Of a DNA stretch of 64,000 nucleotides, positions 1-64,000 are shown piece by piece. Every line of letters begins with the position of its first letter. Within the stretch, counting starts at the first letter, position 1. Source of the stretch: Planotetraspora phitsanulokensis (GTDB lineage: Bacteria > Actinomycetota > Actinomycetes > Streptosporangiales > Streptosporangiaceae); the NCBI RefSeq assembly GCF_016863295.1, contig NZ_BOOP01000009.1, forward strand, positions 62,001-126,000, read 5' to 3'. Under the pieces are notes generated by a model that was not told the origin of the DNA, did not search any database, and saw only the letters and a list, made by a program, of their open reading frames with translations. A program made the position numbers and the translations under genes.

Positions 1-46
1 GCAGGAGCGGATCACCGCGCCGTACGCCAAGCTCGTCAAGCTCTGA
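1..46 (+). CDS. 3' end of a CDS cut by the window edge
   Basis: An open frame reaches a TGA at 44-46 and gives the C-terminal residues QERITAPYAKLVKL. The frame is inferred from codon bias and from the inverted repeats that follow directly, which look like its terminator. Too little is present to name a family. Confidence 0.5.
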   Translation, partial: QERITAPYAKLVKL

Positions 47-51
47 TACCT

Positions 52-134
52 CCGCGCACGGCAGTGCGCGGAACACATGATCGGCGTCCGGGAGACGCGG
101 ACAGCCGATCATCGAGTACGGAGGCGATCGCCTC
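52..134 (+). terminator. Three consecutive inverted repeats, probable terminator region
   Basis: Three hairpins follow each other: 52-59 pairs with 64-71 (8 bp, GGCA loop); 77-90 pairs with 98-112 with one bulged base; 121-134 is a perfect 14-bp palindrome (GAGGCGATCGCCTC). They lie just after the stop at 46 and between convergent genes, so termination is the simplest reading. The rest of the 47-341 gap shows no gene. Confidence 0.55.
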
Positions 135-341
135 AGAGAACGCCCCGCCCTGTGGCTGTCGTTCTCGTTAGACCAGCGTGTCTTCGGCGCCTCCGGTGGA
201 CCCCCCGGCGTTCCTGCTCGCTTTCCTTCGCATGGGTCCTGGCCACGGTGTTCGCGTCCGCGGACGACCATGATCACCATGCGGATCAGGCCGCCAGGCT
301 CCCAAAGGTCCCTCCGGGTCGCATGCCGCGGTCCGGGCGGG

Positions 342-1508
342 TCACCTGCCTGCTTTCCTGTTGTTCCTCCTCCTGCGCTTGCGCGTCTCGCCGTTCCGTT
401 TTTCCTCCGGCGGCACGGGTTGAGGAGACAGGGGTTGAGGAGACGCGGGTTGAGCCGGTGCGGATTCCGGGGGCGCGTCCTTGTCCGCGGCGCGCCCCCA
501 TGGCAGGAGGCCGCCGAGCCGGGCCGTCAGCCTCTCCTTGTAGATGCCGACGACGATCAGCAGCATGGCCAGGACGACGGTCAGCACCCACACCAGGGGG
601 CCTGCCGTCACGACGGCGGCGAGTTGTTGCTGCCGGAACTTGCGCGCCAGGACATCCACCACGACGCCACCGTCTTCGAGCAGGTCCGGATCGCCGAGAC
701 CGATGACACGTTCTCCCCTCCCCTGCGCGATGGCATGACCGTCGGACGACGGCGTCGTCGCCGTGACGGCGAAGACCGGATACCGGAGAACGAGAGACGA
801 GGCCGGGTCAAGGCCGAGGTACACCTCGAGCGAGCCCTTGCGGGTCAGCCATTCTCGCTGCTCGTTCGACAACCAGCCCAGGCTCTCCTTCGCGAGGTCG
901 GCCTCGCGGAGACTGAAGTAGCCCTGGGGTTGCACGAGCGGCGTGACGGTGATCCGGTGCGAGACCGTGGGCGGCCACACGCTGGGCAGGGGTATCTCGG
1001 CGGTCGTCGTCTGCCGGGTGAACTGCAACTCGACACGATCGAGGGCGTCCGGACGAACGAACGACCGCTCCAGCCCCCAGTTGCTCCGGCCGAGCTCCGA
1101 CGTGAGGGCGTCGGCCAGGACTTCGGCGTCCGACGCGAGCGCGAAGGTGAGGCGCTCTGTCCCGCTCCAGGTGACGCAGTCCAGTTCGCACGAGAAGACC
1201 CCTGAATATCGGGCGTCCAGTGCGATCGCCGGCGACGGCGCGGCGTGGATACCCTGATCGCCGTAAGAGGCCCAGATCAGGGCCGCCACTCCTCCCAGCA
1301 AGCCGATCAGGGGCGCCAAGCGCGCAGCCCACCTGCCCAGACGGCGCGAGCGTGTGCCCGTGCGCGAACGCGTGCCCGTGCCCGAGCCCGAGCCCGAACG
1401 CGTGCCCGAGCCCGAGCCCGAACGCGTGCCCGTGCCCGAGCCCGAACGCGTGCCCGTGGGTGTGTCTTCGGAGCTTTCCTCGCGCACGCCGGGGCCCCTC
1501 TCCTTCAT
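342..1508 (-). CDS. Two-TM membrane protein with TRSGSG repeats
   Basis: Predicted 388-residue membrane protein of unknown function. From the chosen ATG at 1508 (GAGGG about 10 nt upstream) it has a hydrophilic N-terminus, a low-complexity block of Thr-Gly-Thr-Arg-Ser-Gly units (about residues 18-57), TM1 (about 63-82), a roughly 215-residue presumably extracytoplasmic domain with a Cys-x-x-x-Cys pair (SCELDC), TM2 (about 297-322) and a Pro-rich then strongly basic cytoplasmic tail. The layout resembles actinobacterial surface proteins with one exposed domain between two helices, but I recognise no family. The frame stays open upstream to 1637 through a GCCTC pentanucleotide repeat; I consider that stretch non-coding leader. 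Confidence 0.7.
   Translation of the reverse strand: MKERGPGVREESSEDTPTGTRSGSGTGTRSGSGSGTRSGSGSGTGTRSRTGTRSRRLGRWAARLAPLIGLLGGVAALIWASYGDQGIHAAPSPAIALDARYSGVFSCELDCVTWSGTERLTFALASDAEVLADALTSELGRSNWGLERSFVRPDALDRVELQFTRQTTTAEIPLPSVWPPTVSHRITVTPLVQPQGYFSLREADLAKESLGWLSNEQREWLTRKGSLEVYLGLDPASSLVLRYPVFAVTATTPSSDGHAIAQGRGERVIGLGDPDLLEDGGVVVDVLARKFRQQQLAAVVTAGPLVWVLTVVLAMLLIVVGIYKERLTARLGGLLPWGRAADKDAPPESAPAQPASPQPLSPQPVPPEEKRNGETRKRRRRNNRKAGR
1365..1456. repeat. Hexamer-based coding minisatellite (24/30-bp periods)
   Basis: The 14-mer CGAACGCGTGCCCG recurs at 1365, 1395, 1419 and 1443, separated by CCCGAG/CCCGTG hexamers. All periods are multiples of 6, so copy-number change keeps the reading frame. 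It encodes the Thr-Arg-Ser-Gly block of the membrane protein on the minus strand. Confidence 0.85.
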
Positions 1509-1595
1509 GGTGCGATGACCCTCGATCCCTGATCGCTCCCGGTTCCCGCGCCGCCGCACACCGATCCGCGTCCTCGCCGCCCATCGCCGAGCCGC

Positions 1596-1630
1596 GCCTC
1601 GCTTCGCCTCGCCTCGCCTCGCCTCGCCTC
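1596..1630. repeat. GCCTC pentanucleotide tandem repeat
   Basis: Seven GCCTC units in a row, one of them GCTTC, lie about 90-120 nt upstream of the chosen start of the minus-strand membrane protein. The 1509-1814 gap otherwise shows no convincing gene. Confidence 0.85.
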
Positions 1631-1814
1631 GCGACAAGAGTGCGCGGCCGCTCCCATCACGTACAGACTCTCGATCGCCGACTCATGCGCACGCAACATA
1701 CGGCTGTGTCCGGCATACGTCGACACCTCGCCTTGACCGCCGGGCTTCCCCACCTCGCGCCCGCCCGCTCGCCGGACTCTCCGATGTCAAACTTCCTCGG
1801 ACGTTTCTCGGACG

Positions 1815-3935
1815 TCAGAAAGGCGGATCATCGGCTGTGGGATCGGGAGGCGGTCTGCCGGGCGGCTCGTGAGGCCGCCGCCCCGGCCCAGCCGCCGAAT
1901 CGATTGGCCCCTCTGCTGCCCGTTCGACGTACGCCGGTTCCAACCAGATGGGGCTGCCCTCCCAACGTGAGAGCAGATACACCGACGCATCAAGGGCGAT
2001 CTCATCGGTGACGGTGAAATCGTCGATGCCCGTCTGGACGTTCGAGGTGTCCTGCCAGGTCGAGACCTGCGGCGGGAAGGGTTCGATGATCGGTGGAGTG
2101 CGTGCCGGATAACGATGCCCGGTCCGGCTGACCCAGATCACCTGACCCGGCTCCGGCTGGACGACCCGCCAGCCGTGATCACGTAGATCGTGATCATGGG
2201 AGCAGGCCGCTTCGAGATTGCGCGCGGTGGTGAGCCCGCCATGGCTGTATTGATCGATGTGATCGAGTTCCGACCTGCTCGCGGGCGCGCGGCAACCGGG
2301 AGCCGTGCACACTCGGTCGCGGATCTGCACCCACCGCCGTAGTCCAGCAGTGGCGAAACGCCGCCGCGCCTCAGCACCACCGCCGACGTCGGCATCACGA
2401 CCGACATCGGCACCGGCAGAGCCCGGCGCCTCTACTACCGGTACGCGTGCGGCGTCCAACTGCCGGACGACATCGGTGACGACAGCCGCCCAGCCTTCGA
2501 GCCCGGGCAGGTCGGCCTGCCATTCGCGCAACTGGGCCAGCGGGATCTGCAACTCCACGATCCCGTTGCGACTCGACGGTCCGCCCCCACTGCCTGACCT
2601 GCCTGGTTCACCAGGCCGACCCGGTGGACGGGGCCAACCTGCGGGGCGGCGCCGGGTTATCCCGGCGTACAGAAGCCCGCCGTCGTCGTCACATACGGCG
2701 AAACGCCACTCCCCGCAGATCTGCCGTTTCACCAAGCGGCGAGCCAGGTGAGCGGGGATCGGTCCCCATCCGGCCAGCTCACCAGGGAAGTCGTCCAAGT
2801 GGAAGAGCGTAGAGACCCGGACCCGCACCTCCCCCACCGCACCGACCCGGGACGTGCCGACTAGGGACGTGACGCCCGCCCCATCGCAAGGTCCACCGCC
2901 ATCGGGACCCGGGGCGTCGCCCACGGGACCAGAGTCGCCGTCGGTATCAGGGTCACCGTCGGTATCGGGGTCACCGTCGGTATCGGGGTCGACATCGCCA
3001 TCAGAACTGGGGTCGGGACTGGGATCGACGTCGGCGTCGGCGCTTTCGGCATCAGCATGGGCGTGGGCGGAGGTCCCGGCGGAAAGCTGGTCGTCGTAGT
3101 CGTCCTCATCGCCTTGGGCGGCCTCCTTGGCGGCATGAAGCAGCGCCGCGATGATCTCATCGTCGTCCAGGCCGGACAGCTCCCCATCGAGCAGACCGAG
3201 GAACACGTCGGCCCGGATGTGGTCGATCGGGCTGCCCAGGCCCGCCCGCTTGGCCTTCTGCGCGATCGCGTTCACCCGGCAGATCGCCGCAGCCGCCTGA
3301 TCCACCGGCAACTGCTGCCCGGTGATGGTCACCGTCCCGTCGTCGTGACGCGTGCCCTCCACCCGGCGCCGCTGCACGGCACGCTCATACCTGCGTCGCG
3401 CCCACTCCGGATCGGCGGCCAGCAACAGTCGTTTGATCTTGTCCTTCAATTGGCTGGTCGTCCACCCGCCGGCCTTCGGCAACAGTGCAGCGACCACCGC
3501 GTCCGCCACCTGATCGGGCGCATCCTCCAGCCAGTCGCAGAAGACTCTGGCCCGCGCCTTGTCGATCCGTCCGGACGAAAGCGCATCACGCACCGGGCGA
3601 AATCGGGTCGCCAGGAAATATGAAAACCAATATTCGTACTCTGCCGCACGACGCGTCAGAGTAAGTGCTGCGCGGACCTCGTCAGCCGAATACTTATCCG
3701 GCGTGGCCATTTTCTCCATATCACCCGGCGACGGCTGGTACAGCCCCACCTCGGCCATCACCTCGGCCTTCCGGGCCTGAACGTAGCTCTCCAGCTGCGC
3801 ATACGCCTGCAACACGAGCACGGCGTCATAGCCGCTCAACCGGCCCAGGTCCAGCCCATGCAAAACGGCAGCCGACTCCGGTCCGGGCACCGTTTCAGCC
3901 AGACCGGAGGGAATCAACTGCCGCTCAACAAACAC
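1815..3935 (-). CDS. DUF222/HNH endonuclease domain protein
   Basis: 706-residue member of the actinobacterial DUF222 (13E12-repeat) family with a C-terminal HNH nuclease module. The DUF222 region spans about residues 30-420. The HNH fold (about 535-610) shows Cys pairs (CTAPGC), the DHIDQYSHGG core, an Asn in ARNL and the terminal SHDHDLRDH histidines, consistent with a metal-dependent nuclease. An Asp/Gly/Thr/Pro-rich insert (about residues 285-345) contains an exact tandem repeat. These proteins are multicopy in actinomycete genomes and have been linked to mobile introns or DNA repair, but the cellular role is unknown. No mobile partner or flanking repeat is visible here. Confidence 0.85.
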   Translation of the reverse strand: MFVERQLIPSGLAETVPGPESAAVLHGLDLGRLSGYDAVLVLQAYAQLESYVQARKAEVMAEVGLYQPSPGDMEKMATPDKYSADEVRAALTLTRRAAEYEYWFSYFLATRFRPVRDALSSGRIDKARARVFCDWLEDAPDQVADAVVAALLPKAGGWTTSQLKDKIKRLLLAADPEWARRRYERAVQRRRVEGTRHDDGTVTITGQQLPVDQAAAAICRVNAIAQKAKRAGLGSPIDHIRADVFLGLLDGELSGLDDDEIIAALLHAAKEAAQGDEDDYDDQLSAGTSAHAHADAESADADVDPSPDPSSDGDVDPDTDGDPDTDGDPDTDGDSGPVGDAPGPDGGGPCDGAGVTSLVGTSRVGAVGEVRVRVSTLFHLDDFPGELAGWGPIPAHLARRLVKRQICGEWRFAVCDDDGGLLYAGITRRRPAGWPRPPGRPGEPGRSGSGGGPSSRNGIVELQIPLAQLREWQADLPGLEGWAAVVTDVVRQLDAARVPVVEAPGSAGADVGRDADVGGGAEARRRFATAGLRRWVQIRDRVCTAPGCRAPASRSELDHIDQYSHGGLTTARNLEAACSHDHDLRDHGWRVVQPEPGQVIWVSRTGHRYPARTPPIIEPFPPQVSTWQDTSNVQTGIDDFTVTDEIALDASVYLLSRWEGSPIWLEPAYVERAAEGPIDSAAGPGRRPHEPPGRPPPDPTADDPPF
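2939..2992. repeat. 18-bp tandem repeat, 3 copies
   Basis: Three near-identical 18-bp units (CGTCGGTATCRGGGTCAC type) code for DTDGDP repeats in the acidic insert of the HNH protein. The period is a multiple of three, so frame is kept. Confidence 0.85.
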
Positions 3936-4656
3936 CCCACGAAATTATCAACCGCCACCGACAAAAACTCCCCGCCCGACAGCGCCCTTCGAAAGAATGA
4001 CCATTAGAAATATCGCCGAATATGCCAGAAAATCGGGCTACCAGACACGAGGCGCGCAAGCCAGCACCCCAGGTAGCCATGGATTCGGACGCCAGGGGCT
4101 GACATGGAGCCTGGCTCGAGGCTCTGCACGCCATAGGGCCTGGGCATGAGGCTCTGCACACCCGGGCCGGGGAGTGGACCTGCACGGCATGGGGGCTGGG
4201 CCGTGGAATGCATGCCGTGGGACGGGGTGTGCTCGCCTTCGGGCTCAGGGCGTGCGCGTGCCTGTCTGGCCGGATGCTCAGTGAGCACACTGAGATGCCG
4301 GGCACGTGGTCGCCAGTCAAGCGAGCGACAAGGCACACCGCACCGCAGCCGCACCCCAGCGCGTCACAGCCACAACCCAGCGCGACACACCGCAGCCGCG
4401 ACGCACCGCGGCCTCTGCAGCCACAGCCGCAGCGGACCCGCACCTCGATCCCCGAGAGCCACGCACCGCCGGGAGAAATCTGACCAAACCACCAATATCG
4501 CCCCGTCCTGGAACTCCATTTCGGACGATCTTTGGGGTTGAATCGAAGGCGGCAGAGCTGATCGACGACGACGTCCCCCACCTCGTCGAGGACCTCTCTC
4601 CCCGACCGGTGTGACAGACGACGAGCGGCTCGACACGGAACAGGAGCGATGAAGCG
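3936..4656. other. Gene-free 720-bp region with degenerate repeats
   Basis: No convincing gene was found on either strand. The part next to 3936-4030 is AT-richer and probably carries the HNH gene promoter. 4080-4230 repeats GAGGCTCTGCAC (4118 and 4148, 30 bp apart) and related CTGCACGGCATG words. About 4335-4440 is built of imperfect CAGCCGC/ACCCAGCGCG units. A short stretch at about 4540-4614 has coding-like bias (ends ELIDDDVPHLVEDL...) and might be a gene remnant. Confidence 0.5.
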
Positions 4657-5460
4657 ATGAGCAGACCACTGGGCGTCCAGCTCTACACCGTCAGGGAACG
4701 GCTCGCGGCCGACCGCGGCGGCGTGCTGAGCCGGATCGCCGAGATCGGCTACGACGCGGTCGAACCGTTCGACCCGACCGAGGACCCGAAGGGCTTCCGG
4801 CAGATCACTGACGACCTGGGGCTGGCCGTGCCGTGCACGCACGCCTACGCTCTGCTCGCGCAGGAGTCGGCGGCCGTGCTCGACGCGATCGCCACCATCG
4901 GCGCCGAGATGGTCGTCATCCCGGGCGGCATCGCGCACGAGGAGTTCACCACCCGGGACGGCCTGGCCCGCACCGCCGACCTGCTGAGCGGCCTGGCCGA
5001 GCATGCGAAGCCGTACGGCATGCGGCTCGGGTACCACAACCACTGGTGGGAGATCGAGCCGCGCGTCGACGGCCGGCACGCCCTGGAGGTGCTGGCCGAG
5101 ATGCTCCCCCCGGAGGTCTTCCTGGAGGTCGACACGTACTGGGCCGCCGTGGGCGGCGCCGACGTGCCCGGCCTGCTCGGCCGTCTCGGCGACCGGGTCG
5201 CGGCGCTGCACGTCAAGGACGGCCCCGGCGTCAAGGACGAGCCGCACACCGCCGTGGGCGCCGGCGTGATGCCGGTGCCCGAGATCCTCGCCGCCCGGCC
5301 GGACGCCTGGCGGATCGTCGAGCTCGACAGCTGCGCGACCGACATCGTCGACGCCCTGGCCGCGAGCCACACCTACCTGAGCGCGCTGGAGGCGGACCCC
5401 ACCTACCTGACCGCGCTGGAGGCGGACCCCTCCTACCTGACCACGCTGGAGGCGGAGTGA
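4657..5460 (+). CDS. Sugar phosphate isomerase/epimerase (IolE/AP-endonuclease 2 fold)
   Basis: 267-residue TIM-barrel protein of the xylose-isomerase-like family, which isomerises or epimerises sugars and inosose-type substrates using a divalent metal. Candidate ligands are visible in GYHNHWWEIEPR, FLEVDTYW, ALHVKDG and IVELDS. The start ATG has AGGAG ten bases upstream. It overlaps the next gene by 4 bp (GTGA), so the two are translationally coupled; such isomerase plus Gfo/Idh/MocA pairs are common in carbohydrate catabolism. The last 29 residues are three copies of a TYL(S/T)ALEADP unit not expected in the family, which look like a recent internal duplication. Substrate unknown. Confidence 0.85.
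   Translation: MSRPLGVQLYTVRERLAADRGGVLSRIAEIGYDAVEPFDPTEDPKGFRQITDDLGLAVPCTHAYALLAQESAAVLDAIATIGAEMVVIPGGIAHEEFTTRDGLARTADLLSGLAEHAKPYGMRLGYHNHWWEIEPRVDGRHALEVLAEMLPPEVFLEVDTYWAAVGGADVPGLLGRLGDRVAALHVKDGPGVKDEPHTAVGAGVMPVPEILAARPDAWRIVELDSCATDIVDALAASHTYLSALEADPTYLTALEADPSYLTTLEAE
5371..5460. repeat. 30-bp tandem repeat (3 copies) ending a gene
   Basis: Units 5371-5400, 5401-5430 and 5431-5460 differ at only a few bases; the last unit contains the stop codon. They encode ten-residue copies TYLSALEADP / TYLTALEADP / SYLTTLEAE at the extreme C-terminus of the isomerase. Confidence 0.95.
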
Positions 5461-6560
5461 AGAGCGGGCCGGTGGGCGTCGCCGTCGTCGGCGCCGGAGT
5501 GATCAGCAGCCACTACCTCCGCCATCTCACAGATTTCCCCGACACCCGCGTGCTGGGCGTCGCCGACCTCGACACGGGCCGGGCCGCCGCCGCGGCCCGC
5601 GAGTACGACGTGCCGGTGTCCGGCGACGTGGACACCGTCCTCGCGCTCCCCGAGGTGGAGATCGTCGTCAACCTCACCGTCCCCGCCGCCCACGCCTCCG
5701 TCGCGATGGCGGCCCTGCGAGCGGGCAAGCACGTGTACGGCGAGAAGCCGCTGACGCTCGACCTCGCCGAGGGCGAGAAGCTGCTGGCCGAGGCGAACGC
5801 CCGGGGGCTCCGCGTCGGCAACGCGCCCGACACCTTCCTGGGTGCGGGCATCCAGTCGGCCGTCCGCGCGCTGCGCGCCGGCGTCATCGGCACGCCGATC
5901 GCCGCGACCACGATGATGCAGAACCTGGGTCCCGAGTCGTGGCATCCGAGCCCCGAGTTCCTCTACCAGCGCGGCGCGGGGCCGCTGTTCGACATCGGGC
6001 CCTACTACCTGACCGCGCTGGTCGCGCTGCTCGGCCCCGCCTCCCAGGTCGCGGCCACCACCCGGCGGACCGGGACGCATCGCGTGATCGGCTCGGGGCC
6101 CAAGGCGGGCACGAGCTTCGAGGTGGAGGTGCCGACCCACGTCACCGCGCTGATCGACTTCGCCGAAGGTCCCACGGCCTCGTCGACCTTCAGTTTCGAC
6201 TCCCCCTTACGCCGGACGATGATCGAGATCACCGGCACCGAGGGCACCTTGTCGGTGCCCGACCCCAACACCTTCGTGGGCCCGCTGCTCGTTCGAGGCG
6301 CCCGCGACGACGAATGGCGTGAGCTGCCGGTCGAGGGAACCACCGCCGGCCGGGGGCTGGGCGTGCTCGACATGGCGCGCGCCCTCCGTGCCGGCACGCC
6401 GCACCGGGCTTCGGGGGCGCTCGCGCTCCACGTCCTGGAGACGATGACGGCGATCATCGAATCCGCGGAGCGTGGCGAGTTCCGGCCCGTCCGCACCGAG
6501 GTCCTTCCGACGGACTCGCTGCCGGAAACGTGGGATCCGTACGCGCCGACACTCGGCTGA
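5457..6560 (+). CDS. Gfo/Idh/MocA-family NAD(P)-dependent oxidoreductase
   Basis: 367-residue dehydrogenase of the glucose-fructose oxidoreductase/inositol dehydrogenase family. The N-terminal Rossmann fold opens with VAVVGAGVISSHY, and the family EKP motif (YGEKPLTLDLAEG) supplies the catalytic Lys. The C-terminal half is the substrate-binding/dimer domain, with GPLFDIGPYYLTAL carrying the conserved Asp. The GTG start at 5457 overlaps the isomerase stop. It probably oxidises a cyclitol or sugar acid that the isomerase makes or consumes. The exact substrate cannot be read from sequence. It converges with the ROK gene 20 bp downstream. Confidence 0.9.
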   Translation: MKSGPVGVAVVGAGVISSHYLRHLTDFPDTRVLGVADLDTGRAAAAAREYDVPVSGDVDTVLALPEVEIVVNLTVPAAHASVAMAALRAGKHVYGEKPLTLDLAEGEKLLAEANARGLRVGNAPDTFLGAGIQSAVRALRAGVIGTPIAATTMMQNLGPESWHPSPEFLYQRGAGPLFDIGPYYLTALVALLGPASQVAATTRRTGTHRVIGSGPKAGTSFEVEVPTHVTALIDFAEGPTASSTFSFDSPLRRTMIEITGTEGTLSVPDPNTFVGPLLVRGARDDEWRELPVEGTTAGRGLGVLDMARALRAGTPHRASGALALHVLETMTAIIESAERGEFRPVRTEVLPTDSLPETWDPYAPTLG

Positions 6561-6580
6561 TCGGCCGGAACACCGGACGG

Positions 6581-7723
6581 TCAGCTCAGTACGGCGTCCA
6601 GGAGCAGGGTGCCGGCGCCGAGCAGCGCGGCGTCGGGACCCGAGCGCGTCACGGCGATCTCAAGGTCACGGGTGGCGAGGGGCAGGCATCGCTCGTACAC
6701 CGCGGCACGGATGGCCGAGATGAGCGGCTCCGCCTTCGACAGGCTGCCCCCGACCACGATCGCGTCGGGGTTGATGAAGTTCACCAGGACGGTGAGCACC
6801 TCGCCGATGAGGCGGCCGGCGTTCATCACCAGGGCGGTCGCCTCCGGTATGCCGTCGTCGACCATGGCGACGATGTCGGAGGGCCGCTCCACGGCGATCC
6901 CCTGCTCGGCGAGAACGCTCATCAGCGCGGCGCCGCTCGCGTACGCCTCGAGGCAGTCGAGGTGGCCGCACGAGCACGTGACCGACGAATCCGTCCTGAC
7001 GCGGACGTGGCTGATGTCGCCGGCCGCGCCTCGCCCCCGGTGCAGAACCCCGTTGACGATCACGCCGCAGCCGATGCCGCTGCCGGCCTTCAGCACCATC
7101 ACGGTCTCGCAGCCCGGCCAGGCGCGGGCCTCTCCGACGGCCAGCAGGTTGGCGTCGTTCTCGACGAGCACCGGCAGGTCGAAGTGCGCGCCGAGGTGCT
7201 CGGCCACGGGGAAGTTGTTCCACCCGGGCATGCGTGAGGGTGACACGACGCGGCCGCTGGCGGGGTCGACGGGCCCGGGGAGTCCGGCGGCGATCCCGCG
7301 CAGGGGGACGCCGGCCGGTCCGTGGGCCGCCAGCAGGGCGTCGAACGAGGCCGCTATCCAGTTCAGCGTCGCCTCGGGCCCCAGGGCTATGTCGCAGGGA
7401 AGCTCCTCGACGACCAGTGGAGTGCCGCTGAGGTCGAGCAGCCCGAGCCTCGCGTGGCGTCCTCCGAGGTCGGCCACCGCCAGCAGACCGGCGGTGGGGC
7501 TGACGCGCAGCCGTCTCGGCCGCCGCCCGCCGCGTGAACTGGCCGATCCCTCTTCGACGAGGAGACCGCTCCCGATGAGCTCCTCGACGCGCAGGGAGAC
7601 GCTCGACGCCGCCAGGCCGGAGAGACGGGCCAACTCGGCTCGTGACTCGGCATGACCGCCGGCGATGAGCCGCAGGAGATCGCCTTGCGCACCTCGCACC
7701 AGCAATCTCTCTTTGCCTGACAT
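6581..7723 (-). CDS. ROK-family transcriptional regulator
   Basis: 380-residue repressor type of the ROK (repressor, ORF, kinase) family. The N-terminal winged helix-turn-helix (about residues 10-65; [22 protein letters not shown]) is followed by the two-lobed sugar-kinase-like domain: [13 protein letters not shown], the catalytic-type [13 protein letters not shown], and the zinc-binding segment [18 protein letters not shown] regulators generally sense sugars or sugar phosphates. It is divergent from the ABC operon starting at 7828 with about 100 bp between them, so it most likely controls that operon and itself; a carbohydrate-containing ligand is the natural guess. Confidence 0.9.
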
Positions 7724-7741
7724 GGACAGAGGAATACCACG

Positions 7742-7770
7742 GGTTAACTTTGTACGGCAACACGTTGACC
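7742..7770. promoter_or_regulatory. Possible ROK operator in divergent promoter
   Basis: GGTTAAC (7742-7748) and GTTGACC (7764-7770) form an imperfect inverted repeat (one mismatch) with a 15-bp spacer, midway between the ROK gene and the ABC operon. Position fits an operator; the sequence match is weak. Confidence 0.3.
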
Positions 7771-7827
7771 TACGCCGGAATCATCCATTACGGTCCGCTT
7801 TATCTTCGATTTCGAAAGAAGATGGCG

Positions 7828-8556
7828 ATGATTCGAGTTCAAGGGCTCAACAAGTGGTTCGGTGATCACCACGTGTTGCGCGACATCGATCTCCACGTGG
7901 CCCAAGGTGAGGTCGTCGTGGTGATCGGCCCGTCGGGGTCCGGCAAGTCCACACTGTGCCGCTGCCTCAACCGGTTGGAGTCGGCCGGTTCGGGCGAGAT
8001 CCTGATCGACGGCGTGCCCGCCCCTGTGGAAGGCCGCGACCTGGCCCGCCTCAGGGCCGACGTCGGCATGGTCTTCCAGTCGTTCAACCTCTTCCAGCAC
8101 AAGACCGTGCTGGACAACATCATGCTCGCGCCCATGAAGGTGCGCGGCGCCAGCCGTGCCGAAGCGGAGAAGACCGCCCGGGACCTGCTGGCCCGCGTCG
8201 GGATCGCCGAGCAGGCCGGCAAGATGCCCGCGCAGCTTTCCGGCGGGCAGCAGCAGCGGGCGGCCATCGCCAGGGCACTCGCCATGAGGCCCAAGGTGAT
8301 GCTCTTCGACGAGCCGACCTCGGCCCTCGACCCCGAGATGGTCGGCGAGGTCCTCGACGTCATGGTCCAGCTCGCGGCCGACGGCATGACGATGGTCGTC
8401 GTCACCCACGAGATGGGCTTCGCCCGCAGAGCCGCCGACCGGGTCGTGTTCATGGACGACGGCCAGATCGTGGAGACGGCGGAGCCCAACGCGTTCTTCG
8501 AATCTCCCACGACGGACCGGGCCAGGAACTTCCTGGCCAAGGTACTCACTCACTGA
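7828..8556 (+). CDS. Polar amino acid ABC transporter ATP-binding protein (GlnQ/GluA type)
   Basis: 242-residue cytoplasmic ATPase that powers uptake of a polar amino acid or amino-acid-like compound. All nucleotide-binding motifs are present: Walker [11 protein letters not shown]-loop VFQSFNLF, signature LSGGQQQR, Walker [15 protein letters not shown] and the switch His in VTHEMGFA. The ATG at 7828 has GAAAGAAG six bases upstream; an in-frame ATG at 7822 is possible. First gene of a compact operon with the binding protein, two permeases, asparaginase and CutC-family protein. Confidence 0.93.
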
Positions 8557-8577
8557 TCGCAAAGGATGGTGGGCCCG

Positions 8578-9498
8578 ATGGTGTCCATTAGGCGGGTGGC
8601 CGCTGTCGCCGCCGTGTCGATGGTCGGCCTTTCGGCGGCCTGTTCCGGAACGGATTCCACGAGCTCGGCCGTGCCGGGCCAGCCCAAGGACAACAGCGTG
8701 ATCGCGCAGGCTCCGGTGGCCGCGGCCGCCGACATCCTGCCCGGCTCGACGATGGAGAAGATCAAGCAGCGCGGCGAGCTGATCGTCGGCGGTTCGCTCG
8801 ACGCGCCGCTGCTGTCCCAGCAGAACCCGACGACCGGCGAGGTCGAGGGCTTCGACGCGGACATGGGCAAGGCCCTGGCGAAGTACATCATCGGCCAGCC
8901 CAAGGTGAAGATCGTCAACGCGGCGTCCGAGACGCGTGAGGCGCTGCTCAGCAACGGCACCGTCGACGTCGTCTTCCAGACGTACACGATCACTCCGGAG
9001 CGGGCCGAGCAGGTCGCCTTCGCCGGGCCGTACTACTCCTCGGGCCTCACCATCGCGGTGAAGAAGGGCACGACGGGGATCGCCAAGCCCGAGGACCTGA
9101 ACGGCAAGACCGTCATCGCCGGTGCGAACACCCCCGCCATCCCGGCCATCAAGCAGATCGCGCCGCAGGCGAACATCGTGACGTTCGGCAGCGACCCCGA
9201 GTGCGTCCAGGCGCTCAAGCAGGACCGCGGCGTCGCCTACGTCCAGGACGAGACCCTCCTCGTCGCCGACGCGCAGAAGGACCCGTCGATCCAGGTCGTC
9301 GGCTCGCCGTTCACGACCGACCCGTACGGCATCGGCCTGAAGCACGGCGACGACCAGTTCAAGAAGTTCGTCAACGACTGGCTCACGAAGATCCAGGGCC
9401 AGGGCGTCTGGCAGCAGATCTGGAAGGGCTCCCTCGGCACGGTCGTGCAGGGTGAGGCCCCGACCCCGCCGCAGATCGGATCGGTCCCGGGTTCCTGA
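8578..9498 (+). CDS. Extracellular amino-acid-binding lipoprotein (family 3 solute-binding)
   Basis: About 306 residues. A lipoprotein signal peptide ends in the lipobox LSAAC, so the protein is anchored to the outer face of the membrane by the Cys. The mature part is a periplasmic-binding-protein-like class II domain typical of glutamate/glutamine binders (KQRGELIVGGSLDAPLLS, GFDADMGKALAKYI, AFAGPYYSSGLTIAVKKG). It captures the ligand and hands it to the two permeases encoded next. Start 8578 has AAGGA eleven bases upstream; an ATG at 8566 is an alternative. The ligand could be Glu, Asn or a conjugate. Confidence 0.9.
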   Translation: MVSIRRVAAVAAVSMVGLSAACSGTDSTSSAVPGQPKDNSVIAQAPVAAAADILPGSTMEKIKQRGELIVGGSLDAPLLSQQNPTTGEVEGFDADMGKALAKYIIGQPKVKIVNAASETREALLSNGTVDVVFQTYTITPERAEQVAFAGPYYSSGLTIAVKKGTTGIAKPEDLNGKTVIAGANTPAIPAIKQIAPQANIVTFGSDPECVQALKQDRGVAYVQDETLLVADAQKDPSIQVVGSPFTTDPYGIGLKHGDDQFKKFVNDWLTKIQGQGVWQQIWKGSLGTVVQGEAPTPPQIGSVPGS

Positions 9499-10142
9499 TG
9501 TCCCCGTTACTCGATCACCTGCCCGAGTTCTGGCAGGGGCTGATCGTGACCCTCCAGCTGACCGCGGCGTCGTTCGCCGGCGCCGCGGTCATGGGTCTGG
9601 TGATCGCCGCCATGCGGGTCAGCCCGGTCCCCGTTCTGCGCGGGATCGGGACGGCCTACGTGGAGACCCTGCAGAACCTGCCCCTCCTCGTCCTGCTGGT
9701 GCTCGCGGTCTTCGGTCTGCCGGAGATCGGCCTGCAGGCCGGCCTGCAGGCCACGGCCACCATCGTCATCGCGCTCTATGAGGGCGCCTACATCGCCGAG
9801 GCCCTGCGCTCCGGCGTCAACGCGGTCTCCTCAGGTCAGGGCGAGGCGGCGCGTGCGCTCGGCCTGAACTTCTCCCAGTCCCTGCGCCACGTGGTGCTGC
9901 CCCAGGCGTTGCGGACGGTCATCCAGCCGATCGGGAACATCTTCATCGCCCTGACGATGAACACCTCGCTCGCGGCCGCGGTCGGCGTCGTCGAACTGAC
10001 GGCGGCCGCCAACCGGGTCAATCTCCTGGAGGCCCAGCCCATTCCGATCTTCGTGGGCGCCGGCCTGGCCTACGCCCTCATCGCGGCCTGCGCCGGCTTC
10101 GTGACCGGGCGGCTCGAACGTCGACTGGCGGTGGTCCGGTGA
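9498..10142 (+). CDS. Amino acid ABC transporter permease 1 (GluC type)
   Basis: 214-residue integral membrane permease of the HisM/GlnP family, with a BPD_transp_1 core of about five helices. The coupling EAA loop is visible as GEAARALGLNFSQSLRHVVLPQAL, which contacts the ATPase. The ATG overlaps the preceding stop by one base (TGATG), and the next permease overlaps by 4 bp. It forms the membrane channel together with the next product. Confidence 0.92.
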   Translation: MSPLLDHLPEFWQGLIVTLQLTAASFAGAAVMGLVIAAMRVSPVPVLRGIGTAYVETLQNLPLLVLLVLAVFGLPEIGLQAGLQATATIVIALYEGAYIAEALRSGVNAVSSGQGEAARALGLNFSQSLRHVVLPQALRTVIQPIGNIFIALTMNTSLAAAVGVVELTAAANRVNLLEAQPIPIFVGAGLAYALIAACAGFVTGRLERRLAVVR

Positions 10143-10948
10143 GCAACCTGCTGTTCGACGAGCCCGGCCCGCGGGCTCGCCGCAGGATCAGGATCGCGAC
10201 CATCGCGGGAGCGGTCGTCGTGCTCGGCCTGGTGGCCCTTGCCGTACGGCAGTTCGCCGACAACGGCCAGCTCACGGCCGACCGCTGGCAGCCGTACGCG
10301 ACCTGGCCGATGTGGCGCTACCTGCTCGGCGGGCTGTGGTCCACCGTGCTCGCGGCGGTCGTGTCGGCCGCGCTCTCGATGGCGGGGGGCCTGGCGCTCG
10401 CACTCGGACGGCTGTCGCGGCGGCGGTGGGTCCGGATGCCGTCGGCGGCCTACGTGGAGGCCGTGCGGACGATCCCCGTGCTGGTGCTGGTCTACGTCGT
10501 GCTGTTCGCGCTGCCCCGGTACGGCCTCGACCTGCCGCTGTTCTGGAAGCTCGTGGTGCCGCTGACCGTCTCGAACGCCTCGTTGTTCGCGGAGGTCTTC
10601 CGGGCGGGAATCCTGTCCATCGAGCGAGGCCAGAGCGAGGCCGGGCTCGCGGTCGGGCTGACGCACGGGCAGACCATGCGCCTGATCGTGCTGCCGCAGG
10701 CGGCCCGGCGCGTACTGCCCTCGATCGTCAGCCAGTCGGTCGGGCTGCTGAAGGACACCTCGCTCGGCTTCGTCGTCAGCTACGCCGAGCTGCTCTACAG
10801 CGGCAAGGTGCTGGCGAACTACAACGGCCTGCTCATCCAGACCTACATCGTCGTCGCGCTGGTCTACCTGGTGGTCAACGCGTCGCTGTCCAAACTGGCC
10901 CGCACTCTCGAGGCGCGCCAGCCGCGAAGGAGGACCGCCAGTGCCTGA
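10139..10948 (+). CDS. Amino acid ABC transporter permease 2 (GluD type)
   Basis: 269-residue partner permease of the same family. A basic cytoplasmic N-terminus (RARRRIRIA) precedes TM1, and a periplasmic loop separates it from the BPD_transp_1 core. The EAA loop is SEAGLAVGLTHGQTMRLIVLPQAARR. The GTG start at 10139 overlaps the upstream stop (GTGA). The C-terminal tail is basic. It is translationally coupled to the asparaginase gene, which supports a link between transport and amide hydrolysis. Confidence 0.92.
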   Translation: MSNLLFDEPGPRARRRIRIATIAGAVVVLGLVALAVRQFADNGQLTADRWQPYATWPMWRYLLGGLWSTVLAAVVSAALSMAGGLALALGRLSRRRWVRMPSAAYVEAVRTIPVLVLVYVVLFALPRYGLDLPLFWKLVVPLTVSNASLFAEVFRAGILSIERGQSEAGLAVGLTHGQTMRLIVLPQAARRVLPSIVSQSVGLLKDTSLGFVVSYAELLYSGKVLANYNGLLIQTYIVVALVYLVVNASLSKLARTLEARQPRRRTASA

Positions 10949-11903
10949 GCCCGTGTCTGAATACGTTCCACTCGCCGAGGTCGTGCGTTCGGGGTTCGTG
11001 GAGAGCGTGCACTTCGGCAGCGCCGTCGCGCTCACGCCCGACGGCCGCACCGCCGTCGCGCGCGGCCGGGTCGCCGCGCCGGTGTTGCCCCGCTCGTCCG
11101 CAAAGCCGTTCCAGGCGCTCGCCTGCCTCCTGTCCGGCGCCGACCTGCACGGCCCGCGCCTGGCGATCGCGGCCGGAAGCCACACGGGTGAGGACTCGCA
11201 CGTACGGCTGGTCGCCGAGATGCTGGCCGAGGCCGGGCTCGGATTCGACGCCCTGGGCTGCCCCGCCGACTGGCCGGAGGACGAGGCCACCCGGCACGCG
11301 CTGATCCGGGACGGCCTGGGGGCCTCCCGCGAGCGGATGAACTGCTCGGGCAAGCACGCGGCGATGCTGGCCGCGGCGGCGGTGAACGGCTGGGCCGTCG
11401 ACTCCTATCTCGACGCCGGCCATCCCGTGCAGCGGCGGGTCCGCGACGTCGTCGAGGAGTTGTCGGGAGAGAAGGCGGCCCACGTCGCCGTCGACGGCTG
11501 CGGCGCGCCGCTGTTCGGCATCTCGCTGGAGGGGCTGGCGCGAGCCGTACAGGGCCTGGTGCTCGCCGCGCCGGGCACGGCGCCGCGCGCGGTCGCCGAC
11601 GCGATGCGCGAGCACCCCGAGTACGTCGGCGGGACCGGCCATGTGAACACCACGCTGATGCAGGCCCTTCCGGGCGCGGTGGCGAAGGGCGGGGCCGAAG
11701 GGGTGCTCGTCGTCGCCCTCGCCTCAGGGCACGCGGCGGCGGTCAAGGTCATCGACGGGAGCCCGCGGGCCACGACCGCCATCGCTCTGGCGACGCTGCG
11801 GGCGGCGGGCGGCGACGTCGCGCCGGCCGCGGAGTTCGCCACTGTTCCTGTGCTGGGCGGGGGATCCCCGGTCGGCGAGATCCACGCTTTGGGGGAATCA
11901 TGA
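10941..11903 (+). CDS. Asparaginase II family protein (thermolabile Rhizobium-type)
   Basis: 320-residue member of the Asparaginase_II family, unrelated to the bacterial type I/II AnsA/AnsB fold; it hydrolyses L-asparagine to aspartate and ammonia. Serine-beta-lactamase-like motifs seen are RSSAKPFQAL (Ser and Lys of the active site), CSGKHAAML and VDGCGAPLFGI. No signal peptide is seen, so it acts in the cytoplasm on imported substrate. The GTG start at 10941 overlaps the permease gene by 8 bp. Co-transcription with an amino-acid importer makes the imported ligand likely an amide such as Asn or an Asn conjugate. Confidence 0.9.
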   Translation: MPEPVSEYVPLAEVVRSGFVESVHFGSAVALTPDGRTAVARGRVAAPVLPRSSAKPFQALACLLSGADLHGPRLAIAAGSHTGEDSHVRLVAEMLAEAGLGFDALGCPADWPEDEATRHALIRDGLGASRERMNCSGKHAAMLAAAAVNGWAVDSYLDAGHPVQRRVRDVVEELSGEKAAHVAVDGCGAPLFGISLEGLARAVQGLVLAAPGTAPRAVADAMREHPEYVGGTGHVNTTLMQALPGAVAKGGAEGVLVVALASGHAAAVKVIDGSPRATTAIALATLRAAGGDVAPAAEFATVPVLGGGSPVGEIHALGES

Positions 11904-12646
11904 GTCTCACGTACGAGATCTGCATCGACAGCACGGCGGGCGCGCTCGCGGCCGAACGCGCCGGCGCGCACCGGGTCGAGCTCTGCTCGGCGCTCTTCGA
12001 CGGTGGTCTGACCCCGACCCTCGGCGCGGTGGAGGCGACCCTCGCGGCGGTCTCGTCGATCCGGGTCCACGTCATCATCCGGCCCCGGGGCGGCGACTTC
12101 GTCTTCGACGAGTACGAGATCGCCGCCATGGAGCGCGACGTGGCCACAGTGCGGGAGGCCGGAGCGCACGGCGTGGTTATCGGCGCGCTCACTCCGTCCG
12201 GCGAGGTGGACACCGACGTCGCCAAGCGGCTCATCGCGGCGGCCGAAGGGCTCTCCGTCACCTTCCACCGCGCCTTCGACATGGCCGCCGACCCGTTCGC
12301 CGCGCTGGAGACGCTGGCGGAGCTGGGCGTCGACCGGGTGCTCACCTCGGGGCAGGACAGCTCGGCCCTCGAAGGAGCGCCGCTGATCGCGTCACTGGTC
12401 GAGCGGGCCGGCGACCGCCTGATCATCATGCCCGGGGGCGGCATCACGCCCCGCAACGTGGGCCGCGTGGTCGAGTCCACCGGGGCGAAGGAGATCCACT
12501 TCGCCGCCCTGGTCGACGAGGAGAGCCCCGCCGTCCACCGCAACCCGTACCCGTTCATGGGCGGGGAGCTGCGCAGGCCCGAGTACGTCCGCCAGGTCAC
12601 CTCGCCCGGGCTGGTGTCCCAGGTGATCGCCGCGTCAGCGCGCTAG
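11900..12646 (+). CDS. cutC: CutC-family TIM-barrel protein
   Basis: 248 residues matching the CutC family: LCSALFDGGLTPT, VHVIIRPRGGDFVF, YEIAAMERDV, VTFHRAFDM, RVLTSGQ and IIMPGGGI, in order along a TIM barrel. The family was named for copper tolerance in E. coli, but that role is disputed, and many members sit in carbohydrate operons. Here it is the last gene of an amino-acid importer/asparaginase operon (ATGA overlap) under a probable ROK sugar-type regulator, which argues for a catabolic enzyme rather than copper handling. The enzymatic role is inference only. Confidence 0.85.
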   Translation: MSLTYEICIDSTAGALAAERAGAHRVELCSALFDGGLTPTLGAVEATLAAVSSIRVHVIIRPRGGDFVFDEYEIAAMERDVATVREAGAHGVVIGALTPSGEVDTDVAKRLIAAAEGLSVTFHRAFDMAADPFAALETLAELGVDRVLTSGQDSSALEGAPLIASLVERAGDRLIIMPGGGITPRNVGRVVESTGAKEIHFAALVDEESPAVHRNPYPFMGGELRRPEYVRQVTSPGLVSQVIAASAR

Positions 12647-12660
12647 CCGTCCGCACCGGG

Positions 12661-13167
12661 TCACGTCGCAGGCTCCGCTTCGCGGACGCCGGCCTTGCGA
12701 TCCGCGCGCCAGGCGTACAGGACGTGGATGAGCCCGCCCGCACCTGGGAGCGCGGTCGCGAGGAGCACTCCAAGGGCGGCGTAGTCGAGGAAACCGGTCG
12801 GGGGGTCGTCGCCGGGAATCGTGAGAGCCACCGTCACCGCCGTCACCGCCGCGATGCCGAGCAGGGTGAGGCAGTAAGCCAGGTATTGCCGCAGCGGCCG
12901 GGTCCTCCGGAGTTCCCTCAAGAGGAACAGGACGATCGGAGCGGTCAGCAGCCGAATCCCACTGGCGGCGTACCCGAGGGCGGCAAGCGGGTGGGCGACC
13001 GCGTAACCCCCGACCGCCGCGATCCCGGCGTTCCAGACGTGCGCGGGAGGGTCGGAGACGTCCCTGAGCCAGATTCCCCCGCCGAACATCACAGCGAGGC
13101 CGGCGACCGTGAGGGCGTACCGACTCCACGGCCGCGCTCCCGACATTTCGTTCACGACGCCAATCAT
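12661..13167 (-). CDS. Small four-TM membrane protein, unknown function
   Basis: 168 residues with about four hydrophobic helices (near residues 18-35, 48-82, 99-118 and 128-150) and a charged C-terminus. No conserved motif is recognised. It converges with cutC (15 bp between stops), so it is a separate unit. The ATG at 13167 lacks a strong ribosome site; an ATG at 13146 (MSGARPW) would work equally well. Confidence 0.6.
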   Translation of the reverse strand: MIGVVNEMSGARPWSRYALTVAGLAVMFGGGIWLRDVSDPPAHVWNAGIAAVGGYAVAHPLAALGYAASGIRLLTAPIVLFLLRELRRTRPLRQYLAYCLTLLGIAAVTAVTVALTIPGDDPPTGFLDYAALGVLLATALPGAGGLIHVLYAWRADRKAGVREAEPAT

Positions 13168-13295
13168 CGCGGCTGTACGTCCCTGCGATAGCGGGACAGA
13201 CTCACCGGGTGGTGTCGATCCCGCCGGAGGCCGTTCGTCTAGAGGGTGGGAGGCCGGACGACCCCACGTTCGGCCACGAACGAAAGGAACACCCG

Positions 13296-13646
13296 ATGCC
13301 GCAGTACCTTCTCAGTGTGATCGAGCCCGACGGAGACGTGCCCGGGCCCGAGGTCCTGGAGCCGATCGCGCGGAACCTCGACGCTCTGCACCAGGAGATG
13401 AGGGCCGCCGGCGTGTGGGTCTTCACCGGCGGTCTGCACTCGCCGAGCACCGCGACCGTGCTGCGGGTCAAGGACGGCTCCGTGCTCATGACCGACGGCC
13501 CGTACGCCGAGGGCAAGGAACACCTCGGAGGGTTCACGATCATCTCGGCACCCGACCTCGACGCGGCGCTCGAGTGGGGCGGCAGGCTCGCTCAGGCGAT
13601 CGGCCTCCTCCCGATCGAGGTGCGGCCGTTCCGGGACGAGGCCTGA
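13296..13646 (+). CDS. YCII-related DGPF-domain protein
   Basis: 116-residue ferredoxin-like-fold protein of the DGPF/YCII-related family: MPQYLLSVIEPDG at the start and the signature TDGPYAEGKEHLGGF. The ATG at 13296 has AAAGGA eight bases upstream. Relatives often sit next to ECF41-type or other ECF sigma genes and are proposed to help stress sensing; no sigma gene is adjacent here. The neighbouring TetR gene points towards it with 59 bp between stops. Confidence 0.85.
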   Translation: MPQYLLSVIEPDGDVPGPEVLEPIARNLDALHQEMRAAGVWVFTGGLHSPSTATVLRVKDGSVLMTDGPYAEGKEHLGGFTIISAPDLDAALEWGGRLAQAIGLLPIEVRPFRDEA

Positions 13647-13705
13647 GGCGCGAAAACCGGAGTTCACGCGGCGCCGGTCAGGCGAAACCCCATGAGGGGG
13701 CGGGC

Positions 13706-14272
13706 CTATGCGACATTCCCCGCCGGCCGTACGCCATGAAGGACCAGGGCCACCGTCCGGTCGGCGAAGTCCCGGTCCAGAGGCAGCTGCCGGAACACGA
13801 CCCGCAGCCATACGGCGCCCGCGAGCAGGTCGACGATCATCATGGGATCGGCCGAAGCGTCGATCTCCCCCCGCGCGCGGGCCCGCTCGAAGATCGGCAG
13901 CTCCCGGGCGAAGCGGTCGGCGAAGAAGCCCTTCGCCGCCTCGGCCAGGGCGGGATCATGCACGGCGGCGCCCAGCGCGGCGACGGCGATGTCGGACGCC
14001 GGAGGGACCGTGAGCAGCCGGGCGACGCCCTCGACCAGGCGGCGGAGATCCCCGTCGAGGCTGCCGGTGTCCGGCGCGTCGAAGTCGAGCACCTCGGCCT
14101 CGACGAGCGCCGCACCAAGTAGGGCGGCCTTGGACGGCCACCAGCGGTAGATCGTGGTCTTGTTCACCTCGGATCGCCCGGCCACGCCCTCGATCGTGAG
14201 GCCCTCGTACCCCTTCTCCGCGAGCAGTTCGAGCGTCGCGTCCAAGATCTGCCGCTTCTTGCGAGGAGCCAT
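13706..14272 (-). CDS. TetR/AcrR-family transcriptional repressor
   Basis: 188-residue regulator. The N-terminal TetR helix-turn-helix (about residues 8-55) reads ILDATLELLAEKGYEGLTIE, then VAGRSEVNKTTIYRWWPSKAAL. The C-terminal half is the variable ligand-binding domain (TetR_C_11-like). It is divergent from an alpha/beta hydrolase gene 84 bp away, and the space between holds a strong palindrome. The expected arrangement is repression of both genes, relieved by a small lipophilic substrate of the hydrolase. Confidence 0.9.
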   Translation of the reverse strand: MAPRKKRQILDATLELLAEKGYEGLTIEGVAGRSEVNKTTIYRWWPSKAALLGAALVEAEVLDFDAPDTGSLDGDLRRLVEGVARLLTVPPASDIAVAALGAAVHDPALAEAAKGFFADRFARELPIFERARARGEIDASADPMMIVDLLAGAVWLRVVFRQLPLDRDFADRTVALVLHGVRPAGNVA

Positions 14273-14283
14273 GCCGGAAGCGT

Positions 14284-14309
14284 AGTACAACGCAACGTTG
14301 CGTCGTACT
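14284..14309. promoter_or_regulatory. TetR-type operator palindrome
   Basis: A 26-bp inverted repeat with a perfect 14-bp core ACGCAACGTTGCGT (14290-14303) and outer arms AGTAC/GTACT, with one mismatched pair between. It starts 12 bp upstream of the TetR start codon. A second half-site GTTGCGT lies at 14331-14337, just before the hydrolase ribosome site. Both positions suit autoregulated divergent repression. Confidence 0.75.
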
Positions 14310-14355
14310 CTAAGGAAAACACCACGCACCGTTGCGTTGCATTCGAGGAGGAGCC

Positions 14356-15132
14356 GTGGCACTGCCGATCGTCTTCATCCACGGGATCCGGGTCAGCGGC
14401 ACCATGTGGGGCCCGGTCAGGTCCCATCTCGCCGGCCCGTCCGCCGCACCGGACCTGCCGGGGCACGGTTCCCTGCGCGGCCTGCCGTACGACATGGAGG
14501 CCGCCTGCGCGGTGGTCGCGGACCGCATCGCGGAGCTCGGGGGACGGGCGCTCGTCGCGGGGTTCTCCCTCGGCGGTTACGTCGGCATCGCCACCGCCGC
14601 GCGGCATCCCGACCTCGTCGCCGGTCTGGTGGCGATGGGCTGCACGGCGAAGCCCACGGGGAGATGCGCCATGATCTACCGCCTGGCCGGCCGGCTCGCC
14701 GCACGCGGCCCTTCACTGGCCGGGCGCCTGAGTGCGTACGGCTTCCGCAGAACGCTTCCGGGACCGACGGCGGAGGCGTTCACCGCCGGCGGCCTCGCCT
14801 GTGAAGTGGTGCCGTCGGTCGTGGAGGCCGTCGCCGCCGAGGATCCTGTGGCCTCGCTCGCGGCCTACCCCGGGCGGGTCTGGCTGGTGAACGGCTCCCG
14901 CGATCCGTTCCGCATCGACGAACAGGAGTTCCTCCGGGCGTGCGCGCACGGCAGTCTCACTCATCTGCCGGGCCGGAGTCACCTGAGCGCGCTCGCCGAC
15001 CCCGCCGGGATCGCCCACCTCGTGGAAAACGCCGCTCAGACCGTCGCTCCCATCCCGCCAGTCACTTCCTTCGCGGAGGCTCCACCCGTTCGTCAAAACG
15101 CCATATTTTTACCCGAATATGGTCAGAAGTGA
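14356..15132 (+). CDS. Alpha/beta-fold hydrolase
   Basis: About 258 residues. Alpha/beta hydrolase signatures: oxyanion-hole VFIHGIRVSG, DLPGHG, nucleophile elbow GFSLGGY (Ser), acid in NGSRDPFR (Asp) and catalytic His in GRSHLSAL. The GTG at 14356 follows a GAGGAGGAG ribosome site. Family members cleave esters, lactones or similar bonds; the substrate is unknown. Divergent from, and probably repressed by, the TetR product through the operator at 14284-14309. Confidence 0.88.
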   Translation: MALPIVFIHGIRVSGTMWGPVRSHLAGPSAAPDLPGHGSLRGLPYDMEAACAVVADRIAELGGRALVAGFSLGGYVGIATAARHPDLVAGLVAMGCTAKPTGRCAMIYRLAGRLAARGPSLAGRLSAYGFRRTLPGPTAEAFTAGGLACEVVPSVVEAVAAEDPVASLAAYPGRVWLVNGSRDPFRIDEQEFLRACAHGSLTHLPGRSHLSALADPAGIAHLVENAAQTVAPIPPVTSFAEAPPVRQNAIFLPEYGQK

Positions 15133-15159
15133 CGTTAATGTCATGGCAGCCTCAAATGC

Positions 15160-16065
15160 ATGCATACAAGGAAACTAATCCCGGTCGTGTGCATGGCCGT
15201 TCTTGGCCTGTCCACCGGGTTCTCCGTCCCGGCGCTGGCCCAGTCCGCACAGGCGCCGGCCGCTGCCGCCCACGTCCGCACGGTCGACGCTCCCCCGGTC
15301 TACGGGCGGGCCACCTATCTGCTCGACGCCTCCACAGGGGCGGTACGGCTGGACGACGCCGGCGCCCGGCGCATGCCGATCGCCAGCCTCACCAAGGTGA
15401 TGACGGCCTACGTCGTCCTCAAGCAGGCCAAGCTGACGGACACCGTCACGATCACCGCCGCCGACGTGCGGTATGCCAACGACAACGGCGGCACGAGCGC
15501 CGACCTCGAGCCCGGCGACCGCGTCCAGATCAAGGACCTGCTCTACGGCCTGCTGCTGCCGTCCGGCGCGGACGCCGCGCACGCGATGGCCCGCACCTAC
15601 GGCCCCGGCGTCGACGGGTTCGTCGCCAAGATGAACGACACCGCCCGCCAGCTCGGGCTGAAGGACACCCACTACGTCAACCCCGACGGGCTCCCGATGC
15701 CGGGCGGCGACGGCTACTCCACCGCGCAGGACCAGGCCCGGCTGGCCGCGGCGGCGCTGCGCGACAAGACGTTCGCGAAGGTGACCTCCACCCAGCGGTA
15801 CAGCATCGGCGCGACCGCGACGCACGGCGCGCACACGTGGACCAACACCAACGAGATGCTCGACCTGCCGGGCGCCCTGGGTGTCAAGACCGGCTTCACC
15901 CAGGCCGCGGGCTTCTGCCTGACGTTCGCGGCCGACCGCCAGGGACATCGGCTGATCGGCGTCATCCTCGGCGAGGACGTCTCCAGCAGGCGCTTCAGCA
16001 CCGCCGAGTCCCTCCTGGACTGGGCGGCGGACAATCCGGCGCCCCAGCGCAACCCCGCCGCGTAG
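15160..16065 (+). CDS. Secreted D-alanyl-D-alanine carboxypeptidase (PBP, S11)
   Basis: 301 residues with an N-terminal signal peptide (about 1-27) and a peptidase S11 domain. Penicillin-binding motifs: SxxK as IASLTKVMTAY, the second motif as SGADAAHA (canonical Asn/Asp position is Ala, as in some actinobacterial members) and KTG as KTGFTQAAG. It trims the terminal D-Ala of peptidoglycan stem peptides, controlling cross-linking. No C-terminal amphipathic anchor or TM is seen, so it may be released. The gene appears monocistronic; no strong ribosome site precedes the ATG. Confidence 0.9.
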   Translation: MHTRKLIPVVCMAVLGLSTGFSVPALAQSAQAPAAAAHVRTVDAPPVYGRATYLLDASTGAVRLDDAGARRMPIASLTKVMTAYVVLKQAKLTDTVTITAADVRYANDNGGTSADLEPGDRVQIKDLLYGLLLPSGADAAHAMARTYGPGVDGFVAKMNDTARQLGLKDTHYVNPDGLPMPGGDGYSTAQDQARLAAAALRDKTFAKVTSTQRYSIGATATHGAHTWTNTNEMLDLPGALGVKTGFTQAAGFCLTFAADRQGHRLIGVILGEDVSSRRFSTAESLLDWAADNPAPQRNPAA

Positions 16066-16161
16066 GGCCGTACACCGGCTGCCAGACTGGCGAGCCGTCG
16101 GGCATGTGCGTCATCGTGCGCACCTTGAGATCGGCGCCCGGCGGCTAGCGAGGAGGACGTG

Positions 16162-17553
16162 GTGGAGAAGCCGGACTGGGCCGCACCCCTGACCGAGGCG
16201 TACGAAAGGTCATTGGGCTATCTGACGGCCCTGCCCGACCGGCCGGTGGGCAGCACGGCGAACCGGGCCGATCTGCTGGCGGCGCTCGGCGGGCCGTTAC
16301 CCGAGGGGCCGCAGGACGCTCGCGGCGTGGTCGCGGACCTGGCCCTGGCGGCCGAACCCGGTCTGGTGAACACGCCGAGCGGCCGCTTCTTCGGATTCGT
16401 CGTCGGCGGCGCGCACCCCGCGGCGCTGGCCGCGGACTGGCTCGCCACCACATGGGACCAGAACGCCTGCATGGCCGCGCTCGCCCCGGCCGCCTCCGCG
16501 GTGGAGGAGGTGGCCGGGGAGTGGCTGGTTCGGCTGTTCGGGCTGCCCGATCAGACCTCGGTGGGGTTCGTCACCGGCGGCCAGATGGCCAATTTCACCG
16601 CGCTGGCCGCCGCCCGGCACGAGATGTTGCGCCGGGCGGGCTGGGACGTCGAGGCCGACGGGCTGGCCGGGGCGCCTCGCCTGCGTGTGCTCGCGGGCCG
16701 GCATCGGCACAGCACCATCGACCGCGCCCTGCGATTCCTCGGGCTGGGCCGCAACGCGCTCGTCCCGGTCGAGACGGACGCCCAGGGGCGGATGCTTCCC
16801 GGCGCGCTCGCCGAGGCGCTCGCCGGCGGCGAAGGCCCGGCGATCGTCTGCGCCCAGGCCGGCGGCGTCAACACGGGCGCGTTCGACCCCATCGGGGACG
16901 TCTGCGCCGTCGCCCACGAAGCGGGGGCCTGGGTGCACGTCGACGGCGCGTTCGGGCTGTGGGCCGCGGCCGCCCCGCGGCTGCGCCACCTCACGGCGGG
17001 CGTCGAGCAGGCCGACTCGTGGGCCACCGACGCGCACAAGTGGCTCAACGTGCCCTATGACTCCGGCCTGGTCTTCTGCGCGCATCCGGAGGCGCACCAG
17101 GCCGCGATGGGCGTACGGGCCGGCTATCTCATCCACGGCGCCGACGGGGAACGCGACGCGCTCGACTACACGCCCGACTTCTCCCGCCGCGCCCGCGGGT
17201 TCGCCGTGTACGCCGCCCTTCGGTCGCTCGGGCGCACCGGCGTCGCCGACCTGGTGGAGCGGTGCTGCGCGCTGGCCGGCCGGTTCGCCGAGCGGCTGGC
17301 AGCCGACGACGGCGTGGAGGTGCTCAACGACGTGTCCCTCAACCAGGTGCTGGTGCGCTTCCTGTCCGCCGACGGCGACCACGACGGTCACACGCGCGCG
17401 GTGGTGGAACGCGTCCAGCGGGACGGAACCTGCTGGATGAGCGGGACGACCTGGGAGGGCCGGGCCGCCATGCGGATATCGGTCTCGAACTGGTCGACCG
17501 ACGAGGACGACGTGGACCGCTCGGTCGAGGCCATCCTCCGCTGCGCCCGGTGA
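16162..17553 (+). CDS. PLP-dependent group II decarboxylase
   Basis: 463-residue fold-type I pyridoxal-phosphate enzyme of the aromatic-L-amino-acid/glutamate decarboxylase group. Markers: the substrate-side GRFFGFVVGGAHP, GFVTGGQMANFTAL, HVDGAFG (Asp pairing with the PLP nitrogen) and the Schiff-base Lys in DAHKWLNVPYDSG. It would convert an amino acid to its amine and CO2; the substrate is not evident. GTG at 16162 gives the better spacing from AGGAGG; a GTG at 16159 is in frame too. Monocistronic, ending at a shared hairpin terminator. Confidence 0.88.
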   Translation: MEKPDWAAPLTEAYERSLGYLTALPDRPVGSTANRADLLAALGGPLPEGPQDARGVVADLALAAEPGLVNTPSGRFFGFVVGGAHPAALAADWLATTWDQNACMAALAPAASAVEEVAGEWLVRLFGLPDQTSVGFVTGGQMANFTALAAARHEMLRRAGWDVEADGLAGAPRLRVLAGRHRHSTIDRALRFLGLGRNALVPVETDAQGRMLPGALAEALAGGEGPAIVCAQAGGVNTGAFDPIGDVCAVAHEAGAWVHVDGAFGLWAAAAPRLRHLTAGVEQADSWATDAHKWLNVPYDSGLVFCAHPEAHQAAMGVRAGYLIHGADGERDALDYTPDFSRRARGFAVYAALRSLGRTGVADLVERCCALAGRFAERLAADDGVEVLNDVSLNQVLVRFLSADGDHDGHTRAVVERVQRDGTCWMSGTTWEGRAAMRISVSNWSTDEDDVDRSVEAILRCAR

Positions 17554-17559
17554 ACCGAG

Positions 17560-17589
17560 ACGGCCGCCGGTCGGAGGACCGGCGGCCGT
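17560..17589. terminator. Bidirectional hairpin terminator
   Basis: 13-bp perfect stem ACGGCCGCCGGTC / GACCGGCGGCCGT with a GGAG loop, between the convergent decarboxylase and carboxypeptidase genes. No U-tract, as usual in actinomycetes. Confidence 0.8.
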
Positions 17590-17613
17590 GCGGAACATCA
17601 GAACGGAGTGGGG

Positions 17614-18018
17614 TCAGCGGACGTCGCGGACCTTGACCGTCTCCTTGCGGTTGCCCTCGGTGTTGCCCGCGATGTCCACGGCGAACCAGCGGACCTCGGT
17701 GGTCTTGTCGACGGTGATCTGCTGCGCGCCCTCACGCATTCCCGCCGCGGCGAGCCTGGGCGAGTTCAGCGTCGGCCGGCTGCCGTCCAGCGTGTAGTAC
17801 ACGTTGGCCGGCTCGTCCAGCGTGAAGGTGAACGTGGCCGAGGAGTCGGTGCGGCCGGTCACCTCGAGCTTGGACTTCGGCCGGTCGTTGTCGTCGGAGA
17901 AGGACCGGGCGACCTCGAGGATGGCGATCTGGCCGTTGGCGAACTCCATCGCCTCCTCGTGGCCTTCGGCGAAGTCCGGCTGGAAGCCCACCGGCTCGAA
18001 CTGCTTGGTGGTGGCGTT
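17614..18018 (-). pseudogene. C-terminal part of the M14 carboxypeptidase separated by an in-frame TAA
   Basis: 134 codons continue in the same frame directly after the TAA at 18019-18021 of the upstream gene. The first part (VGFQPDFAEGHEEAMEFANG and onward) matches the expected final helix of an M14 carboxypeptidase domain. The rest is a chitobiase/beta-hexosaminidase C-terminal-type domain (YYTLDGSRPT, EVRWFAVDIAGN). A GTG at 17991 could begin a 125-residue product, but there is no signal peptide. I read this as the tail of one interrupted gene; restoring a sense codon such as TAC at 18019 would give an 807-residue protein. Confidence 0.8.
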
Positions 18019-20037
18019 TTAGACGTCCGCGCCCACCTCGAAGTCCCAGCCGATGATGCCGCGGTTGAACCAGTGCTCGTCGGCGCTGTTGCCCGCCGCC
18101 GAGTACAGAACGTCCGGGACCGGACCGGTCTGGCCGGGCCAGATGCCCGTGCCGCGCCACGCCTGCACCGCCGACAGGATGTGAGTGGAGGCGTCCCAGA
18201 AGTAGTTCTCCGTGCCGAAGTCGACCCGCGGCAGCAGCTCACGGCCGGCCGTCTTGTAGGCGCCCGGAGGCCACATGAAGTAGCCGCCGTAGGAGTGCGT
18301 GTTCATCGCGAACTTGATGTTCGGGTACTGGTGGGTCAACCACACCTCGTTGCGCGCCTCCGGCTCCGACAGCTCGGACGGACCGGCGAACGTGCCGCTG
18401 GTGCAGCTTGACGAGGCGCCGCTGTACCCGTCGAAGAACGAGCCGACGGTGAAGTTGCGGTTCAGGTCGACGCCCCACGAGTTGCGGGACGCCGGGTCCC
18501 CGGAGTTGGTGCCCGCGCAGTAGTTGGTCATGTTCTTGCGCTGCATGTTGTAGTCGTAGAAGCTGTACGTCCCGCCGTCGGGGTTGACCGTCGGCATGAT
18601 GAAGATGTCGAGGTTGTCGACCAGCTTCCTCGTCGCCGGGTCGCGGTCGTAGTTGCGCAGCAGGCGCTCGGCGGTCTCCACACAGGTCAGCGGCGTCACC
18701 CATTCACGGGCGTGCTCCTGGCAGTAGAGGAACACTCCGACCTTCGAGCCGTCGCGCTTCTTGCCGATGCGCAACACCTTCATCTGGAACGGATCCCGCG
18801 AGATGCTCGCCGGCGCCTTGAGGTTGTCGGTCAGCTTCGTCGCCGGAGCGGCGGCCACCAGGCCCGCGCCTACGTTGCCGCGGTAGGTCGACGCCGTCAG
18901 CAGCGCCGCGGCGGCCGTGTCGGCGTTGAGCGCGTCCACCACCTGACGGGCGGTGCTGCTGATCGCACCGGAGGCGTCGGTGGCCAGGTTGACCGTGACG
19001 TTCTTGCCGGCGACCGCGACGGACAGCGGGGCGGAGGCGGTGGCCGGCTGCGTCAGCGTCACGCCGATGTCGTTGCCGCCCTCACTTCCGTACGCCTTGG
19101 AGGTCACGTATAGGGTGCTCGCGGCGGCAGTCCCGAACTGCGCCTGAGCGGCGCGGCGGTAGCCGTTCGTCTTGTTCGGCAGGTCGATGATCTCCGAGAT
19201 CTTCGGGAACTGCCGGGCCAGCGAGCTGATGCGACCTGTGACCTCGGTGGGATCCATGTAGTGGTCGACGAAGTCCTCGACGTAGTGCTTGCTCGGCGGT
19301 TTGCGCTTCTCACCGAGCCACTTGTTCACCGGCACGGTGACCGAGCCCCCGCGACTGCTGGTGATGGTCACCTTGGTGGGCGCGGCGGTGATCGCCAGCG
19401 GTGCGCTGAACCGGTGGTACATGTACTGACCGGCGTCGGTGAAGCGCGACATCGTCGCCGTGCCGCCGGAGTCGGGGGCGGTCTTCGGGCCGCTGTCCCA
19501 GGTCGCCGTGAGCACCGTCTCGGCGTCCGTGGCGCTCGACTTGACCTCCACCGAGAGGAAGCGCTGGTCGTCGAGGCTGGTGAACCATTCGGCGCGCAGC
19601 GGGGTCAGGGTGTCGGTCTCAACGGCCGCCGCCGCGGCCGACTTCATCGCGGACTTCCGCTCGGCCTGGTTCTGCGCGTAGTCCGACTGGTCGGAGATCG
19701 CGCCCCGGACGTCGAAGCCCTGGTCGCGAAGGTCCTGTGCCTCCTGCGGGCTGAGCACCGCGTGGACCTCGATGCCGTTGTCCAGCGGCTTCTTGTATTC
19801 GGCCAGGTCCACGCCCATGGAGTTGAGCCGGTCGACCGCGTCCTGGTCGGGGACGACGATGCGGAGCAGCGCCACACCGTTCTGGTCGGTGCTGGGCTGC
19901 CGATCCGGCACGACCTGGCCGGCCTGCGGAGAGGGATCGGCGAGAACCGGGTTCGGACTGAGAGTGAGGGTGAGGGCAATGGGCAGGGCGAGTACGACCG
20001 CTACGCGGCCAACCCTGCCATTGATGGAACGCCCCAT
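18019..20037 (-). CDS. Secreted M14 zinc carboxypeptidase, prematurely stopped
   Basis: 672 residues from the ATG at 20037 (GGAGGAA seven bases upstream). Signal peptide (about 1-33), propeptide region, then the M14 domain. Zinc ligands are H442/E445 in CQEHAREW and H581 in NTHSYGGYF; the likely catalytic Glu is E667 in GWDFEVG. About 115 residues (TSKAYGSEGGNDIGV and onward) are inserted inside the domain before PFQMKVLRIG. The frame ends in TAA six codons after E667, removing the last helix and the C-terminal accessory domain, which still exist in frame downstream. Possibilities: a genuine nonsense mutation, a sequencing error, or readthrough. Secreted metallopeptidase of this kind would help extracellular protein digestion. 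Confidence 0.85.
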   Translation of the reverse strand: MGRSINGRVGRVAVVLALPIALTLTLSPNPVLADPSPQAGQVVPDRQPSTDQNGVALLRIVVPDQDAVDRLNSMGVDLAEYKKPLDNGIEVHAVLSPQEAQDLRDQGFDVRGAISDQSDYAQNQAERKSAMKSAAAAAVETDTLTPLRAEWFTSLDDQRFLSVEVKSSATDAETVLTATWDSGPKTAPDSGGTATMSRFTDAGQYMYHRFSAPLAITAAPTKVTITSSRGGSVTVPVNKWLGEKRKPPSKHYVEDFVDHYMDPTEVTGRISSLARQFPKISEIIDLPNKTNGYRRAAQAQFGTAAASTLYVTSKAYGSEGGNDIGVTLTQPATASAPLSVAVAGKNVTVNLATDASGAISSTARQVVDALNADTAAAALLTASTYRGNVGAGLVAAAPATKLTDNLKAPASISRDPFQMKVLRIGKKRDGSKVGVFLYCQEHAREWVTPLTCVETAERLLRNYDRDPATRKLVDNLDIFIMPTVNPDGGTYSFYDYNMQRKNMTNYCAGTNSGDPASRNSWGVDLNRNFTVGSFFDGYSGASSSCTSGTFAGPSELSEPEARNEVWLTHQYPNIKFAMNTHSYGGYFMWPPGAYKTAGRELLPRVDFGTENYFWDASTHILSAVQAWRGTGIWPGQTGPVPDVLYSAAGNSADEHWFNRGIIGWDFEVGADV

Positions 20038-20270
20038 GACAGATTCCTCCAGTTGGCACACGGTTTCCCGGGGAGGGGGTTATCCCGGCAGAATGTGCAC
20101 AATTGTCATGATCTTCGCTAAGCGGAGAATAATCGTCAAGGGTCCCAATATCCATATTTGGTGCGTCCGGTAATGTAACAGAATCTTTATCTAGAACTTA
20201 TGGACCATGGTCAAATTTCGCGATAAAGGAATGCTTTCCGGGTAATTCACGACCGCTACGCTCAGCGAGC

Positions 20271-20813
20271 ATGAATACCGAAGACGTGTGGCGTCTCGTC
20301 GACGAGGCGCGATCGGGGCTCGACGAGGAGGCGCGCGGCGATGCCGACGCGGTGGCCGGGCGGATGGTCGGCCTACTGTCCCGGCGAACACCCGCCGAGA
20401 TCGTCGCCTTCGCGCAGCCCCTGTGGGACCTGCTCACCGCCTCCTATCGGGCCGACCTGTGGGCGGCGGCATACGTGATCAACGGCGGGGCCTCCGACGA
20501 CGGCTTCGACTACTTCCGCGGCTGGCTCGTCGCCCAGGGCGAGGAGGTGTACGGCCAGGCGGTCGCGGACCCCGATTCCCTCGCCGGCCTGCCCGCCGTC
20601 GAGCGCGCCCACGCACGGGAGGAGGACATCGAGGGTGCCGACGTCCTCGGCGTGGCGTGGAACGCCCATCTGGCCGTCACCGGCGAGGAACTGCCCGACG
20701 GGGCGTTCACGATCCGTCATCCCCGGCTCGATCCGGACTGGGACTTCGACTTCGACGACGAGGACGAGATGCGGCGCCGCCTCCCCCGTCTGACGGCCCT
20801 CTACTACGGGTGA
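20271..20813 (+). CDS. DUF4240 domain protein
   Basis: 180 residues beginning MNTEDVWRLVDEAR, matching the DUF4240 family (NGGASDDGFDYFRGWLVAQG is its core). Function unknown; cytoplasmic, with no signal or TM. The C-terminus is very acidic (DWDFDFDDEDEMRRRL). The 20038-20270 space upstream is AT-rich for this genome and must hold divergent promoters for this gene and the M14 gene. It overlaps the next gene by 4 bp (GTGA), so the two are coupled. Confidence 0.8.
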   Translation: MNTEDVWRLVDEARSGLDEEARGDADAVAGRMVGLLSRRTPAEIVAFAQPLWDLLTASYRADLWAAAYVINGGASDDGFDYFRGWLVAQGEEVYGQAVADPDSLAGLPAVERAHAREEDIEGADVLGVAWNAHLAVTGEELPDGAFTIRHPRLDPDWDFDFDDEDEMRRRLPRLTALYYG

Positions 20814-21184
20814 CCGGGCCCGCGCCGGCCCGCGATGTGCTGACGACGCTTCGCCGGGAGTTCGACGCCGACGACGACACGTTCCTGCTGAAGCTGCGGG
20901 GCAGTCAGCTCGAATGGGACAAGGACGCCTTCAGCCGACTGGAACAGGCGATGCGCGCGACCTGCGAGCTGTTCCAGGGGCGTGACCGGCTGGACCGCTG
21001 GATCGCCGAGGGCTTCTACGAGGTTTCACACTTCGTAAGAGGCTGGACCTCCCATCCGCACTTCCCGCGGCCGAAGCCCGACGAGTACTACGACGCGTGC
21101 CTGGAACGGCTCGACGACCTCGCCGACTGGTTCTTCCGCGGAGTTCACAATTACATCGAGCCGCACACCTGGCCAGACCTCTGA
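20810..21184 (+). CDS. Hypothetical protein coupled to the DUF4240 gene
   Basis: 124 residues from the GTG at 20810: an N-terminal LRREFDADDDTFLLKLRG segment, and a C-terminal region rich in aromatic residues (YEVSHFVRGWTSHPHF, LADWFFRGVHNYIEP). No TM or signal. I do not recognise a named family. Overlap with the DUF4240 stop implies co-translation and perhaps a shared complex. Confidence 0.7.
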   Translation: MTGPAPARDVLTTLRREFDADDDTFLLKLRGSQLEWDKDAFSRLEQAMRATCELFQGRDRLDRWIAEGFYEVSHFVRGWTSHPHFPRPKPDEYYDACLERLDDLADWFFRGVHNYIEPHTWPDL

Positions 21185-21319
21185 CCGCCGCCCCCGGGAC
21201 AGGGCATTCGGGTGGCGCCGCCGACACGACATCGCATGTTCACGCTGTTGCGTGACACAGGTCGTTTGACCGATCTACGTTCCGGCTGATGACTCTTGAT
21301 CGTCAACCCGGAGGTGGAC

Positions 21320-22489
21320 GTGGACCGAAGGACCGTGCTTCGAGCTGCCGTCGTCGGAGTGGGAGGAGCGGCGTTCTCCGGAGCGTTGTGGGGTGAGGCC
21401 TTCGGCGCCGTCGCCCAGCCCGGGCCGAGCCCGTACGGAGACCTGCTGGCCGCCGACGGCGACGGCATCCAGCTCCCGTCGGGGTTCACCAGCCGGGTGA
21501 TCGCCCGTTCTGGGCGGCAGGTGGCCGGCTACACCTGGCACTGGGCGCCGGACGGCGGGGCCTGCTTCCCCGACGGCAACGGATGGATCTACGTGTCCAA
21601 CTCCGAGATCCCGCTGGTCGGCGGCGCGTCGGCGGTCCGCTTCTCGGCCGACGGCACCATCCAGTCGGCCTACCGGATCCTGTCGGAGACGAACCTCAAC
21701 TGCGCGGGCGGAGCCACCCCGTGGGGCACCTGGCTGTCCTGCGAGGAGATCGCCCTCGGCCGGGTCTTCGAGACCTGGCCCGGCGGCGGCCGGAGCGGCG
21801 AGGAGCGCACCCGGATGGGCCGCTTCAAGCATGAGGCGGCGGCCTGCGACCCGGTGCGCCAGGTGGTGTACCTCACCGAGGACGAGGAGGACGGCTGCTT
21901 CTACCGGTTCATCCCCGACACGTGGGGTGACCTCCGCACCGGGCGACTCCAGGTGCTCTGCGCGCCCTCCGGCCAGATCACGGGCCCGGTCACCTGGCAG
22001 GACATTCCCGACCGCGACGGCTTCCCCGTCGCCACGCGACGTCAGGTCGGCGCCGCCAAGCACTTCGACGGCGGCGAGGGCTGCTGGTACGAGAACGGCG
22101 TCTGCTACTTCACCACGAAGGGCGACAACCGGGTGTGGAGCTACGACGCGGTCGGCTCCGTGCTCGACCTGGCCTACGACGACTCGCTGGTGACCGGCGG
22201 GTCCGCACCTCTCACCGGGGTGGACAACATCACCGGCGCCCCCACCAGCCGCGACCTGTTCGTCGCCGAGGACGGCGGGAACATGGAGATCAACGTCATC
22301 ACCCCCGAGGGGGTCGTGGCGCCGTTCCTGCGGATCCTGGGCCAGTCCTCCTCGGAGATCACCGGCCCCGCGTTCTCCCCGGACGGCAGGCGGCTCTACT
22401 TCTCCTCCCAGCGCGGCACCTCGGGCTCCTCCACCGGCAGTGGCGGCATCACCTACGAGGTGACCGGCCCCTTCCGCTCCCAGGCCTGA
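21320..22489 (+). CDS. Tat-exported PhoX/DUF839-family phosphatase-like protein
   Basis: 389 residues. The N-terminus carries a twin-arginine signal (DRRTVLRAAVVGVGG), so the folded protein is exported. The remainder is the DUF839/PhoX beta-propeller: WHWAPDGGACF, YVSNSEIP, GTWLSCEE, FKHEAAACD, YLTEDEEDGCFYRF and FTTKGDNRVW. PhoX enzymes are Ca/Fe-dependent alkaline phosphatases releasing phosphate from organic esters. GTG at 21320 is chosen because CCGGAGG lies seven bases upstream and it places the RR motif next to the N-terminus. The GDPD gene that follows fits a phosphate-scavenging pair. Confidence 0.82.
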   Translation: MDRRTVLRAAVVGVGGAAFSGALWGEAFGAVAQPGPSPYGDLLAADGDGIQLPSGFTSRVIARSGRQVAGYTWHWAPDGGACFPDGNGWIYVSNSEIPLVGGASAVRFSADGTIQSAYRILSETNLNCAGGATPWGTWLSCEEIALGRVFETWPGGGRSGEERTRMGRFKHEAAACDPVRQVVYLTEDEEDGCFYRFIPDTWGDLRTGRLQVLCAPSGQITGPVTWQDIPDRDGFPVATRRQVGAAKHFDGGEGCWYENGVCYFTTKGDNRVWSYDAVGSVLDLAYDDSLVTGGSAPLTGVDNITGAPTSRDLFVAEDGGNMEINVITPEGVVAPFLRILGQSSSEITGPAFSPDGRRLYFSSQRGTSGSSTGSGGITYEVTGPFRSQA

Positions 22490-22725
22490 CCACGTCCGTG
22501 AGCCGACGCGGGCGGGAGCCGTCCCGGACGTGAACAAGAAGGTGGTCGCGCCTTCCCCGGACGTTTCCCCAGGTGTCACGGATCATCGGCAGGTTGGGAA
22601 CGTGGCCGCGCCGGCCCGGGTCTCGCGAAGAACCGGGCCGCCGCGCCGCACCAGCAGTCTGAATCGACTCCCGCGCCACACCGTCCGGGGCAGGCCCCCT
22701 TCCGCACACGGACCAGGAGACGCAC

Positions 22726-23790
22726 GTGAACAGGCTCCGCATCACCGCCGCGGCCTTATTGGCCGGAGCGACCGTAGTGGCCCTCGCAGGCCCGGCGCTC
22801 GCGACCTCGCCGGGAAAGCACCACCGCGAGGATTTCGACCTGCAGGCCCACCGCGGCGGCCTCGGCCTCGTCGTGGAGAGCACCCTCGACTCCTTCGCCA
22901 ACGGGCTGCGCGTCGGCGTCAGCACGCTGGAACTGGACATCCAGATCACCGAGGACGGCAAGGCCGTCGTCACCCATGACCGCAGGATCGACGGCCGCAA
23001 GTGCCAGGACACCGGCCCTGCGTTCCCCGGCGACGCCGAGTATCCCTACGTCGGCAAGTACGTGAACACGCTCACCCTCGCCCAGGTCAGAACCCTGGAC
23101 TGCGGGTCGAAGACGCTGCCCGACTTCCCCGGGCAGCGGCCCGCTCCCGGTGCCCGGATGCCGCTGCTGAGCGAGGTGTTCGACCTGGTCAAGCGGTTCC
23201 ACGCGCACGACGTGACGCTGAACGTCGAGACCAAGGTCGAGGCGGGCGCGCCGTCGGAGACCGCGCCGCGTGAGCAGTTCGTCCAGGTCGCCGTGCGGGA
23301 GATCCGCCGCGCCCACATGCTCAAGCAGGTCACGATCCAGAGCTTCGACTGGGGCTCGCTCATGCGCATGCGGAAGGTCGAACCGCGGCTTCCGCTGGTG
23401 GCTCTCACCAACTACGACTTCCTCCAGACCGGCCAGCCGGGCGCGTCACCGTGGCTGGGCAGCATCGACATCGACGCCTTCGGCGGCGACCCGCTGAAGG
23501 CGGTCAAGTCGTTCGGCGCCGAGGCCTTCTCCCCCGTCCACGGGTTCCCGCAGAACGGGAAGGTGACCGACCCCGGCTACCGCCCCTACGTGACGAAGGC
23601 CATGGTCGACGAGGCCCACCGGCTCGGCCTGAAGGTGATCCCCTGGACCGTCGACGACGAGCCCACCATGAACAAGCTCATCGACGACGGCGTCGACGGC
23701 CTCATCACCGACTACCCCGACCGTCTGCGCGCGGTGATCGCCGACAGGGGCTTCTCGCTGCCCCGGCAGTACCGGGGCCCTCGAGGCTGA
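22726..23790 (+). CDS. Secreted glycerophosphodiester phosphodiesterase
   Basis: 354 residues with a signal peptide (about 1-27, ending ALA-TS) and a full GDPD TIM barrel. The catalytic His and metal residues appear in LQAHRGGLG, ESTLDSFANG, LELDIQITEDGK and VVTHD; the C-terminal DGLITDYPDRLR closes the barrel. It hydrolyses glycerophosphodiesters to glycerol-3-phosphate and an alcohol outside the cell. GTG start at 22726 after GGAGACGC. No gene was seen in the 236-bp gap upstream. Confidence 0.92.
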   Translation: MNRLRITAAALLAGATVVALAGPALATSPGKHHREDFDLQAHRGGLGLVVESTLDSFANGLRVGVSTLELDIQITEDGKAVVTHDRRIDGRKCQDTGPAFPGDAEYPYVGKYVNTLTLAQVRTLDCGSKTLPDFPGQRPAPGARMPLLSEVFDLVKRFHAHDVTLNVETKVEAGAPSETAPREQFVQVAVREIRRAHMLKQVTIQSFDWGSLMRMRKVEPRLPLVALTNYDFLQTGQPGASPWLGSIDIDAFGGDPLKAVKSFGAEAFSPVHGFPQNGKVTDPGYRPYVTKAMVDEAHRLGLKVIPWTVDDEPTMNKLIDDGVDGLITDYPDRLRAVIADRGFSLPRQYRGPRG

Positions 23791-23800
23791 CCCCCGGCGC

Positions 23801-23828
23801 GCCCACGCAGGCCTCCGCCTGCGTGGGC
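23801..23828. terminator. Bidirectional hairpin terminator
   Basis: 12-bp perfect stem GCCCACGCAGGC / GCCTGCGTGGGC with a four-base loop, between the stops of the convergent GDPD and aldo/keto reductase genes. Confidence 0.8.
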
Positions 23829-23836
23829 ACCCGGCG

Positions 23837-24730
23837 TCACGCGTCGAGCGCGGCCAGGTCGTCGGGTGTCAGGCGGATCCGCCCGGCGGCCATGTTCTCC
23901 TCGAGGTGGTCGAGGGAGCCGGTGCCGGGGATCGCGAGCATCACGGGTGAGCTCGCCAGCAGCCATGCGAGCGCGACCTGCGGCATCGTGGCCCGGTGGC
24001 GGTCCATGACGCCGGCGAGACGGGCCGCGTCGATCGGCCGCCGACCGCCTCCGAGCGGGAAGAAGGGCACGAAGGCGATCCCGGCCTCCTCACATCGGTC
24101 CAGGACCTCGGCGTCGCCCCGGTCCTGCACATGGAAGCTGTTCTGCACGGCCGCCACCGGCGCGATCCGCTGCGCCTCGGCCAGCTGGGCGGAGTCGACG
24201 TTGCTCACGCCGAGGTGCCTGATCAGCCCTTCCTCGCGCAACTCGGCCAGGGCCGCGAACCGGTCGGAGATCGGCACTCCACCGGGGGCGTTCAGGCCCC
24301 CCACACGCAGGTAGACCAGGTCGAGCCGGTCCACGCCGAGGCTGCGCAGGTTGTCCTCCACGAGCTCGCGCAGTTGCGCAGGGCCGGCCTCACCGCTCGG
24401 CACTCCCTCCGGGCCGAGCAGCGGCCCCACCTTCGTCGCGATCACAAGCCCGTCCCCGTACGGCGCGAGCGCCGTACGGATCAGGTCGTTGGCCGCCACG
24501 CCGCCCCGGCGGTAGAACCAGGCCGTGTCGATGTGGTTCACGCCCAGTTCGACCGCGCGGCGCAGGACCGCGACACCGGTCTCCGGGTCGCGGGCGGGGC
24601 CCGCGAAGGTGCCGGTCGGCAGTCGCATCGCGCCGAAACCGAGCCGGTGAACCGGCAGGTCTCCGCCGAGGCGGAAGTCCCCCGTGAGCGCGGCGGGGGA
24701 AATCGGGTCTGAATATCCGTTCGTCGTCAT
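23837..24730 (-). CDS. Aldo/keto reductase
   Basis: 297-residue NADPH-dependent oxidoreductase of the AKR superfamily. Visible elements: RLGFGAMRLPTG, the active-site Asp and Tyr region NHIDTAWFYRRGG, the Lys in VIATKVGP, and the C-terminal cofactor-binding part (VMLAIPGTGSLDHLEENMAAG). Substrate unknown. The ATG at 24730 has GGAGG about 14 bases upstream. It is divergent from an HTH regulator with 86 bp between starts, which is the likely control arrangement. Confidence 0.9.
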   Translation of the reverse strand: MTTNGYSDPISPAALTGDFRLGGDLPVHRLGFGAMRLPTGTFAGPARDPETGVAVLRRAVELGVNHIDTAWFYRRGGVAANDLIRTALAPYGDGLVIATKVGPLLGPEGVPSGEAGPAQLRELVEDNLRSLGVDRLDLVYLRVGGLNAPGGVPISDRFAALAELREEGLIRHLGVSNVDSAQLAEAQRIAPVAAVQNSFHVQDRGDAEVLDRCEEAGIAFVPFFPLGGGRRPIDAARLAGVMDRHRATMPQVALAWLLASSPVMLAIPGTGSLDHLEENMAAGRIRLTPDDLAALDA

Positions 24731-24816
24731 GCAGGCAAGATTCCCCCTCCGGTGGGAGGCGGGGCCACGCGATGGCAACAAGCTGCCACCTCAGCCGGTC
24801 CGCTCATAATGGACGA

Positions 24817-25482
24817 ATGACTCCCGACCAGGTCATCACCGTACGCGGCGACGCGGAACTCGTCGCTCGCGCGGGTCACCTCTTCACCGGCGCCCGGCAC
24901 GAGTTCGTGTGCGCGGCGCGCGACCTGAACACGTGGTCGCAGCCCGAGGCGCGGCAGGCGATCAGCGGCCGGATGCACGCGAACGGCACGGCCGGCTTCG
25001 TGGTGCGCAAGCTGCTCACCCCGGCCGCCCTCGCCGACGAGGCGTCACGGCGGCACCTGGACCAGGTCACGGCCGCGGGCGGCCGGGTGCGGATCAGCTC
25101 GGCGCCGCTCCCCCACGAGACGATCATCATCGACGGGCGGGTGATGATCCTCGCGGGCCCCGACGCTCCGGGCCCGCGCGAGTTCACCGTCACCACCTCG
25201 CCCGCGCTCGTCGGCGGTGTGCACGCCCTCTTCCGCGCCGCGTGGGACAGCGCCGCCGACCTGGCCGCCTATCTCTCCGGCGACCGGCCCCACCTCGACG
25301 ACGACGACCGGGCGGTCCTGCGCGCTCTGGGCGCCGGATACACCGACGAGACGGCGGCCCGGCGCCTCGGCCTGTCCCTGCGCACCTACCGCAGACGGGT
25401 CGCCGAGCTCATGGCCACGCTGGAGGCCGACTCCCGGTTCCAGGCCGGGTTCCGCGCGGGCGAACTCGGTCTCACCGGTTAG
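24817..25482 (+). CDS. TrmB-like/LuxR-type HTH transcriptional regulator
   Basis: 221 residues. The N-terminal and middle part (GHLFTGARHEFVCAARDLNTW, HETIIIDGRVMILAG) resembles the phospholipase-D-like effector domain of TrmB-type regulators. The C-terminus is a LuxR-type helix-turn-helix (ALGAGYTDETAARRLGLSL, RTYRRRVAELMATL). Divergent from the aldo/keto reductase gene and likely its regulator; the ligand is unknown. Confidence 0.8.
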   Translation: MTPDQVITVRGDAELVARAGHLFTGARHEFVCAARDLNTWSQPEARQAISGRMHANGTAGFVVRKLLTPAALADEASRRHLDQVTAAGGRVRISSAPLPHETIIIDGRVMILAGPDAPGPREFTVTTSPALVGGVHALFRAAWDSAADLAAYLSGDRPHLDDDDRAVLRALGAGYTDETAARRLGLSLRTYRRRVAELMATLEADSRFQAGFRAGELGLTG

Positions 25483-25494
25483 CGACCTCACCGG

Positions 25495-26277
25495 CTAGCT
25501 CATCGACGCGACCTGCGTCCGCGCGGGGCGGTTGCGCCACAGCCAGACGACGTCGCGGCCAAAGGACCACACCAGGGACGCCAGCGCCGCTCCCACCGCG
25601 ACCGCCACGACCGGGTACGGCAACACGCCCGAGGCGGCCACGACGAGCACGATCCCCTGCGTCGCCGCCACGACCTTCCGGGCGAAGCTCGGCGGCAACG
25701 CCCCCCGCAGCCACGGCATCGTCCAGCCGGCCACGACGAAGGCGTACCGCATGGCGCCGATGACCAGGACCCACGCACCCAGGGAGCCCGCGACGTGGAC
25801 GCTGAGCACCAGGATCAGGAAGGCGTCGACCTCCATGTCGAAGCGCGCGCCCAGTTTGGAGACCGTGCCGGTGCGCCTGGCGACCTGACCGTCGACCGCG
25901 TCCAGGATCAGGGCCACCGTCGCGAGTGTGACGAGAATCACCAGCGGCAGGCCCCGGGCCGGGTGGTCCGTCATCACCAGGACCGCCACGAGCGCCGTCA
26001 CACCCCCGACGAGCAGGGCGCGAGCCAGCGTGACATGATCGGCCGGGCCCAGTGAGCGGGTTCCCGACCGCCGAGCGGCGACGGCGAGGAACGCCCACAG
26101 GCCGGCCGTGTAGACGACCCCGGCCGCCACACTCGCCGAGCTCAGGCCCACGAGGGCGTTCAGCAGGCACAGCAGGCCCATCTGGACGCCCGCTCCAGCG
26201 GCCTGTTCCCAGTGGATTGAACCCGCGCCGAACTGTGCACGTGTTGTTTGAGTAGTTCGTGCGGACGGTGCCGTCAT
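25495..26277 (-). CDS. CDP-alcohol phosphatidyltransferase
   Basis: 260-residue integral membrane enzyme. The diagnostic DxxDGxxAR-x8-GxxxDxxxD motif is intact (DAVDGQVARRTG, then LGARFDMEVD, residues about 125-150), with all four metal-binding Asp residues. About six TM helices. It transfers a phospho-alcohol moiety from a CDP-linked donor onto a second alcohol, as in phospholipid head-group or polyol-phosphate lipid synthesis. Divergent from the dehydrogenase/pterin-synthase-like operon (65 bp between starts), which suggests shared control. The acceptor is unknown. Confidence 0.9.
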   Translation of the reverse strand: MTAPSARTTQTTRAQFGAGSIHWEQAAGAGVQMGLLCLLNALVGLSSASVAAGVVYTAGLWAFLAVAARRSGTRSLGPADHVTLARALLVGGVTALVAVLVMTDHPARGLPLVILVTLATVALILDAVDGQVARRTGTVSKLGARFDMEVDAFLILVLSVHVAGSLGAWVLVIGAMRYAFVVAGWTMPWLRGALPPSFARKVVAATQGIVLVVAASGVLPYPVVAVAVGAALASLVWSFGRDVVWLWRNRPARTQVASMS

Positions 26278-26341
26278 TCGGAACCCCTGTACCAATTAGT
26301 ACCCATATGCACCATCTATCCACCTGTTGAGGAGATGCTCG

Positions 26342-27328
26342 GTGATACGTACGGCACGTGCCTTCTGGTTCACGTCTCCCGGGGAGGGCGAGATCAGACC
26401 GGTCGCCCTGCCGGAGCCCGGCCCAGGCGAGGTGCAGGTCCGTACGCTCTGCTCGGGGGTGAGCCGCGGCACCGAGACCCTGGTCTGGCGCGGCGGGGTG
26501 CCGGAGAACCAGTACGACGTGATGAGGGCGCCGTTCCAGGAGGGCGACTTCCCCTGGCCCGTGAAGTACGGGTACCTCAACGTCGGGGTCGTGGAGCACG
26601 GGCCGCCTGATCTGCTCGGCCGCCCGGTCTTCTGCCTCTACCCCCACCAGACCCGCTACGTGGTCCCCGCCGGCGCGGTCGTCCCCGTGCCGGACGGCGT
26701 GCCCCCGGAGCGGGCCGTGCTCGCCGGGACCGTCGAGACCGCGGTGAACGCCCTGTGGGACGCGGCGCCGCTGGTCGGCGACCGGATCGCCGTCGTCGGG
26801 GCCGGAATGGTCGGCTGCGCCGTGGCGGGTGTGCTCGCCGGCTTCCCCGGTGTCAGGGTCCAACTGGTCGACGTGAACCCTGCGCGGGCAGGCGTCGCCG
26901 AGGCGCTCGGCGTCGGCTTCGCGTCGCCCGGGGAGGCCGAGGAGGGTTGCGACCTCGTGATCCACGCCAGCGCCACCGAGGCGGGGCTGGCGCGTTCACT
27001 CGAGTTGCTCGCGCCCGAGGGAACGGTCATCGAGCTCAGCTGGTACGGCGACCGGAGGGTCGGCCTGCCCCTGGGCGAGTTCTTCCACTCCCGCCGTCTG
27101 ACCGTCCGCAGCAGCCAGGTGGGCATGGTGTCCCCGGCCCGGCGCGCTCGCCGGAGCTTTTCCGACCGGCTGTCGCTGGCGCTGACGCTGCTCGCCGATC
27201 CCGTGTTCGACGCGCTGATCACCGGTGAGAGCGGGTTCGAGGACCTGCCCAAGGCGATGGCCCGTCTCGCCGGCGACGATCTTTCCGCTCTGTGTCACCG
27301 AATCGTCTACGACCCCGCCGAGTCCTGA
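26342..27328 (+). CDS. MDR-family (zinc-binding-type) dehydrogenase
   Basis: 328-residue medium-chain dehydrogenase/reductase. The N-terminal GroES-like domain ([19 protein letters not shown]) lacks the four-Cys structural zinc loop; the Rossmann domain contains [17 protein letters not shown]. Likely oxidises or reduces a sugar or alcohol with NAD(P). The GTG at 26342 is chosen for the GAGGAG seven bases upstream. First gene of five tightly packed genes; it ends 11 bp before the pterin-synthase-like gene, so both probably act on one pathway. Confidence 0.87.
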
Positions 27329-27339
27329 AAGGCTCCACC

Positions 27340-27738
27340 TTGTTCAGCATCACCGTTCGCGACCACGTCATGATCGCCCACAGTTTCCGCGGCGAGGTCT
27401 TCGGCCCCGCGCAGCGCCTGCACGGGGCGACGTTCGTGGTCGACGCGACGTTCCGCCGCGCGGAGCTCGACGCCGACAACATCGTCGTCGACATCGGGCT
27501 GGCCACGCAGGAGCTCGGCGGCGTGCTCGCCGAGCTCAACTATCGCAACCTCGACGACGAGCCCGCCTTCGCCGGGATCAACACCTCGACCGAGTACCTG
27601 GCCAAGGTCATCGCCGACCGGCTCGCCGACCGGGTCCACGCGGGCGCGCTCGGCGAGGGGGCCCGCGGGCTCTCCGGGATCGCGGTCGCCCTGCACGAGT
27701 CGCACGTCGCGTGGGCGAGTTACGAGCGCACCCTGTGA
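27340..27738 (+). CDS. 6-pyruvoyltetrahydropterin synthase/QueD-like protein, altered active site
   Basis: 132-residue T-fold protein related to 6-pyruvoyltetrahydropterin and 6-carboxytetrahydropterin synthases. His in MIAHSF, RLHGATF, the DIG segment ([11 protein letters not shown]), [15 protein letters not shown] and the C-terminal [10 protein letters not shown] are recognisable. The usual C-x(3)-HGH motif reads QRLHGA: the catalytic Cys and the third zinc His are missing. TTG start at 27340 with GAAAGG seven bases upstream. The downstream GT4 start overlaps its stop (GTGA). Likely acts on a dihydroneopterin-triphosphate-like or other substrate; the true reaction is unknown. Confidence 0.8.
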
Positions 27739-28823
27739 GCACGGCCGGCGTGTTCGCCGTCCTGCCCGGTGACGTCGACGACGCGGCCGCGCCGAGCGGC
27801 GGCAACGTCTACGACCGCCGCGTGTGCGGGGGACTCGTGGCCGCCGGCCTACCGGTCCACGAGATCGCCGTGCCGGGCGCCTGGCCGAGGCCGGACGGCG
27901 ACGCCCGGGCCGCGCTCGCCCGATCACTCGCCGAGGTGCCCGACGACGCGGTCGTCCTCCTCGACGGGCTCGTCGCGTGCGGGGTGCCCGATGTCGTCGT
28001 CCCCCAGGCCCGGCGGCTGCGCCTGGCGGTCCTGGTCCACCTGCCACTGGGCGACGAGATCGGGCCGGAGCCCGGGGTGGCGGCCGACCTGGACGCGCGC
28101 GAGCGGGCGACCCTTCAGGCCGCGGGAGCCGTCGTGGCGACCAGTCCGTGGACGGCGAACCGGCTGGTCGGCCACCACGGGCTGGCGGGGGAGCGGGTCC
28201 ACGTGGTCTCCCCCGGCGCCGACCGCGCGCCGGCGGCGTCCGGCACCGACGGCGCCTCCCGGCTGCTCTGCGTCGGCGCGGTGACCCCGACCAAGGGCCA
28301 CGACCTGCTCGTGGAGGCCCTCGTGGCCGTCCCGGAACCGCCGTGGCACTGCGAGATCGTCGGGCCGCTGGGCCGGGATCCCGCGCATGCGGAGCGGCTG
28401 CGGCGGCTGATCGAGCGGCTCGGCCTCGGCGACCGGGTGCGGCTGGCCGGCCCCCTGCCGCCGGAGCGGCTGGCCGTGGAGTACGCCCGCGCCGACCTGG
28501 TGGTGCTCCCGTCCCGCTCCGAGACGTACGGCATGGTCGTGACCGAGGCGCTGGCGCGCGGGATTCCGGTGCTGGCCACGGCCGTGGGCGGCGTCCCGGA
28601 GACCCTCGGGCAGGCTTCCGATGGCGGCGTGCCGGGAATCCTTGTATCTCCGGAGGACCCCGCGGCCATCGCGGCGGGGCTTCGCCGCTGGTTCGGCGAT
28701 CCCGGCCTGCGGCGTCGGCTCCGGCTCTCGGCACTCGATCGCCGTGACCGGCTGGAACCGTGGCAGGAGACGGCACGGGGCATGGGCGCCGTGCTGGAAC
28801 GACTACGAGGAGAGACGCGATGA
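27735..28823 (+). CDS. GT4-family glycosyltransferase
   Basis: 362-residue GT-B glycosyltransferase. The C-terminal donor domain has the family features [34 protein letters not shown] and the EX7E-type segment [19 protein letters not shown]. The N-terminal half ([17 protein letters not shown]) binds the acceptor. It moves a sugar from a nucleotide donor onto an unknown acceptor; in this operon that may be the pterin-like compound or a lipid. The GTG at 27735 overlaps the upstream stop and its own stop overlaps the methyltransferase start. Confidence 0.9.
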
Positions 28824-29680
28824 GCACGCCGCCGACCGGCGACGAGCCGGTCCGAGTCACCCCGGGCTGGCTGGCCCTGCGCGAGAGCGCGGACGCCGCC
28901 GCCAGGGCGCCGGAGCTGCTCGATCCGCTGCGGGACTACCTGGCGGAGACCGCACCGGAGCGGCTGGTCATCCAGGACCTCGGCTGCGGCACCGGGTCGC
29001 AGGCCCGATGGCTCGCCGGACGGCTGCGCGGGCCGCAGCACTGGATCCTCCGTGATCGCGACCCCGATCTGCTCGTCCACGCCGGTGAGAGCCTGCCCCC
29101 CTCGGCCTCCGACGGGGGCCCGGTCACGGCCGAGACGCGACAGGGCGACCTCACCGCCCTCCGCGCGGCGGATTTCAGCGGAACGTCGCTGGTGACCGCG
29201 TCCGCGCTGCTCGACCTGCTCACCTTCGACGAGGTCGACGATCTGGCCGCGGCCTGTGTGGAGGCGGGGTGTCCGGCCCTGCTCACCCTGTCCGTCGCGG
29301 GGAGGGCCGACCTGACCCCCGCGGAGCCGCTCGACGCCGAGGTGACCGGGGCCTTCAACGCCCACCAGCGGCGCACGACCGGCAGCCGCCGCCTGCTCGG
29401 CCCCGACGCCCCCGACGCCGCCACCAAGGCCTTCGAGCATCGCGGGGCGGTGGTGCGCAGCCGTCCCAGCCCCTGGCGGCTCGGCGCGGACTCCGCCGCG
29501 CTGACCGAGGAGTGGCTGCGCGGCTGGGTCGCCGCCGCCTGCGAGCAGCGGCCCGACCTCACCCCGCAGGCGGAGCCCTACCTGCGGCGACGGCTCCAGG
29601 CGTGTGAGGCGGGCGAACTGGAGGTCGTCCTCCATCACACCGACCTGCTCGTGCTCCCCCCGCGGAAGGCCGCCGCGTGA
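28820..29680 (+). CDS. SAM-dependent methyltransferase
   Basis: 286-residue class I methyltransferase: motif I is IQDLGCGTGSQARWL, motif II-like RDRDPDLL supplies the acidic residue, and TASALLDLLTFDEV follows. ATG at 28820 (ATGA overlap). It uses S-adenosylmethionine on an unidentified substrate, presumably an intermediate made by the adjacent glycosyltransferase and pterin-synthase-like protein. Confidence 0.87.
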   Translation: MSTPPTGDEPVRVTPGWLALRESADAAARAPELLDPLRDYLAETAPERLVIQDLGCGTGSQARWLAGRLRGPQHWILRDRDPDLLVHAGESLPPSASDGGPVTAETRQGDLTALRAADFSGTSLVTASALLDLLTFDEVDDLAAACVEAGCPALLTLSVAGRADLTPAEPLDAEVTGAFNAHQRRTTGSRRLLGPDAPDAATKAFEHRGAVVRSRPSPWRLGADSAALTEEWLRGWVAAACEQRPDLTPQAEPYLRRRLQACEAGELEVVLHHTDLLVLPPRKAAA

Positions 29681-30663
29681 CAGTGATGCGCAGGCTCTGG
29701 CCCTGGCTGCGGACGCTCATCGGAGCGGGCATCCTGGGGATCCTCGTGTGGCGGCTCGGCACGGGTGCCTTCGTTGACGGCTTCCGCGTGATCGACGGCT
29801 GGTCGGCGGTCGCGGCCCTCGTGATCGGCCTGGCGACCACCGTGGTCAGCGCCTGGCGCTGGTGCCTCGTGGCGCGCCGTCTCGACCTGCGGCTGTCGCT
29901 GCCGACGGCCGTCGCGGACTGTTACCGCGCGCTGTTCCTCAACGTGCTGCTGCCCGCGGGCGTGCTCGGCGACGTCCACCGGGCGGTCAGCCACGGCCGC
30001 ACGTCCGGGAACGTCGGCCGGGGCGTCCGCGCCGTCGTGTTCGAACGCCTCGCCGGCCAGGTGGTCCTCGTCGTCGTCGGGGTGACGGTGCTGCTGACCC
30101 AGCCCGCGCTGATCACGGCCGTGGCCCACGGCCTCGCTCCGGGCGACGCACTGGTGGCCGGGACGCTGGTCCTGCTGGCCGTCCTCCTCGCCGTCGGCGT
30201 GTGGACCGTCGCCCGGCGCGGCGGTGCCTGGCACCGCGCCCTGGCGGCGGGATGGGCGGAGGGGCGCGCCGCCCTGCTCGCCCGCGACGTCTGGCCGCGG
30301 GTGGCGCTGCTGTCGGCCGGGGCGGTGGCGGGACACCTCCTCCTCTTCCTGGTCGCCGCCCGCGCCGCGGGATCGCACGCGACGGTCCTGCAGTTGCTGC
30401 CGCCGCTGGTCCTGACGCTCCTCGCGATGGGCCTCCCTGTGAACATCGGGGGGTGGGGCCCGAGGGAGGCCGTCTCCACTCTTGCGTTCGGCGTCACGGG
30501 TCTTGGAGCCGCTCAGGGGCTCACCGCGGCGGTGGTGTACGGCGTGCTCACGTTCGTCTCGACCCTTCCCGGCGCCGTGGTGCTGTTCCTGCGCCGAGGC
30601 GGCCGGGCCCGCGGCCCCGGCGAGCCGTGGCCTTCCGGTACGGTCCGCCACGCCGTCCGGTGA
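29677..30663 (+). CDS. Flippase-like membrane protein (UPF0104/LPG synthase TM region)
   Basis: 328 residues with about seven to eight TM helices, matching the lysylphosphatidylglycerol-synthase TM-region family (AWRWCLVARRLDLRLSL, ALFLNVLLPAGVLGDVHRA, ERLAGQVVLVVVGV, LPVNIGGWGPREA). Members move or modify lipid-linked molecules. The GTG at 29677 overlaps the methyltransferase stop, so it ends the five-gene coupled operon. With the divergent CDP-alcohol transferase it gives the locus a membrane side. Confidence 0.88.
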   Translation: MTVMRRLWPWLRTLIGAGILGILVWRLGTGAFVDGFRVIDGWSAVAALVIGLATTVVSAWRWCLVARRLDLRLSLPTAVADCYRALFLNVLLPAGVLGDVHRAVSHGRTSGNVGRGVRAVVFERLAGQVVLVVVGVTVLLTQPALITAVAHGLAPGDALVAGTLVLLAVLLAVGVWTVARRGGAWHRALAAGWAEGRAALLARDVWPRVALLSAGAVAGHLLLFLVAARAAGSHATVLQLLPPLVLTLLAMGLPVNIGGWGPREAVSTLAFGVTGLGAAQGLTAAVVYGVLTFVSTLPGAVVLFLRRGGRARGPGEPWPSGTVRHAVR

Positions 30664-30703
30664 ACGCGCGGCGGGCCGGGCATTCGGCTCCCCGAGAAAC
30701 CGG

Positions 30704-32191
30704 TCAGCGGGCGATCGGGGTGGGCGGCGGGCCGCACCACTCCGCCAGTGCCGTGCGGATCAGGTCGGCGGACGACTCGGAGCCCGCGGCGGCCGCCCAG
30801 GCGATGTAGCCGTCAGGCCGGACGAGCACGAGCGTGCGGGTGGCGTCGCCCGCTGTGACGACCCGCACGCGGCCCTCCCACCCTGCCGCCGCCTGCGCGG
30901 GGACCCGCGAGCCCGGGGGCACGACCAGCAGCCAGCACCTGCAGCGCAACGCCTGGTACACGCTCTTCGGCCCGGGACCGGCCAGTGGAAGGTCCGGCGC
31001 CCGCCGGCCCACGAGCGGATGGGCGCCCGCGGCGGCCGGGTAGGCGAGGCCGATCCCCGAGATCGTCTCCGCCATGCGGCGGGCGAAGGCCGGGACGCCC
31101 GTCGCCGTCCGGAGGAGCACCCGCCAGACCGCACGCAGCGTCCGGGGACGGGCCATCGCACTGCGCAGGAGCCTGCCGCTGGTGCGCAGGGCGATCTCGC
31201 CGGCCAGGTGCCGCTCGCTGCTGTAGGTGTCGAGCAACCACGCCGGCGCTCCGTCCCTGACCACGGCGGCGAGCTTCCAGCCGAGGTTGGCCGCGTCCTG
31301 CAGGCCCGTGTTCATCCCGAGACCGCCCGCCGGGGAGTGCACGTGCGCGGCGTCGCCGGCGAGGAAGACCCGTCCGACGCGGTAGGCGGGCACCTGCCGC
31401 TCGTCACAGCTGAACCGCGATATCCAGCGGGGATCGTGCATGCCGAAGTCGCTGCCGAGGACGCGCCGCGTGATGTCGCGGATCTCACCGAGCTCGACCG
31501 GCGCCGTGTCCGCCCGACGCCGGCGTCTGCTCCACACGATCACGCGGTACCAGCCGTCGCCGAAGGGCAGCACGAAGGCGAACCCGTCCTTGACCGCGTC
31601 CGCCGTCAGCACGTTCGGGGGCGGGTCGGTCATCTGCACGTCGCACAGCAGGAGCGAGCGCGCCACGGACAGGCCGGGGAAGGGCAGGCCGAGCGAGTGC
31701 CGCACCGCGCTCCGCGCGCCGTCGGCGCCGACCACGTAGCGTGCCCGCCACGTGCAGTCCCGGCCGTCGTGTGTACGAACGTCGAGATCCACTCCGTCGG
31801 CGTCCTGGCGGAGCCCGGTCACCTCCGCGCCCGGGACGAACTCGACACCCATCGTCCGTGCCCGCTTCGTGAGCAGCCGCTCGGTCATGAACTGCGGGAC
31901 GGCCAGCAGATACGGAAAGCGGGTGGCCAGGCAGGACAGGTCCAGCACCCCCTGCCCGAACACCCTCAGCGTGTCGATCGGAAGGCCCACCGCCACGAAG
32001 TCGTCCGCGAGGTCGCGGGCGTCCAGTTGCTCGAGGGTCCGCGCGTGGACGCCGGCGGCGCGGCTGAGGTTCGACTCGCCGTGTCGGCGTTCGAGGACGA
32101 CGCAGGACAGACCGGCGGCCGCGAGATCACCCGCGACGAGCAGCCCCGTGGGACCCGCCCCGACGACCACCACGTCCGTTACGGCATCCAT
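30704..32191 (-). CDS. FAD-dependent monooxygenase (aromatic hydroxylase type)
   Basis: 495-residue class A flavoprotein hydroxylase. Dinucleotide fold VVVVGAGPTGLLVAGDLA, the DG motif VVGADGARSAVR and the FAD-ribityl GD motif RVFLAGDAAHVHSPAGGLG are complete; the C-terminal thioredoxin-like extension is also present (DLPLAGPGPKS...). It hydroxylates an aromatic or polyketide ring using NAD(P)H and O2; relatives inactivate rifamycins or tetracyclines or act in secondary metabolism, but the substrate is unknown. AAAGGGA ribosome site. No clustered partner gene. Confidence 0.9.
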   Translation of the reverse strand: MDAVTDVVVVGAGPTGLLVAGDLAAAGLSCVVLERRHGESNLSRAAGVHARTLEQLDARDLADDFVAVGLPIDTLRVFGQGVLDLSCLATRFPYLLAVPQFMTERLLTKRARTMGVEFVPGAEVTGLRQDADGVDLDVRTHDGRDCTWRARYVVGADGARSAVRHSLGLPFPGLSVARSLLLCDVQMTDPPPNVLTADAVKDGFAFVLPFGDGWYRVIVWSRRRRRADTAPVELGEIRDITRRVLGSDFGMHDPRWISRFSCDERQVPAYRVGRVFLAGDAAHVHSPAGGLGMNTGLQDAANLGWKLAAVVRDGAPAWLLDTYSSERHLAGEIALRTSGRLLRSAMARPRTLRAVWRVLLRTATGVPAFARRMAETISGIGLAYPAAAGAHPLVGRRAPDLPLAGPGPKSVYQALRCRCWLLVVPPGSRVPAQAAAGWEGRVRVVTAGDATRTLVLVRPDGYIAWAAAAGSESSADLIRTALAEWCGPPPTPIAR

Positions 32192-32273
32192 GTCGTCCCT
32201 TTCCGGTGGATCTCGCTGAGAGACCCACTACCGGGGGACGAAATACCCTAAACCCGACAAACGACACGTGCCG

Positions 32274-33422
32274 TCAGCGTGCTGCGGCGAGGTCGGCGAA
32301 CATGCGCTCCCACAACGGCATGACCTTCTGCGGCGAGTATTCAAGGGCCGTCGCGGCGGCCGCTGCGCCCATCCGGACCCGGAGCTCCCGGTCGGCGATG
32401 AGCCGGTTCACCCCGGCCGCCAGGGCGTCGACGTCCCGGGCGGGGACGAGCAGGCCGTCGTGATCGTGCGTGAGAACGTCGCCGGGGCCGGTCGGGCAGT
32501 CGAAGGCGACGATCGGCAACGCGTGGGCCATCGACTCGATCATCACCATGGGCAGCCCCTCGAACCGGGAGCTGAGCACGTAGATCGAGGCCTTGGCCAG
32601 CTCCTGGTCGAGCCGGTCGCTGCGGCCCATGAGCGTGACGTTGCCGGCCAGGCCGTGCTCGGCGATCAGCTTGGCGAGGTCGGCCTTCTTCGGGCCGGTG
32701 CCGAAGATCCGCAGATTCCACTCCGGATTGCGTGCCACGACCTGCTTGAACGCCGGGATGAGCAGGTCGAAGCCCTTCTGCCCGACGAGCCTGCCCGCGG
32801 CGACCACGAGCGGGTTCTCCTGCCGGGTGGGCGCACGGCCGACAGTGGCGACGGCGTTCGGCACCCATTCGACCCGGGTGCCGGGCAGCAGCTTGCGGTA
32901 GTCCTCGCGGTCGCTCGCCGTCAGCGTCACGACCGCGTCGAGCCGGCCGTAGTAGCGGGCGATGTCGCTGCGCACGGTCTCCGGGTAGGTGTCCAGGTTC
33001 ATGTGATCCTGGGCGACGCGGACGACGCTCTCGGGGGTGCGGCGGGCCGAGATGAGGTTCAGGGCCGGCCGGGTGGTCACCAGGATCCCGTCCGTCAGCG
33101 ACGACACGTAGTCGATGACCGCCCGCTCCACCCGCTCGGTGAACCAGTCGGCCTTGAACTCCCCGACCGGGACGATCCTGCCGCGCATCATGCGCCAGGC
33201 CCGGCGCCCCACCGAGTCGGGCCGCACCCCGCCCCGCTGGTCGGCCAGGGCGGTGACGCGGACGCGGGAATCGATCTCGAACTGCGGCTCGTCGCGCCGC
33301 CGTACCGTGCTGATCACCTCGACGTCGTGCCCGGCGGCGGCCATGGCGTTGGCCTGGTTGAGGACCGTGCGGATGGTGCCCCCCATGCCGTAGGCGTGGA
33401 GGAGCATGTAACGGATCTTCAT
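32274..33422 (-). CDS. GT4-family glycosyltransferase, paired with a sulfotransferase
   Basis: 382 residues. N-terminal Rossmann domain MLLHAYGMGGTIRTVLNQANAM; donor domain with VVAAGRLVGQKGFDLLIPAF, NVTLMGRSDRLD and EX7E-type SSRFEGLPMVMIESMAHALP. Cytoplasmic glycosyltransferase, probably for a surface glycan or glycolipid. It follows the sulfotransferase gene by 19 bp on the same strand, so the pair may make a sulfated glycoconjugate. Confidence 0.9.
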   Translation of the reverse strand: MKIRYMLLHAYGMGGTIRTVLNQANAMAAAGHDVEVISTVRRRDEPQFEIDSRVRVTALADQRGGVRPDSVGRRAWRMMRGRIVPVGEFKADWFTERVERAVIDYVSSLTDGILVTTRPALNLISARRTPESVVRVAQDHMNLDTYPETVRSDIARYYGRLDAVVTLTASDREDYRKLLPGTRVEWVPNAVATVGRAPTRQENPLVVAAGRLVGQKGFDLLIPAFKQVVARNPEWNLRIFGTGPKKADLAKLIAEHGLAGNVTLMGRSDRLDQELAKASIYVLSSRFEGLPMVMIESMAHALPIVAFDCPTGPGDVLTHDHDGLLVPARDVDALAAGVNRLIADRELRVRMGAAAAATALEYSPQKVMPLWERMFADLAAAR

Positions 33423-33441
33423 CGCACCGTCCCGGGAAGGC

Positions 33442-34320
33442 TCATGTCCGCTCCGCCGTACGAGGGAGGTAGTCCCAGCTCACGCTCATCGCCCGCAGCG
33501 ATTCCGGGATCTCGTCCTCCGAGGGGAGGTCACGGCCCGGCTGCACGGTTCCGGTGCTGATCTTGTCCTTCCAGTCGCCGAGTCCCTTCTCCTTGACGGA
33601 GAGCTCGCCGTAGGTGAGCATGCCGTCTTCCCACGGGACGTCGAGGAATTCGCAGATCCGGCGGGTCTCCTTCTCCGGTTCCGCGGTCAGGTCCTCGTAT
33701 CTGACGACCAGGCCGGGAAGCGCCTTGCGCGCCCGCTCGACCGCCTTCATGTAACGCAGGGCGTCCAGCGCGGCCTCCTCGGGAGTGCGCTTGACCGGGT
33801 CGGCTTCGTGCCACGAGGTCGCGATGGACGCCGGATGACGCAGGAGGAAGATGAACCGGGCGTCGGGCCAGCAGGCCCTGATCCGCTTGTAGGCGAACGC
33901 GTTGGCCGGAGTCTTGTCCACCATGAACCGCTTGCCGCTCTTGACCAACTCGCGGTGCAGCACCCGATCCCAGAGAAGATGCTCCAGATCGGCCCTGTTG
34001 TGGCCGAGCGCTTCCATCGCCGATTCCGCCAGCGGGGTCCCGAAGTTCACGAAGAGCCGCCGCACGTGAAGCTCATGGGGAGCGTGCAACATCGAGTGGG
34101 CGTTCATCATCGCCCTCAGCAGGGTGGAACCCGAGCGAACCGGCGAGAGGATGAAGATCGGCGCGGTCAGGAGCCGGTCGATCCGCGGGTCCTCCGGCGG
34201 CCGCACCAGGTCCTCCGCTGCGGCCTCCTCCGCTGGAGTGGAACCCGTTTTCCCTACTCGATTTAGCTGGAATCCCGCGTACTTGATGAAGGCGTTATTG
34301 ACCTTCCGCTGCCAGGTCAT
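33442..34320 (-). CDS. PAPS-dependent sulfotransferase
   Basis: 292 residues of the sulfotransferase family. The 5'-phosphosulfate loop is ILSPVRSGSTLLRAMM (P-loop-like) and the 3'-phosphate segment is FIFLLRHPASIATSWHEA; the C-terminal LTAEPEKETRRICEFLDVPW is typical. It transfers sulfate from PAPS to a hydroxyl of a carbohydrate or lipid. Divergent promoter space 34321-34550 is AT-rich; I see no gene in it. Confidence 0.88.
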   Translation of the reverse strand: MTWQRKVNNAFIKYAGFQLNRVGKTGSTPAEEAAAEDLVRPPEDPRIDRLLTAPIFILSPVRSGSTLLRAMMNAHSMLHAPHELHVRRLFVNFGTPLAESAMEALGHNRADLEHLLWDRVLHRELVKSGKRFMVDKTPANAFAYKRIRACWPDARFIFLLRHPASIATSWHEADPVKRTPEEAALDALRYMKAVERARKALPGLVVRYEDLTAEPEKETRRICEFLDVPWEDGMLTYGELSVKEKGLGDWKDKISTGTVQPGRDLPSEDEIPESLRAMSVSWDYLPRTAERT

Positions 34321-34550
34321 AGCCGGAAAGACTACTCGATTTTTCTAATAATTCACTGAACGTTCCTTGTGAATATCCACATATAAACCACTTAACTCCC
34401 CGTAAACCTACCGTTTATGCATTGAATATGCGGGTAGCCGGTTCTGATCATGTCCGGGGGGCTTCCGTGTTCACCGCACAGCCACCTCTGCGACGGCGTC
34501 CGGTCATCGGGTCGGCCCGGAGGGCGTGCTGTTCGTCCCGGCGGGGATAC

Positions 34551-34582
34551 CGAACCCGGCAGGCGAGCGCCTGCCGGGTTCG
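34551..34582 (-). terminator. Hairpin terminator of the FdhF gene
   Basis: 14-bp perfect stem CGAACCCGGCAGGC / GCCTGCCGGGTTCG with a four-base GAGC loop, 6 bp beyond the stop codon of the minus-strand oxidoreductase gene. Confidence 0.85.
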
Positions 34583-34587
34583 GCCGG

Positions 34588-36882
34588 TCAGCCGGCTGCC
34601 GCGGCGTGCCGCTCGAGCCGTACGACGACGCTCTTGGACGTGGGGGTGTTGGAGGTGTCCGCGGTGGAGTCGAGCGGCACCAGCACGTTGGTCTCGGGGA
34701 AGTAGGCCGCGCAGCACCCGCGCGCGGTGGAATAGGCGATCACGCGGAACCCCTCCGCCGTGCGTTCCCCGTCGGGCCACTCGCTGACCAGGTCGACGAG
34801 CTCGCCGTCGGCGATGCCGCGTTCGGCCAGGTCGTCGGGATTGACGAACACGACCCGGCGGCCGTTGTGCACGCCGCGGTAGCGGTCGTCCATGCCGTAG
34901 ATCGTGGTGTTGTACTGGTCGTGGCTGCGCACCGTCTGGAGCAGGAGGCGCCCGGGGGCGAGCCGCAGGACGTCGAGGGCGTTGGCGGTGAAGTTGGCCT
35001 TCCCCGTGTCGGTCGGGAAGCGCCGTTCGTCACGGGGGGCGTTGGGCAGGGCGAAGCCGCCGGGCCTGCGCACTCTTTCGTTGAAGTCGTCGAACCCCGG
35101 CACCACGCGCTCGATGCGGTCGCGGATGGCGTCGTGGTCGGCCTCGAACCGCTCCCAGGGGATGCCGGACGCGCCGTCCTGTTCGAAGAGCCTTCCGGCC
35201 AGCCTGCTGACGATGGCCACCTCGGAGAGCAGGTCGGGCGAGGCGGGAGCCAGCCGTCCCCGTGAGGCGTGCACCATGCCCATCGAGTCCTCGACCGTCA
35301 CGAACCGGTCGCCGTCCCTCTCCGTACGGCCCAGCGTGGGGAGGATGAGCGCCTGCTCGCCGCACACCGCGTGCGACCGGTTCAGCTTGGTCGACACCTG
35401 GACGGTGAGCCTGGCCCGGCGCATCGCCGCCTCGGTCACCGCCGTGTCCGGCGTCGCGGAGACGAAGTTGCCGCCCATCGCGACGAAGACCTTGGCCTGC
35501 CCGTCGCGCAGCGCCCTGATCGACTCCACCGCGTCGGCCCCGTGGCGGCGGGGCGGCTCGAAGCCGAACTCGTCACGCAGCGCGTCGAGGAACGCCGCCG
35601 ACGGCTTCTCGTAGATGCCCATCGTGCGGTCGCCCTGGACGTTGGAGTGCCCGCGCACGGGGCAGACCCCGGCTCCCGGCCGTCCCACGTTGCCGCGCAG
35701 CAGCAGGAAGTTGACGACCTCCCGGATGGTGGCGACGGAGTTCTTGTGCTGGGTCAGTCCCATGGCCCAGCACACGATCACCGACTTCGCCGCGAGGACG
35801 TCCTGGACCGTCTCCTCGACGGCCGTCCGGGGCAGGCCCGTCGCCTCCTCGACGTCCTCCCATTCGAGCTCGCGGACGTTCTTCTCGAAGTCGTGGAACC
35901 CGTGCGTGTGGGTCTCGACGAACTCGTGGTCGATCACCGACCCCGGGTTCGCATCGTCGGCCTCGAGCATCAGCTTCGACAGGGCCTGGAAGAGCGCCAT
36001 GTCGCCGTTGAGCCGGATCTGGAGGAACCGGTCGGCGAGCTTCGTGCCGCGCCCTGCGACCCCGCTCGCCTTCTGGGGGTTCTTGAACCGCAGCAGCCCG
36101 GCCTCGGGCAGCGGATTGACCGCGACGATGCGGGCGCCGTTCCTCTTGGCCTTCTCCAGCGCCGACAACATGCGCGGATGGTTGGTGCCGGGGTTCTGCC
36201 CCACCACGAAGATGAGGTCGGCCTTGTGGAGGTCGTCCAGCGAGACCGTCCCCTTGCCGATGCCCAGCGTCTGGGTGAGCGCCGAGCCGCTGGACTCGTG
36301 GCACATGTTGGAACAGTCGGGCAGGTTGTTGGTGCCGAAACGACGGACCAGAAGCTGGTAGAGGAACGCGGCCTCGTTCGACGTGCGCCCGGACGTGTAG
36401 AACAGCGCCTCATCCGGCGACTCGAGCGCCCTGAGCTCCCTGGCGATGATCGAGAACGCCTCGTCCCAGGCCACCGGCTCGTAGTGGTCGGACCCGGCCG
36501 GCTTGTACATCGGCTCGGTGAGCCTGCCCTGCTGCCCCAGCCAGTAGTCGCTGCGCCCGGCCAGTTCCGACACGGCGTGCTCGGCGAAGAAATCGCGGGT
36601 CACCCGGCGAAGGGTCGCCTCCTCCGCGACCGCCTTGGCGCCGTTCTCGCAGAATTCCGCGGGACTGCGGTGCTCGCCTTCCGGCCATGCACAACCGGGG
36701 CAGTCGAAACCCTGCTTCTGGTTCACACGCACCAGGGTCAGCAGCGAACGCTTGACGCCCATCTGGGAGTAGGACATCGCCAGCGAATGGGCCACCGCGG
36801 GAACTCCCGCCGCCCATTCCTTCGGAGATCCCACCTGCAGACGCTCATCCCCGACGTCGCGCCTGGGAGCTTTTTTTGCCAC
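34588..36882 (-). CDS. FdhF/YdeP-family molybdopterin oxidoreductase
   Basis: 764-residue molybdenum bis-MGD protein of the formate-dehydrogenase-alpha-like YdeP group. N-terminal GFDCPGCAWPEGEH (Cys pair), FYTSGRTSNEAAF, the conserved PDCSNMCHESSG region, and the C-terminal molydop-binding domain (LLLQTVRSHDQYNTTIYG). No signal peptide, so cytoplasmic. The family is annotated as formate dehydrogenase-like, but the physiological electron partner is unknown; E. coli YdeP is linked to acid resistance. Divergent from an oxalate/formate-type transporter, which supports a role with a small carboxylate. Confidence 0.9.
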   Translation of the reverse strand: MAKKAPRRDVGDERLQVGSPKEWAAGVPAVAHSLAMSYSQMGVKRSLLTLVRVNQKQGFDCPGCAWPEGEHRSPAEFCENGAKAVAEEATLRRVTRDFFAEHAVSELAGRSDYWLGQQGRLTEPMYKPAGSDHYEPVAWDEAFSIIARELRALESPDEALFYTSGRTSNEAAFLYQLLVRRFGTNNLPDCSNMCHESSGSALTQTLGIGKGTVSLDDLHKADLIFVVGQNPGTNHPRMLSALEKAKRNGARIVAVNPLPEAGLLRFKNPQKASGVAGRGTKLADRFLQIRLNGDMALFQALSKLMLEADDANPGSVIDHEFVETHTHGFHDFEKNVRELEWEDVEEATGLPRTAVEETVQDVLAAKSVIVCWAMGLTQHKNSVATIREVVNFLLLRGNVGRPGAGVCPVRGHSNVQGDRTMGIYEKPSAAFLDALRDEFGFEPPRRHGADAVESIRALRDGQAKVFVAMGGNFVSATPDTAVTEAAMRRARLTVQVSTKLNRSHAVCGEQALILPTLGRTERDGDRFVTVEDSMGMVHASRGRLAPASPDLLSEVAIVSRLAGRLFEQDGASGIPWERFEADHDAIRDRIERVVPGFDDFNERVRRPGGFALPNAPRDERRFPTDTGKANFTANALDVLRLAPGRLLLQTVRSHDQYNTTIYGMDDRYRGVHNGRRVVFVNPDDLAERGIADGELVDLVSEWPDGERTAEGFRVIAYSTARGCCAAYFPETNVLVPLDSTADTSNTPTSKSVVVRLERHAAAAG

Positions 36883-37075
36883 CCGATACCCTCACTTTCG
36901 GCCACCTGCCGTGTCCAAAATACGCCGTGTTGACACGCGGGCATGGACGAGGGTCAGGGGAGCGAGGGCGAGGCCGGCAGAGGGGGCCCGTTGTGCGCCA
37001 CCCACAAAGCTGGCGGGTTTGACTTTGCATTGTTAGCGTAGACAAGAACATTCGACTGAGACATACTGCCTGTTC

Positions 37076-38488
37076 ATGCCCGAAGATGGCCAAAAGCTGA
37101 TATCTCCCACTTCAGGTGGGTTTCTCAGTCGCTCACGCACGATCGCACCGCCCACGTGGAGCCGGTGGCTCGTACCCCCCGCAGCCCTTTCCGTGCACCT
37201 GTCCATCGGTCAGGCCTACTCGTGGAGCGTCTTCAAGCCGCCGCTCGAGAAGGCGCTCGACCTGTCAGGCACGCAGAGCGCGCTGCCCTTCCAACTCGGC
37301 ATCGTCATGCTCGGCCTGTCCGCCGCCTTCGGCGGGCCGCTGGTCGAGCGCAACGGCCCCCGTTGGGCGATGTTCGTCTCGATGGTCTGCTTCGCGTCCG
37401 GCTTCCTGATCTCCGCGCTCGGCGTGGCGACCAGTCAGTACTGGCTGGTCGTCCTCGGGTACGGCTTCGTGGGCGGGATCGGACTCGGCATCGGCTACAT
37501 CTCACCGGTGTCCACGCTGATGAAGTGGTTCCCCGACCGGCCGGGAATGGCCACGGGCATCGCCATCATGGGCTTCGGCGGAGGCGCGCTCATCGCCTCG
37601 CCGTGGTCCACGCAGATGCTCGGCTCCTTCGGCGCCACCACGGGCGGGATCGCCGAGGCCTTCCTCATTCACGGGGTGGTCTACGCGGTCTTCATGACCC
37701 TCGGCGTGCTCCTGGTGCGGGTCCCGGCGGACGGCTGGCTGCCCAAGGGCTTCAACCCGGCGAAGGCCGCCACGAAGGCCCTGGTCACCACCGCGAACGT
37801 CTCGGCGCGCAACGCGATCCGCACGCCGCAGTTCTGGTTCCTGTGGGTCGTCCTGTGCTTCAACGTGACCGCGGGCATCGGCATCCTGGAGAAGGCCGCG
37901 CCGATGATCCAGGACTTCTTCGCCCACACGGCCACGCCCATCTCGGTGAGCGCCGCCGCTGGCTTCGTCGCGCTGCTCTCGCTCGCGAACATGACCGGCC
38001 GGATCGTGTGGTCCTCGACCTCGGACCTCATCGGCCGCAAGAACATGTACCGCGTCTACCTCGGCGTGGGCGCCGTGCTGTACCTGATCATCTCGCTGTG
38101 GGGCGACTCGCACACCGTCGTGTTCATCCTGTGCGCGCTCGGCATCCTGTCGTTCTACGGAGGCGGCTTCGCCACCGTGCCGGCGTACCTCAAGGACCTG
38201 TTCGGCACCTTCCAGGTCGGGGCCATCCACGGCCGCCTGCTGACCGCCTGGTCGGTCGCCGGCGTCCTCGGCCCGCTGATCGTCAACGCCATCGCCGACT
38301 CCCAGGAGGCGGCCGGCAAGACGGGACCCGATCTCTACACGACGTCGCTGTACATCATGATCGGCCTGCTGGTGATCGGCTTCCTGTCCAACGAGCTGAT
38401 CCGTCCCGTGAAGGACAAGTTCCACGAACCGGCGCTCGCGACGGTCGGGGGAACGGATGCGGTGGCCACTCCGCAGGGAGGTTCATGA
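37076..38488 (+). CDS. OFA-family MFS transporter (oxalate/formate antiporter type)
   Basis: 470-residue major facilitator with 12 predicted TM helices. Family features: LSVHLSIGQAYSWSVFKPPL at TM1 and GLGIGYISPVSTLMKWFPDR. It probably exchanges or imports a small carboxylate such as formate or oxalate. It is divergent from the FdhF gene (about 190 bp); the gap contains TTGACT at 37019, a possible -35 element. The ATG at 37076 lacks a clear ribosome site. It overlaps a tiny downstream gene by 4 bp. Confidence 0.9.
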   Translation: MPEDGQKLISPTSGGFLSRSRTIAPPTWSRWLVPPAALSVHLSIGQAYSWSVFKPPLEKALDLSGTQSALPFQLGIVMLGLSAAFGGPLVERNGPRWAMFVSMVCFASGFLISALGVATSQYWLVVLGYGFVGGIGLGIGYISPVSTLMKWFPDRPGMATGIAIMGFGGGALIASPWSTQMLGSFGATTGGIAEAFLIHGVVYAVFMTLGVLLVRVPADGWLPKGFNPAKAATKALVTTANVSARNAIRTPQFWFLWVVLCFNVTAGIGILEKAAPMIQDFFAHTATPISVSAAAGFVALLSLANMTGRIVWSSTSDLIGRKNMYRVYLGVGAVLYLIISLWGDSHTVVFILCALGILSFYGGGFATVPAYLKDLFGTFQVGAIHGRLLTAWSVAGVLGPLIVNAIADSQEAAGKTGPDLYTTSLYIMIGLLVIGFLSNELIRPVKDKFHEPALATVGGTDAVATPQGGS

Positions 38489-38616
38489 TGACAGAGCAGA
38501 CAGAGACAAGCTCGCGCACCCCATTGATGATCTTGGCCTGGCTGTGGGTGGGCCTGCCCTTCGCCTACGGCGTCTACGAGCTGCTGCTCAAGCTCAGCCA
38601 GCTCTTCTCCGGTTGA
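38485..38616 (+). CDS. MFS transporter small subunit (43 aa, one TM)
   Basis: A 43-residue protein starting MMTEQTE with a single hydrophobic helix (PLMILAWLWVGLPFAYGVYE). The ATG overlaps the OFA transporter stop (ATGA), which is the known arrangement of the MFS small-subunit family that accompanies OFA transporters. It probably binds the transporter in the membrane. A very stable hairpin terminator follows. Confidence 0.8.
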   Translation: MMTEQTETSSRTPLMILAWLWVGLPFAYGVYELLLKLSQLFSG

Positions 38617-38670
38617 TCCCGGCGGCGGGCGCACCGCCCGCCCGTCCCGGGTACGAACACGGCAATCGCC

Positions 38671-38717
38671 CCTTCGCCGGGGGCCGGCCCTCCTGGTGGG
38701 CCGGCCCCCGGCGAAGG
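38671..38717 (+). terminator. Strong hairpin terminator (20-bp stem)
   Basis: A perfect 20-bp GC-rich stem (38671-38690 with 38698-38717) and a 7-base loop lie 55 bp after the small subunit stop. It shares its last two bases with the palindrome that follows. Confidence 0.9.
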
Positions 38718-38731
38718 CCTTATATAAGGCC
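38716..38731. promoter_or_regulatory. Perfect 16-bp palindrome overlapping a likely -10 region
   Basis: GGCCTTATATAAGGCC is perfectly self-complementary. Its TATA core sits about 30 bp before the SDR start codon, where a -10 box would lie. It may be an operator or promoter element, or simply an extension of the preceding terminator. Confidence 0.5.
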
Positions 38732-38756
38732 ATGGCCGTACGCGGAAGGAGCCCCG

Positions 38757-39494
38757 ATGACCGGAACGGACCTCGCGGGCCGGGTGGCCCTGCTCACCGG
38801 GGCCTCCGGCGGCATCGGCGGCGCGCTGGGCCGGTGTCTGATCGCCGCCGGTGTGCGGACGGCGTTCGCCTACGGCACCCGCGCGCACGAGGCCGAGCTG
38901 CTCGTGTCCGAAGCCGGGAGGGCCGGGCTGGACGCGATCGCCCTCTCCGGCGACCTCGCCGATCCCGAGGTGCCGGCGCGCCTGGTCGCCGCGACCGTCG
39001 AGGCCCTCGGTCCCGTCGACCTGCTGATCCCCAACGCCGGTTACGCCGTACGGCAGGCGTACACCGACGTCGACCTGGAGACCTGGGACCGCACCATGGC
39101 CGTCAACCTGCGCGCGCCGTTCCTGCTGGCCCAGCAGGTGGTGCCCGCGATGGTGGAGCGCGGGTTCGGCCGGGTCCTGTTCATCTCGTCGATCGCCGCC
39201 TTCACCGGCGGCGTCGTGGGCCCGCACTACGCCGCGTCCAAGGCCGGCCTGCACGGGACCCTGCATTTCCTCGCGGCCCGGGTCGCGAGCCGCGGCGTGA
39301 CGGTGAACGCCCTCGCGCCCGCGTTGATCGAGGACACCGCGATGTTGCCGGCGCTCGGTGAGGGCCCCCACGCGATCCCCGTCGGCCGGTTCGGCCGGCC
39401 CGAGGAGGTCGCCGACCTCGCCATGGCCGTGCTCCGCAACGGCTACCTCACCAACCAGGTCGTGAGTCTCGACGGCGGCATCCATCCACGCTGA
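38757..39494 (+). CDS. SDR-family oxidoreductase (FabG-like)
   Basis: 245 residues of the classical short-chain dehydrogenase/reductase family. Cofactor loop TGASGGIGGALG, NAGYAV, catalytic Ser in FISSIAAF, Tyr and Lys in YAASKAGLHG, and the C-terminal VVSLDGGIHPR typical of 3-oxoacyl-ACP-reductase-like members. The ATG at 38757 has GGAAGGAG just upstream. Substrate unknown; it stands alone between terminators. Confidence 0.9.
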   Translation: MTGTDLAGRVALLTGASGGIGGALGRCLIAAGVRTAFAYGTRAHEAELLVSEAGRAGLDAIALSGDLADPEVPARLVAATVEALGPVDLLIPNAGYAVRQAYTDVDLETWDRTMAVNLRAPFLLAQQVVPAMVERGFGRVLFISSIAAFTGGVVGPHYAASKAGLHGTLHFLAARVASRGVTVNALAPALIEDTAMLPALGEGPHAIPVGRFGRPEEVADLAMAVLRNGYLTNQVVSLDGGIHPR

Positions 39495-39620
39495 CCGCCG
39501 ATCGGGCCGGTTCCATCCCGGTAAGCACCTCGTAAGGATTGCGATCCCTCCGGCGGGCCGGCGGGACGTACTGTTTGGTGGCGCGGGACGCCACCGGCCG
39601 ACCGCAGATCGGAGCGGGAC

Positions 39621-39818
39621 ATGTGGGTTCGCGGTGTCGTCGGGGTGCTGTTCTGCCTCATCGGAGGCGTCTGGATCGCCCAGGGCACGGGCGCGCTCGG
39701 CGGTTCCATGATGTCCGGCCACGGCCAGTACGCCGTGCTGGGCGCGATCGTGGTGCTGGTCGGGCTGGCCATGTTGTGGTGGGCGTGGCGGATCCGGGGC
39801 CGCCGGCGCGACGGCTGA
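39621..39818 (+). CDS. Small two-TM membrane protein, 65 aa
   Basis: MWVRGVVGVLFCLIGGVWIA forms the first helix, and QYAVLGAIVVLVGLAMLWWA the second, ending in a basic RIRGRRRDG tail. GGAG six bases before the ATG. Small conserved actinobacterial proteins of this pattern are known but have no function assigned. It lies 46 bp before the next gene on the same strand. Confidence 0.7.
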   Translation: MWVRGVVGVLFCLIGGVWIAQGTGALGGSMMSGHGQYAVLGAIVVLVGLAMLWWAWRIRGRRRDG

Positions 39819-39864
39819 CCCGGCGGTTCGTCCCGCCGGCGCGGACTCGGATAGGTTTTCGGCC

Positions 39865-40947
39865 GTGGCAGTGACGATCGTGTACGAAACGCACTCGATC
39901 ACGACCGACAACGAGGCGGGGATCGCGACCGGGTGGTTGCCCGGCGAGTTGTCGGCGCGCGGCCGGATGCTGGCCGCCGAACTCGGCGCCCGCCGCCGTG
40001 ACGACGGGATCGCCGCGGTGTTCACCTCCGACCTGCGCCGTGCCGTGCAGACCACGGAGATCGCCTTCGCCGGCTCCGGGACCCCGGTCTTCCAGGACGA
40101 ACGGCTCCGCGAGTGCGACTACGGCGACCTCAACGGCGCGCCGGTGGCACGGCTCGCGGCCGAGCGGTCCCGGCACATCGAGGTGCCCTGGCCGGGCGGG
40201 CAGAGTTACCGCCAGGTCGTCGGCCGGACCCGCGACTTCCTCCGGGACCTCGTCTCCGCGTGGGACGGCGCCCGGGTGCTGGTGGTCGCGCACTCGGCCA
40301 ACCGGTGGGCGCTGGACCTGCTGATCGGCGGGGTGGCGCTGGGGGACTCCATCGCCGCGCCGTTCGAGTGGCGGGAGGGCTGGGAGTACACCGTCTCGGC
40401 CGCCGACGTCCGCCGCGCGGAGGGCCTGATCACGACGGGCAGGCTCGAGTTGTCGCCGCTCACCGTGGGGGACGCCGACGAGATGGCCGGGGTGCTCGCC
40501 GATCCGGCGTTGTACGCCTTCATCGGCGGCGAGCCGCCGAGCCTGGACGCGCTCCGTGCCCGCTACGCCCGGCTCGCCGTCGGCCACTCCCCCACCGGCG
40601 ACCAGGAATGGCTGAACTGGATCGTCCGCGACCGCGGCGGACACGCAGTCGGCACCGTCCAGGCCACCGTCGAGGACGGCGGGCGGCGGGCCGAGATCGC
40701 CTGGGTGATCGGCACGGCGTGGCAGGGCCGCGGCTACGCGTCGGAGGCCGCTGAGGCGCTCGTCGGATGGCTCGGCGCCCGCGGCGTCCGCCGTTTCGAG
40801 GCCCATGTGCATCCCGGCCACCACGCGTCGATCGCGGTGGCGGTCAGGGCCGGCCTGCGCCCGACCGACCGGTTCGACGACGGAGAGCGTCTGTACGTCC
40901 GGGAGGACCAGAACGGCCACGACCGGCCCGATCCCGGCTCCGCATAG
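39865..40947 (+). CDS. Histidine phosphatase-like/GNAT acetyltransferase fusion
   Basis: 360 residues in two domains. Residues 1 to about 185 match the phosphoglycerate-mutase/histidine-phosphatase fold (LSARGRMLAAELGAR, FTSDLRRAVQTTEIAF, DERLRECDYGDLNG, VLVVAHSANRWALDLL), but the usual N-terminal RHG reads THS in IVYETHSITTDNEAG. Residues about 190-345 are a GNAT acetyltransferase with the acetyl-CoA loop GTAWQGRGYASEAAEALVGW. GTG start at 39865. The fusion implies that one substrate is acted on by both halves or that one half regulates the other. Substrates unknown. Confidence 0.85.
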   Translation: MAVTIVYETHSITTDNEAGIATGWLPGELSARGRMLAAELGARRRDDGIAAVFTSDLRRAVQTTEIAFAGSGTPVFQDERLRECDYGDLNGAPVARLAAERSRHIEVPWPGGQSYRQVVGRTRDFLRDLVSAWDGARVLVVAHSANRWALDLLIGGVALGDSIAAPFEWREGWEYTVSAADVRRAEGLITTGRLELSPLTVGDADEMAGVLADPALYAFIGGEPPSLDALRARYARLAVGHSPTGDQEWLNWIVRDRGGHAVGTVQATVEDGGRRAEIAWVIGTAWQGRGYASEAAEALVGWLGARGVRRFEAHVHPGHHASIAVAVRAGLRPTDRFDDGERLYVREDQNGHDRPDPGSA

Positions 40948-40991
40948 GCTGAACCCACCCGGCAACAAATGATCGAGCGGGGCTGAATCTC

Positions 40992-41849
40992 ATGTCATCT
41001 GAACGGCGATCGGTCATGGTCACCGGCGCCTCGACCGGCATCGGCCGCGCCTGCGTCGCCGACCTGGTACGCGCGGGTTTCCACGTCTGGGCGGCGGTGC
41101 GCAGGGTCGAGGATGAGGAGTCACTGCTGCGCGAGCATCCGGACGGGGTGAGCGTGGTGCGGATGGACCTCACCGACGAGGCGTCCGTGCGCGCGGCGGG
41201 CGAGGTCGTGTGCGCGGCCGGGCCGCTGCACGGGCTGGTGAACAACGCGGGCGTGGCGCTGGCGGGTCCGCTGGAGTATCTGCCGATCGAGGTGTTCCGG
41301 CGCCAGATCGAGATCAACCTGACCGGCCAGCTGATCGTCACGCAGTCAGTGCTGCCCGCGCTCCGGCAGGCGGCCGAGTCCGGCGGCACCCCCCGCATCG
41401 TGATGGTGGGATCGATGGCCGGCCGGATCGCCGGCCCGATGCTCGGGCCGTACCACGCGGCGAAGTTCGGACTGGTCGGGCTCAGCGACAGCCTGCGGGC
41501 GGAACTCGCCCCGTTCGGCATCGGCGTGATCCTGGTCGAGCCCGGCGTGATCGCCACACCCATCTGGGAGAGGGGGACGGCCGCCGCCGACGAGTTGCTG
41601 GGACGGCTGCCCGCCGCGGCCGACCGGTACGCCGGCCAGATCAGCAGGGTCCGGGCGAGCGCGGCCAGGAACGCGGAGACCGGCATCCCCGCCGATCGCG
41701 CGGCAGGGGTCATCGTCGACGCGCTGACCGCCGCCAGGCCGCGGCCGCGTCAGCTCGTGGGCCGCGACGCCAAGATCGCCGCCGTCCTGGCCCGCTTCCT
41801 CCCGTACACGCTGCTTTACCGTGTGACGGCCGCGAGAAGAGCCGGCTGA
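40992..41849 (+). CDS. SDR-family NAD(P)-dependent oxidoreductase
   Basis: 285 residues. TGASTGIGRACVADL cofactor loop, NNAGVALAG, Ser in MVGSMAGRIAG and catalytic YHAAK. The longer C-terminal part (RPRQLVGRDAKIAAVLARFLP, YTLLYRV) is typical of steroid/retinol-type SDRs with a membrane-proximal tail. Convergent with an MmyB-like regulator; SDR genes are frequent partners of that regulator family, so regulation by it is plausible. Confidence 0.9.
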   Translation: MSSERRSVMVTGASTGIGRACVADLVRAGFHVWAAVRRVEDEESLLREHPDGVSVVRMDLTDEASVRAAGEVVCAAGPLHGLVNNAGVALAGPLEYLPIEVFRRQIEINLTGQLIVTQSVLPALRQAAESGGTPRIVMVGSMAGRIAGPMLGPYHAAKFGLVGLSDSLRAELAPFGIGVILVEPGVIATPIWERGTAAADELLGRLPAAADRYAGQISRVRASAARNAETGIPADRAAGVIVDALTAARPRPRQLVGRDAKIAAVLARFLPYTLLYRVTAARRAG

Positions 41850-41886
41850 CAGCCGGCTCGGCCGACGGCCGCGGCACCCCGGAGGG

Positions 41887-42837
41887 TCACCGGGGCCGAC
41901 CGCGGCGCCGCGGCCCCGCCGCGGCCGCCTCCTCGGTGTCCGTGGGGCCGGGGTGGTCGCCCCTCGGATCCTCGCGCTGCTCCGGCCGTCCGGGCGGCGG
42001 CGCGCCGGTGCCGCTCTCCGCCCGCATCCGACGGGAGAGCGTGATCAGCGCGGCCTCGGACGGGGAGCCGGGCTCGGCCTGGAAGACGATCAGCTTCAGC
42101 CCCGGCGAGCCGTCGATGCTGAGCACCTCCATCGTCGTGATCACATCTCCGACGTCGTCGCGATGGAAGCGGACGGGAGCGCGCGTCCTGCCCCGAACCT
42201 CGTGCAGGGCCCACATCCGGCGGAAGTCCTCGCTGTCCGACAGCTCATCCAGAAGGTCGAGCATGTCGGGATCGTCGCTGTCCAGGCCCGCCGTGGCGCG
42301 CAGATGGGCCACCTTGGAACCGGTGTCCAGCTCCCAGTCGAGATAGAACCCGCGGGACGCGGGGTTGAGCAGCGCCAGCCGGAGCAGGTTGTCGCTGTGC
42401 TCGAGCCCCTCGTAGAGCGCTTCGGCCACGGGGTTTCTGACCAGCACGTCCAGCCGGCTGTTCACCACGTAGGCGGGCACGTGGTCCCAGCCGTCGATCA
42501 GCCGGATCAGGCTCGGCTCGACCCGATCGGCCGGCCCTTCGGGCGTACGCCGGTGCGGCCGCCCGCGCGCGAGCTCATGCAGATGTTCGGTGGCCTCCCG
42601 GTCGAGCTGGAGGACTCGCGCGATGGCGTCGATGACCTGCGCGGAGGGGCGGCGTTCTCGTCCCTGTTCGAGGCGGCTGTAGTAGTCGATGCTGATGCCC
42701 GCGAGCAGGGCCACCTCCTCCCGGCGCAGCCCAGGCGTCCTGCGGCGGGGTCCGACCCCTGCCAGTCCCACCTGTTCGGCTGTGGTGACCTGGCGTCGTG
42801 CGCGCAGGAACTCGCCAAGAGGGCTCGCGCCTTCCAT
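41887..42837 (-). CDS. MmyB-like helix-turn-helix transcriptional regulator
   Basis: 316 residues. The N-terminal XRE helix-turn-helix (about 10-80) has the family hallmark RRRTPGLRREEVALLAGIS, IDYYSRLEQGRERRPS. The central/C-terminal MmyB ligand-binding domain (about 95-270) is PAS-like; in MmyB of Streptomyces it binds a fatty acid. The last 45 residues are low-complexity Pro/Arg. Convergent with the SDR gene and divergent from the SARP regulator gene 210 bp away. Confidence 0.88.
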   Translation of the reverse strand: MEGASPLGEFLRARRQVTTAEQVGLAGVGPRRRTPGLRREEVALLAGISIDYYSRLEQGRERRPSAQVIDAIARVLQLDREATEHLHELARGRPHRRTPEGPADRVEPSLIRLIDGWDHVPAYVVNSRLDVLVRNPVAEALYEGLEHSDNLLRLALLNPASRGFYLDWELDTGSKVAHLRATAGLDSDDPDMLDLLDELSDSEDFRRMWALHEVRGRTRAPVRFHRDDVGDVITTMEVLSIDGSPGLKLIVFQAEPGSPSEAALITLSRRMRAESGTGAPPPGRPEQREDPRGDHPGPTDTEEAAAAGPRRRGRPR

Positions 42838-43048
42838 CCCTTCAGGCTATGCGCGGGTCTCGGACCGGAAGGTGGCAGTACTACACCCCCCTTTTTCGCG
42901 GCCGCGGCGACGCCCCGTCCGGGCCGGATCGGCGGATGTCCGGGATCGCTATCGCGCACGGGATCATCCGGGCTATTCTCGCCGAATCCGTTCACCATGG
43001 AACGGATCACACCGGTTCTGTAGGACGCCGTCGTTCGGGGAAGCACGG

Positions 43049-46000
43049 ATGAGGTTCCGAGTACTTGGCGATGTGACACTGATCATCGGCGGGAGTCCGG
43101 CTCATCTGTCATCCCGGAGGCAGGAGCAGTTGCTGGCGCTGCTCGTCTGCGCACAGGGCCGGGTGGTCTCCGCCGAGACCTTGATCGACGCGATGTGGGG
43201 CGAGCGGCTCGAACCGCGCGGCGGCAAGAACCTCCAGGTGCTGGTCCACCGCCTCCGGAAGAATCTCGACGATCCGGGGCGGATCCGGTACGACCGTTCC
43301 GGCTACGCCCTGGCCGCCGGCCCCGAGGAGGTGGACGCGTGGCAGTTCGCCGATCTCGCCGAGCGGGCCAGGAACGCGCTGGACTCCGCGGACCTGGAGA
43401 CGGCGGTGGCGCTCCAGCGTGAGGCGCTCGCGTTGTGGCACGGCCGCGCCTTCGCGGGCCTGGACGACGTGGCCGCCCTCGCCGAGGCCGCGGAACGGCT
43501 TGAGCAGGAGCGCAGGCGGGTGCTGACCGAGCGCATCGACGCGGACCTCGCCCTGGGCGGGCACGCCGAGATCATCCCCGAGCTGATCTCCCTGGTGGCG
43601 GAGGATCCGCTGGCGGAGTCGATGGGCGCGCGGCTGATGCTGGCCCTGCACCGGGCGGGACGCCGTACCGAGGCCCTGGACGCCTACCGGCGCATCCGCA
43701 CCGCTCTGGCGGAGGAACTGGGGCTGGAGCCGGGACCGCAACTGCGTTCGCTGGAACAGGCCGTTCTGCGCGGAGACGCCCACCCCGCTCTGGACTCGAG
43801 GACCCGCGCCAGGCCCGCGGAGGACAAGCCCGCCACCGCCCCGCCCGACCCGCCCTGCATGCTCCCGCCGCGAGTGGGCGACCTCACCGGACGCGACGGC
43901 GAGATCGGCAGGATCGTCGAGGTCCTGCGGAGCAGGCCTCCCGGGACCCCGGTGATCTGCGCCGTGTCCGGCATGCCCGGAGTGGGCAAGACGGCACTGG
44001 CCGTACAGGCGGCGCACGACGTGCGGGACGACTTCCCCGACGGCCAGCTCTACGTGAACCTCCGCGGCGCGGGATCGGAGCCGGTCGGCGCGTCGCAGGC
44101 GCTCGGCCGGTTCCTGCGCGCGCTGGGGACGCCGGGCACCGCGGTCCCCGACGGCCTCGACGAGCGCGCCGAGGCGTTCCGCGCGCGCCTGTCCGGTCGC
44201 CGCGTCCTGGTGCTGCTGGACGACGCCGCGGACGAGGCCCAGGTCGAGCCGCTGCTTCCGCCGGGAGACGGCTGCGCCGTGCTGATCACGAGTCGCGCCG
44301 CGCTCACCGCGCTGCCCGGCGCCCGCCGGCTCGTCCTTCAGGTCCTGGGCCCCTCCGCGTCCGTCGAACTGCTGGACGCGATCACCGGCCGGGCCGAGCT
44401 GACCACCGACGCCGCGACCGCGGCCCGGCTGGCCGAGCTCTGCGGGTGGCTGCCGCTCGCTCTCCGGATCGCCGGCGCGCGCCTCGCCGCACGGCCGCAC
44501 TGGACCGTCGACCGGCTCATCTCGCGGCTCGAGGCCGAACGCGACCGGCTCGACGAGCTCACCCACGGAACCCTCTCCGTACGGGCCAGCCTCGCCCTCG
44601 GCTACTCCGGTCTCGCCGAGCGCAGCCAGGTCCTCTTCCGCCGCCTCGGCCTGCTCGAGATCCCGGACTTCCCCGGATGGGTGGCGGCGGCGCTTCTCGA
44701 CGACGAACCCCGTGACGCCGAGGAGGTGCTCGAGGGCCTGGTGGAGGCGCGGCTCGTCGAGTACGCGGGCATGGACGACCTCGGGGAGCCCCGCTATCGG
44801 ACCCACGACCTCGTCCGGCTCCACGCCAGAGAGCGTGGGGAGTCCGACGACCCGCCTGCGGCGACGGCGGCGGCCCTCGCCCGGCTGACCGGGGCGTACC
44901 TCTCGCTCGCCGAGCAGGCGCACCGGCGGCAGTACGGCGGCGACTACACGGTGCTCCACGGGGGCGCTCCCCGGTGGGACCGCGGCGAGTCGACCGCCGC
45001 CAGGCTCCTGACGGATCCGGGAGGCTGGCTGCGCAGCGAACGCCTCGGCCTGGTCGCGGCCGTCGAACAGGCGGCCCGGCTCGGCCTGAGCGAGACCTGC
45101 TGGGACCTGGCGATGACGGCGATCACCCTGTTCGAGGCGCAGGGCCTGTTCGACGACTGGCGGCACACCTCGCAGGTCGCCCTCGACACGGCACGCCGGG
45201 CCGGCGACGCCCGCGGTGAGGCGGCGATGCGCTACTCGCTCGGCACGCTCGAGCTGTTCCGGCAGCACTACACCGCCGCGCGCCCGCATCTCGACGCCGC
45301 GCTCACGCTCTTCGAGGCCGTGAACGATCATCATGGGCAGGCCCTGACCCTGCGCAACGCCGCCCTGATCGAGCGGGTCGAGGGGCGGGCGGGAACGGCC
45401 CTGCGGGGCTACCGCCAGGCGCTCCGGATGCTCCGCGAGGCCGGCGACCGGCATGCCGAGGCCCATGTGCTGGGGAGCATCGCCCAGATCCACATCGAGC
45501 AGAGCCGTCCCGACGCCGCGGCCCGCCTGCTGGAGACGGCCCTGGACGTCTACCGCGACCTCAGCAACACGCGGGGAGGCGCGCAGATCCTCAACCGCCT
45601 GGGCGCGCTTCACCTGAGTCAGGGCGCCCCCGGGCAGGCGGAGAACGCCTTCCAGCAGGTGCTGACCGCCTCCCAGGCCGTCGGGGACCTGATCGGCGAG
45701 ACCTACGGCCTGCTGGGGATCGGCGAGGCGCTCCTCCTCGCGCGCGACCTCGACGGCGCGGCCGAACGCCTGGAGCGCGCCCTCGCCACGGCCACCGAAC
45801 TGGGCGAGCCGTTCCTCACGGCCCGTGCCCAGCTGGCCGGCGGCCGCCTCGCCGCCGCGCGAGGAGACCCCGATCTGGCCAGGACGCTGCTGGACACGGC
45901 CGCAGGGGCGTTCGCCGAGATCGGCCTGCCCGTCTGGCACGAACGCGCACGTGCGGAACTGCGCGCCGTCGAGGGGGCCAGGCCGTTCCTTCCGTCCTGA
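43049..46000 (+). CDS. SARP/AfsR-type regulator with NB-ARC and TPR domains
   Basis: 983 residues. OmpR-type winged helix (about 1-93; FRVLGDVTLIIGGSPAHLS), bacterial transcriptional activation domain (about 97-243), NB-ARC ATPase (about 275-600; P-loop GMPGVGKTALA, Walker B VLVLLDDAAD, PLALRIAGARLA) and a TPR array (about 720-960). AfsR/SARP proteins activate antibiotic and developmental genes, here apparently gated by nucleotide binding. No biosynthetic cluster is adjacent. GGGGAAG precedes the ATG at 43049. The nearest neighbour is a convergent gene for a small secreted peptide. Confidence 0.92.
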   Translation: MRFRVLGDVTLIIGGSPAHLSSRRQEQLLALLVCAQGRVVSAETLIDAMWGERLEPRGGKNLQVLVHRLRKNLDDPGRIRYDRSGYALAAGPEEVDAWQFADLAERARNALDSADLETAVALQREALALWHGRAFAGLDDVAALAEAAERLEQERRRVLTERIDADLALGGHAEIIPELISLVAEDPLAESMGARLMLALHRAGRRTEALDAYRRIRTALAEELGLEPGPQLRSLEQAVLRGDAHPALDSRTRARPAEDKPATAPPDPPCMLPPRVGDLTGRDGEIGRIVEVLRSRPPGTPVICAVSGMPGVGKTALAVQAAHDVRDDFPDGQLYVNLRGAGSEPVGASQALGRFLRALGTPGTAVPDGLDERAEAFRARLSGRRVLVLLDDAADEAQVEPLLPPGDGCAVLITSRAALTALPGARRLVLQVLGPSASVELLDAITGRAELTTDAATAARLAELCGWLPLALRIAGARLAARPHWTVDRLISRLEAERDRLDELTHGTLSVRASLALGYSGLAERSQVLFRRLGLLEIPDFPGWVAAALLDDEPRDAEEVLEGLVEARLVEYAGMDDLGEPRYRTHDLVRLHARERGESDDPPAATAAALARLTGAYLSLAEQAHRRQYGGDYTVLHGGAPRWDRGESTAARLLTDPGGWLRSERLGLVAAVEQAARLGLSETCWDLAMTAITLFEAQGLFDDWRHTSQVALDTARRAGDARGEAAMRYSLGTLELFRQHYTAARPHLDAALTLFEAVNDHHGQALTLRNAALIERVEGRAGTALRGYRQALRMLREAGDRHAEAHVLGSIAQIHIEQSRPDAAARLLETALDVYRDLSNTRGGAQILNRLGALHLSQGAPGQAENAFQQVLTASQAVGDLIGETYGLLGIGEALLLARDLDGAAERLERALATATELGEPFLTARAQLAGGRLAAARGDPDLARTLLDTAAGAFAEIGLPVWHERARAELRAVEGARPFLPS

Positions 46001-46022
46001 CCCGGTCACCTGATTTGAACCG

Positions 46023-46178
46023 TCACTGGCCGTTGGCGGGACCGGGGTCCATCCAGGTGCTGTCGCAGGTGAGACCCTTTTCACCGCACGGCGAGACCGC
46101 CGCGGCCGGCGACGCGCTCCCTCCGAGGATGGCCGCGATGACGAGCGCGACGATCGCCGCTGCCGTCTTCTTCTTCAT
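46023..46178 (-). CDS. Small secreted two-cysteine peptide (51 aa)
   Basis: A 51-residue precursor. MKKKTAAAIVALVIAAILGG is a textbook signal peptide; cleavage after ASPAAA would leave about 24 residues starting VSPCGEKGLTCDSTW, with two Cys that could form one disulfide. The ATG at 46178 has GGAG seven bases upstream. No family recognised. It converges with the SARP gene (22 bp between stops). Its 5' leader contains a GC-rich hairpin (46216-46224 with 46245-46253). Could be a signalling peptide, toxin or inhibitor; function unknown. Confidence 0.65.
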   Translation of the reverse strand: MKKKTAAAIVALVIAAILGGSASPAAAVSPCGEKGLTCDSTWMDPGPANGQ

Positions 46179-46466
46179 CGGTGTTCTCCCAGGTCCTCGT
46201 CGAGCACGTCGTCGACCGCTCTCCCGGCGGCGCCGCCACCGCCAGGAGAGCGGTATCTCCCCCGTGACATCACCAGAGCCCCCGTATCCGGTGACTTCCA
46301 GCGCGGCGCCGGCCATGGGCCCCCGTGGCCCCATCGGACGGACGTCGTGCTGGTCGGGGCAAAGGTATCCGCCGCCGGTTTCACGAGGGTTTCATCTCGG
46401 CCGTCGCCCGGTATCACGTGTGACCGCGTGGTTGACCTCTCGGCGCGGCATCGGCATGGTGGGCTG

Positions 46467-47417
46467 GTGACCAGCGATGAGGCGCGGGACGGTGTGTCGC
46501 TCACGAATCTCGACCAGCCGCTGTTCGACGGGGCCGGGGCGAGCAAGCGTGATCTGGTGGACTACCTGGACGCGGTGAGCGATCGTGCGGTGGCCGCCCT
46601 GCGGGACCGGCCGCTGTCGGTGATGCGGGTGCGCGCGGGCCAGGACCCCTTCATGCAGAAGAACGTCCCGAAGTACGCCCCGTCGTTCGTGCGGACGGTC
46701 TCGGTCTGGGCCGAGACCTCCAAGCGGGAGGTGTCCTACGCCCTCTGCGACGACCGCCGCACCCTGCTGTGGTTCGCCAACCAGCGGGCCGTCGAGTATC
46801 ACCCCGCCCTGATGCGCGCCGCCGAACCGGACCGGCAGACCCATCTCGTGCTCGACCTCGACCCCCCGGAGGGGGACGCGTTCGGCATGGCCGTACGGGC
46901 CGCCCATCTGGTGCGGCAGGCACTGTCCGACGCCGGGCTGGCGGGCGCGGTCAAGACCAGCGGCGCCAAGGGCGTCCACGTGTTCGTCCCCCTCGCGGCG
47001 GGAGCGGCCATGTGGGACGTGGCCGCGGCCACCCGCGCGGTGGCCGCGCGCGCCGAGCGCCTCGACCCGGCCCTGGCGACGACGGCGTTCATCCGGGAGG
47101 ACCGGGGCGGCAAGGTGTTCCTCGACTCCACCCGCGCGGGCGGGGCCACGGTGGTGGCGGCCTACAGCCCGCGCGTACGGCCGGGTGTGCCGGTGTCGTT
47201 CCCCGTCGCCTGGGAGGACCTGGACAGCGTCGCGCCGGCCGACTTCACCGTGCACACCGCGGCCGGACTCCTCGGCGAACGGGACCCGTGGACGGAGCTC
47301 ATGCCCGAGCCGCAGGAGTTGCCGTCCGACCTGGTGGAGGAGGGCCACACGATCCCCGTCGCCCGTGTCCAGGCCATGCACGAAGGCAAACGCCGAGCCC
47401 GCGCCCGCCGCACCTGA
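46467..47417 (+). CDS. Stand-alone LigD-type polymerase/primase domain protein
   Basis: 316 residues matching the archaeo-eukaryotic primase-like polymerase domain of bacterial NHEJ ligase D: VSLTNLDQPLF, the FMQKNVPKYAPSFV loop, catalytic LDLDPPEGDAF, and KTSGAKGVHVFVPL. It lacks the ligase and nuclease domains of full LigD. It would add nucleotides at double-strand-break ends. No Ku or ligase gene lies in the window. GTG at 46467 is the best start; no strong ribosome site. Upstream space 46179-46466 shows no other gene. Confidence 0.87.
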   Translation: MTSDEARDGVSLTNLDQPLFDGAGASKRDLVDYLDAVSDRAVAALRDRPLSVMRVRAGQDPFMQKNVPKYAPSFVRTVSVWAETSKREVSYALCDDRRTLLWFANQRAVEYHPALMRAAEPDRQTHLVLDLDPPEGDAFGMAVRAAHLVRQALSDAGLAGAVKTSGAKGVHVFVPLAAGAAMWDVAAATRAVAARAERLDPALATTAFIREDRGGKVFLDSTRAGGATVVAAYSPRVRPGVPVSFPVAWEDLDSVAPADFTVHTAAGLLGERDPWTELMPEPQELPSDLVEEGHTIPVARVQAMHEGKRRARARRT

Positions 47418-47446
47418 GCGGTCCCGCACTTCGGACGGATTCACCT

Positions 47447-47478
47447 AGTGCAAACGAGTGCATAGCCGTTACAGTGCA
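47447..47478. promoter_or_regulatory. Three AGTGCA repeats before the M24 gene
   Basis: AGTGCA occurs at 47447, 47457 and 47473, the last one 5 bp before the ATG. The cluster covers the likely promoter and could be an operator. Confidence 0.3.
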
Positions 47479-47482
47479 CTCC

Positions 47483-48652
47483 ATGTCGACGCGACCGAGT
47501 CTTCTCCTCCCCGGCGTTGGTACGCCGCCGCCCGACTTCACCGACGCGGAGATGGCCTGGAGGCGGGCCGCTGTAGACGAGCTCGCGGCCCGGCACGAGC
47601 TCGACGCGGTGATCGCCTACGGGGCCAACAAGTTCGGGAACGCGGTGCCCTGGCTGACCGGGTGGCCGGTGACGCGCGAGGCGGTGGCCGTGCTCCGTCC
47701 GGGCGCTCCGCCGGCGCTCCTGGTGAGCTTTCCCAACCATGTGCCGAACGCGCGGCGCCTGGCGAGGGGCTGCGAGGTCGCCGCGATCGTCGAGCGGACG
47801 CCGGACACGGTGCTGACGACGTTGGGGACGGTCCGACGGGTCGGCACGATCGGCCCGGTGCCGGTGAGCCTCCGGTCCGCCCTCGACGGCGTGGCCGCCG
47901 TGGTGGAACTCGACGGAGAGTACGGCAGGCTGCGCGCGCGCAAGAGCGACGAGGAGATGGCCTGGCTGCGGCACGCCGCGGCGCTCACCGACCAGTCGGC
48001 CGCCGCGCTGGTGTCGGCGGCGGTCCCGGGCGCCACCGAGCTGGACCTCGTGGCGGCGGTCGAGTCGGCCTACGCGTCGGCGGGCGGCGCGAACCACATC
48101 CACTACGTCGCCGCGACGTCGATGGAGTCGCCTGACCGGTGCGCTCCCGGCCAGTGGCCGACCTCCCGCCGCCTGGAGTCCGGCTCGGTCGTGGTCTTCG
48201 AGCTGAGCACGACGTGGGGCCCCGACTATCCCGGCCAGTTGCTGCGGACCGTCACCGTCGACGCGGAGCCGACGCCTCTGTATCGCGAACTGCACGACGT
48301 CGCCGACGCGGCACTCGCGGCCATGACCGCGCTGCTCCGCCCCGGCGCGTTGCCGCTCGATCTCCGCGCGGCGGCGGACCTCGTGCTCGACGCGGGGTTC
48401 ACCACGGTCGACGACCTCGTGCACGGGCTCGGCGGCGGCTACCTGCCCCCGGTGCTCAGCCACCGGTCCGAGCCGTCCGGCCGGGACCTGCTCCCGCTGG
48501 AGGAGGGCATGACGGTGGTCGTGCAGCCGAACGTCTGCACCCCCGACCTGAGCGCCGGCGTGCAGACGGGCGAGATGTTCGAGATCACGGCCGACGGCGC
48601 GCGGTCACTGCACCACTTCCCCACCGGCCTCATCCGCGCCGACACCTTCTGA
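47483..48652 (+). CDS. M24-family (Xaa-Pro peptidase-like) protein with altered metal ligands
   Basis: 389 residues: creatinase N-terminal domain (about 1-150; PWLTGWPVTREAVAVLR) and a pita-bread M24 domain (RARKSDEEMAWLRHAAALTD, HGLGGGY). Compared with canonical aminopeptidases the first Asp ligand is replaced by Glu/other (VVVFELSTTW), the second segment reads GQLLRT instead of D-x-x-RT, and the Glu of the EP motif is Gln (VVVQPN). A His (HGLGG) and a Glu (TGEMFEI) remain. It may bind metal differently or do other chemistry. ATG at 47483. Confidence 0.82.
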   Translation: MSTRPSLLLPGVGTPPPDFTDAEMAWRRAAVDELAARHELDAVIAYGANKFGNAVPWLTGWPVTREAVAVLRPGAPPALLVSFPNHVPNARRLARGCEVAAIVERTPDTVLTTLGTVRRVGTIGPVPVSLRSALDGVAAVVELDGEYGRLRARKSDEEMAWLRHAAALTDQSAAALVSAAVPGATELDLVAAVESAYASAGGANHIHYVAATSMESPDRCAPGQWPTSRRLESGSVVVFELSTTWGPDYPGQLLRTVTVDAEPTPLYRELHDVADAALAAMTALLRPGALPLDLRAAADLVLDAGFTTVDDLVHGLGGGYLPPVLSHRSEPSGRDLLPLEEGMTVVVQPNVCTPDLSAGVQTGEMFEITADGARSLHHFPTGLIRADTF

Positions 48653-48669
48653 CCGCACCAGGAGAAGAC

Positions 48670-49062
48670 TCAGCGGGAGGCTTCCAGATAGGCGGCGGCG
48701 AGGCGCTTGGGCGCACGGTCCAGCCAGGACTCGATGATGAGTTCCCGGAGTTCGGGCACGGCGATCCGCTCCAGCCGGATGAGGATCGCGGCGTACCCGT
48801 CGAAGTGCGGCGTGGTGAAGCAGACGTCTCCGTCGTCCGCGACCAGCGCCTCCTTGACGCCGAGGTCGGGGACGCGCACGGCCAGGACGGGCCCGTCGGG
48901 GGCCGCGTCGCCGAGCGCCTCAAGGTCCGCGCGCCGCAGCGGCCGCTCCCAGGCGAACAGCTTGTCCTTGACCCGCCACTCCTGCGCGCCCTCGCGCGAC
49001 GACCGCTCGGACGCCTCGGGCAGGTCCAGTGCGATCCGGCGTACGTCGTCCCATGTCGCCAT
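48670..49062 (-). CDS. MmcQ/YjbR-family DNA-binding-like protein
   Basis: 130 residues of the MmcQ/YjbR CyaY-like fold family: MATWDDVRRIALDLPEAS at the start, RVKDKLFAWERPL, and LIRLERIAVPELRELIIESW near the end. The biochemical role is not established. It converges with the M24 gene. GTG at 49068 is an alternative start. Confidence 0.87.
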   Translation of the reverse strand: MATWDDVRRIALDLPEASERSSREGAQEWRVKDKLFAWERPLRRADLEALGDAAPDGPVLAVRVPDLGVKEALVADDGDVCFTTPHFDGYAAILIRLERIAVPELRELIIESWLDRAPKRLAAAYLEASR

Positions 49063-49156
49063 GCCCACACCCTAAACAGCGCGGGCCGGACGCGGACGGT
49101 TTCCCCGTACGGACAGGGCTTCACGCGCGAAGACCGCCTTTTACGTGACGGTTGCA

Positions 49157-49178
49157 GTTAACCAACGGGTCATGCCGC
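49157..49178 (+). promoter_or_regulatory. Possible PHO box upstream of phoD
   Basis: Two 11-base direct repeat units, GTTAACCAACG and GGTCATGCCGC, lie 48 bp before the phoD start. They resemble the actinomycete PhoP direct-repeat consensus (G-K-TCA-type, 11-nt spacing) at about 8-9 of 11 positions each. Confidence 0.45.
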
Positions 49179-49226
49179 GCGGTCAGGCTACGGTGGTCCC
49201 CCTCCCGGATCGCCCTAGGAGCACTT

Positions 49227-50909
49227 GTGCCGCACCTCGATCGACGATCCTTCCTTGTCACCGGTCTGGCCGCGGGAGCGGTCACCGCCCTGCCCGCCGT
49301 CCCCGCCTTCGCCACTCCCGACCCGGCCGCCGAGACCGCGAAGAGCCTGGCCTCCCGTGGCCTGGTCACCGACCCGTTCACCCTCGGCGTCGCCTCGGGC
49401 GACCCCGACCACTCCGGCTTCGTCATCTGGACGCGCCTGGCCCAGACCCCCCTCGCCGAGGACGGCATGGGCGGCATGCCCCTGCGCTCGTTCCCGGTCC
49501 TGTGGCAGGTCTACGCCGACGAGCGGTGCCGCCGCTTAGTGCGCGCCGGCATCGCGGAGGCCACGCCCCAGTGGGGGCACAGCGTCCACGTGGAAGTGAA
49601 CGGCCTGTCGTCCGACCGCGAGTACTGGTACCGCTTCCGTACCGGCCCGTACGTGTCCCCGACCGGCCGGGCCAGGACCGCTCCGAACCCGTCGTCCCTG
49701 GGCGGGGCTCTCACCATGGCGTTCGTCTCCTGCGCCCAGTACGAGCACGGGTACTTCACGTCGTACCGGCGGCTGGCCGAGGACCACCCCGACCTCGTCC
49801 TGCACCTCGGGGACTACCAGTACGAATACACCAGGAACACCTACACCATCCCCGGCGGCAACGTCCGCGACCACGAGGGCCCGGAGACCGAGACCCTCGC
49901 CGGATACCGGCAGCGGCACGCGCAGTACAAGGCCGACCCGGACCTGCAGAACGCCCACGCCGCCGCGCCGTGGCTCGTGGTCTGGGACGACCACGAGCTC
50001 GACAACAACTGGGCCGACGAGGTCCCCGAGAACCTGTCGATCCCGCAGCCGAACTTCCTGGCCCGCCGCGAGGCCGCGTTCCGCGCCTACTACGAGAACA
50101 TGCCGCTGCGCCGCGCCTCGATACCGCGCGGCATCGACATGCAGCTCTACCGGCGGATCCGCTGGGGGCGCCTGGCCAACTTCCACATGCTCGACACGCG
50201 TCAGTTCCGCGACGACCAGGGCTGCGGCGACGGGTACGACGACTGCCCCGAGGCCGTCGACCCGGCACGCTCCATCACCGGCGCCGAGCAGGAGGCGTGG
50301 CTGCTGGACGGCTTCCGCAGGTCCCAGGCCCGGTGGGACGTCATCGGCCAGCAGGTCTTCTTCGCCCAGCGCGACAACAACGCCGGGCCGGCCAAGGTGA
50401 CCAGCCAGGACGCCTGGGACGGATACGTCGCCTCACGTCAGCGCATCACCCAGGGATGGGTGGACGCCGAGGTGCGCAACGCCGTCGTGCTCACCGGGGA
50501 CGTGCACGCCCACTGGGCCAGCGACCTCAAGCTCGACTACGACGACCCGACGGGCCCGTCGGTGGGCTCCGAGCTGGTCACCACCTCGATCAGCACCGGC
50601 GGCGACGGGGCGGACTCCGACCCGGCGGCCCATCCCTTCCTGGCGATCAACCCGCACCTGAAGTTCTACAACAACCAGCGCGGATACGTCCTGACGAAAA
50701 TCGAGCGGGACGCCATGACCGCCGACTTCAAGGTCGTGCCGCACGTGCAGACCCCCGGCTCCGAGGCGTACGTCAGGGCCACGTTCGTCGTGGAGGACCG
50801 GGTGCCGGGCGTCCAGCAGACCTACCTGCGCCCGCTCGACCCCGCCCTGAAGGCGACGGCCGGGATCACCGCCGACCTGACGGTGCGACTGGAGACCGAG
50901 CGCCCCTGA
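49227..50909 (+). CDS. phoD: Tat-secreted alkaline phosphatase D (PhoD)
   Basis: 560 residues. Twin-arginine signal HLDRRSFLVTGLAAGAV, the Ig-like PhoD_N domain (FTLGVASGDPDHSGFVIWTRL) and the metallophosphatase core: MAFVSCAQYEHGYF, VLHLGDYQYEY, VWDDHELDNNW and VVLTGDVHAHW, which carry Fe/Ca ligands. It cleaves phosphate mono- and diesters outside the cell, including teichoic acid. The GTG at 49227 is chosen from TAGGAG six bases upstream and the RR position. A possible PHO box lies upstream, suggesting control by PhoRP. Confidence 0.92.
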   Translation: MPHLDRRSFLVTGLAAGAVTALPAVPAFATPDPAAETAKSLASRGLVTDPFTLGVASGDPDHSGFVIWTRLAQTPLAEDGMGGMPLRSFPVLWQVYADERCRRLVRAGIAEATPQWGHSVHVEVNGLSSDREYWYRFRTGPYVSPTGRARTAPNPSSLGGALTMAFVSCAQYEHGYFTSYRRLAEDHPDLVLHLGDYQYEYTRNTYTIPGGNVRDHEGPETETLAGYRQRHAQYKADPDLQNAHAAAPWLVVWDDHELDNNWADEVPENLSIPQPNFLARREAAFRAYYENMPLRRASIPRGIDMQLYRRIRWGRLANFHMLDTRQFRDDQGCGDGYDDCPEAVDPARSITGAEQEAWLLDGFRRSQARWDVIGQQVFFAQRDNNAGPAKVTSQDAWDGYVASRQRITQGWVDAEVRNAVVLTGDVHAHWASDLKLDYDDPTGPSVGSELVTTSISTGGDGADSDPAAHPFLAINPHLKFYNNQRGYVLTKIERDAMTADFKVVPHVQTPGSEAYVRATFVVEDRVPGVQQTYLRPLDPALKATAGITADLTVRLETERP

Positions 50910-50937
50910 CCCACCGCTGACCCACCGCTGAAAGGCC

Positions 50938-51177
50938 CTACCTGGCCGACCAGTCGCGGAACGCGTCGAGCAGGGTTTCGCGTGTCTGGTCGGTCAGGTC
51001 GTGGGCGGGCATACGACGGAGCTCGGCGACGGTGACGCGGATCTGCCGGAGGTAGACGTCACAGCCGCCGCACTCGGCGATGTGCCCGGTGAAGCGTCGT
51101 TCCGTCCCGGTCTCGAGCTCCTCGTCGAGATAGGCGGTGACCAGGCCCACGAACTCCGCGCAGTTCATCGTGGTCAT
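50938..51177 (-). CDS. Zinc-finger anti-sigma factor
   Basis: 79 residues. The zf-HC2 signature H-x3-C-x2-C is visible in TGHIAECGGCDVYL; an earlier Cys (MNCAEF) completes the site. Such proteins hold the cognate ECF sigma inactive, often until redox or zinc change. Its start overlaps the sigma gene stop (ATGA). The protein is short and has no TM helix, so it is cytoplasmic. Confidence 0.88.
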   Translation of the reverse strand: MTTMNCAEFVGLVTAYLDEELETGTERRFTGHIAECGGCDVYLRQIRVTVAELRRMPAHDLTDQTRETLLDAFRDWSAR

Positions 51178-51872
51178 CGCGTCGGCTCCTTGCCGGACTG
51201 GGCCGTCAGGTAACGGTCCAGCGTGCCGCGCAACGACGCCCTGGCACGGTGCAACAGCACCCGCTGGTTCGCCGCGGTGATCTCAAGAATCGCGCAGACC
51301 TCGTCGCTGCTGTACCCCTGCATGTCACGCAGTGTTATCACGACCCGCTGCCGGGCGGGCAGCGAGTCGAGCGCACTCGCGATGTGCTGGTGGACCTCGA
51401 GGGCGAGGATCTCACCCTCGGGGGACGGCCACGCGACCGGGGTCTGCGGCAACGCGACGGGATCGTCGGCGCCACGCGAACCCCCACGCGAACCACCACG
51501 GGGACCGCCGGGATCGACGGCGGGGTCGAAGTCCTCCTTGGCGGTGGTGAGGCTCGTCATGGGCACCGTGCGGGCGTCGTTGACGCCCCGGGTCTTGGCC
51601 CTGTTGATCACGATGCGGTACACCCAGGTGCGCAGGGCGGACCGGGCCTCGAACTTGTCGATGCCGCGCAACACCCCCACCCACGCGTCCTGGACGACGT
51701 CCTCAGCGGTGTGCTCGTCCGCGACGTACGCGCGGGCGACCTGCAACATCCCCGGCGACCACGCCGTGAGAAGCGCCGCGAACATGTCCTCGTCGCCGCA
51801 GCGCAGGGCCTCCACGACGACGTCGTCTGCCGGAAGGGCGGGGCCAGGTGACTGCGGGTCGGCCTCGGGCAT
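51174..51872 (-). CDS. ECF-family RNA polymerase sigma factor
   Basis: 232 residues. Sigma-70 region 2 (MLQVARAYVADEHTAEDVVQDAWVGV) and region 4 (LPARQRVVITLRDMQGYSSD, EVCAILEITAANQRVLLHRAR) flank an unusually long Gly/Arg/Ser/Asp linker (DPGGPRGGSRGGSRGADDP). Its anti-sigma gene follows with overlap. The promoter space (about 160 bp) is shared with egtA on the other strand, so an oxidative-stress link is possible but unproven. ATG at 51872. Confidence 0.9.
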   Translation of the reverse strand: MPEADPQSPGPALPADDVVVEALRCGDEDMFAALLTAWSPGMLQVARAYVADEHTAEDVVQDAWVGVLRGIDKFEARSALRTWVYRIVINRAKTRGVNDARTVPMTSLTTAKEDFDPAVDPGGPRGGSRGGSRGADDPVALPQTPVAWPSPEGEILALEVHQHIASALDSLPARQRVVITLRDMQGYSSDEVCAILEITAANQRVLLHRARASLRGTLDRYLTAQSGKEPTR

Positions 51873-51963
51873 GCTCCGCACTCTAACCGGCCCTCCTGAC
51901 ATTCCGGCGGGCGGCGAGTCTCCCCGGCCGATCCGATGGACCGATTCCGAACAACCGATATCC

Positions 51964-51987
51964 GATGAAGAAACAGATGAAGAAACA
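51964..51987. repeat. 12-bp direct repeat between sigma and egtA genes
   Basis: GATGAAGAAACA occurs twice in exact tandem in the divergent promoter region of the ECF sigma and egtA genes, 49 bp before the egtA start. Possible regulator site or slippage product. Confidence 0.6.
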
Positions 51988-52035
51988 GTCGAAGATGTCC
52001 GTAACGCTTGGCCGTCCTCCCGAGACCAATGGGGC

Positions 52036-53319
52036 GTGCATCGGGGATCAGGGGAGCAGGCGCCGCCGTACGCGACGAGTTGGAGCGCCGACGACGCCAT
52101 CGAATACATCGCGACGACCTGTCTGACACCCGGCGTGCCGGGAACGGTCGGGGTCGAGCTGGAATGGTTCGTCCACGACGCGCGTGATCCGTACGCGCGG
52201 GTCGACCCGGCCCGCGTCACGGCGGCGCTGCCCGCCGAGGGCGAACTGGCCGGCGCCCTGTCGCGCGAGCCCGGCGGCCAGGTGGAGCTCAGCTCCGCCC
52301 CGGCGCCCTCGCTGGGCGAGGCCGTGGCCACCGCCGCGGCCGACATGGCGAGCCTGCGCTCCGGTCTGGACGCCGCCGGTCTGCGCCTGTCCGGCGGCGG
52401 CGCCGATCCGTACCGCCCGCCGGTGAGAGTGCGGGACGCCCCCAGGTACGTCGCGATGGAGAGCTACTTCGACCGCGCGGGCCCGCATGGCAGGACCATG
52501 ATGTGCGGGACCGCGTCCGTCCAGGTGTGCCTCGACGCGGGGCTGCCGGGAGCCGGCCCCACGGGGATGGCGCGGCGGTGGCGGGTCGCGCACGCCATCG
52601 GACCGGTCCTGGTCGGGGCCTTCGCCGACTCGCCGTGTCACGCCGGCCGGCCGACCGGATGGAAGTCGACGCGGCAGGCCGTGTGGGCCCGGATCGACCC
52701 GCGCAGGACGTCGCCCCCCACCGGCTCCGACCCGGCCGAGGCGTGGGCGAGGTACGCGCTGGACGCGCCCGTGATGTGCGTCCGCGGACCGGCCCCGTGG
52801 CAGGTGCCGGTCGGTCTCACCCTGCGCGACTGGCTGGCGGGCGCGGGGCCCCGCCCGGTCACCCGCGAGGACGTCGACTACCACCTCACCACCCTGTTCC
52901 CGCCGGTTCGGCCGCGCGGCTGGATCGAACTGCGGATGATCGACGCCCAGCACGGCGAGGACGGCTGGCTCGTGCCCCTGGCCGTGGCCACCGCGCTCGT
53001 CGAGGATCCCGTGGCCGCCGACCTGGCGCTGGCCGCGACGGAGCGCTGGGACCCCTTCGACCCCGGGCCCTGGCGGCGTGCCGCCGCGCAGGGGCTGTCC
53101 GACCGCGCGACGGCAGACGCCGCGACCGCCTGTTTCGCCGCGGCGCTGGACGCGCTGGACCGGATGGACGCGCCCGCCGCGGTCCGCACGGCGGTCGAGC
53201 GCTTCACCGATACCTATGTCAGCCGGGGCCGATGCCCGGCCGACGATCCCGATCGCCTCTCTCACGACACCCCCCGCTCCGAGATCCACGACCCGATCCG
53301 AACGGAGGCCGGGACATGA
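52036..53319 (+). CDS. egtA: EgtA glutamate-cysteine ligase (ergothioneine pathway)
   Basis: 427 residues. GCS2-type fold with TVGVELEWFVHD, GGQVELSSAP, GRTMMCGTASVQVCLD, and RGWIELRMIDAQ matching EgtA of actinomycetes. It joins Glu and Cys into gamma-glutamylcysteine, the sulfur donor for ergothioneine. GTG at 52036 chosen because the preceding frame (from 51223) is open but lacks coding character and covers the sigma gene antisense. The stop overlaps egtB (ATGA). Confidence 0.9.
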   Translation: MHRGSGEQAPPYATSWSADDAIEYIATTCLTPGVPGTVGVELEWFVHDARDPYARVDPARVTAALPAEGELAGALSREPGGQVELSSAPAPSLGEAVATAAADMASLRSGLDAAGLRLSGGGADPYRPPVRVRDAPRYVAMESYFDRAGPHGRTMMCGTASVQVCLDAGLPGAGPTGMARRWRVAHAIGPVLVGAFADSPCHAGRPTGWKSTRQAVWARIDPRRTSPPTGSDPAEAWARYALDAPVMCVRGPAPWQVPVGLTLRDWLAGAGPRPVTREDVDYHLTTLFPPVRPRGWIELRMIDAQHGEDGWLVPLAVATALVEDPVAADLALAATERWDPFDPGPWRRAAAQGLSDRATADAATACFAAALDALDRMDAPAAVRTAVERFTDTYVSRGRCPADDPDRLSHDTPRSEIHDPIRTEAGT

Positions 53320-54626
53320 CCGGCGAAGACATCCGCAGCCGCGCCTACGACCTGCTCACCGCCGCCCGTGAGCGCAGCCTCGCGCTCACCGGCTGCGTCG
53401 GCGAGGACGACCTGATCAAGCAGCACTCGCGGCTGATGTCCCCCCTCGTGTGGGACCTCGCCCACGTGGGCAGCCAGGAGGAGCTGTGGCTGCTGCGGGC
53501 CGTGGGCGGCCAAGAGCCCATGCGCCCCGAGATCGACTCCCTCTACGACGCGTTCGAGCACCCAAGGGCCGAGCGTCCGAGGCTTCCCCTGCTCTCCCCC
53601 GAGGAGTCACGCCGGTACATCGCGACGGTCAGGGAGCGCGTGGTCGGGCTGCTGGAGCGCTCACCGATCGAGGGAGACCCCCTGGTCGAGAACGGCTTCG
53701 CGTTCGGGATGATCGTCCAGCACGAGCAGCAGCACGACGAGACCATGCTCGCCACCCACCAGCTGCGCGAGGGGGTGCCGGTGTTGTCGGCGCCGCCGCC
53801 CGCGGCGAGTTCGGGATGGTGGCCGAAGGAGGTGCTCGTCCCCGCCGGCGCGTTCACCATGGGCACCTCGACGGAGCCCTGGGCCCTCGACAACGAACGG
53901 CCCGCGCACCAGGTGCACGTGCCCGCGTACTGGATCGACACGGTGCCGGTCAGTAACGCCGACTACCTGGCGTTCATGGAGGCGGGCGGATACGAACGGC
54001 GGGAGCTCTGGTCGGCGGGAGGCTGGGCGCACAGGCAGGATGCCGGGCTGACCGGGCCCAGGTTCTGGTGGCGCGAGGGCGGCACATGGCTGCGCAGGCG
54101 GTTCGGGCACGTCGAGCCGGTCCCGCCGGACGAGCCGGTCGTGCACGTGTGCTGGTACGAGGCCGAGGCGTACGCCTCGTGGGCGGGCAGGCGGCTGCCC
54201 ACCGAGGCCGAGTGGGAGAAGGCGGCCAGGCACGACCCGGCGGCCGGCCGCTCCCGCCGCTACCCGTGGGGTGACGAGGAGCCGGGCGCCGCGCACGCTA
54301 ACCTCGGCCAGCGTCACCTGCAGGCCGCCCCGGTGGGCGCCTACCCCGCCGGGGCCTCCGCCTACGGCGTGCGCCAGCTGATCGGGGACGTCTGGGAGTG
54401 GACCTCCAGCGACTTCCGCGGATACCCCGGCTTCGCCGCGTTCCCCTATCGGGAGTACTCGGAGGTGTTCTTCGGCGACGAGTACAAGGTGTTGCGCGGC
54501 GGCTCGTTCGCCACCGACCCGGTCGCCTGCCGGGGCACGTTCCGCAACTGGGACTACCCGATCCGCCGGCAGATCTTCTCGGGATTCCGCACGGCACGCG
54601 ACGCCGCTCCCGGCGAGGGCGTCTGA
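53316..54626 (+). CDS. egtB: EgtB hercynylcysteine sulfoxide synthase
   Basis: 436 residues: DinB-like N-terminal domain (1-160) and formylglycine-generating-enzyme-like domain (165-430). The non-heme iron triad is H50 (WDLAHVG), H136 and H140 (HEQQHDE). FGE motifs include AGAFTMGTS, PVSNADYLAFMEAGG, RLPTEAEWEKAAR and VLRGGSFAT. It oxidatively couples hercynine with gamma-glutamylcysteine. Sits between egtA and egtC with overlapping ends, so it is in one operon. Confidence 0.95.
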   Translation: MTGEDIRSRAYDLLTAARERSLALTGCVGEDDLIKQHSRLMSPLVWDLAHVGSQEELWLLRAVGGQEPMRPEIDSLYDAFEHPRAERPRLPLLSPEESRRYIATVRERVVGLLERSPIEGDPLVENGFAFGMIVQHEQQHDETMLATHQLREGVPVLSAPPPAASSGWWPKEVLVPAGAFTMGTSTEPWALDNERPAHQVHVPAYWIDTVPVSNADYLAFMEAGGYERRELWSAGGWAHRQDAGLTGPRFWWREGGTWLRRRFGHVEPVPPDEPVVHVCWYEAEAYASWAGRRLPTEAEWEKAARHDPAAGRSRRYPWGDEEPGAAHANLGQRHLQAAPVGAYPAGASAYGVRQLIGDVWEWTSSDFRGYPGFAAFPYREYSEVFFGDEYKVLRGGSFATDPVACRGTFRNWDYPIRRQIFSGFRTARDAAPGEGV

Positions 54627-55384
54627 TGTGCCGTCACGTGGCCTACCTGGGCGACCCCGTGTCCCTGCGCGAGGTGCTGATCGATCCGCCGTTCGGGCTG
54701 CACCGGCAGGCCTGGGCGCCGCGGCGGCAGCGGTACGGCACGGTCAACGCCGACGGGTTCGGCGCCGGCTGGTACGCCGAGGGCGACCCGGTGCCCGCCC
54801 GGTACCGTCAGGCGGTTCCGATGTGGGCCGACGACTCCTTCGCCGACGTGGCGCGGGTCACCCGCACCCGGGCGCTGCTCGCCGCCGTCCGCTCCGCGAC
54901 CGAGGGCACCGCCCCGGACGCCTCCGCGGCCTGCCCGTTCCGGGACGGCCCCTACCTGTTCAGCCACAACGGCGTCGTGGCGGGCTGGCCGGGCTCGGCG
55001 GCCCGGCTGGCCGGGCTGCTGCCCGCAGCGCTGCTCCTCGACCTGCCGGCCCGCACGGACTCCGCGCTCGTGTGGGCGCTGGTCAGGCACCGGCTGGCCG
55101 GAGGGGCGACCATGGCCGGCGCGCTCGCCCGCACCGTCCGTGACGTGGCCGCGTACGCGGACGGCCGGCTGAACCTGCTGATCACCGACGGCGAGGCGAT
55201 CGCCGCGACGGCCTACGGCGACACCCTCTCCTACCGGGTGGACGGCCGGGGGGTCGTGGTGGCCTCGGAGCCGTCCGACGACGACCCGGGCTGGGTCGAC
55301 GTCCCGAATGCGAGCCTGCTCGTCGCCCGCGGCGGCGAGGTGTCGGTCTCCCCCATCGAAGCCGCGGCCACGGAGGAAGCATGA
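54626..55384 (+). CDS. egtC: EgtC glutamine amidotransferase-like hydrolase
   Basis: 252 residues of the class II (Ntn) amidotransferase fold; Cys2 after Met removal is the nucleophile (MCRHVAYLGDP). NADGFGAGWYAEG, HNGVVAGWPG and LNLLITDGEAIAATAYG are conserved. It removes the gamma-glutamyl group from the EgtB product. The ATG overlaps the egtB stop by one base. Confidence 0.95.
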   Translation: MCRHVAYLGDPVSLREVLIDPPFGLHRQAWAPRRQRYGTVNADGFGAGWYAEGDPVPARYRQAVPMWADDSFADVARVTRTRALLAAVRSATEGTAPDASAACPFRDGPYLFSHNGVVAGWPGSAARLAGLLPAALLLDLPARTDSALVWALVRHRLAGGATMAGALARTVRDVAAYADGRLNLLITDGEAIAATAYGDTLSYRVDGRGVVVASEPSDDDPGWVDVPNASLLVARGGEVSVSPIEAAATEEA

Positions 55385-56352
55385 CCACGCTGACCATCGA
55401 CAACCACCTGTCCGCCGGCTACCTCGACGCGGCGCTGCGCGCCGACGTGCTCGACGGCCTGACCTCCGCACCCAAGCGGCTGCGGCCCGCGTGGTTCTAC
55501 GACGCCCGCGGCAGCGAGCTGTTCGAGGAGATCACCCGGTTGCCCGAGTACTACCCGACGCGCGCCGAACGGGAGATCCTCGTGGCCCACGCGGGCGACA
55601 TCGCCGCGTTCGCGGGTGCGCAGACGCTCGTCGAGCTCGGCTCGGGGTCGTCGGAGAAGACCCGGCTGCTGCTCGGGGCGATGCGTTCCGCGGGCACGCT
55701 GAGCAGATACGTGCCGGTGGACGTGAGCGAGAGCGCGCTGATGAGCGCCGCGCACGCGCTGCGGGCCGACTACCCCGAGCTCGCCGTGCACGCGGTCATC
55801 GCCGACTTCGGCGCGCACCTCAGCGAGCTTCCCCGTGCGGGCCGCCGGATGGTGGCCTTCCTCGGCAGCACGATCGGCAATCTCGTGCCCGACGAGCGGG
55901 CGGCGTTCCTGCTCGACCTGTACGGCACGCTGTCGCCGGGTGACGCGCTCCTGCTGGGAACCGACCTGGTCAAGGACCCGGCCGTCCTCGTGGCGGCGTA
56001 CGACGACGCGGCCGGCGTGACGGCGGAGTTCAACGCCAACGTCCTGCGGGTGCTCAACCGGGAGATGGGGGCCGATTTCGACCCGGCGGCCTTCGCCCAC
56101 CGCGCGGTGTGGGACGCCGAGAACGAGTGGATGGAGATGCGGCTGCGCTCGCTGCGGCCGCAGTCCGTACGGCTTCCCGCCGTGGACCTGATCGCCGAGT
56201 TCGCCGAGGGAGAGGAGATCCGTACCGAGATCTCCGCGAAGTTCCGTCCCGAGGGGGTGCGCGCCGAACTGGCCGCGGGCGGGTTCGACCTGCGCCACTG
56301 GTGGACGGACCGGGCGGGCAGGTTCGGGCTCTCGCTGTCCTTCAGGCGCTGA
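55381..56352 (+). CDS. egtD: EgtD L-histidine N-alpha-methyltransferase
   Basis: 323 residues. SAM-binding motif LVELGSGSSEKTRLLL, YVPVDVSESAL, VAFLGSTIGNL, and FYDARGSELFEEITRLPEYYPTR, all diagnostic for EgtD. It trimethylates histidine to hercynine, the first pathway step. Last gene of egtABCD; no egtE (C-S lyase) is adjacent, as in other actinomycetes where it lies elsewhere. Confidence 0.95.
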   Translation: MTTLTIDNHLSAGYLDAALRADVLDGLTSAPKRLRPAWFYDARGSELFEEITRLPEYYPTRAEREILVAHAGDIAAFAGAQTLVELGSGSSEKTRLLLGAMRSAGTLSRYVPVDVSESALMSAAHALRADYPELAVHAVIADFGAHLSELPRAGRRMVAFLGSTIGNLVPDERAAFLLDLYGTLSPGDALLLGTDLVKDPAVLVAAYDDAAGVTAEFNANVLRVLNREMGADFDPAAFAHRAVWDAENEWMEMRLRSLRPQSVRLPAVDLIAEFAEGEEIRTEISAKFRPEGVRAELAAGGFDLRHWWTDRAGRFGLSLSFRR

Positions 56353-56394
56353 TCGGGCTCGCACCGGACGGGTGACCCCGTCCCCCGGATCCGA

Positions 56395-56691
56395 TCAGGC
56401 GGCCTCGGACCGGGGTGCGGGGCTCGCCATCCAGGCGTACCTGCCGAGCCGCCGGCGCAGCACCCGGTCGACGCTCCAGGTCGAGCCGGCCGCGGCGCAG
56501 AACAGGGCGAGTGAGGCGATGACGTAGCCGATCGAGGCGCCGAGGTCGGTCATGCCGGGACGCGTCCACGGCATGTGGAAGTGCTCGGCGGTCGACCAGA
56601 TGCCGAAGGAGAAGACGGCGCTGCCGATGAACACCACATTGGAGAACGCGCCGAGGATCAGGGCGGCGGCGATGAGCGTCTCGACGGTCAA
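56395..56691 (-). pseudogene. N-terminally truncated DoxX-like membrane protein
   Basis: 98 codons with two to three TM helices match the C-terminal half of DoxX/TQO-like proteins (TLIAAALILGAFSNVVFIGSAV, ASLALFCAAAGSTWSVDRVLRRR). The first Met-like codon is a TTG, preceded two codons upstream by TAG, and no N-terminal half is found in any upstream frame. I read it as a decayed gene, although a short protein from the TTG cannot be excluded. Confidence 0.6.
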
Positions 56692-56967
56692 TGTGTGCTA
56701 CGTCACACAGGAAATATGCAGGATTCATCCGAATTAGCCCCTCACCAGCCCAGGCATGCGCCTGCGACGTGTCTGCCGCCCCCAGGGCCCGTCGCATTCC
56801 CCGGCGAGCGGTGAATCGGGCTGTCGCATTCCGAACGAAGGATCAGGTCTATTTGTGATAAACCAGGCACGGTACTGCCTGGCTCCCGGCCGCAGACTTC
56901 CCCCGATATCCCCCGGCGACGACCTGCCGCGGTGGACGGGATCAGTCCACCGAATGATCGGAGATTC

Positions 56968-59301
56968 ATGAAGAGGCGCATGATCGTCGCGCTGAGCACG
57001 ATCGCACCTGTGGCGGCCGCAGCAGTGGCCTTCGTGGTGGTCAGCGGTCCCTCCTCGACCGCGTCGCCGGCGACGCAACCCCCCGCCCCGGGCCAGGTGA
57101 ACACGCTCGCGCTGCGCGACCTGCCCTCCGGCGAGTCGGGCGGATCCGGCAAGCGGTCGGTTCAGGGCCTGCCCGCCGCGGCCACCAAGCCGTTCAGCCT
57201 GCTGGGCGTGAGCTGGGACAATGCCCACGAGGCCATCGACGGCGCGGTGGAGGTGCGCACGCGCGCCGCCGCCTCCGGCACCTGGTCGTCGTGGCGTCCG
57301 GTCGAGGCCGAGAGCGACGACCTGCCCGACGCGGGCAGCAGGACCGACCGGCAGGCCCGCGGCGCCACCGCACCCCTGTGGGTGGGCCCCTCCAACGGTG
57401 TGGAGGTCCGCGTGACGGGCAAGAGCCACACCCTGCCCCGTGGACTCCGCCTCGAACTCGTCGACCCGGGGAACGGCAAGCGGAAGACCGGGGTCCGGGC
57501 CGCGGGCGCCCAGTTGGGCGATGTGACTCTGGCGGGAGCCGTCAGCACCACCGAACCGGACGCGCCGGCCGATCCGGCGTCCGAGCCGAGCCCGTCGACC
57601 GTGGACACTCCGCCGCCGGCGGAACCGGCCACGACACCGACACCGGCCACGCAGCCCGCGACGACACCGGCCGCGACCCCGACGCCCACGCCCCCCGCAC
57701 CGCCGTCCCCGAGCGCCTCCCCGAAGACGACGCCGACGCCGACGCCGAAGGTGACGGCGAAGACGCTCGCGGCCACCCCGGCAAGCACCGCGCCCCGCCC
57801 GGCCATCAAGACCCGCGCGTCGTGGGGCGCCGACGAGAGTCTGGTCACGGATCCGCCCGAGTACGCGCCCACGGTCAAGGAGGTCTTCGTCCATCACACG
57901 GACGGGGTCAACACCTACTCCTGCGCCGACTCCCCCGCGATCATTCGGGGAATCATGCTCTACCACGTCAAGACGAACGGGTGGAACGACGTCGGCTACA
58001 ACTTCCTGGTCGACAAGTGCGGCACGATCTTCGAGGGCCGCGCAGGCGGCATCGACAGGCCCGTGATCGGCGCGCACACGCTGGGCTTCAACACGTCCTC
58101 CTCCGGAATCGCCCTGCTCGGCAGCTTCAACGAGGCGAGCGACCCCGCCCCGTCGACGGCCGCCCTCGAGGCGATCTCCAAGCTCGCCGCGTGGAAGCTC
58201 GGCCTCGCCGGCGGCAACCCGACGGGTAAGGTCACGCTGACGATCACCGCTGACAACGGGAAGTTCAAGCCGGGTTCGTACAGCTTCAACACGATCTCCG
58301 GCCACCGGGACGGCTACGCCACGGCGTGCCCGGGCACGAAGCTCTACGCCGCGCTCCCCACCATCAGGACGACGGCCAAGCAGTGGACGACCCCGGTCAC
58401 CTCCCTCGCCCTCAGCACGATCACGGGCGCCACGAAGGTGGGGTCGACCTACTACACCAAGGGAACGGTCTCGCTCGGCTGGACCGCCAGGAAGGCCGCG
58501 CTGTTGAGGTACGAGGTCGTGGTGGACGGAAAGGTCGTCTCCACGCCGTACACCACGGCCAGCTCGGCGAGCGTGACCCTCGCGACCGGCTCCCACAAGG
58601 TGCAGCTGCGCGCCGTCAACATCAACGGAACGACGGCGACGTCGCCGACCTACACGGTGGTGACGGACAAGACGGCCCCGACCTTCAGCCCCCAGGTGTC
58701 TCTCGGCATCAGGAGCGGAACGGTCGCAACGACAGGCGTGATGCCCGTCAGCCTGCGGTGGAAGGCCACGGACAACACGCTGCTGCGGTCCCTGAAGGTC
58801 GCGTCGCCGTCCAAGGTCACGCTGTCGACGACCGCGACCTCGTGGGCGTACACGTCGAAGAACCAGGCCTGGAACACGTGGTCGGTGACCGCGGCCGACG
58901 CGGCCGGGAACTCGAAGACCTCGTCGGTGACCCAGTCTGCCGCCCTTCAGTACGAGTCCAGCGCCAAGCGCGTCGGAACGTGGAAGACGACGACCTCCAA
59001 GTCCTACCTCGGGGGCAGCATCCTCTACAGCACCGCGAAGACCGCGAGCGCCACCTACACCTTCACCGGCCGCTCGGTCGGCCTGATCGTCAAGCGGGCG
59101 ACGAACACCGGCGCCTTCACCGTCTACGTGGACGGCGTCAAGACGTCCACGGTCGACAGCAAGGCGTCCGCGACGAGCTACCGGAACATCGTCTGGACGA
59201 AGAGCTGGACCAGCAGCGCCAAGCACACCATCAAGATCGTGGTTGCGGGCACCGCCGGTCGGGCGACCGTCGCCACGGACGGCATCGCCTACGTGAAGTA
59301 G
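56968..59301 (+). CDS. Secreted PGRP-type N-acetylmuramoyl-L-alanine amidase
   Basis: 777 residues. Signal peptide (about 1-33), an N-terminal region of unknown fold (about 35-195), a Pro/Thr/Ser linker (about 195-265), the amidase_2/PGRP domain (about 280-465; RASWGADES, zinc His in VFVHHTDG, GYNFLVDKCGTIFEGRAGG, SGHRDGYATACPG) and C-terminal Ig-like plus CBM-like repeats. It cleaves the lactyl-amide bond of peptidoglycan. The promoter area has a hairpin CCAGGCA/TGCCTGG (56863-56882). A perfect terminator follows 53 bp after the stop. Confidence 0.93.
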   Translation: MKRRMIVALSTIAPVAAAAVAFVVVSGPSSTASPATQPPAPGQVNTLALRDLPSGESGGSGKRSVQGLPAAATKPFSLLGVSWDNAHEAIDGAVEVRTRAAASGTWSSWRPVEAESDDLPDAGSRTDRQARGATAPLWVGPSNGVEVRVTGKSHTLPRGLRLELVDPGNGKRKTGVRAAGAQLGDVTLAGAVSTTEPDAPADPASEPSPSTVDTPPPAEPATTPTPATQPATTPAATPTPTPPAPPSPSASPKTTPTPTPKVTAKTLAATPASTAPRPAIKTRASWGADESLVTDPPEYAPTVKEVFVHHTDGVNTYSCADSPAIIRGIMLYHVKTNGWNDVGYNFLVDKCGTIFEGRAGGIDRPVIGAHTLGFNTSSSGIALLGSFNEASDPAPSTAALEAISKLAAWKLGLAGGNPTGKVTLTITADNGKFKPGSYSFNTISGHRDGYATACPGTKLYAALPTIRTTAKQWTTPVTSLALSTITGATKVGSTYYTKGTVSLGWTARKAALLRYEVVVDGKVVSTPYTTASSASVTLATGSHKVQLRAVNINGTTATSPTYTVVTDKTAPTFSPQVSLGIRSGTVATTGVMPVSLRWKATDNTLLRSLKVASPSKVTLSTTATSWAYTSKNQAWNTWSVTAADAAGNSKTSSVTQSAALQYESSAKRVGTWKTTTSKSYLGGSILYSTAKTASATYTFTGRSVGLIVKRATNTGAFTVYVDGVKTSTVDSKASATSYRNIVWTKSWTSSAKHTIKIVVAGTAGRATVATDGIAYVK

Positions 59302-59353
59302 GCCTGCCCGGCGGGGCGGATCGCCCTGCTCGTCACATGGCGTAAGCCATGCG

Positions 59354-59385
59354 GAGGCTCCGTACGGATGTCCGTACGGAGCCTC
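59354..59385 (+). terminator. Hairpin terminator of the amidase gene
   Basis: 15-bp stem (AGGCTCCGTACGGA / TCCGTACGGAGCCT core) with a two-base loop, followed by CTGCTTTT, a modest U-tract. Placed 53 bp after the amidase stop. Confidence 0.9.
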
Positions 59386-59551
59386 TGCTTTTGGTACGGC
59401 GGGGCCGCATGATCACGCAGGAGGGGCGGGAGGGAGGGCCGAGGGGTGCGGGTGTGACCAGGGAGTTCTCATGGGTCACTAGTGGCATTGGTCAGGAAAT
59501 TTGTAGCTTTGGCCAAGGTTGGGCCAATATGCGTCCATAAACCTGTCTGGC

Positions 59552-60580
59552 ATGACGTTCAAGCGGCCCCGTGACGCCCCCGGAGCCGCTTTGCAGCCTG
59601 CGCCCAGACACGGGGCGGTCCTGCGCGCCGCGGTGGCGCTCGTGACGGTCGCGGTCCTCATCGGAGGCGGCTCGCAGTTCACCGCCTCGCACTCCGGAGC
59701 GGTGCACATGGCCGCCCCCTCCGCGACGATCCAGGCCGTCGTCCCCGCGATGACGCCGACGCCGGCGCCGAGCCCCACGCCGAGCCCGACGCCGACCCCC
59801 GCTCCCAAGCCGGTCTTCTCGAAGTCGGCACGCAAGGACCTCAGCCGCCGCGTCGGGTCGTACCTGAGGGGCCGGTCCGGCCAGGTCTCGGTGCAGATCC
59901 AGGACCTGTCCACAGGACTGTCGTACGGCTACAACGCCGACATGCGGCACGCCACCGCGAGCATCGTCAAGGTCGACATCCTGGCGACGCTCCTTCTGCG
60001 CGCTCAGCGGGAGAAGCGGGCGCTCAGCCGCGACGAGCGCGCCCTGGCCACCCGTATGATCACTGAGAGCGACAACAACGCCGCCGACGCGTTGTGGTAC
60101 AAGGTCGGCGGCTCATACGGCGTGGCGGCCGCCAACAAGAAGCTCAAGCTGCGCCATACGACGGTTGGCCCGGCGGGCTACTGGGGCGCCACCATGACTG
60201 ACGTGGCCGACCAGATCCGCCTCCTGAAGTCGCTGACGTCGGACAAGAGCCCGCTCAACGCCAAGAGCCGCCGATACGCCCTGGGCCTGATGGGCGACGT
60301 CGTCTCGTCGCAGGACTGGGGAGTGAGCGCCGCCGCGGGCCGGAAGGACACGACGGAGCTCAAGAACGGCTGGCTGCCCCGCAAGATCGACGGCGACCTG
60401 TGGACCATCAACAGCATCGGCCGGGTCCAGGGCGACGACCACGACTACCTAATCGCCGTCCTGTCGAGCCGCACCCGCTCCATGGGAGACGGCATCGCCA
60501 CCGTCGAGCACGTCGCCGAGATGGTCAGCATGGCCCTCACCAAGGCGATCTCCGCCCCCTCCACCTCAAAGGACGCGTGA
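59552..60580 (+). CDS. Secreted serine hydrolase, class A beta-lactamase-like fold
   Basis: 342 residues: basic N-terminus, membrane segment (about 25-45; VLRAAVALVTVAVLIGGGS), a Thr-Pro-rich linker (TPTPAPSPTPSPTPTPAP) and a penicillin-binding fold. SxxK is ASIVKVDIL, the second motif is SDNNAAD, and the KTG motif reads KNGWLP. Could be a beta-lactamase, a DD-peptidase relative or an inactive binder. Upstream 59386-59551 has an inverted repeat TTGGCC/GGCCAA (59509-59527). The ATG at 59552 lacks a clear ribosome site. Confidence 0.85.
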   Translation: MTFKRPRDAPGAALQPAPRHGAVLRAAVALVTVAVLIGGGSQFTASHSGAVHMAAPSATIQAVVPAMTPTPAPSPTPSPTPTPAPKPVFSKSARKDLSRRVGSYLRGRSGQVSVQIQDLSTGLSYGYNADMRHATASIVKVDILATLLLRAQREKRALSRDERALATRMITESDNNAADALWYKVGGSYGVAAANKKLKLRHTTVGPAGYWGATMTDVADQIRLLKSLTSDKSPLNAKSRRYALGLMGDVVSSQDWGVSAAAGRKDTTELKNGWLPRKIDGDLWTINSIGRVQGDDHDYLIAVLSSRTRSMGDGIATVEHVAEMVSMALTKAISAPSTSKDA

Positions 60581-60626
60581 CCGGCGCGGCGCACACCACG
60601 TGCCGCCGCGCCGGTCGCACAGCCTC

Positions 60627-62645
60627 CTAACCGGCGGAGCAGCCGGACTCGGGAGGGTCGGCGTAGAGGTCCGCCCAGGCCCCCCGGCCGTCGATGTCCA
60701 GCGTGGTGCTCCCCGACCGCGGGCAGGCACCGCCTGTGGTGGCGAACAGCGTGTAGGTCCCAGGCGGGAACCCGTCGAACGCGAACCTGCCGTCGGCGCC
60801 GGTGACTGTCGACAGCCCCGCCGGCTCCAGCGTGACGGTCGCTCCTGCGACCGGCAGGGACGTGATGCCGTCCAACACCATGCCGGTGACGCGGACCTGA
60901 CCGCTCTGGCCCTCCACCGTGTACGTGCCCCGGGTCATCTGTGAACGGCGGCCCGCCTCGTCCTCAGCCACGGCGTAGATCCCGCGTTCACCCGTCACCG
61001 TGCCCGCGTCGATGGAAATCGTGATCGGCCCTCCAGGCACTTCCGGTTCCGCGGTATCGCTCAGGGACAGGTCGCCTACGGAGTAGCGGAACCTCGTGAC
61101 GTTGGTGTCGCCACCCGCGTCGAACCGGACGGTCAGTTTCCCGCCCTGCGATACCGTGTCGCCGTCGGGGAACGTGATGGTCGGCTGGAGCGGTGCGGCG
61201 AAGCCGGTCAGGTGGGAGTCGGTCTCGGCGTAGTCGTAGACGCGGACGTCGTCCAGGGCTCCGCTGAGGAAGCCGGTTGCGGCTCCGGCGGCCTTGGCGC
61301 GGCCGATGGCGACCGGCCCCGTGGCGCGGAAGCCGCCTTCGAGGGTGGCGGTGGACGACTGGCGGACGCCGTTCACGTAGAGCCGCAGCTGATGGGTGAC
61401 CGAGTCGTAGACGCCCGCGAGGTGCGTCCACTTGCCCGTCGTCGCGGCGGCGTCGGAGGAGACGGTGGCCGAAGCGGGGGCGTCGGTGTCGGATGCCGCC
61501 ATCCGGAAGGTCCACCGGTCGCCGGACTGGCCCAGTACGTACGCGGAGGTGAGGGCGCCGTCCTGGGACACCGCGGCGACCTCGCCGGCTCCGATGGAGG
61601 CCGGTTTCACGCGTGCGGTGACCGTGAAGGTGTGGTCGGTGCGCACCTTGGTCATCGTGCCGGTGTCCGGGTTCGGGGCGCGGACCGGGCCGTTGGTGGC
61701 GGCGAACGCGGAGACGCCGTCCAGGGAGAGGGCGGTGCCCGTGCCGCCTCTGCCGTCGGTGTGGGTGGCGCCGCCGGCCAGGACGGCCGTGTTGCCGTGC
61801 GCGGTGAGGTCGGCGGCGTCGCCGGTCTCGTCGAACGTCCACTCGGCTGCGGGGCCCGCGGGCGCGCGGACGGTGAAGATGTAGGTGAACGGCGTGGAGC
61901 GCCGGCCGGCGCGGTCCTTGGACCACACGCTCAACGTGTTGTCACCGGCGTGCTCCGGCGCGACGGTGAAGGTGGCGCCGTGGTCCTTCGCGCGAGCGGC
62001 GACGTACGTGCCGCTGGTCGTGGAATCGAAGCTGTACTCGTAGCCCGCGATGTCCTCGGCACCCGTCGTCGGCGCGGTGACCTCGAAGACTCCGGGGACG
62101 CCCACTCCGCTGTGGAGACCCTCAGTCGGGTAGTCGCTCGAGGTGACGCCGCCCGGCGCGGGGGGCGGAGTGAGGTCGACGGTGAACTGGCATTTGACCG
62201 ACCACGGTCCGAAGGCGGCGCCGTCGAAGGTGCGCGCCTGCCACACGTACGACGAGCCGTCGGTGAGCCTGCCCTCGGGGATGGCCTGCGAGACCCCCGA
62301 GGGGTTGCCGGAGGATTGGGACAGCACGTCGGTCTCGTTGCGGGTTCCGCCGAGTGGCCACCAGTAGAAGAACGTGGTCAGCGACTGCTTGCCGGGGGTC
62401 GGGTGTTGCTGTGTCGCCGCCAGAACCGGGGTGTCCGTCAGCACCCACGGGCGCGACTCGCCGGTGGCGCAGGGCTTGCCGTGCGACATCAGGTTGGTGG
62501 GCGCCAGGGGCACTTCCGCGGCGGCCGCGGGGAGCGGGATGGCCAGCAGTGACGCCGTCAGGGCGAACGCGGCGGATGCACCCAGAAGTCGAGAGCGCTC
62601 ACGGCCGCCGTTTCGGCCGGTGCGTCCCGGCCACAGGAGTCTCAT
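60627..62645 (-). CDS. Secreted LamG-domain protein
   Basis: 672 residues with a signal peptide (about 1-43), fibronectin-like/Ig-like stretches (ASSYVWQARTFDG-type, [16 protein letters not shown]), a concanavalin-A-like LamG domain (about 270-470; AAEWTFDETGDAADL, WTHLAGVYDSVTHQLRLYVNG, SGALDDVRVYDYAE) and a C-terminal carboxypeptidase-regulatory-like beta-sandwich (VTGADGRFAFDGFPPGTYTL). Likely a cell-surface or secreted binding protein for carbohydrate; no catalytic motif. The ATG follows GAGGTGAC. Confidence 0.85.
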   Translation of the reverse strand: MRLLWPGRTGRNGGRERSRLLGASAAFALTASLLAIPLPAAAAEVPLAPTNLMSHGKPCATGESRPWVLTDTPVLAATQQHPTPGKQSLTTFFYWWPLGGTRNETDVLSQSSGNPSGVSQAIPEGRLTDGSSYVWQARTFDGAAFGPWSVKCQFTVDLTPPPAPGGVTSSDYPTEGLHSGVGVPGVFEVTAPTTGAEDIAGYEYSFDSTTSGTYVAARAKDHGATFTVAPEHAGDNTLSVWSKDRAGRRSTPFTYIFTVRAPAGPAAEWTFDETGDAADLTAHGNTAVLAGGATHTDGRGGTGTALSLDGVSAFAATNGPVRAPNPDTGTMTKVRTDHTFTVTARVKPASIGAGEVAAVSQDGALTSAYVLGQSGDRWTFRMAASDTDAPASATVSSDAAATTGKWTHLAGVYDSVTHQLRLYVNGVRQSSTATLEGGFRATGPVAIGRAKAAGAATGFLSGALDDVRVYDYAETDSHLTGFAAPLQPTITFPDGDTVSQGGKLTVRFDAGGDTNVTRFRYSVGDLSLSDTAEPEVPGGPITISIDAGTVTGERGIYAVAEDEAGRRSQMTRGTYTVEGQSGQVRVTGMVLDGITSLPVAGATVTLEPAGLSTVTGADGRFAFDGFPPGTYTLFATTGGACPRSGSTTLDIDGRGAWADLYADPPESGCSAG

Positions 62646-62998
62646 GTCACCTCACGAAAAAGATCGGTCCAAAGAGCTTTGATCGTAAGAAGGTGACCGA
62701 AACCGCGAAAGCTGACAGTCGGTAAACCGTCCGACACTCCGTAACATCCCGGCGGCGAGATCCGATAAGGATGGCCGCAATCCCGTGGAGCCTCCCGAGT
62801 AGATTAAGGCCACCTGTGTGGACACATGACTCATCTCACTAATTGGGACGCAAACATGGACATGTCAGGCGAGAGCGTCGACCGTGATTGTGATGCTTGT
62901 CACACCGGATTCGCCCCGGGGGCTACCCAAGCGTCTTCCGGCGGGAGACTGCATGTCGGCGAGCCGTAGGACGGTCTTCGGCGGAAGAGGGCTGACGT
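62646..62998. other. 353-bp intergenic region with a possible 37-aa ORF
   Basis: It contains the LamG promoter side (AT-richer, 62660-62790) and a short frame 62856-62969 (start MDMSGESVDRDCDACHTGF) with a CxxCH-like motif and no convincing ribosome site. The motif is probably a coincidence. No RNA gene was recognised. Confidence 0.4.
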
Positions 62999-63427
62999 AT
63001 GTCGAGAGCGATGAGCGGCCGGGAGCGCGAGACATTCCTCGCGGAGGCGCGGGTCGCGGTGGTGAGCGTCGTCGACGGAGACGCCCGCGGCCCGCTCACC
63101 GTGCCGATCTGGTACGGCTACGCGCCCGGGGGCGAGATCGTCCTGATCACGGCGCGCGACAGCCGCAAGGCACGCCTGATCAGGCGGGCGGGGCGGTTCA
63201 GCCTCTGCGTCCAGACCACCGAACCCCCCTATCGGTACGTGTCGGTTGAGGGGCCGGTGACCGTGATCGACGAGTCGGTGACCCGGGACGAGCGGCGCGA
63301 CTTCGCCCGGCGCTATCTGGGCGAGGAAGGCGCCGGCCGGTACGTAGCCTCCACCGAGGAGGCGACGGACCGGATGATCAGGATTCGCATGCGCCCGGAG
63401 GTCTGGCTGTCGGAGGACCAGGGTTAG
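62999..63427 (+). CDS. Pyridoxamine 5'-phosphate oxidase-family (split-barrel) protein
   Basis: 142 residues with the PPOX split-barrel: FLAEARVAVVSVVDGD, VPIWYGYAPGGEIVLIT, VSVEGPVTVID and the C-terminal IRIRMRPEVWL. Members reduce F420- or FMN-dependent substrates or bind flavin; the cofactor cannot be told from sequence. ATG at 62999 with AGGG eight bases upstream. Its stop overlaps the convergent S41 gene by four bases. Confidence 0.85.
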   Translation: MSRAMSGRERETFLAEARVAVVSVVDGDARGPLTVPIWYGYAPGGEIVLITARDSRKARLIRRAGRFSLCVQTTEPPYRYVSVEGPVTVIDESVTRDERRDFARRYLGEEGAGRYVASTEEATDRMIRIRMRPEVWLSEDQG

Positions 63428-64000
63428 AGACCGATGCGCTCGCGCACGAAGGAGGTCTTGCCGCCCTCGTCCGCGCCGTCCGCCGCGCTGAAGAGCAGGT
63501 TCCTCGCGGCCGACAGCACGGTCCCGTCGTAGCCGAGCAGCCGGACGGTCACCTGCTCCGCCTCGGGCGCGGTGAAGGAGATCGTGTTCGTCCCGTCCGC
63601 GACGGCGACGACCGCGACCGGGCGGTCGTTGGCGTAGGCGTCGACGCCGGTGAGCGCGCGGGTCGTCAGCGTGAGCATGATCTGGGCACCGTCGACGGCG
63701 ACGTCGTCGACCTCCAGGGTGCGCGGCCTGCCCTCGCGCAGCAGCGCGACGGCCCGATCCATCAGGTCGAGGTTGCCCTCGAGCACGTCACGCCTGGTCA
63801 GCCGGTACAGGTGGTCGGGAACGACGCCGAAGTCCTCGATGATCTGGCCTTCGTGGGTGCCCACCCGGAGCGTCCGCCGAATGGACAGACGGAAGTCGGC
63901 GCCGCCGGGGAGCGCCCGGAGCGGACCTTCCGGCCAGTCCCGCAGGATGGCCGAGTGGGTGCGGACCTCCGCGCCGCCCGCGCCCGTCGCCTCGTCCACC
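63424..64000 (-). CDS. S41-family peptidase, C-terminal part (runs off the window)
   Basis: At least 191 residues of a longer protein. DEATGAGGAEVRTHSAIL, SIRRTLRVGTHEGQIIEDFG, VVPDHLYRLTRRDVLEGNLDLM match the C-terminal half of tail-specific (S41) peptidases, including the strand following the catalytic Ser/Lys region, which lies outside. The last 80 residues are an Ig-like domain (TVRLLGYDGTVLSAARN). The 5' end is missing beyond 64000. Stop codon TAA at 63424-63426 overlaps the neighbour's TAG. Confidence 0.8.
   Translation of the reverse strand, partial: VDEATGAGGAEVRTHSAILRDWPEGPLRALPGGADFRLSIRRTLRVGTHEGQIIEDFGVVPDHLYRLTRRDVLEGNLDLMDRAVALLREGRPRTLEVDDVAVDGAQIMLTLTTRALTGVDAYANDRPVAVVAVADGTNTISFTAPEAEQVTVRLLGYDGTVLSAARNLLFSAADGADEGGKTSFVRERIGL

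Follow-up and report, generated by a model that had tools for sequence, protein, structure and literature searches.

The six genes at 25495-30663 of the window (the whole 64,000-nucleotide stretch of Planotetraspora phitsanulokensis DNA analysed) occur together beyond chance expectation, and their membership of one shared pathway appears strongly supported. We consider it somewhat better than an even bet that they form the core of a dedicated pathway, with a putative product, that enters from GTP via the riboflavin-type, not the folate-type, chemistry, using GTP cyclohydrolase II. The end product would probably be pterin-like, carry a sugar and be handled at the cell membrane.

Gene content of the locus

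All six reading frames named in the preliminary description are present and could be assigned to families. It had five of the genes overlapping or nearly touching and the sixth divergent, and this is borne out: an 11-nt gap separates the first two forward genes, and each of the three genes after them overlaps the one before it by 4 nt (GTGA for T-fold/GT4, ATGA for GT4/methyltransferase and GTGA for methyltransferase/flippase). The first forward gene (26342..27328) encodes a medium-chain dehydrogenase (ADH) that matches ADH_zinc_N at 25.4 bits, under the cut-off of 31.8, and whose closest PDB matches are threonine and polyol dehydrogenases. Zinc-dependent medium-chain dehydrogenases carry GHE; the family here has GYL or GYA at that site and no invariant Cys, and is probably zinc-less. 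The T-fold gene (27340..27738, forward; PF01242, 80.2 bits, above cut-off) is followed by a GT4 glycosyltransferase gene (27735..28823, forward; PF00534, 118.6 bits), for which the best NCBIfam match, MshA, scores 105.9 bits, far under its cut-off of 462.5, and the best PDB match is 6kih. The class I SAM-dependent methyltransferase (MT; 28820..29680, forward) falls just under cut-off for Methyltransf_25 (25.8 against 27 bits), yet its fold is backed by an AlphaFold model (pLDDT 93) and by Foldseek, which returned only generic class I enzymes and no hint of substrate.

Two membrane proteins complete the set. The last forward gene (29677..30663) encodes an LPG_synthase_TM protein (FLP; PF03706, 101.7 bits, cut-off 33.4), by family match a predicted lipid flippase with a presumed transport role. 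The CDP-alcohol phosphatidyltransferase gene (CDP-OH; 25495..26295, reverse strand; PF01066, 43.2 bits) is transcribed away from the other five; its start is called at a TTG, and an ATG at 26277 is likelier. Proteins of this family have the motif DxxDGxxAR(x8-9)GxxxDxxxD, present here complete as DxxDGxxAR(x8)GxxxDxxxD. A single-sequence AlphaFold model of this enzyme (pLDDT 53) was left unused.

Conservation of the unit

With the T-fold protein as sole bait, 402 matches were confirmed, and the best 80 were taken as named loci, so this sample is skewed to close relatives. Within 9.5 kb of the T-fold gene in these best 80 of 402 loci we found CDP-OH in 80, ADH in 80, GT4 in 78, MT in 80 and FLP in 75; CDP-OH is divergent in 72 of them and co-directional in 8. 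The unit was also found in the 30 own-family genomes examined (CDP-OH 28/30, FLP 28/30). A conserved arrangement was suggested earlier as a thing to look for in other actinomycetes, and the genes do recur as a unit in both samples. It is because homologues are not scattered among relatives that we regard one shared pathway as strongly supported; the unit also travels without its flanking genes. Of the genes that flank the locus in the window, gdpd, reg, mono and sulfo were found at none of 81 loci and akr at one; the seven gt_b matches all fall inside the GT4 gene. The full set of six flanking genes is retained only at two same-genus loci (L121 and L123), with mono alone kept at a third (L122); flank matches elsewhere are only weak akr, mono or gt_b. 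On this distribution the window's own flanks were rejected as pathway genes.

Membership varies at greater distance. In a distant family, RibD_C, ADH, T-fold and GT4 stand together at 15 of the 15 loci having the T-fold gene, and neither CDP-OH nor FLP is found at any of the 15. Both are also missing from one near locus (L150), and for these reasons the membrane pair looks like an add-on to the pathway. In all, 19 of 21 far loci lack the pair, and 15 of these still have RibD_C, ADH, T-fold and GT4 together.

The T-fold protein

The T-fold protein is the orthologue of Streptomyces coelicolor SCO6650 (PDB 3d7j; 84% identity). It carries FGPAQ, the printed signature of PTPS-IV (PMC5445326), as do 108 of 113 near sequences. 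Where QueD/PTPS has its catalytic Cys, its catalytic His and its third zinc His, 82/82 sequences have Ala, Tyr and Ala (Ala24, Ala30 and Tyr68 occupy the altered active-site and zinc positions of the window protein), with Glu120 and two zinc His retained. Subfamily motifs have been defined for PTPS-I (CxxxHGH), PTPS-II and PTPS-III (PMC5041015). The QueD/PTPS-I form, C(3-5)HGH, occurs in 0 of the 113 near sequences, all of which have HGAT; the PTPS-II (BH4) motif CxxxxxHGH and PTPS-III (folate) motif ExxHGH are likewise absent, HGA replacing HGH throughout the 113. The protein scores 33.3 bits with the NCBIfam QueD model TIGR03367, under the cut-off of 89.25, and misses the 6PTHBS cut-off too. 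On motif and profile a queuosine (QueD) role was rejected. The PF00925 and PF01872 neighbors that mark PTPS-IV are found in relatives (67/80 and 17/80 among the best 80 of 402 loci), not at the window copy. Our literature search found no work on SCO6650, and SCO6655 only within a metabolic model.

It had been suggested that the T-fold protein be assayed with dihydroneopterin triphosphate. With Ala and Tyr at the sites of the catalytic Cys and His, and with neighboring genes in relatives that would supply a GTP cyclohydrolase II route, we think it unlikely that the protein uses this substrate in the manner of a PTPS or QueD.

Front-end genes in relatives and in the window genome

Three further families recur near the cluster: RibA (GTP cyclohydrolase II) at 67 of the 80 named loci (best 80 of 402) and 21/30 own-family loci, a creatininase-family protein at 65/80 and 22/30, and a RibD_C-type reductase at 17/80 and 2/30. 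RibA heads the gene run at one distant-family locus (L173), and RibD_C follows the flippase gene at same-genus L122. Of the 133 T-fold loci, 73 have both RibA and creatininase but lack RibD_C, and 19 T-fold loci have none of the three. The six genes thus stand as a shared unit, not as the complete pathway, since relatives add these three.

The 84 full-length RibAs that share a locus with creatininase have Met (55), His (28) or Leu (1), never Tyr, whereas all eight without creatininase have Tyr (six are cluster RibAs; two, at L169 and L172, lie near a true QueD, outside this cluster); on the tree this pairing is a single evolutionary event, with one independent pair only, and is therefore not repeated independent evidence. 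The pattern would suit two routes leading to the same diaminopyrimidine. As the creatininase goes with non-Tyr RibA, we infer that it may deformylate a RibA formamide; a creatininase-family enzyme that deformylates the same formamide has been published (PMC9478397). Counting against the proposed pathway, creatininase of this subfamily is also present without the cluster in 6/30 own-family genomes and in 2 of the 7 phylum-sample genomes having it, and one locus (L018) has creatininase with no Met/His RibA found in its genome. The cluster creatininase scores 217.3 bits with PF02633 and 39.1 with ArfB NF033501 (cut-off 180); identity with mycofactocin MftE was rejected (136.1 bits, cut-off 172). 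Compared with diaminopyrimidine reductases (RibD_C/archaeal type), the L161 protein passes the TIGR00227 domain model (192.7 bits, cut-off 150.15) and misses the TIGR01508 equivalog (162.5, cut-off 186.45).

In the window, no RibA, RibD_C or creatininase gene adjoins the six genes. Two Tyr-type RibA genes lie on other contigs of the genome (C40 and C29), each beside a RibD_C gene, and group with cluster RibAs of L072, L153 and L152; these pairs would provide the first two pathway steps.

Proposed pathway and alternatives

As read from the gene families, a GTP-derived pterin- or pyrimidine-like product, glycosylated, methylated and taken through a membrane step, is the natural interpretation. 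RibA, encoded beside the cluster in relatives, would yield 2,5-diamino-6-ribosylamino-pyrimidinone 5'-phosphate: directly with the Tyr type, or with Met/His/Leu types through a formamide intermediate from which the creatininase-family protein would take the formyl group. The RibD_C-type reductase, where present, would reduce the ribosyl chain, and the zinc-less dehydrogenase and active-site-altered T-fold protein may remodel the chain as well as the ring, giving a pterin-like heterocycle that GT4 and the methyltransferase would decorate. As an actinomycete add-on, the CDP-alcohol phosphatidyltransferase could couple the compound to a lipid, or to a second alcohol, with the flippase-like protein handling it at the membrane. 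The "glycosylated, membrane-linked, pterin-like" product of the preliminary description is thus partly supported; an origin in dihydroneopterin triphosphate lacks support, and the membrane link looks accessory.

A more specific version, decidedly doubtful in our estimate, has the pathway stand in, as a split system, for the way GTP cyclohydrolase I builds its ring. RibA, with or without deformylase, would make the diaminopyrimidine, RibD_C would reduce ribose C1' and the dehydrogenase oxidise C2', giving the same 2'-keto chain as the Amadori rearrangement of GTP cyclohydrolase I. Its metal site being altered, the T-fold protein would close the ring to a dihydroneopterin-phosphate-like pterin; this would be glycosylated, methylated and, in Actinomycetia, bound to phospholipid and carried to the other side of the membrane. 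That the cluster takes over from GTP cyclohydrolase I in folate synthesis was rejected, FolE being present in 20/20 chosen genomes. That same FolE would feed a PTPS/QueD-like T-fold enzyme using dihydroneopterin triphosphate, which the PF01242 match and the conserved Glu120 and two zinc His also suit; against the Ala/Tyr/Ala replacements in 82/82 sequences, the missed QueD and 6PTHBS cut-offs and the GTP cyclohydrolase II neighbors, we hold this very unlikely.

A flavin- or lumazine-type product (a modified or glycosylated ribityl-lumazine, or a riboflavin shunt), with the T-fold protein condensing or holding ribitylaminopyrimidine, would account for RibA and RibD_C as riboflavin-type enzymes. 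We consider it unlikely: 73/133 T-fold loci have RibA and creatininase but no RibD_C, no riboflavin synthase or lumazine synthase homolog came up incidentally in the neighbor clusters, and the characterised members of the T-fold family handle pterins (PMC5041015). The families of GT4, CDP-OH and FLP would suit an envelope glycolipid cluster where the T-fold protein plays a subsidiary or regulatory part, but the absence of CDP-OH and FLP at 19/21 far loci and at L150, with RibD_C, ADH, T-fold and GT4 staying together at 15 of the far loci, leaves this a slender prospect. Service to F420 synthesis, whose sole support is an unpublished remark on PTPS-IV (PMC5041015), is scarcely credible and was rejected on distribution: CofH is above cut-off in 147/296 phylum genomes but the T-fold match at 1e-10 in only 28/296, and one genome (G008) has the T-fold protein (56%) with merely a weak CofH match (5.2e-7).

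Comparison with known systems

The cluster shares with the PTPS-IV group of COG0720, which includes SCO6650/3d7j, the FGPAQ signature (PMC5041015; PMC5445326). The PTPS-IV survey prints PF00925 and PF01872 neighbors for 561 sequences, the same neighbors as in the relatives here; it reads PF00925 as FolE2/GTP cyclohydrolase I, whereas the Pfam name is GTP cyclohydrolase II, and its available text makes no mention of creatininase (PMC5445326). The available parts of both papers give no reaction for PTPS-IV and describe neither a core that combines GT4, MT, CDP-OH and flippase nor the switched residue of RibA (PMC5041015; PMC5445326). If true, our proposal would give a function to this branch of a much misannotated family, with 561 sequences in the 2017 survey and one structure without assigned reaction.

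SCO6655 of S. coelicolor is reportedly a GTP cyclohydrolase II that releases formamide, in work attributed to Spoonamore in 2006. Streptomyces cluster RibAs have Met at the 120-equivalent position, as SCO6655 reportedly does, where E. coli RibA has Tyr; relatives of SCO6655 lie in the cluster, and SCO6655 itself may do so. We know of no explanation for the purpose of its formamide product, and the proposed pathway, if true, would be a reason why some actinomycetes retain a GTP cyclohydrolase II whose catalytic site has changed. Archaeal GTP cyclohydrolase III with ArfB, and bacterial BrbF, likewise open GTP by two proteins via a formamide and then deformylate, as proposed here, and BrbF was formerly annotated as creatininase, like the cluster protein (PMC9478397). 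Unlike those systems, the first enzyme here is a GTP cyclohydrolase II homolog, and the pathway looks like something other than ordinary riboflavin synthesis. The cluster creatininase also scores under the ArfB cut-off (39.1 of 180 bits) and under that of MftE (136.1 of 172).

Pterin glycosides of cyanobacteria and Chlorobium begin from tetrahydrobiopterin, and to our knowledge no CDP-OH/flippase module accompanies them. As proposed here, a sugar is moved to a pterin in those systems (PMC5683033). The cluster points to an undescribed, widespread actinomycete metabolite, possibly membrane-bound, and the prediction is testable because SCO6650 is present in S. coelicolor, a laboratory strain.

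Conservation and layout of the six-gene cluster

All six genes of the preliminary description were borne out at their positions: a CDP-alcohol phosphatidyltransferase gene (25495-26295, minus strand) and, on the plus strand, genes for a dehydrogenase (26342-27328), a T-fold protein (27340-27738), a GT4 glycosyltransferase (27735-28823), a methyltransferase (28820-29680) and a flippase-like LPG_synthase_TM protein (29677-30663). The dehydrogenase stop lies 11 nt before the T-fold start, and each of the three following junctions overlaps by 4 nt. The phosphatidyltransferase catalytic motif is complete, and ATG at 26277 is a likelier start for this gene than the called TTG.

With the T-fold protein as the only bait, the best 80 of 402 confirmed matches were fetched, a set skewed to close relatives and Streptomyces that also takes in Amycolatopsis, Pseudonocardia, Actinomadura, Kutzneria, Phytohabitans, Sciscionella, Streptomonospora, Actinacidiphila, Streptacidiphilus and Micromonospora. 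Profile search within 9.5 kb found the phosphatidyltransferase, dehydrogenase and methyltransferase at all 80 loci, GT4 at 78 and the LPG_synthase_TM protein at 75. A contig edge cuts three of the five loci missing the latter (L014, L067 and L068), and for L067 and L068 it was found on a separate contig of the same genome (L159 and L155, respectively); L036 and L037 are without both it and GT4. Among 120 sampled genomes of the window's own family, 31 have the T-fold protein (E 1e-20); at the 30 loci fetched besides the window's, some cut by contig ends, GT4 and the methyltransferase were always found, the dehydrogenase in 29, and the phosphatidyltransferase and LPG_synthase_TM protein in 28 each. 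The phosphatidyltransferase gene is divergent in 72/80 and 18/28 loci of the two sets and co-directional in the remainder. The preliminary description had proposed checking gene order in other actinomycetes; across the 80 and the 30 loci the genes recur together and are not scattered. The six genes are a conserved unit. In a search across 81 loci the flanking window genes gdpd, reg, mono and sulfo matched none and akr matched one; flanking genes are retained in the same-genus loci L121 and L123.

Several other window genes deserve mention. An FAD monooxygenase of the aromatic hydroxylase type (30704-32191, minus strand), retained in the same genus only, scores 353.8 against the rifampin monooxygenase model (cut-off 800). 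A second glycosyltransferase and, judged by eye, a sulfotransferase-like ORF (32274-34320, minus strand) are retained in L121 and L123. An ORF at 55381-56352 (plus strand) resembles, again by eye, the ergothioneine methyltransferase EgtD.

The T-fold protein and its partner enzymes

The T-fold gene is the single member of its Pfam family in the window genome, and its product is 84% identical (111/132) to S. coelicolor SCO6650 (PDB 3d7j, "uncharacterized"). Invariant among 82 sequences are Ala24, Ala30 (HGA for HGH) and Tyr68, at the positions of the Cys, the third zinc His and the catalytic His; His9, His14, His28 and Glu120 are likewise invariant. The alignment was made to E. coli QueD, and the Cys and Asp-His were seen directly in three fetched homologues (L165, L169 and L172). 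FGPAQ, the printed PTPS-IV signature (PMC5445326), is present in 108 of 113 near T-fold sequences. The same source gives PF00925 and PF01872 as neighbours of a cluster of 561 sequences and interprets PF00925 as FolE2, its passage on this cluster giving no reaction.

In PDB the closest matches of the dehydrogenase are threonine and polyol dehydrogenases, and in NCBIfam it comes nearest to BchC, far under cut-off; it is probably zinc-free, since its sequence has no invariant Cys among 19 compared. For GT4 the best NCBIfam model is MshA, under cut-off, and the best PDB match is 6kih, then 3c4q/3c48 and 7qsg, named D-inositol 3-phosphate glycosyltransferase. The methyltransferase has a confident class I fold, with structural neighbours that are not telling.

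Front-end genes and proposed product

Relatives add RibA (GTP cyclohydrolase II; 67/80 loci, one of them, L063, partial, and 21/30 own-family loci), a creatininase-family protein (65/80 and 22/30) and a RibD_C-type reductase (17/80 and 2/30). A distant family of the phylum has, at all 15 loci with a T-fold protein (32-39% identity), a FolB-like gene, then RibD_C, dehydrogenase, T-fold and GT4 genes, with RibA additionally heading the run in L173. This T-fold protein keeps HGH, is likewise without the Cys and in most cases carries Tyr where the His would be. The phosphatidyltransferase and LPG_synthase_TM protein were not found at these 15 loci, and the methyltransferase adjoining GT4 in L161 is unmatched by the window-family profile. 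At least ten more distant-family genomes in the phylum sample gave no T-fold match.

We read these genes as three modules: a front end (RibA, creatininase, RibD_C), a core (dehydrogenase, T-fold, GT4, usually a methyltransferase) and a membrane add-on (phosphatidyltransferase, LPG_synthase_TM protein). A T-fold profile match was obtained at 133 of the fetched loci, a count that includes near-copies, loci at contig ends and three QueD loci. Of these, 73 combine RibA with creatininase but not RibD_C, 11 have the full front end, 9 pair RibA with RibD_C, 18 have RibD_C alone, 3 have creatininase alone, and the other 19 have no front-end gene.

At all 15 distant loci (L154, L161-L164, L166-L168, L170, L171, L173-L177) the FolB-like gene, whose product resembles dihydroneopterin aldolase, is transcribed divergently from RibD_C; it may serve folate synthesis or be a pathway member.

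Best supported is a pathway that starts from GTP by way of GTP cyclohydrolase II, includes a membrane step and leads to a pterin- or pyrimidine-like compound bearing sugar and methyl groups. The glycosylated, membrane-linked pterin-like product proposed earlier is a reasonable class; the suggested substrate, dihydroneopterin triphosphate, is not supported. In the boldest reading that the data allow, RibD_C and the dehydrogenase could take the place of the GTP cyclohydrolase I Amadori step, the altered T-fold protein closing the ring. FolE occurs in 20/20 chosen genomes, so the cluster is not their only pterin source. PTPS-IV has been tied to F420 in an unpublished remark (PMC5041015); such a role is unlikely, CofH being over cut-off in 147/296 phylum genomes and any T-fold match occurring in 28/296. 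We found no product name for the cluster in the open-access literature.

Some FolE matches fall in two or three pieces along one long frame (G216:C73:1711-4233, 864 aa; G259:C230:24946-26448, 580 aa; G026:C15:25660-27141, 552 aa), a pattern expected of inteins or comparable in-frame insertions.

RibA catalytic residue and creatininase

In SCO6655, Met120 instead of Tyr at the catalytic site reportedly leads to release of the formamide, from which altered RibAs are expected beside creatininase and Tyr RibAs without it. The 92 full-length RibAs from loci with a T-fold match divide accordingly: with creatininase there are 55 Met, 28 His, 1 Leu and no Tyr; without it there are 8 Tyr, two of them (L169 and L172) near a true QueD. 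Creatininase is present but full-length RibA is missing at three loci, of which L129 and L075 lie at contig ends and L018 does not. Genome-wide, 20 chosen genomes were compared, the RibAs read being those in the 30 loci listed, part of all RibA matches. A close creatininase (64-100% identity) occurs in eight, and seven of these yielded a RibA with Met or His, the exception being the genome of L018; in the other 12 the creatininase match is at most 43%, weaker or absent, and every RibA read has Tyr. On a quick tree (82 rows, near-copies removed) non-Tyr RibAs form one group with one change (SH-aLRT 90), which points to one event retained since, Met, His and Leu being swapped within the group.

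L018 is from Sciscionella marina; creatininase adjoins its cluster, RibA is absent there, and in the genome no Met or His RibA was found, though there are some short RibA-like matches.

The window genome has three RibAs, all Tyr, and one creatininase of only 28% identity. The RibAs on two other contigs, C40 and C29, adjoin RibD_C genes and share one side of a starred branch, where branches are long, with cluster RibAs of L072, L153 and L152; in the same-genus L122 a RibD_C gene directly follows that of the LPG_synthase_TM protein. We infer that the window organism most likely depends on the Tyr-type route, encoded away from the cluster.

In the 120 own-family genomes the T-fold protein occurs in 31 and creatininase in 30; the two coincide in 23, where 7.75 would be expected (hypergeometric 3e-12, kinship not corrected for). 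Seven genomes have creatininase but no T-fold protein: in one the locus (L179) is a fragment of the cluster at a contig edge, and six are without any cluster gene. In the phylum sample the cluster subfamily of creatininase occurs in 7/296 genomes, five with the T-fold protein and two without.

The solitary creatininases of the six own-family genomes (L178, L180-L184) belong to the cluster subfamily, with 57-64% identity to that of L041. In another lineage (L186:6722-8953) RibD_C, an ORF resembling, by eye, a RibD-type deaminase and a creatininase of the subfamily are adjacent; together they may form a riboflavin-type module that uses a formamidase. In S. meliloti and B. abortus a creatininase-family enzyme deformylates the same formamide (PMC9478397).
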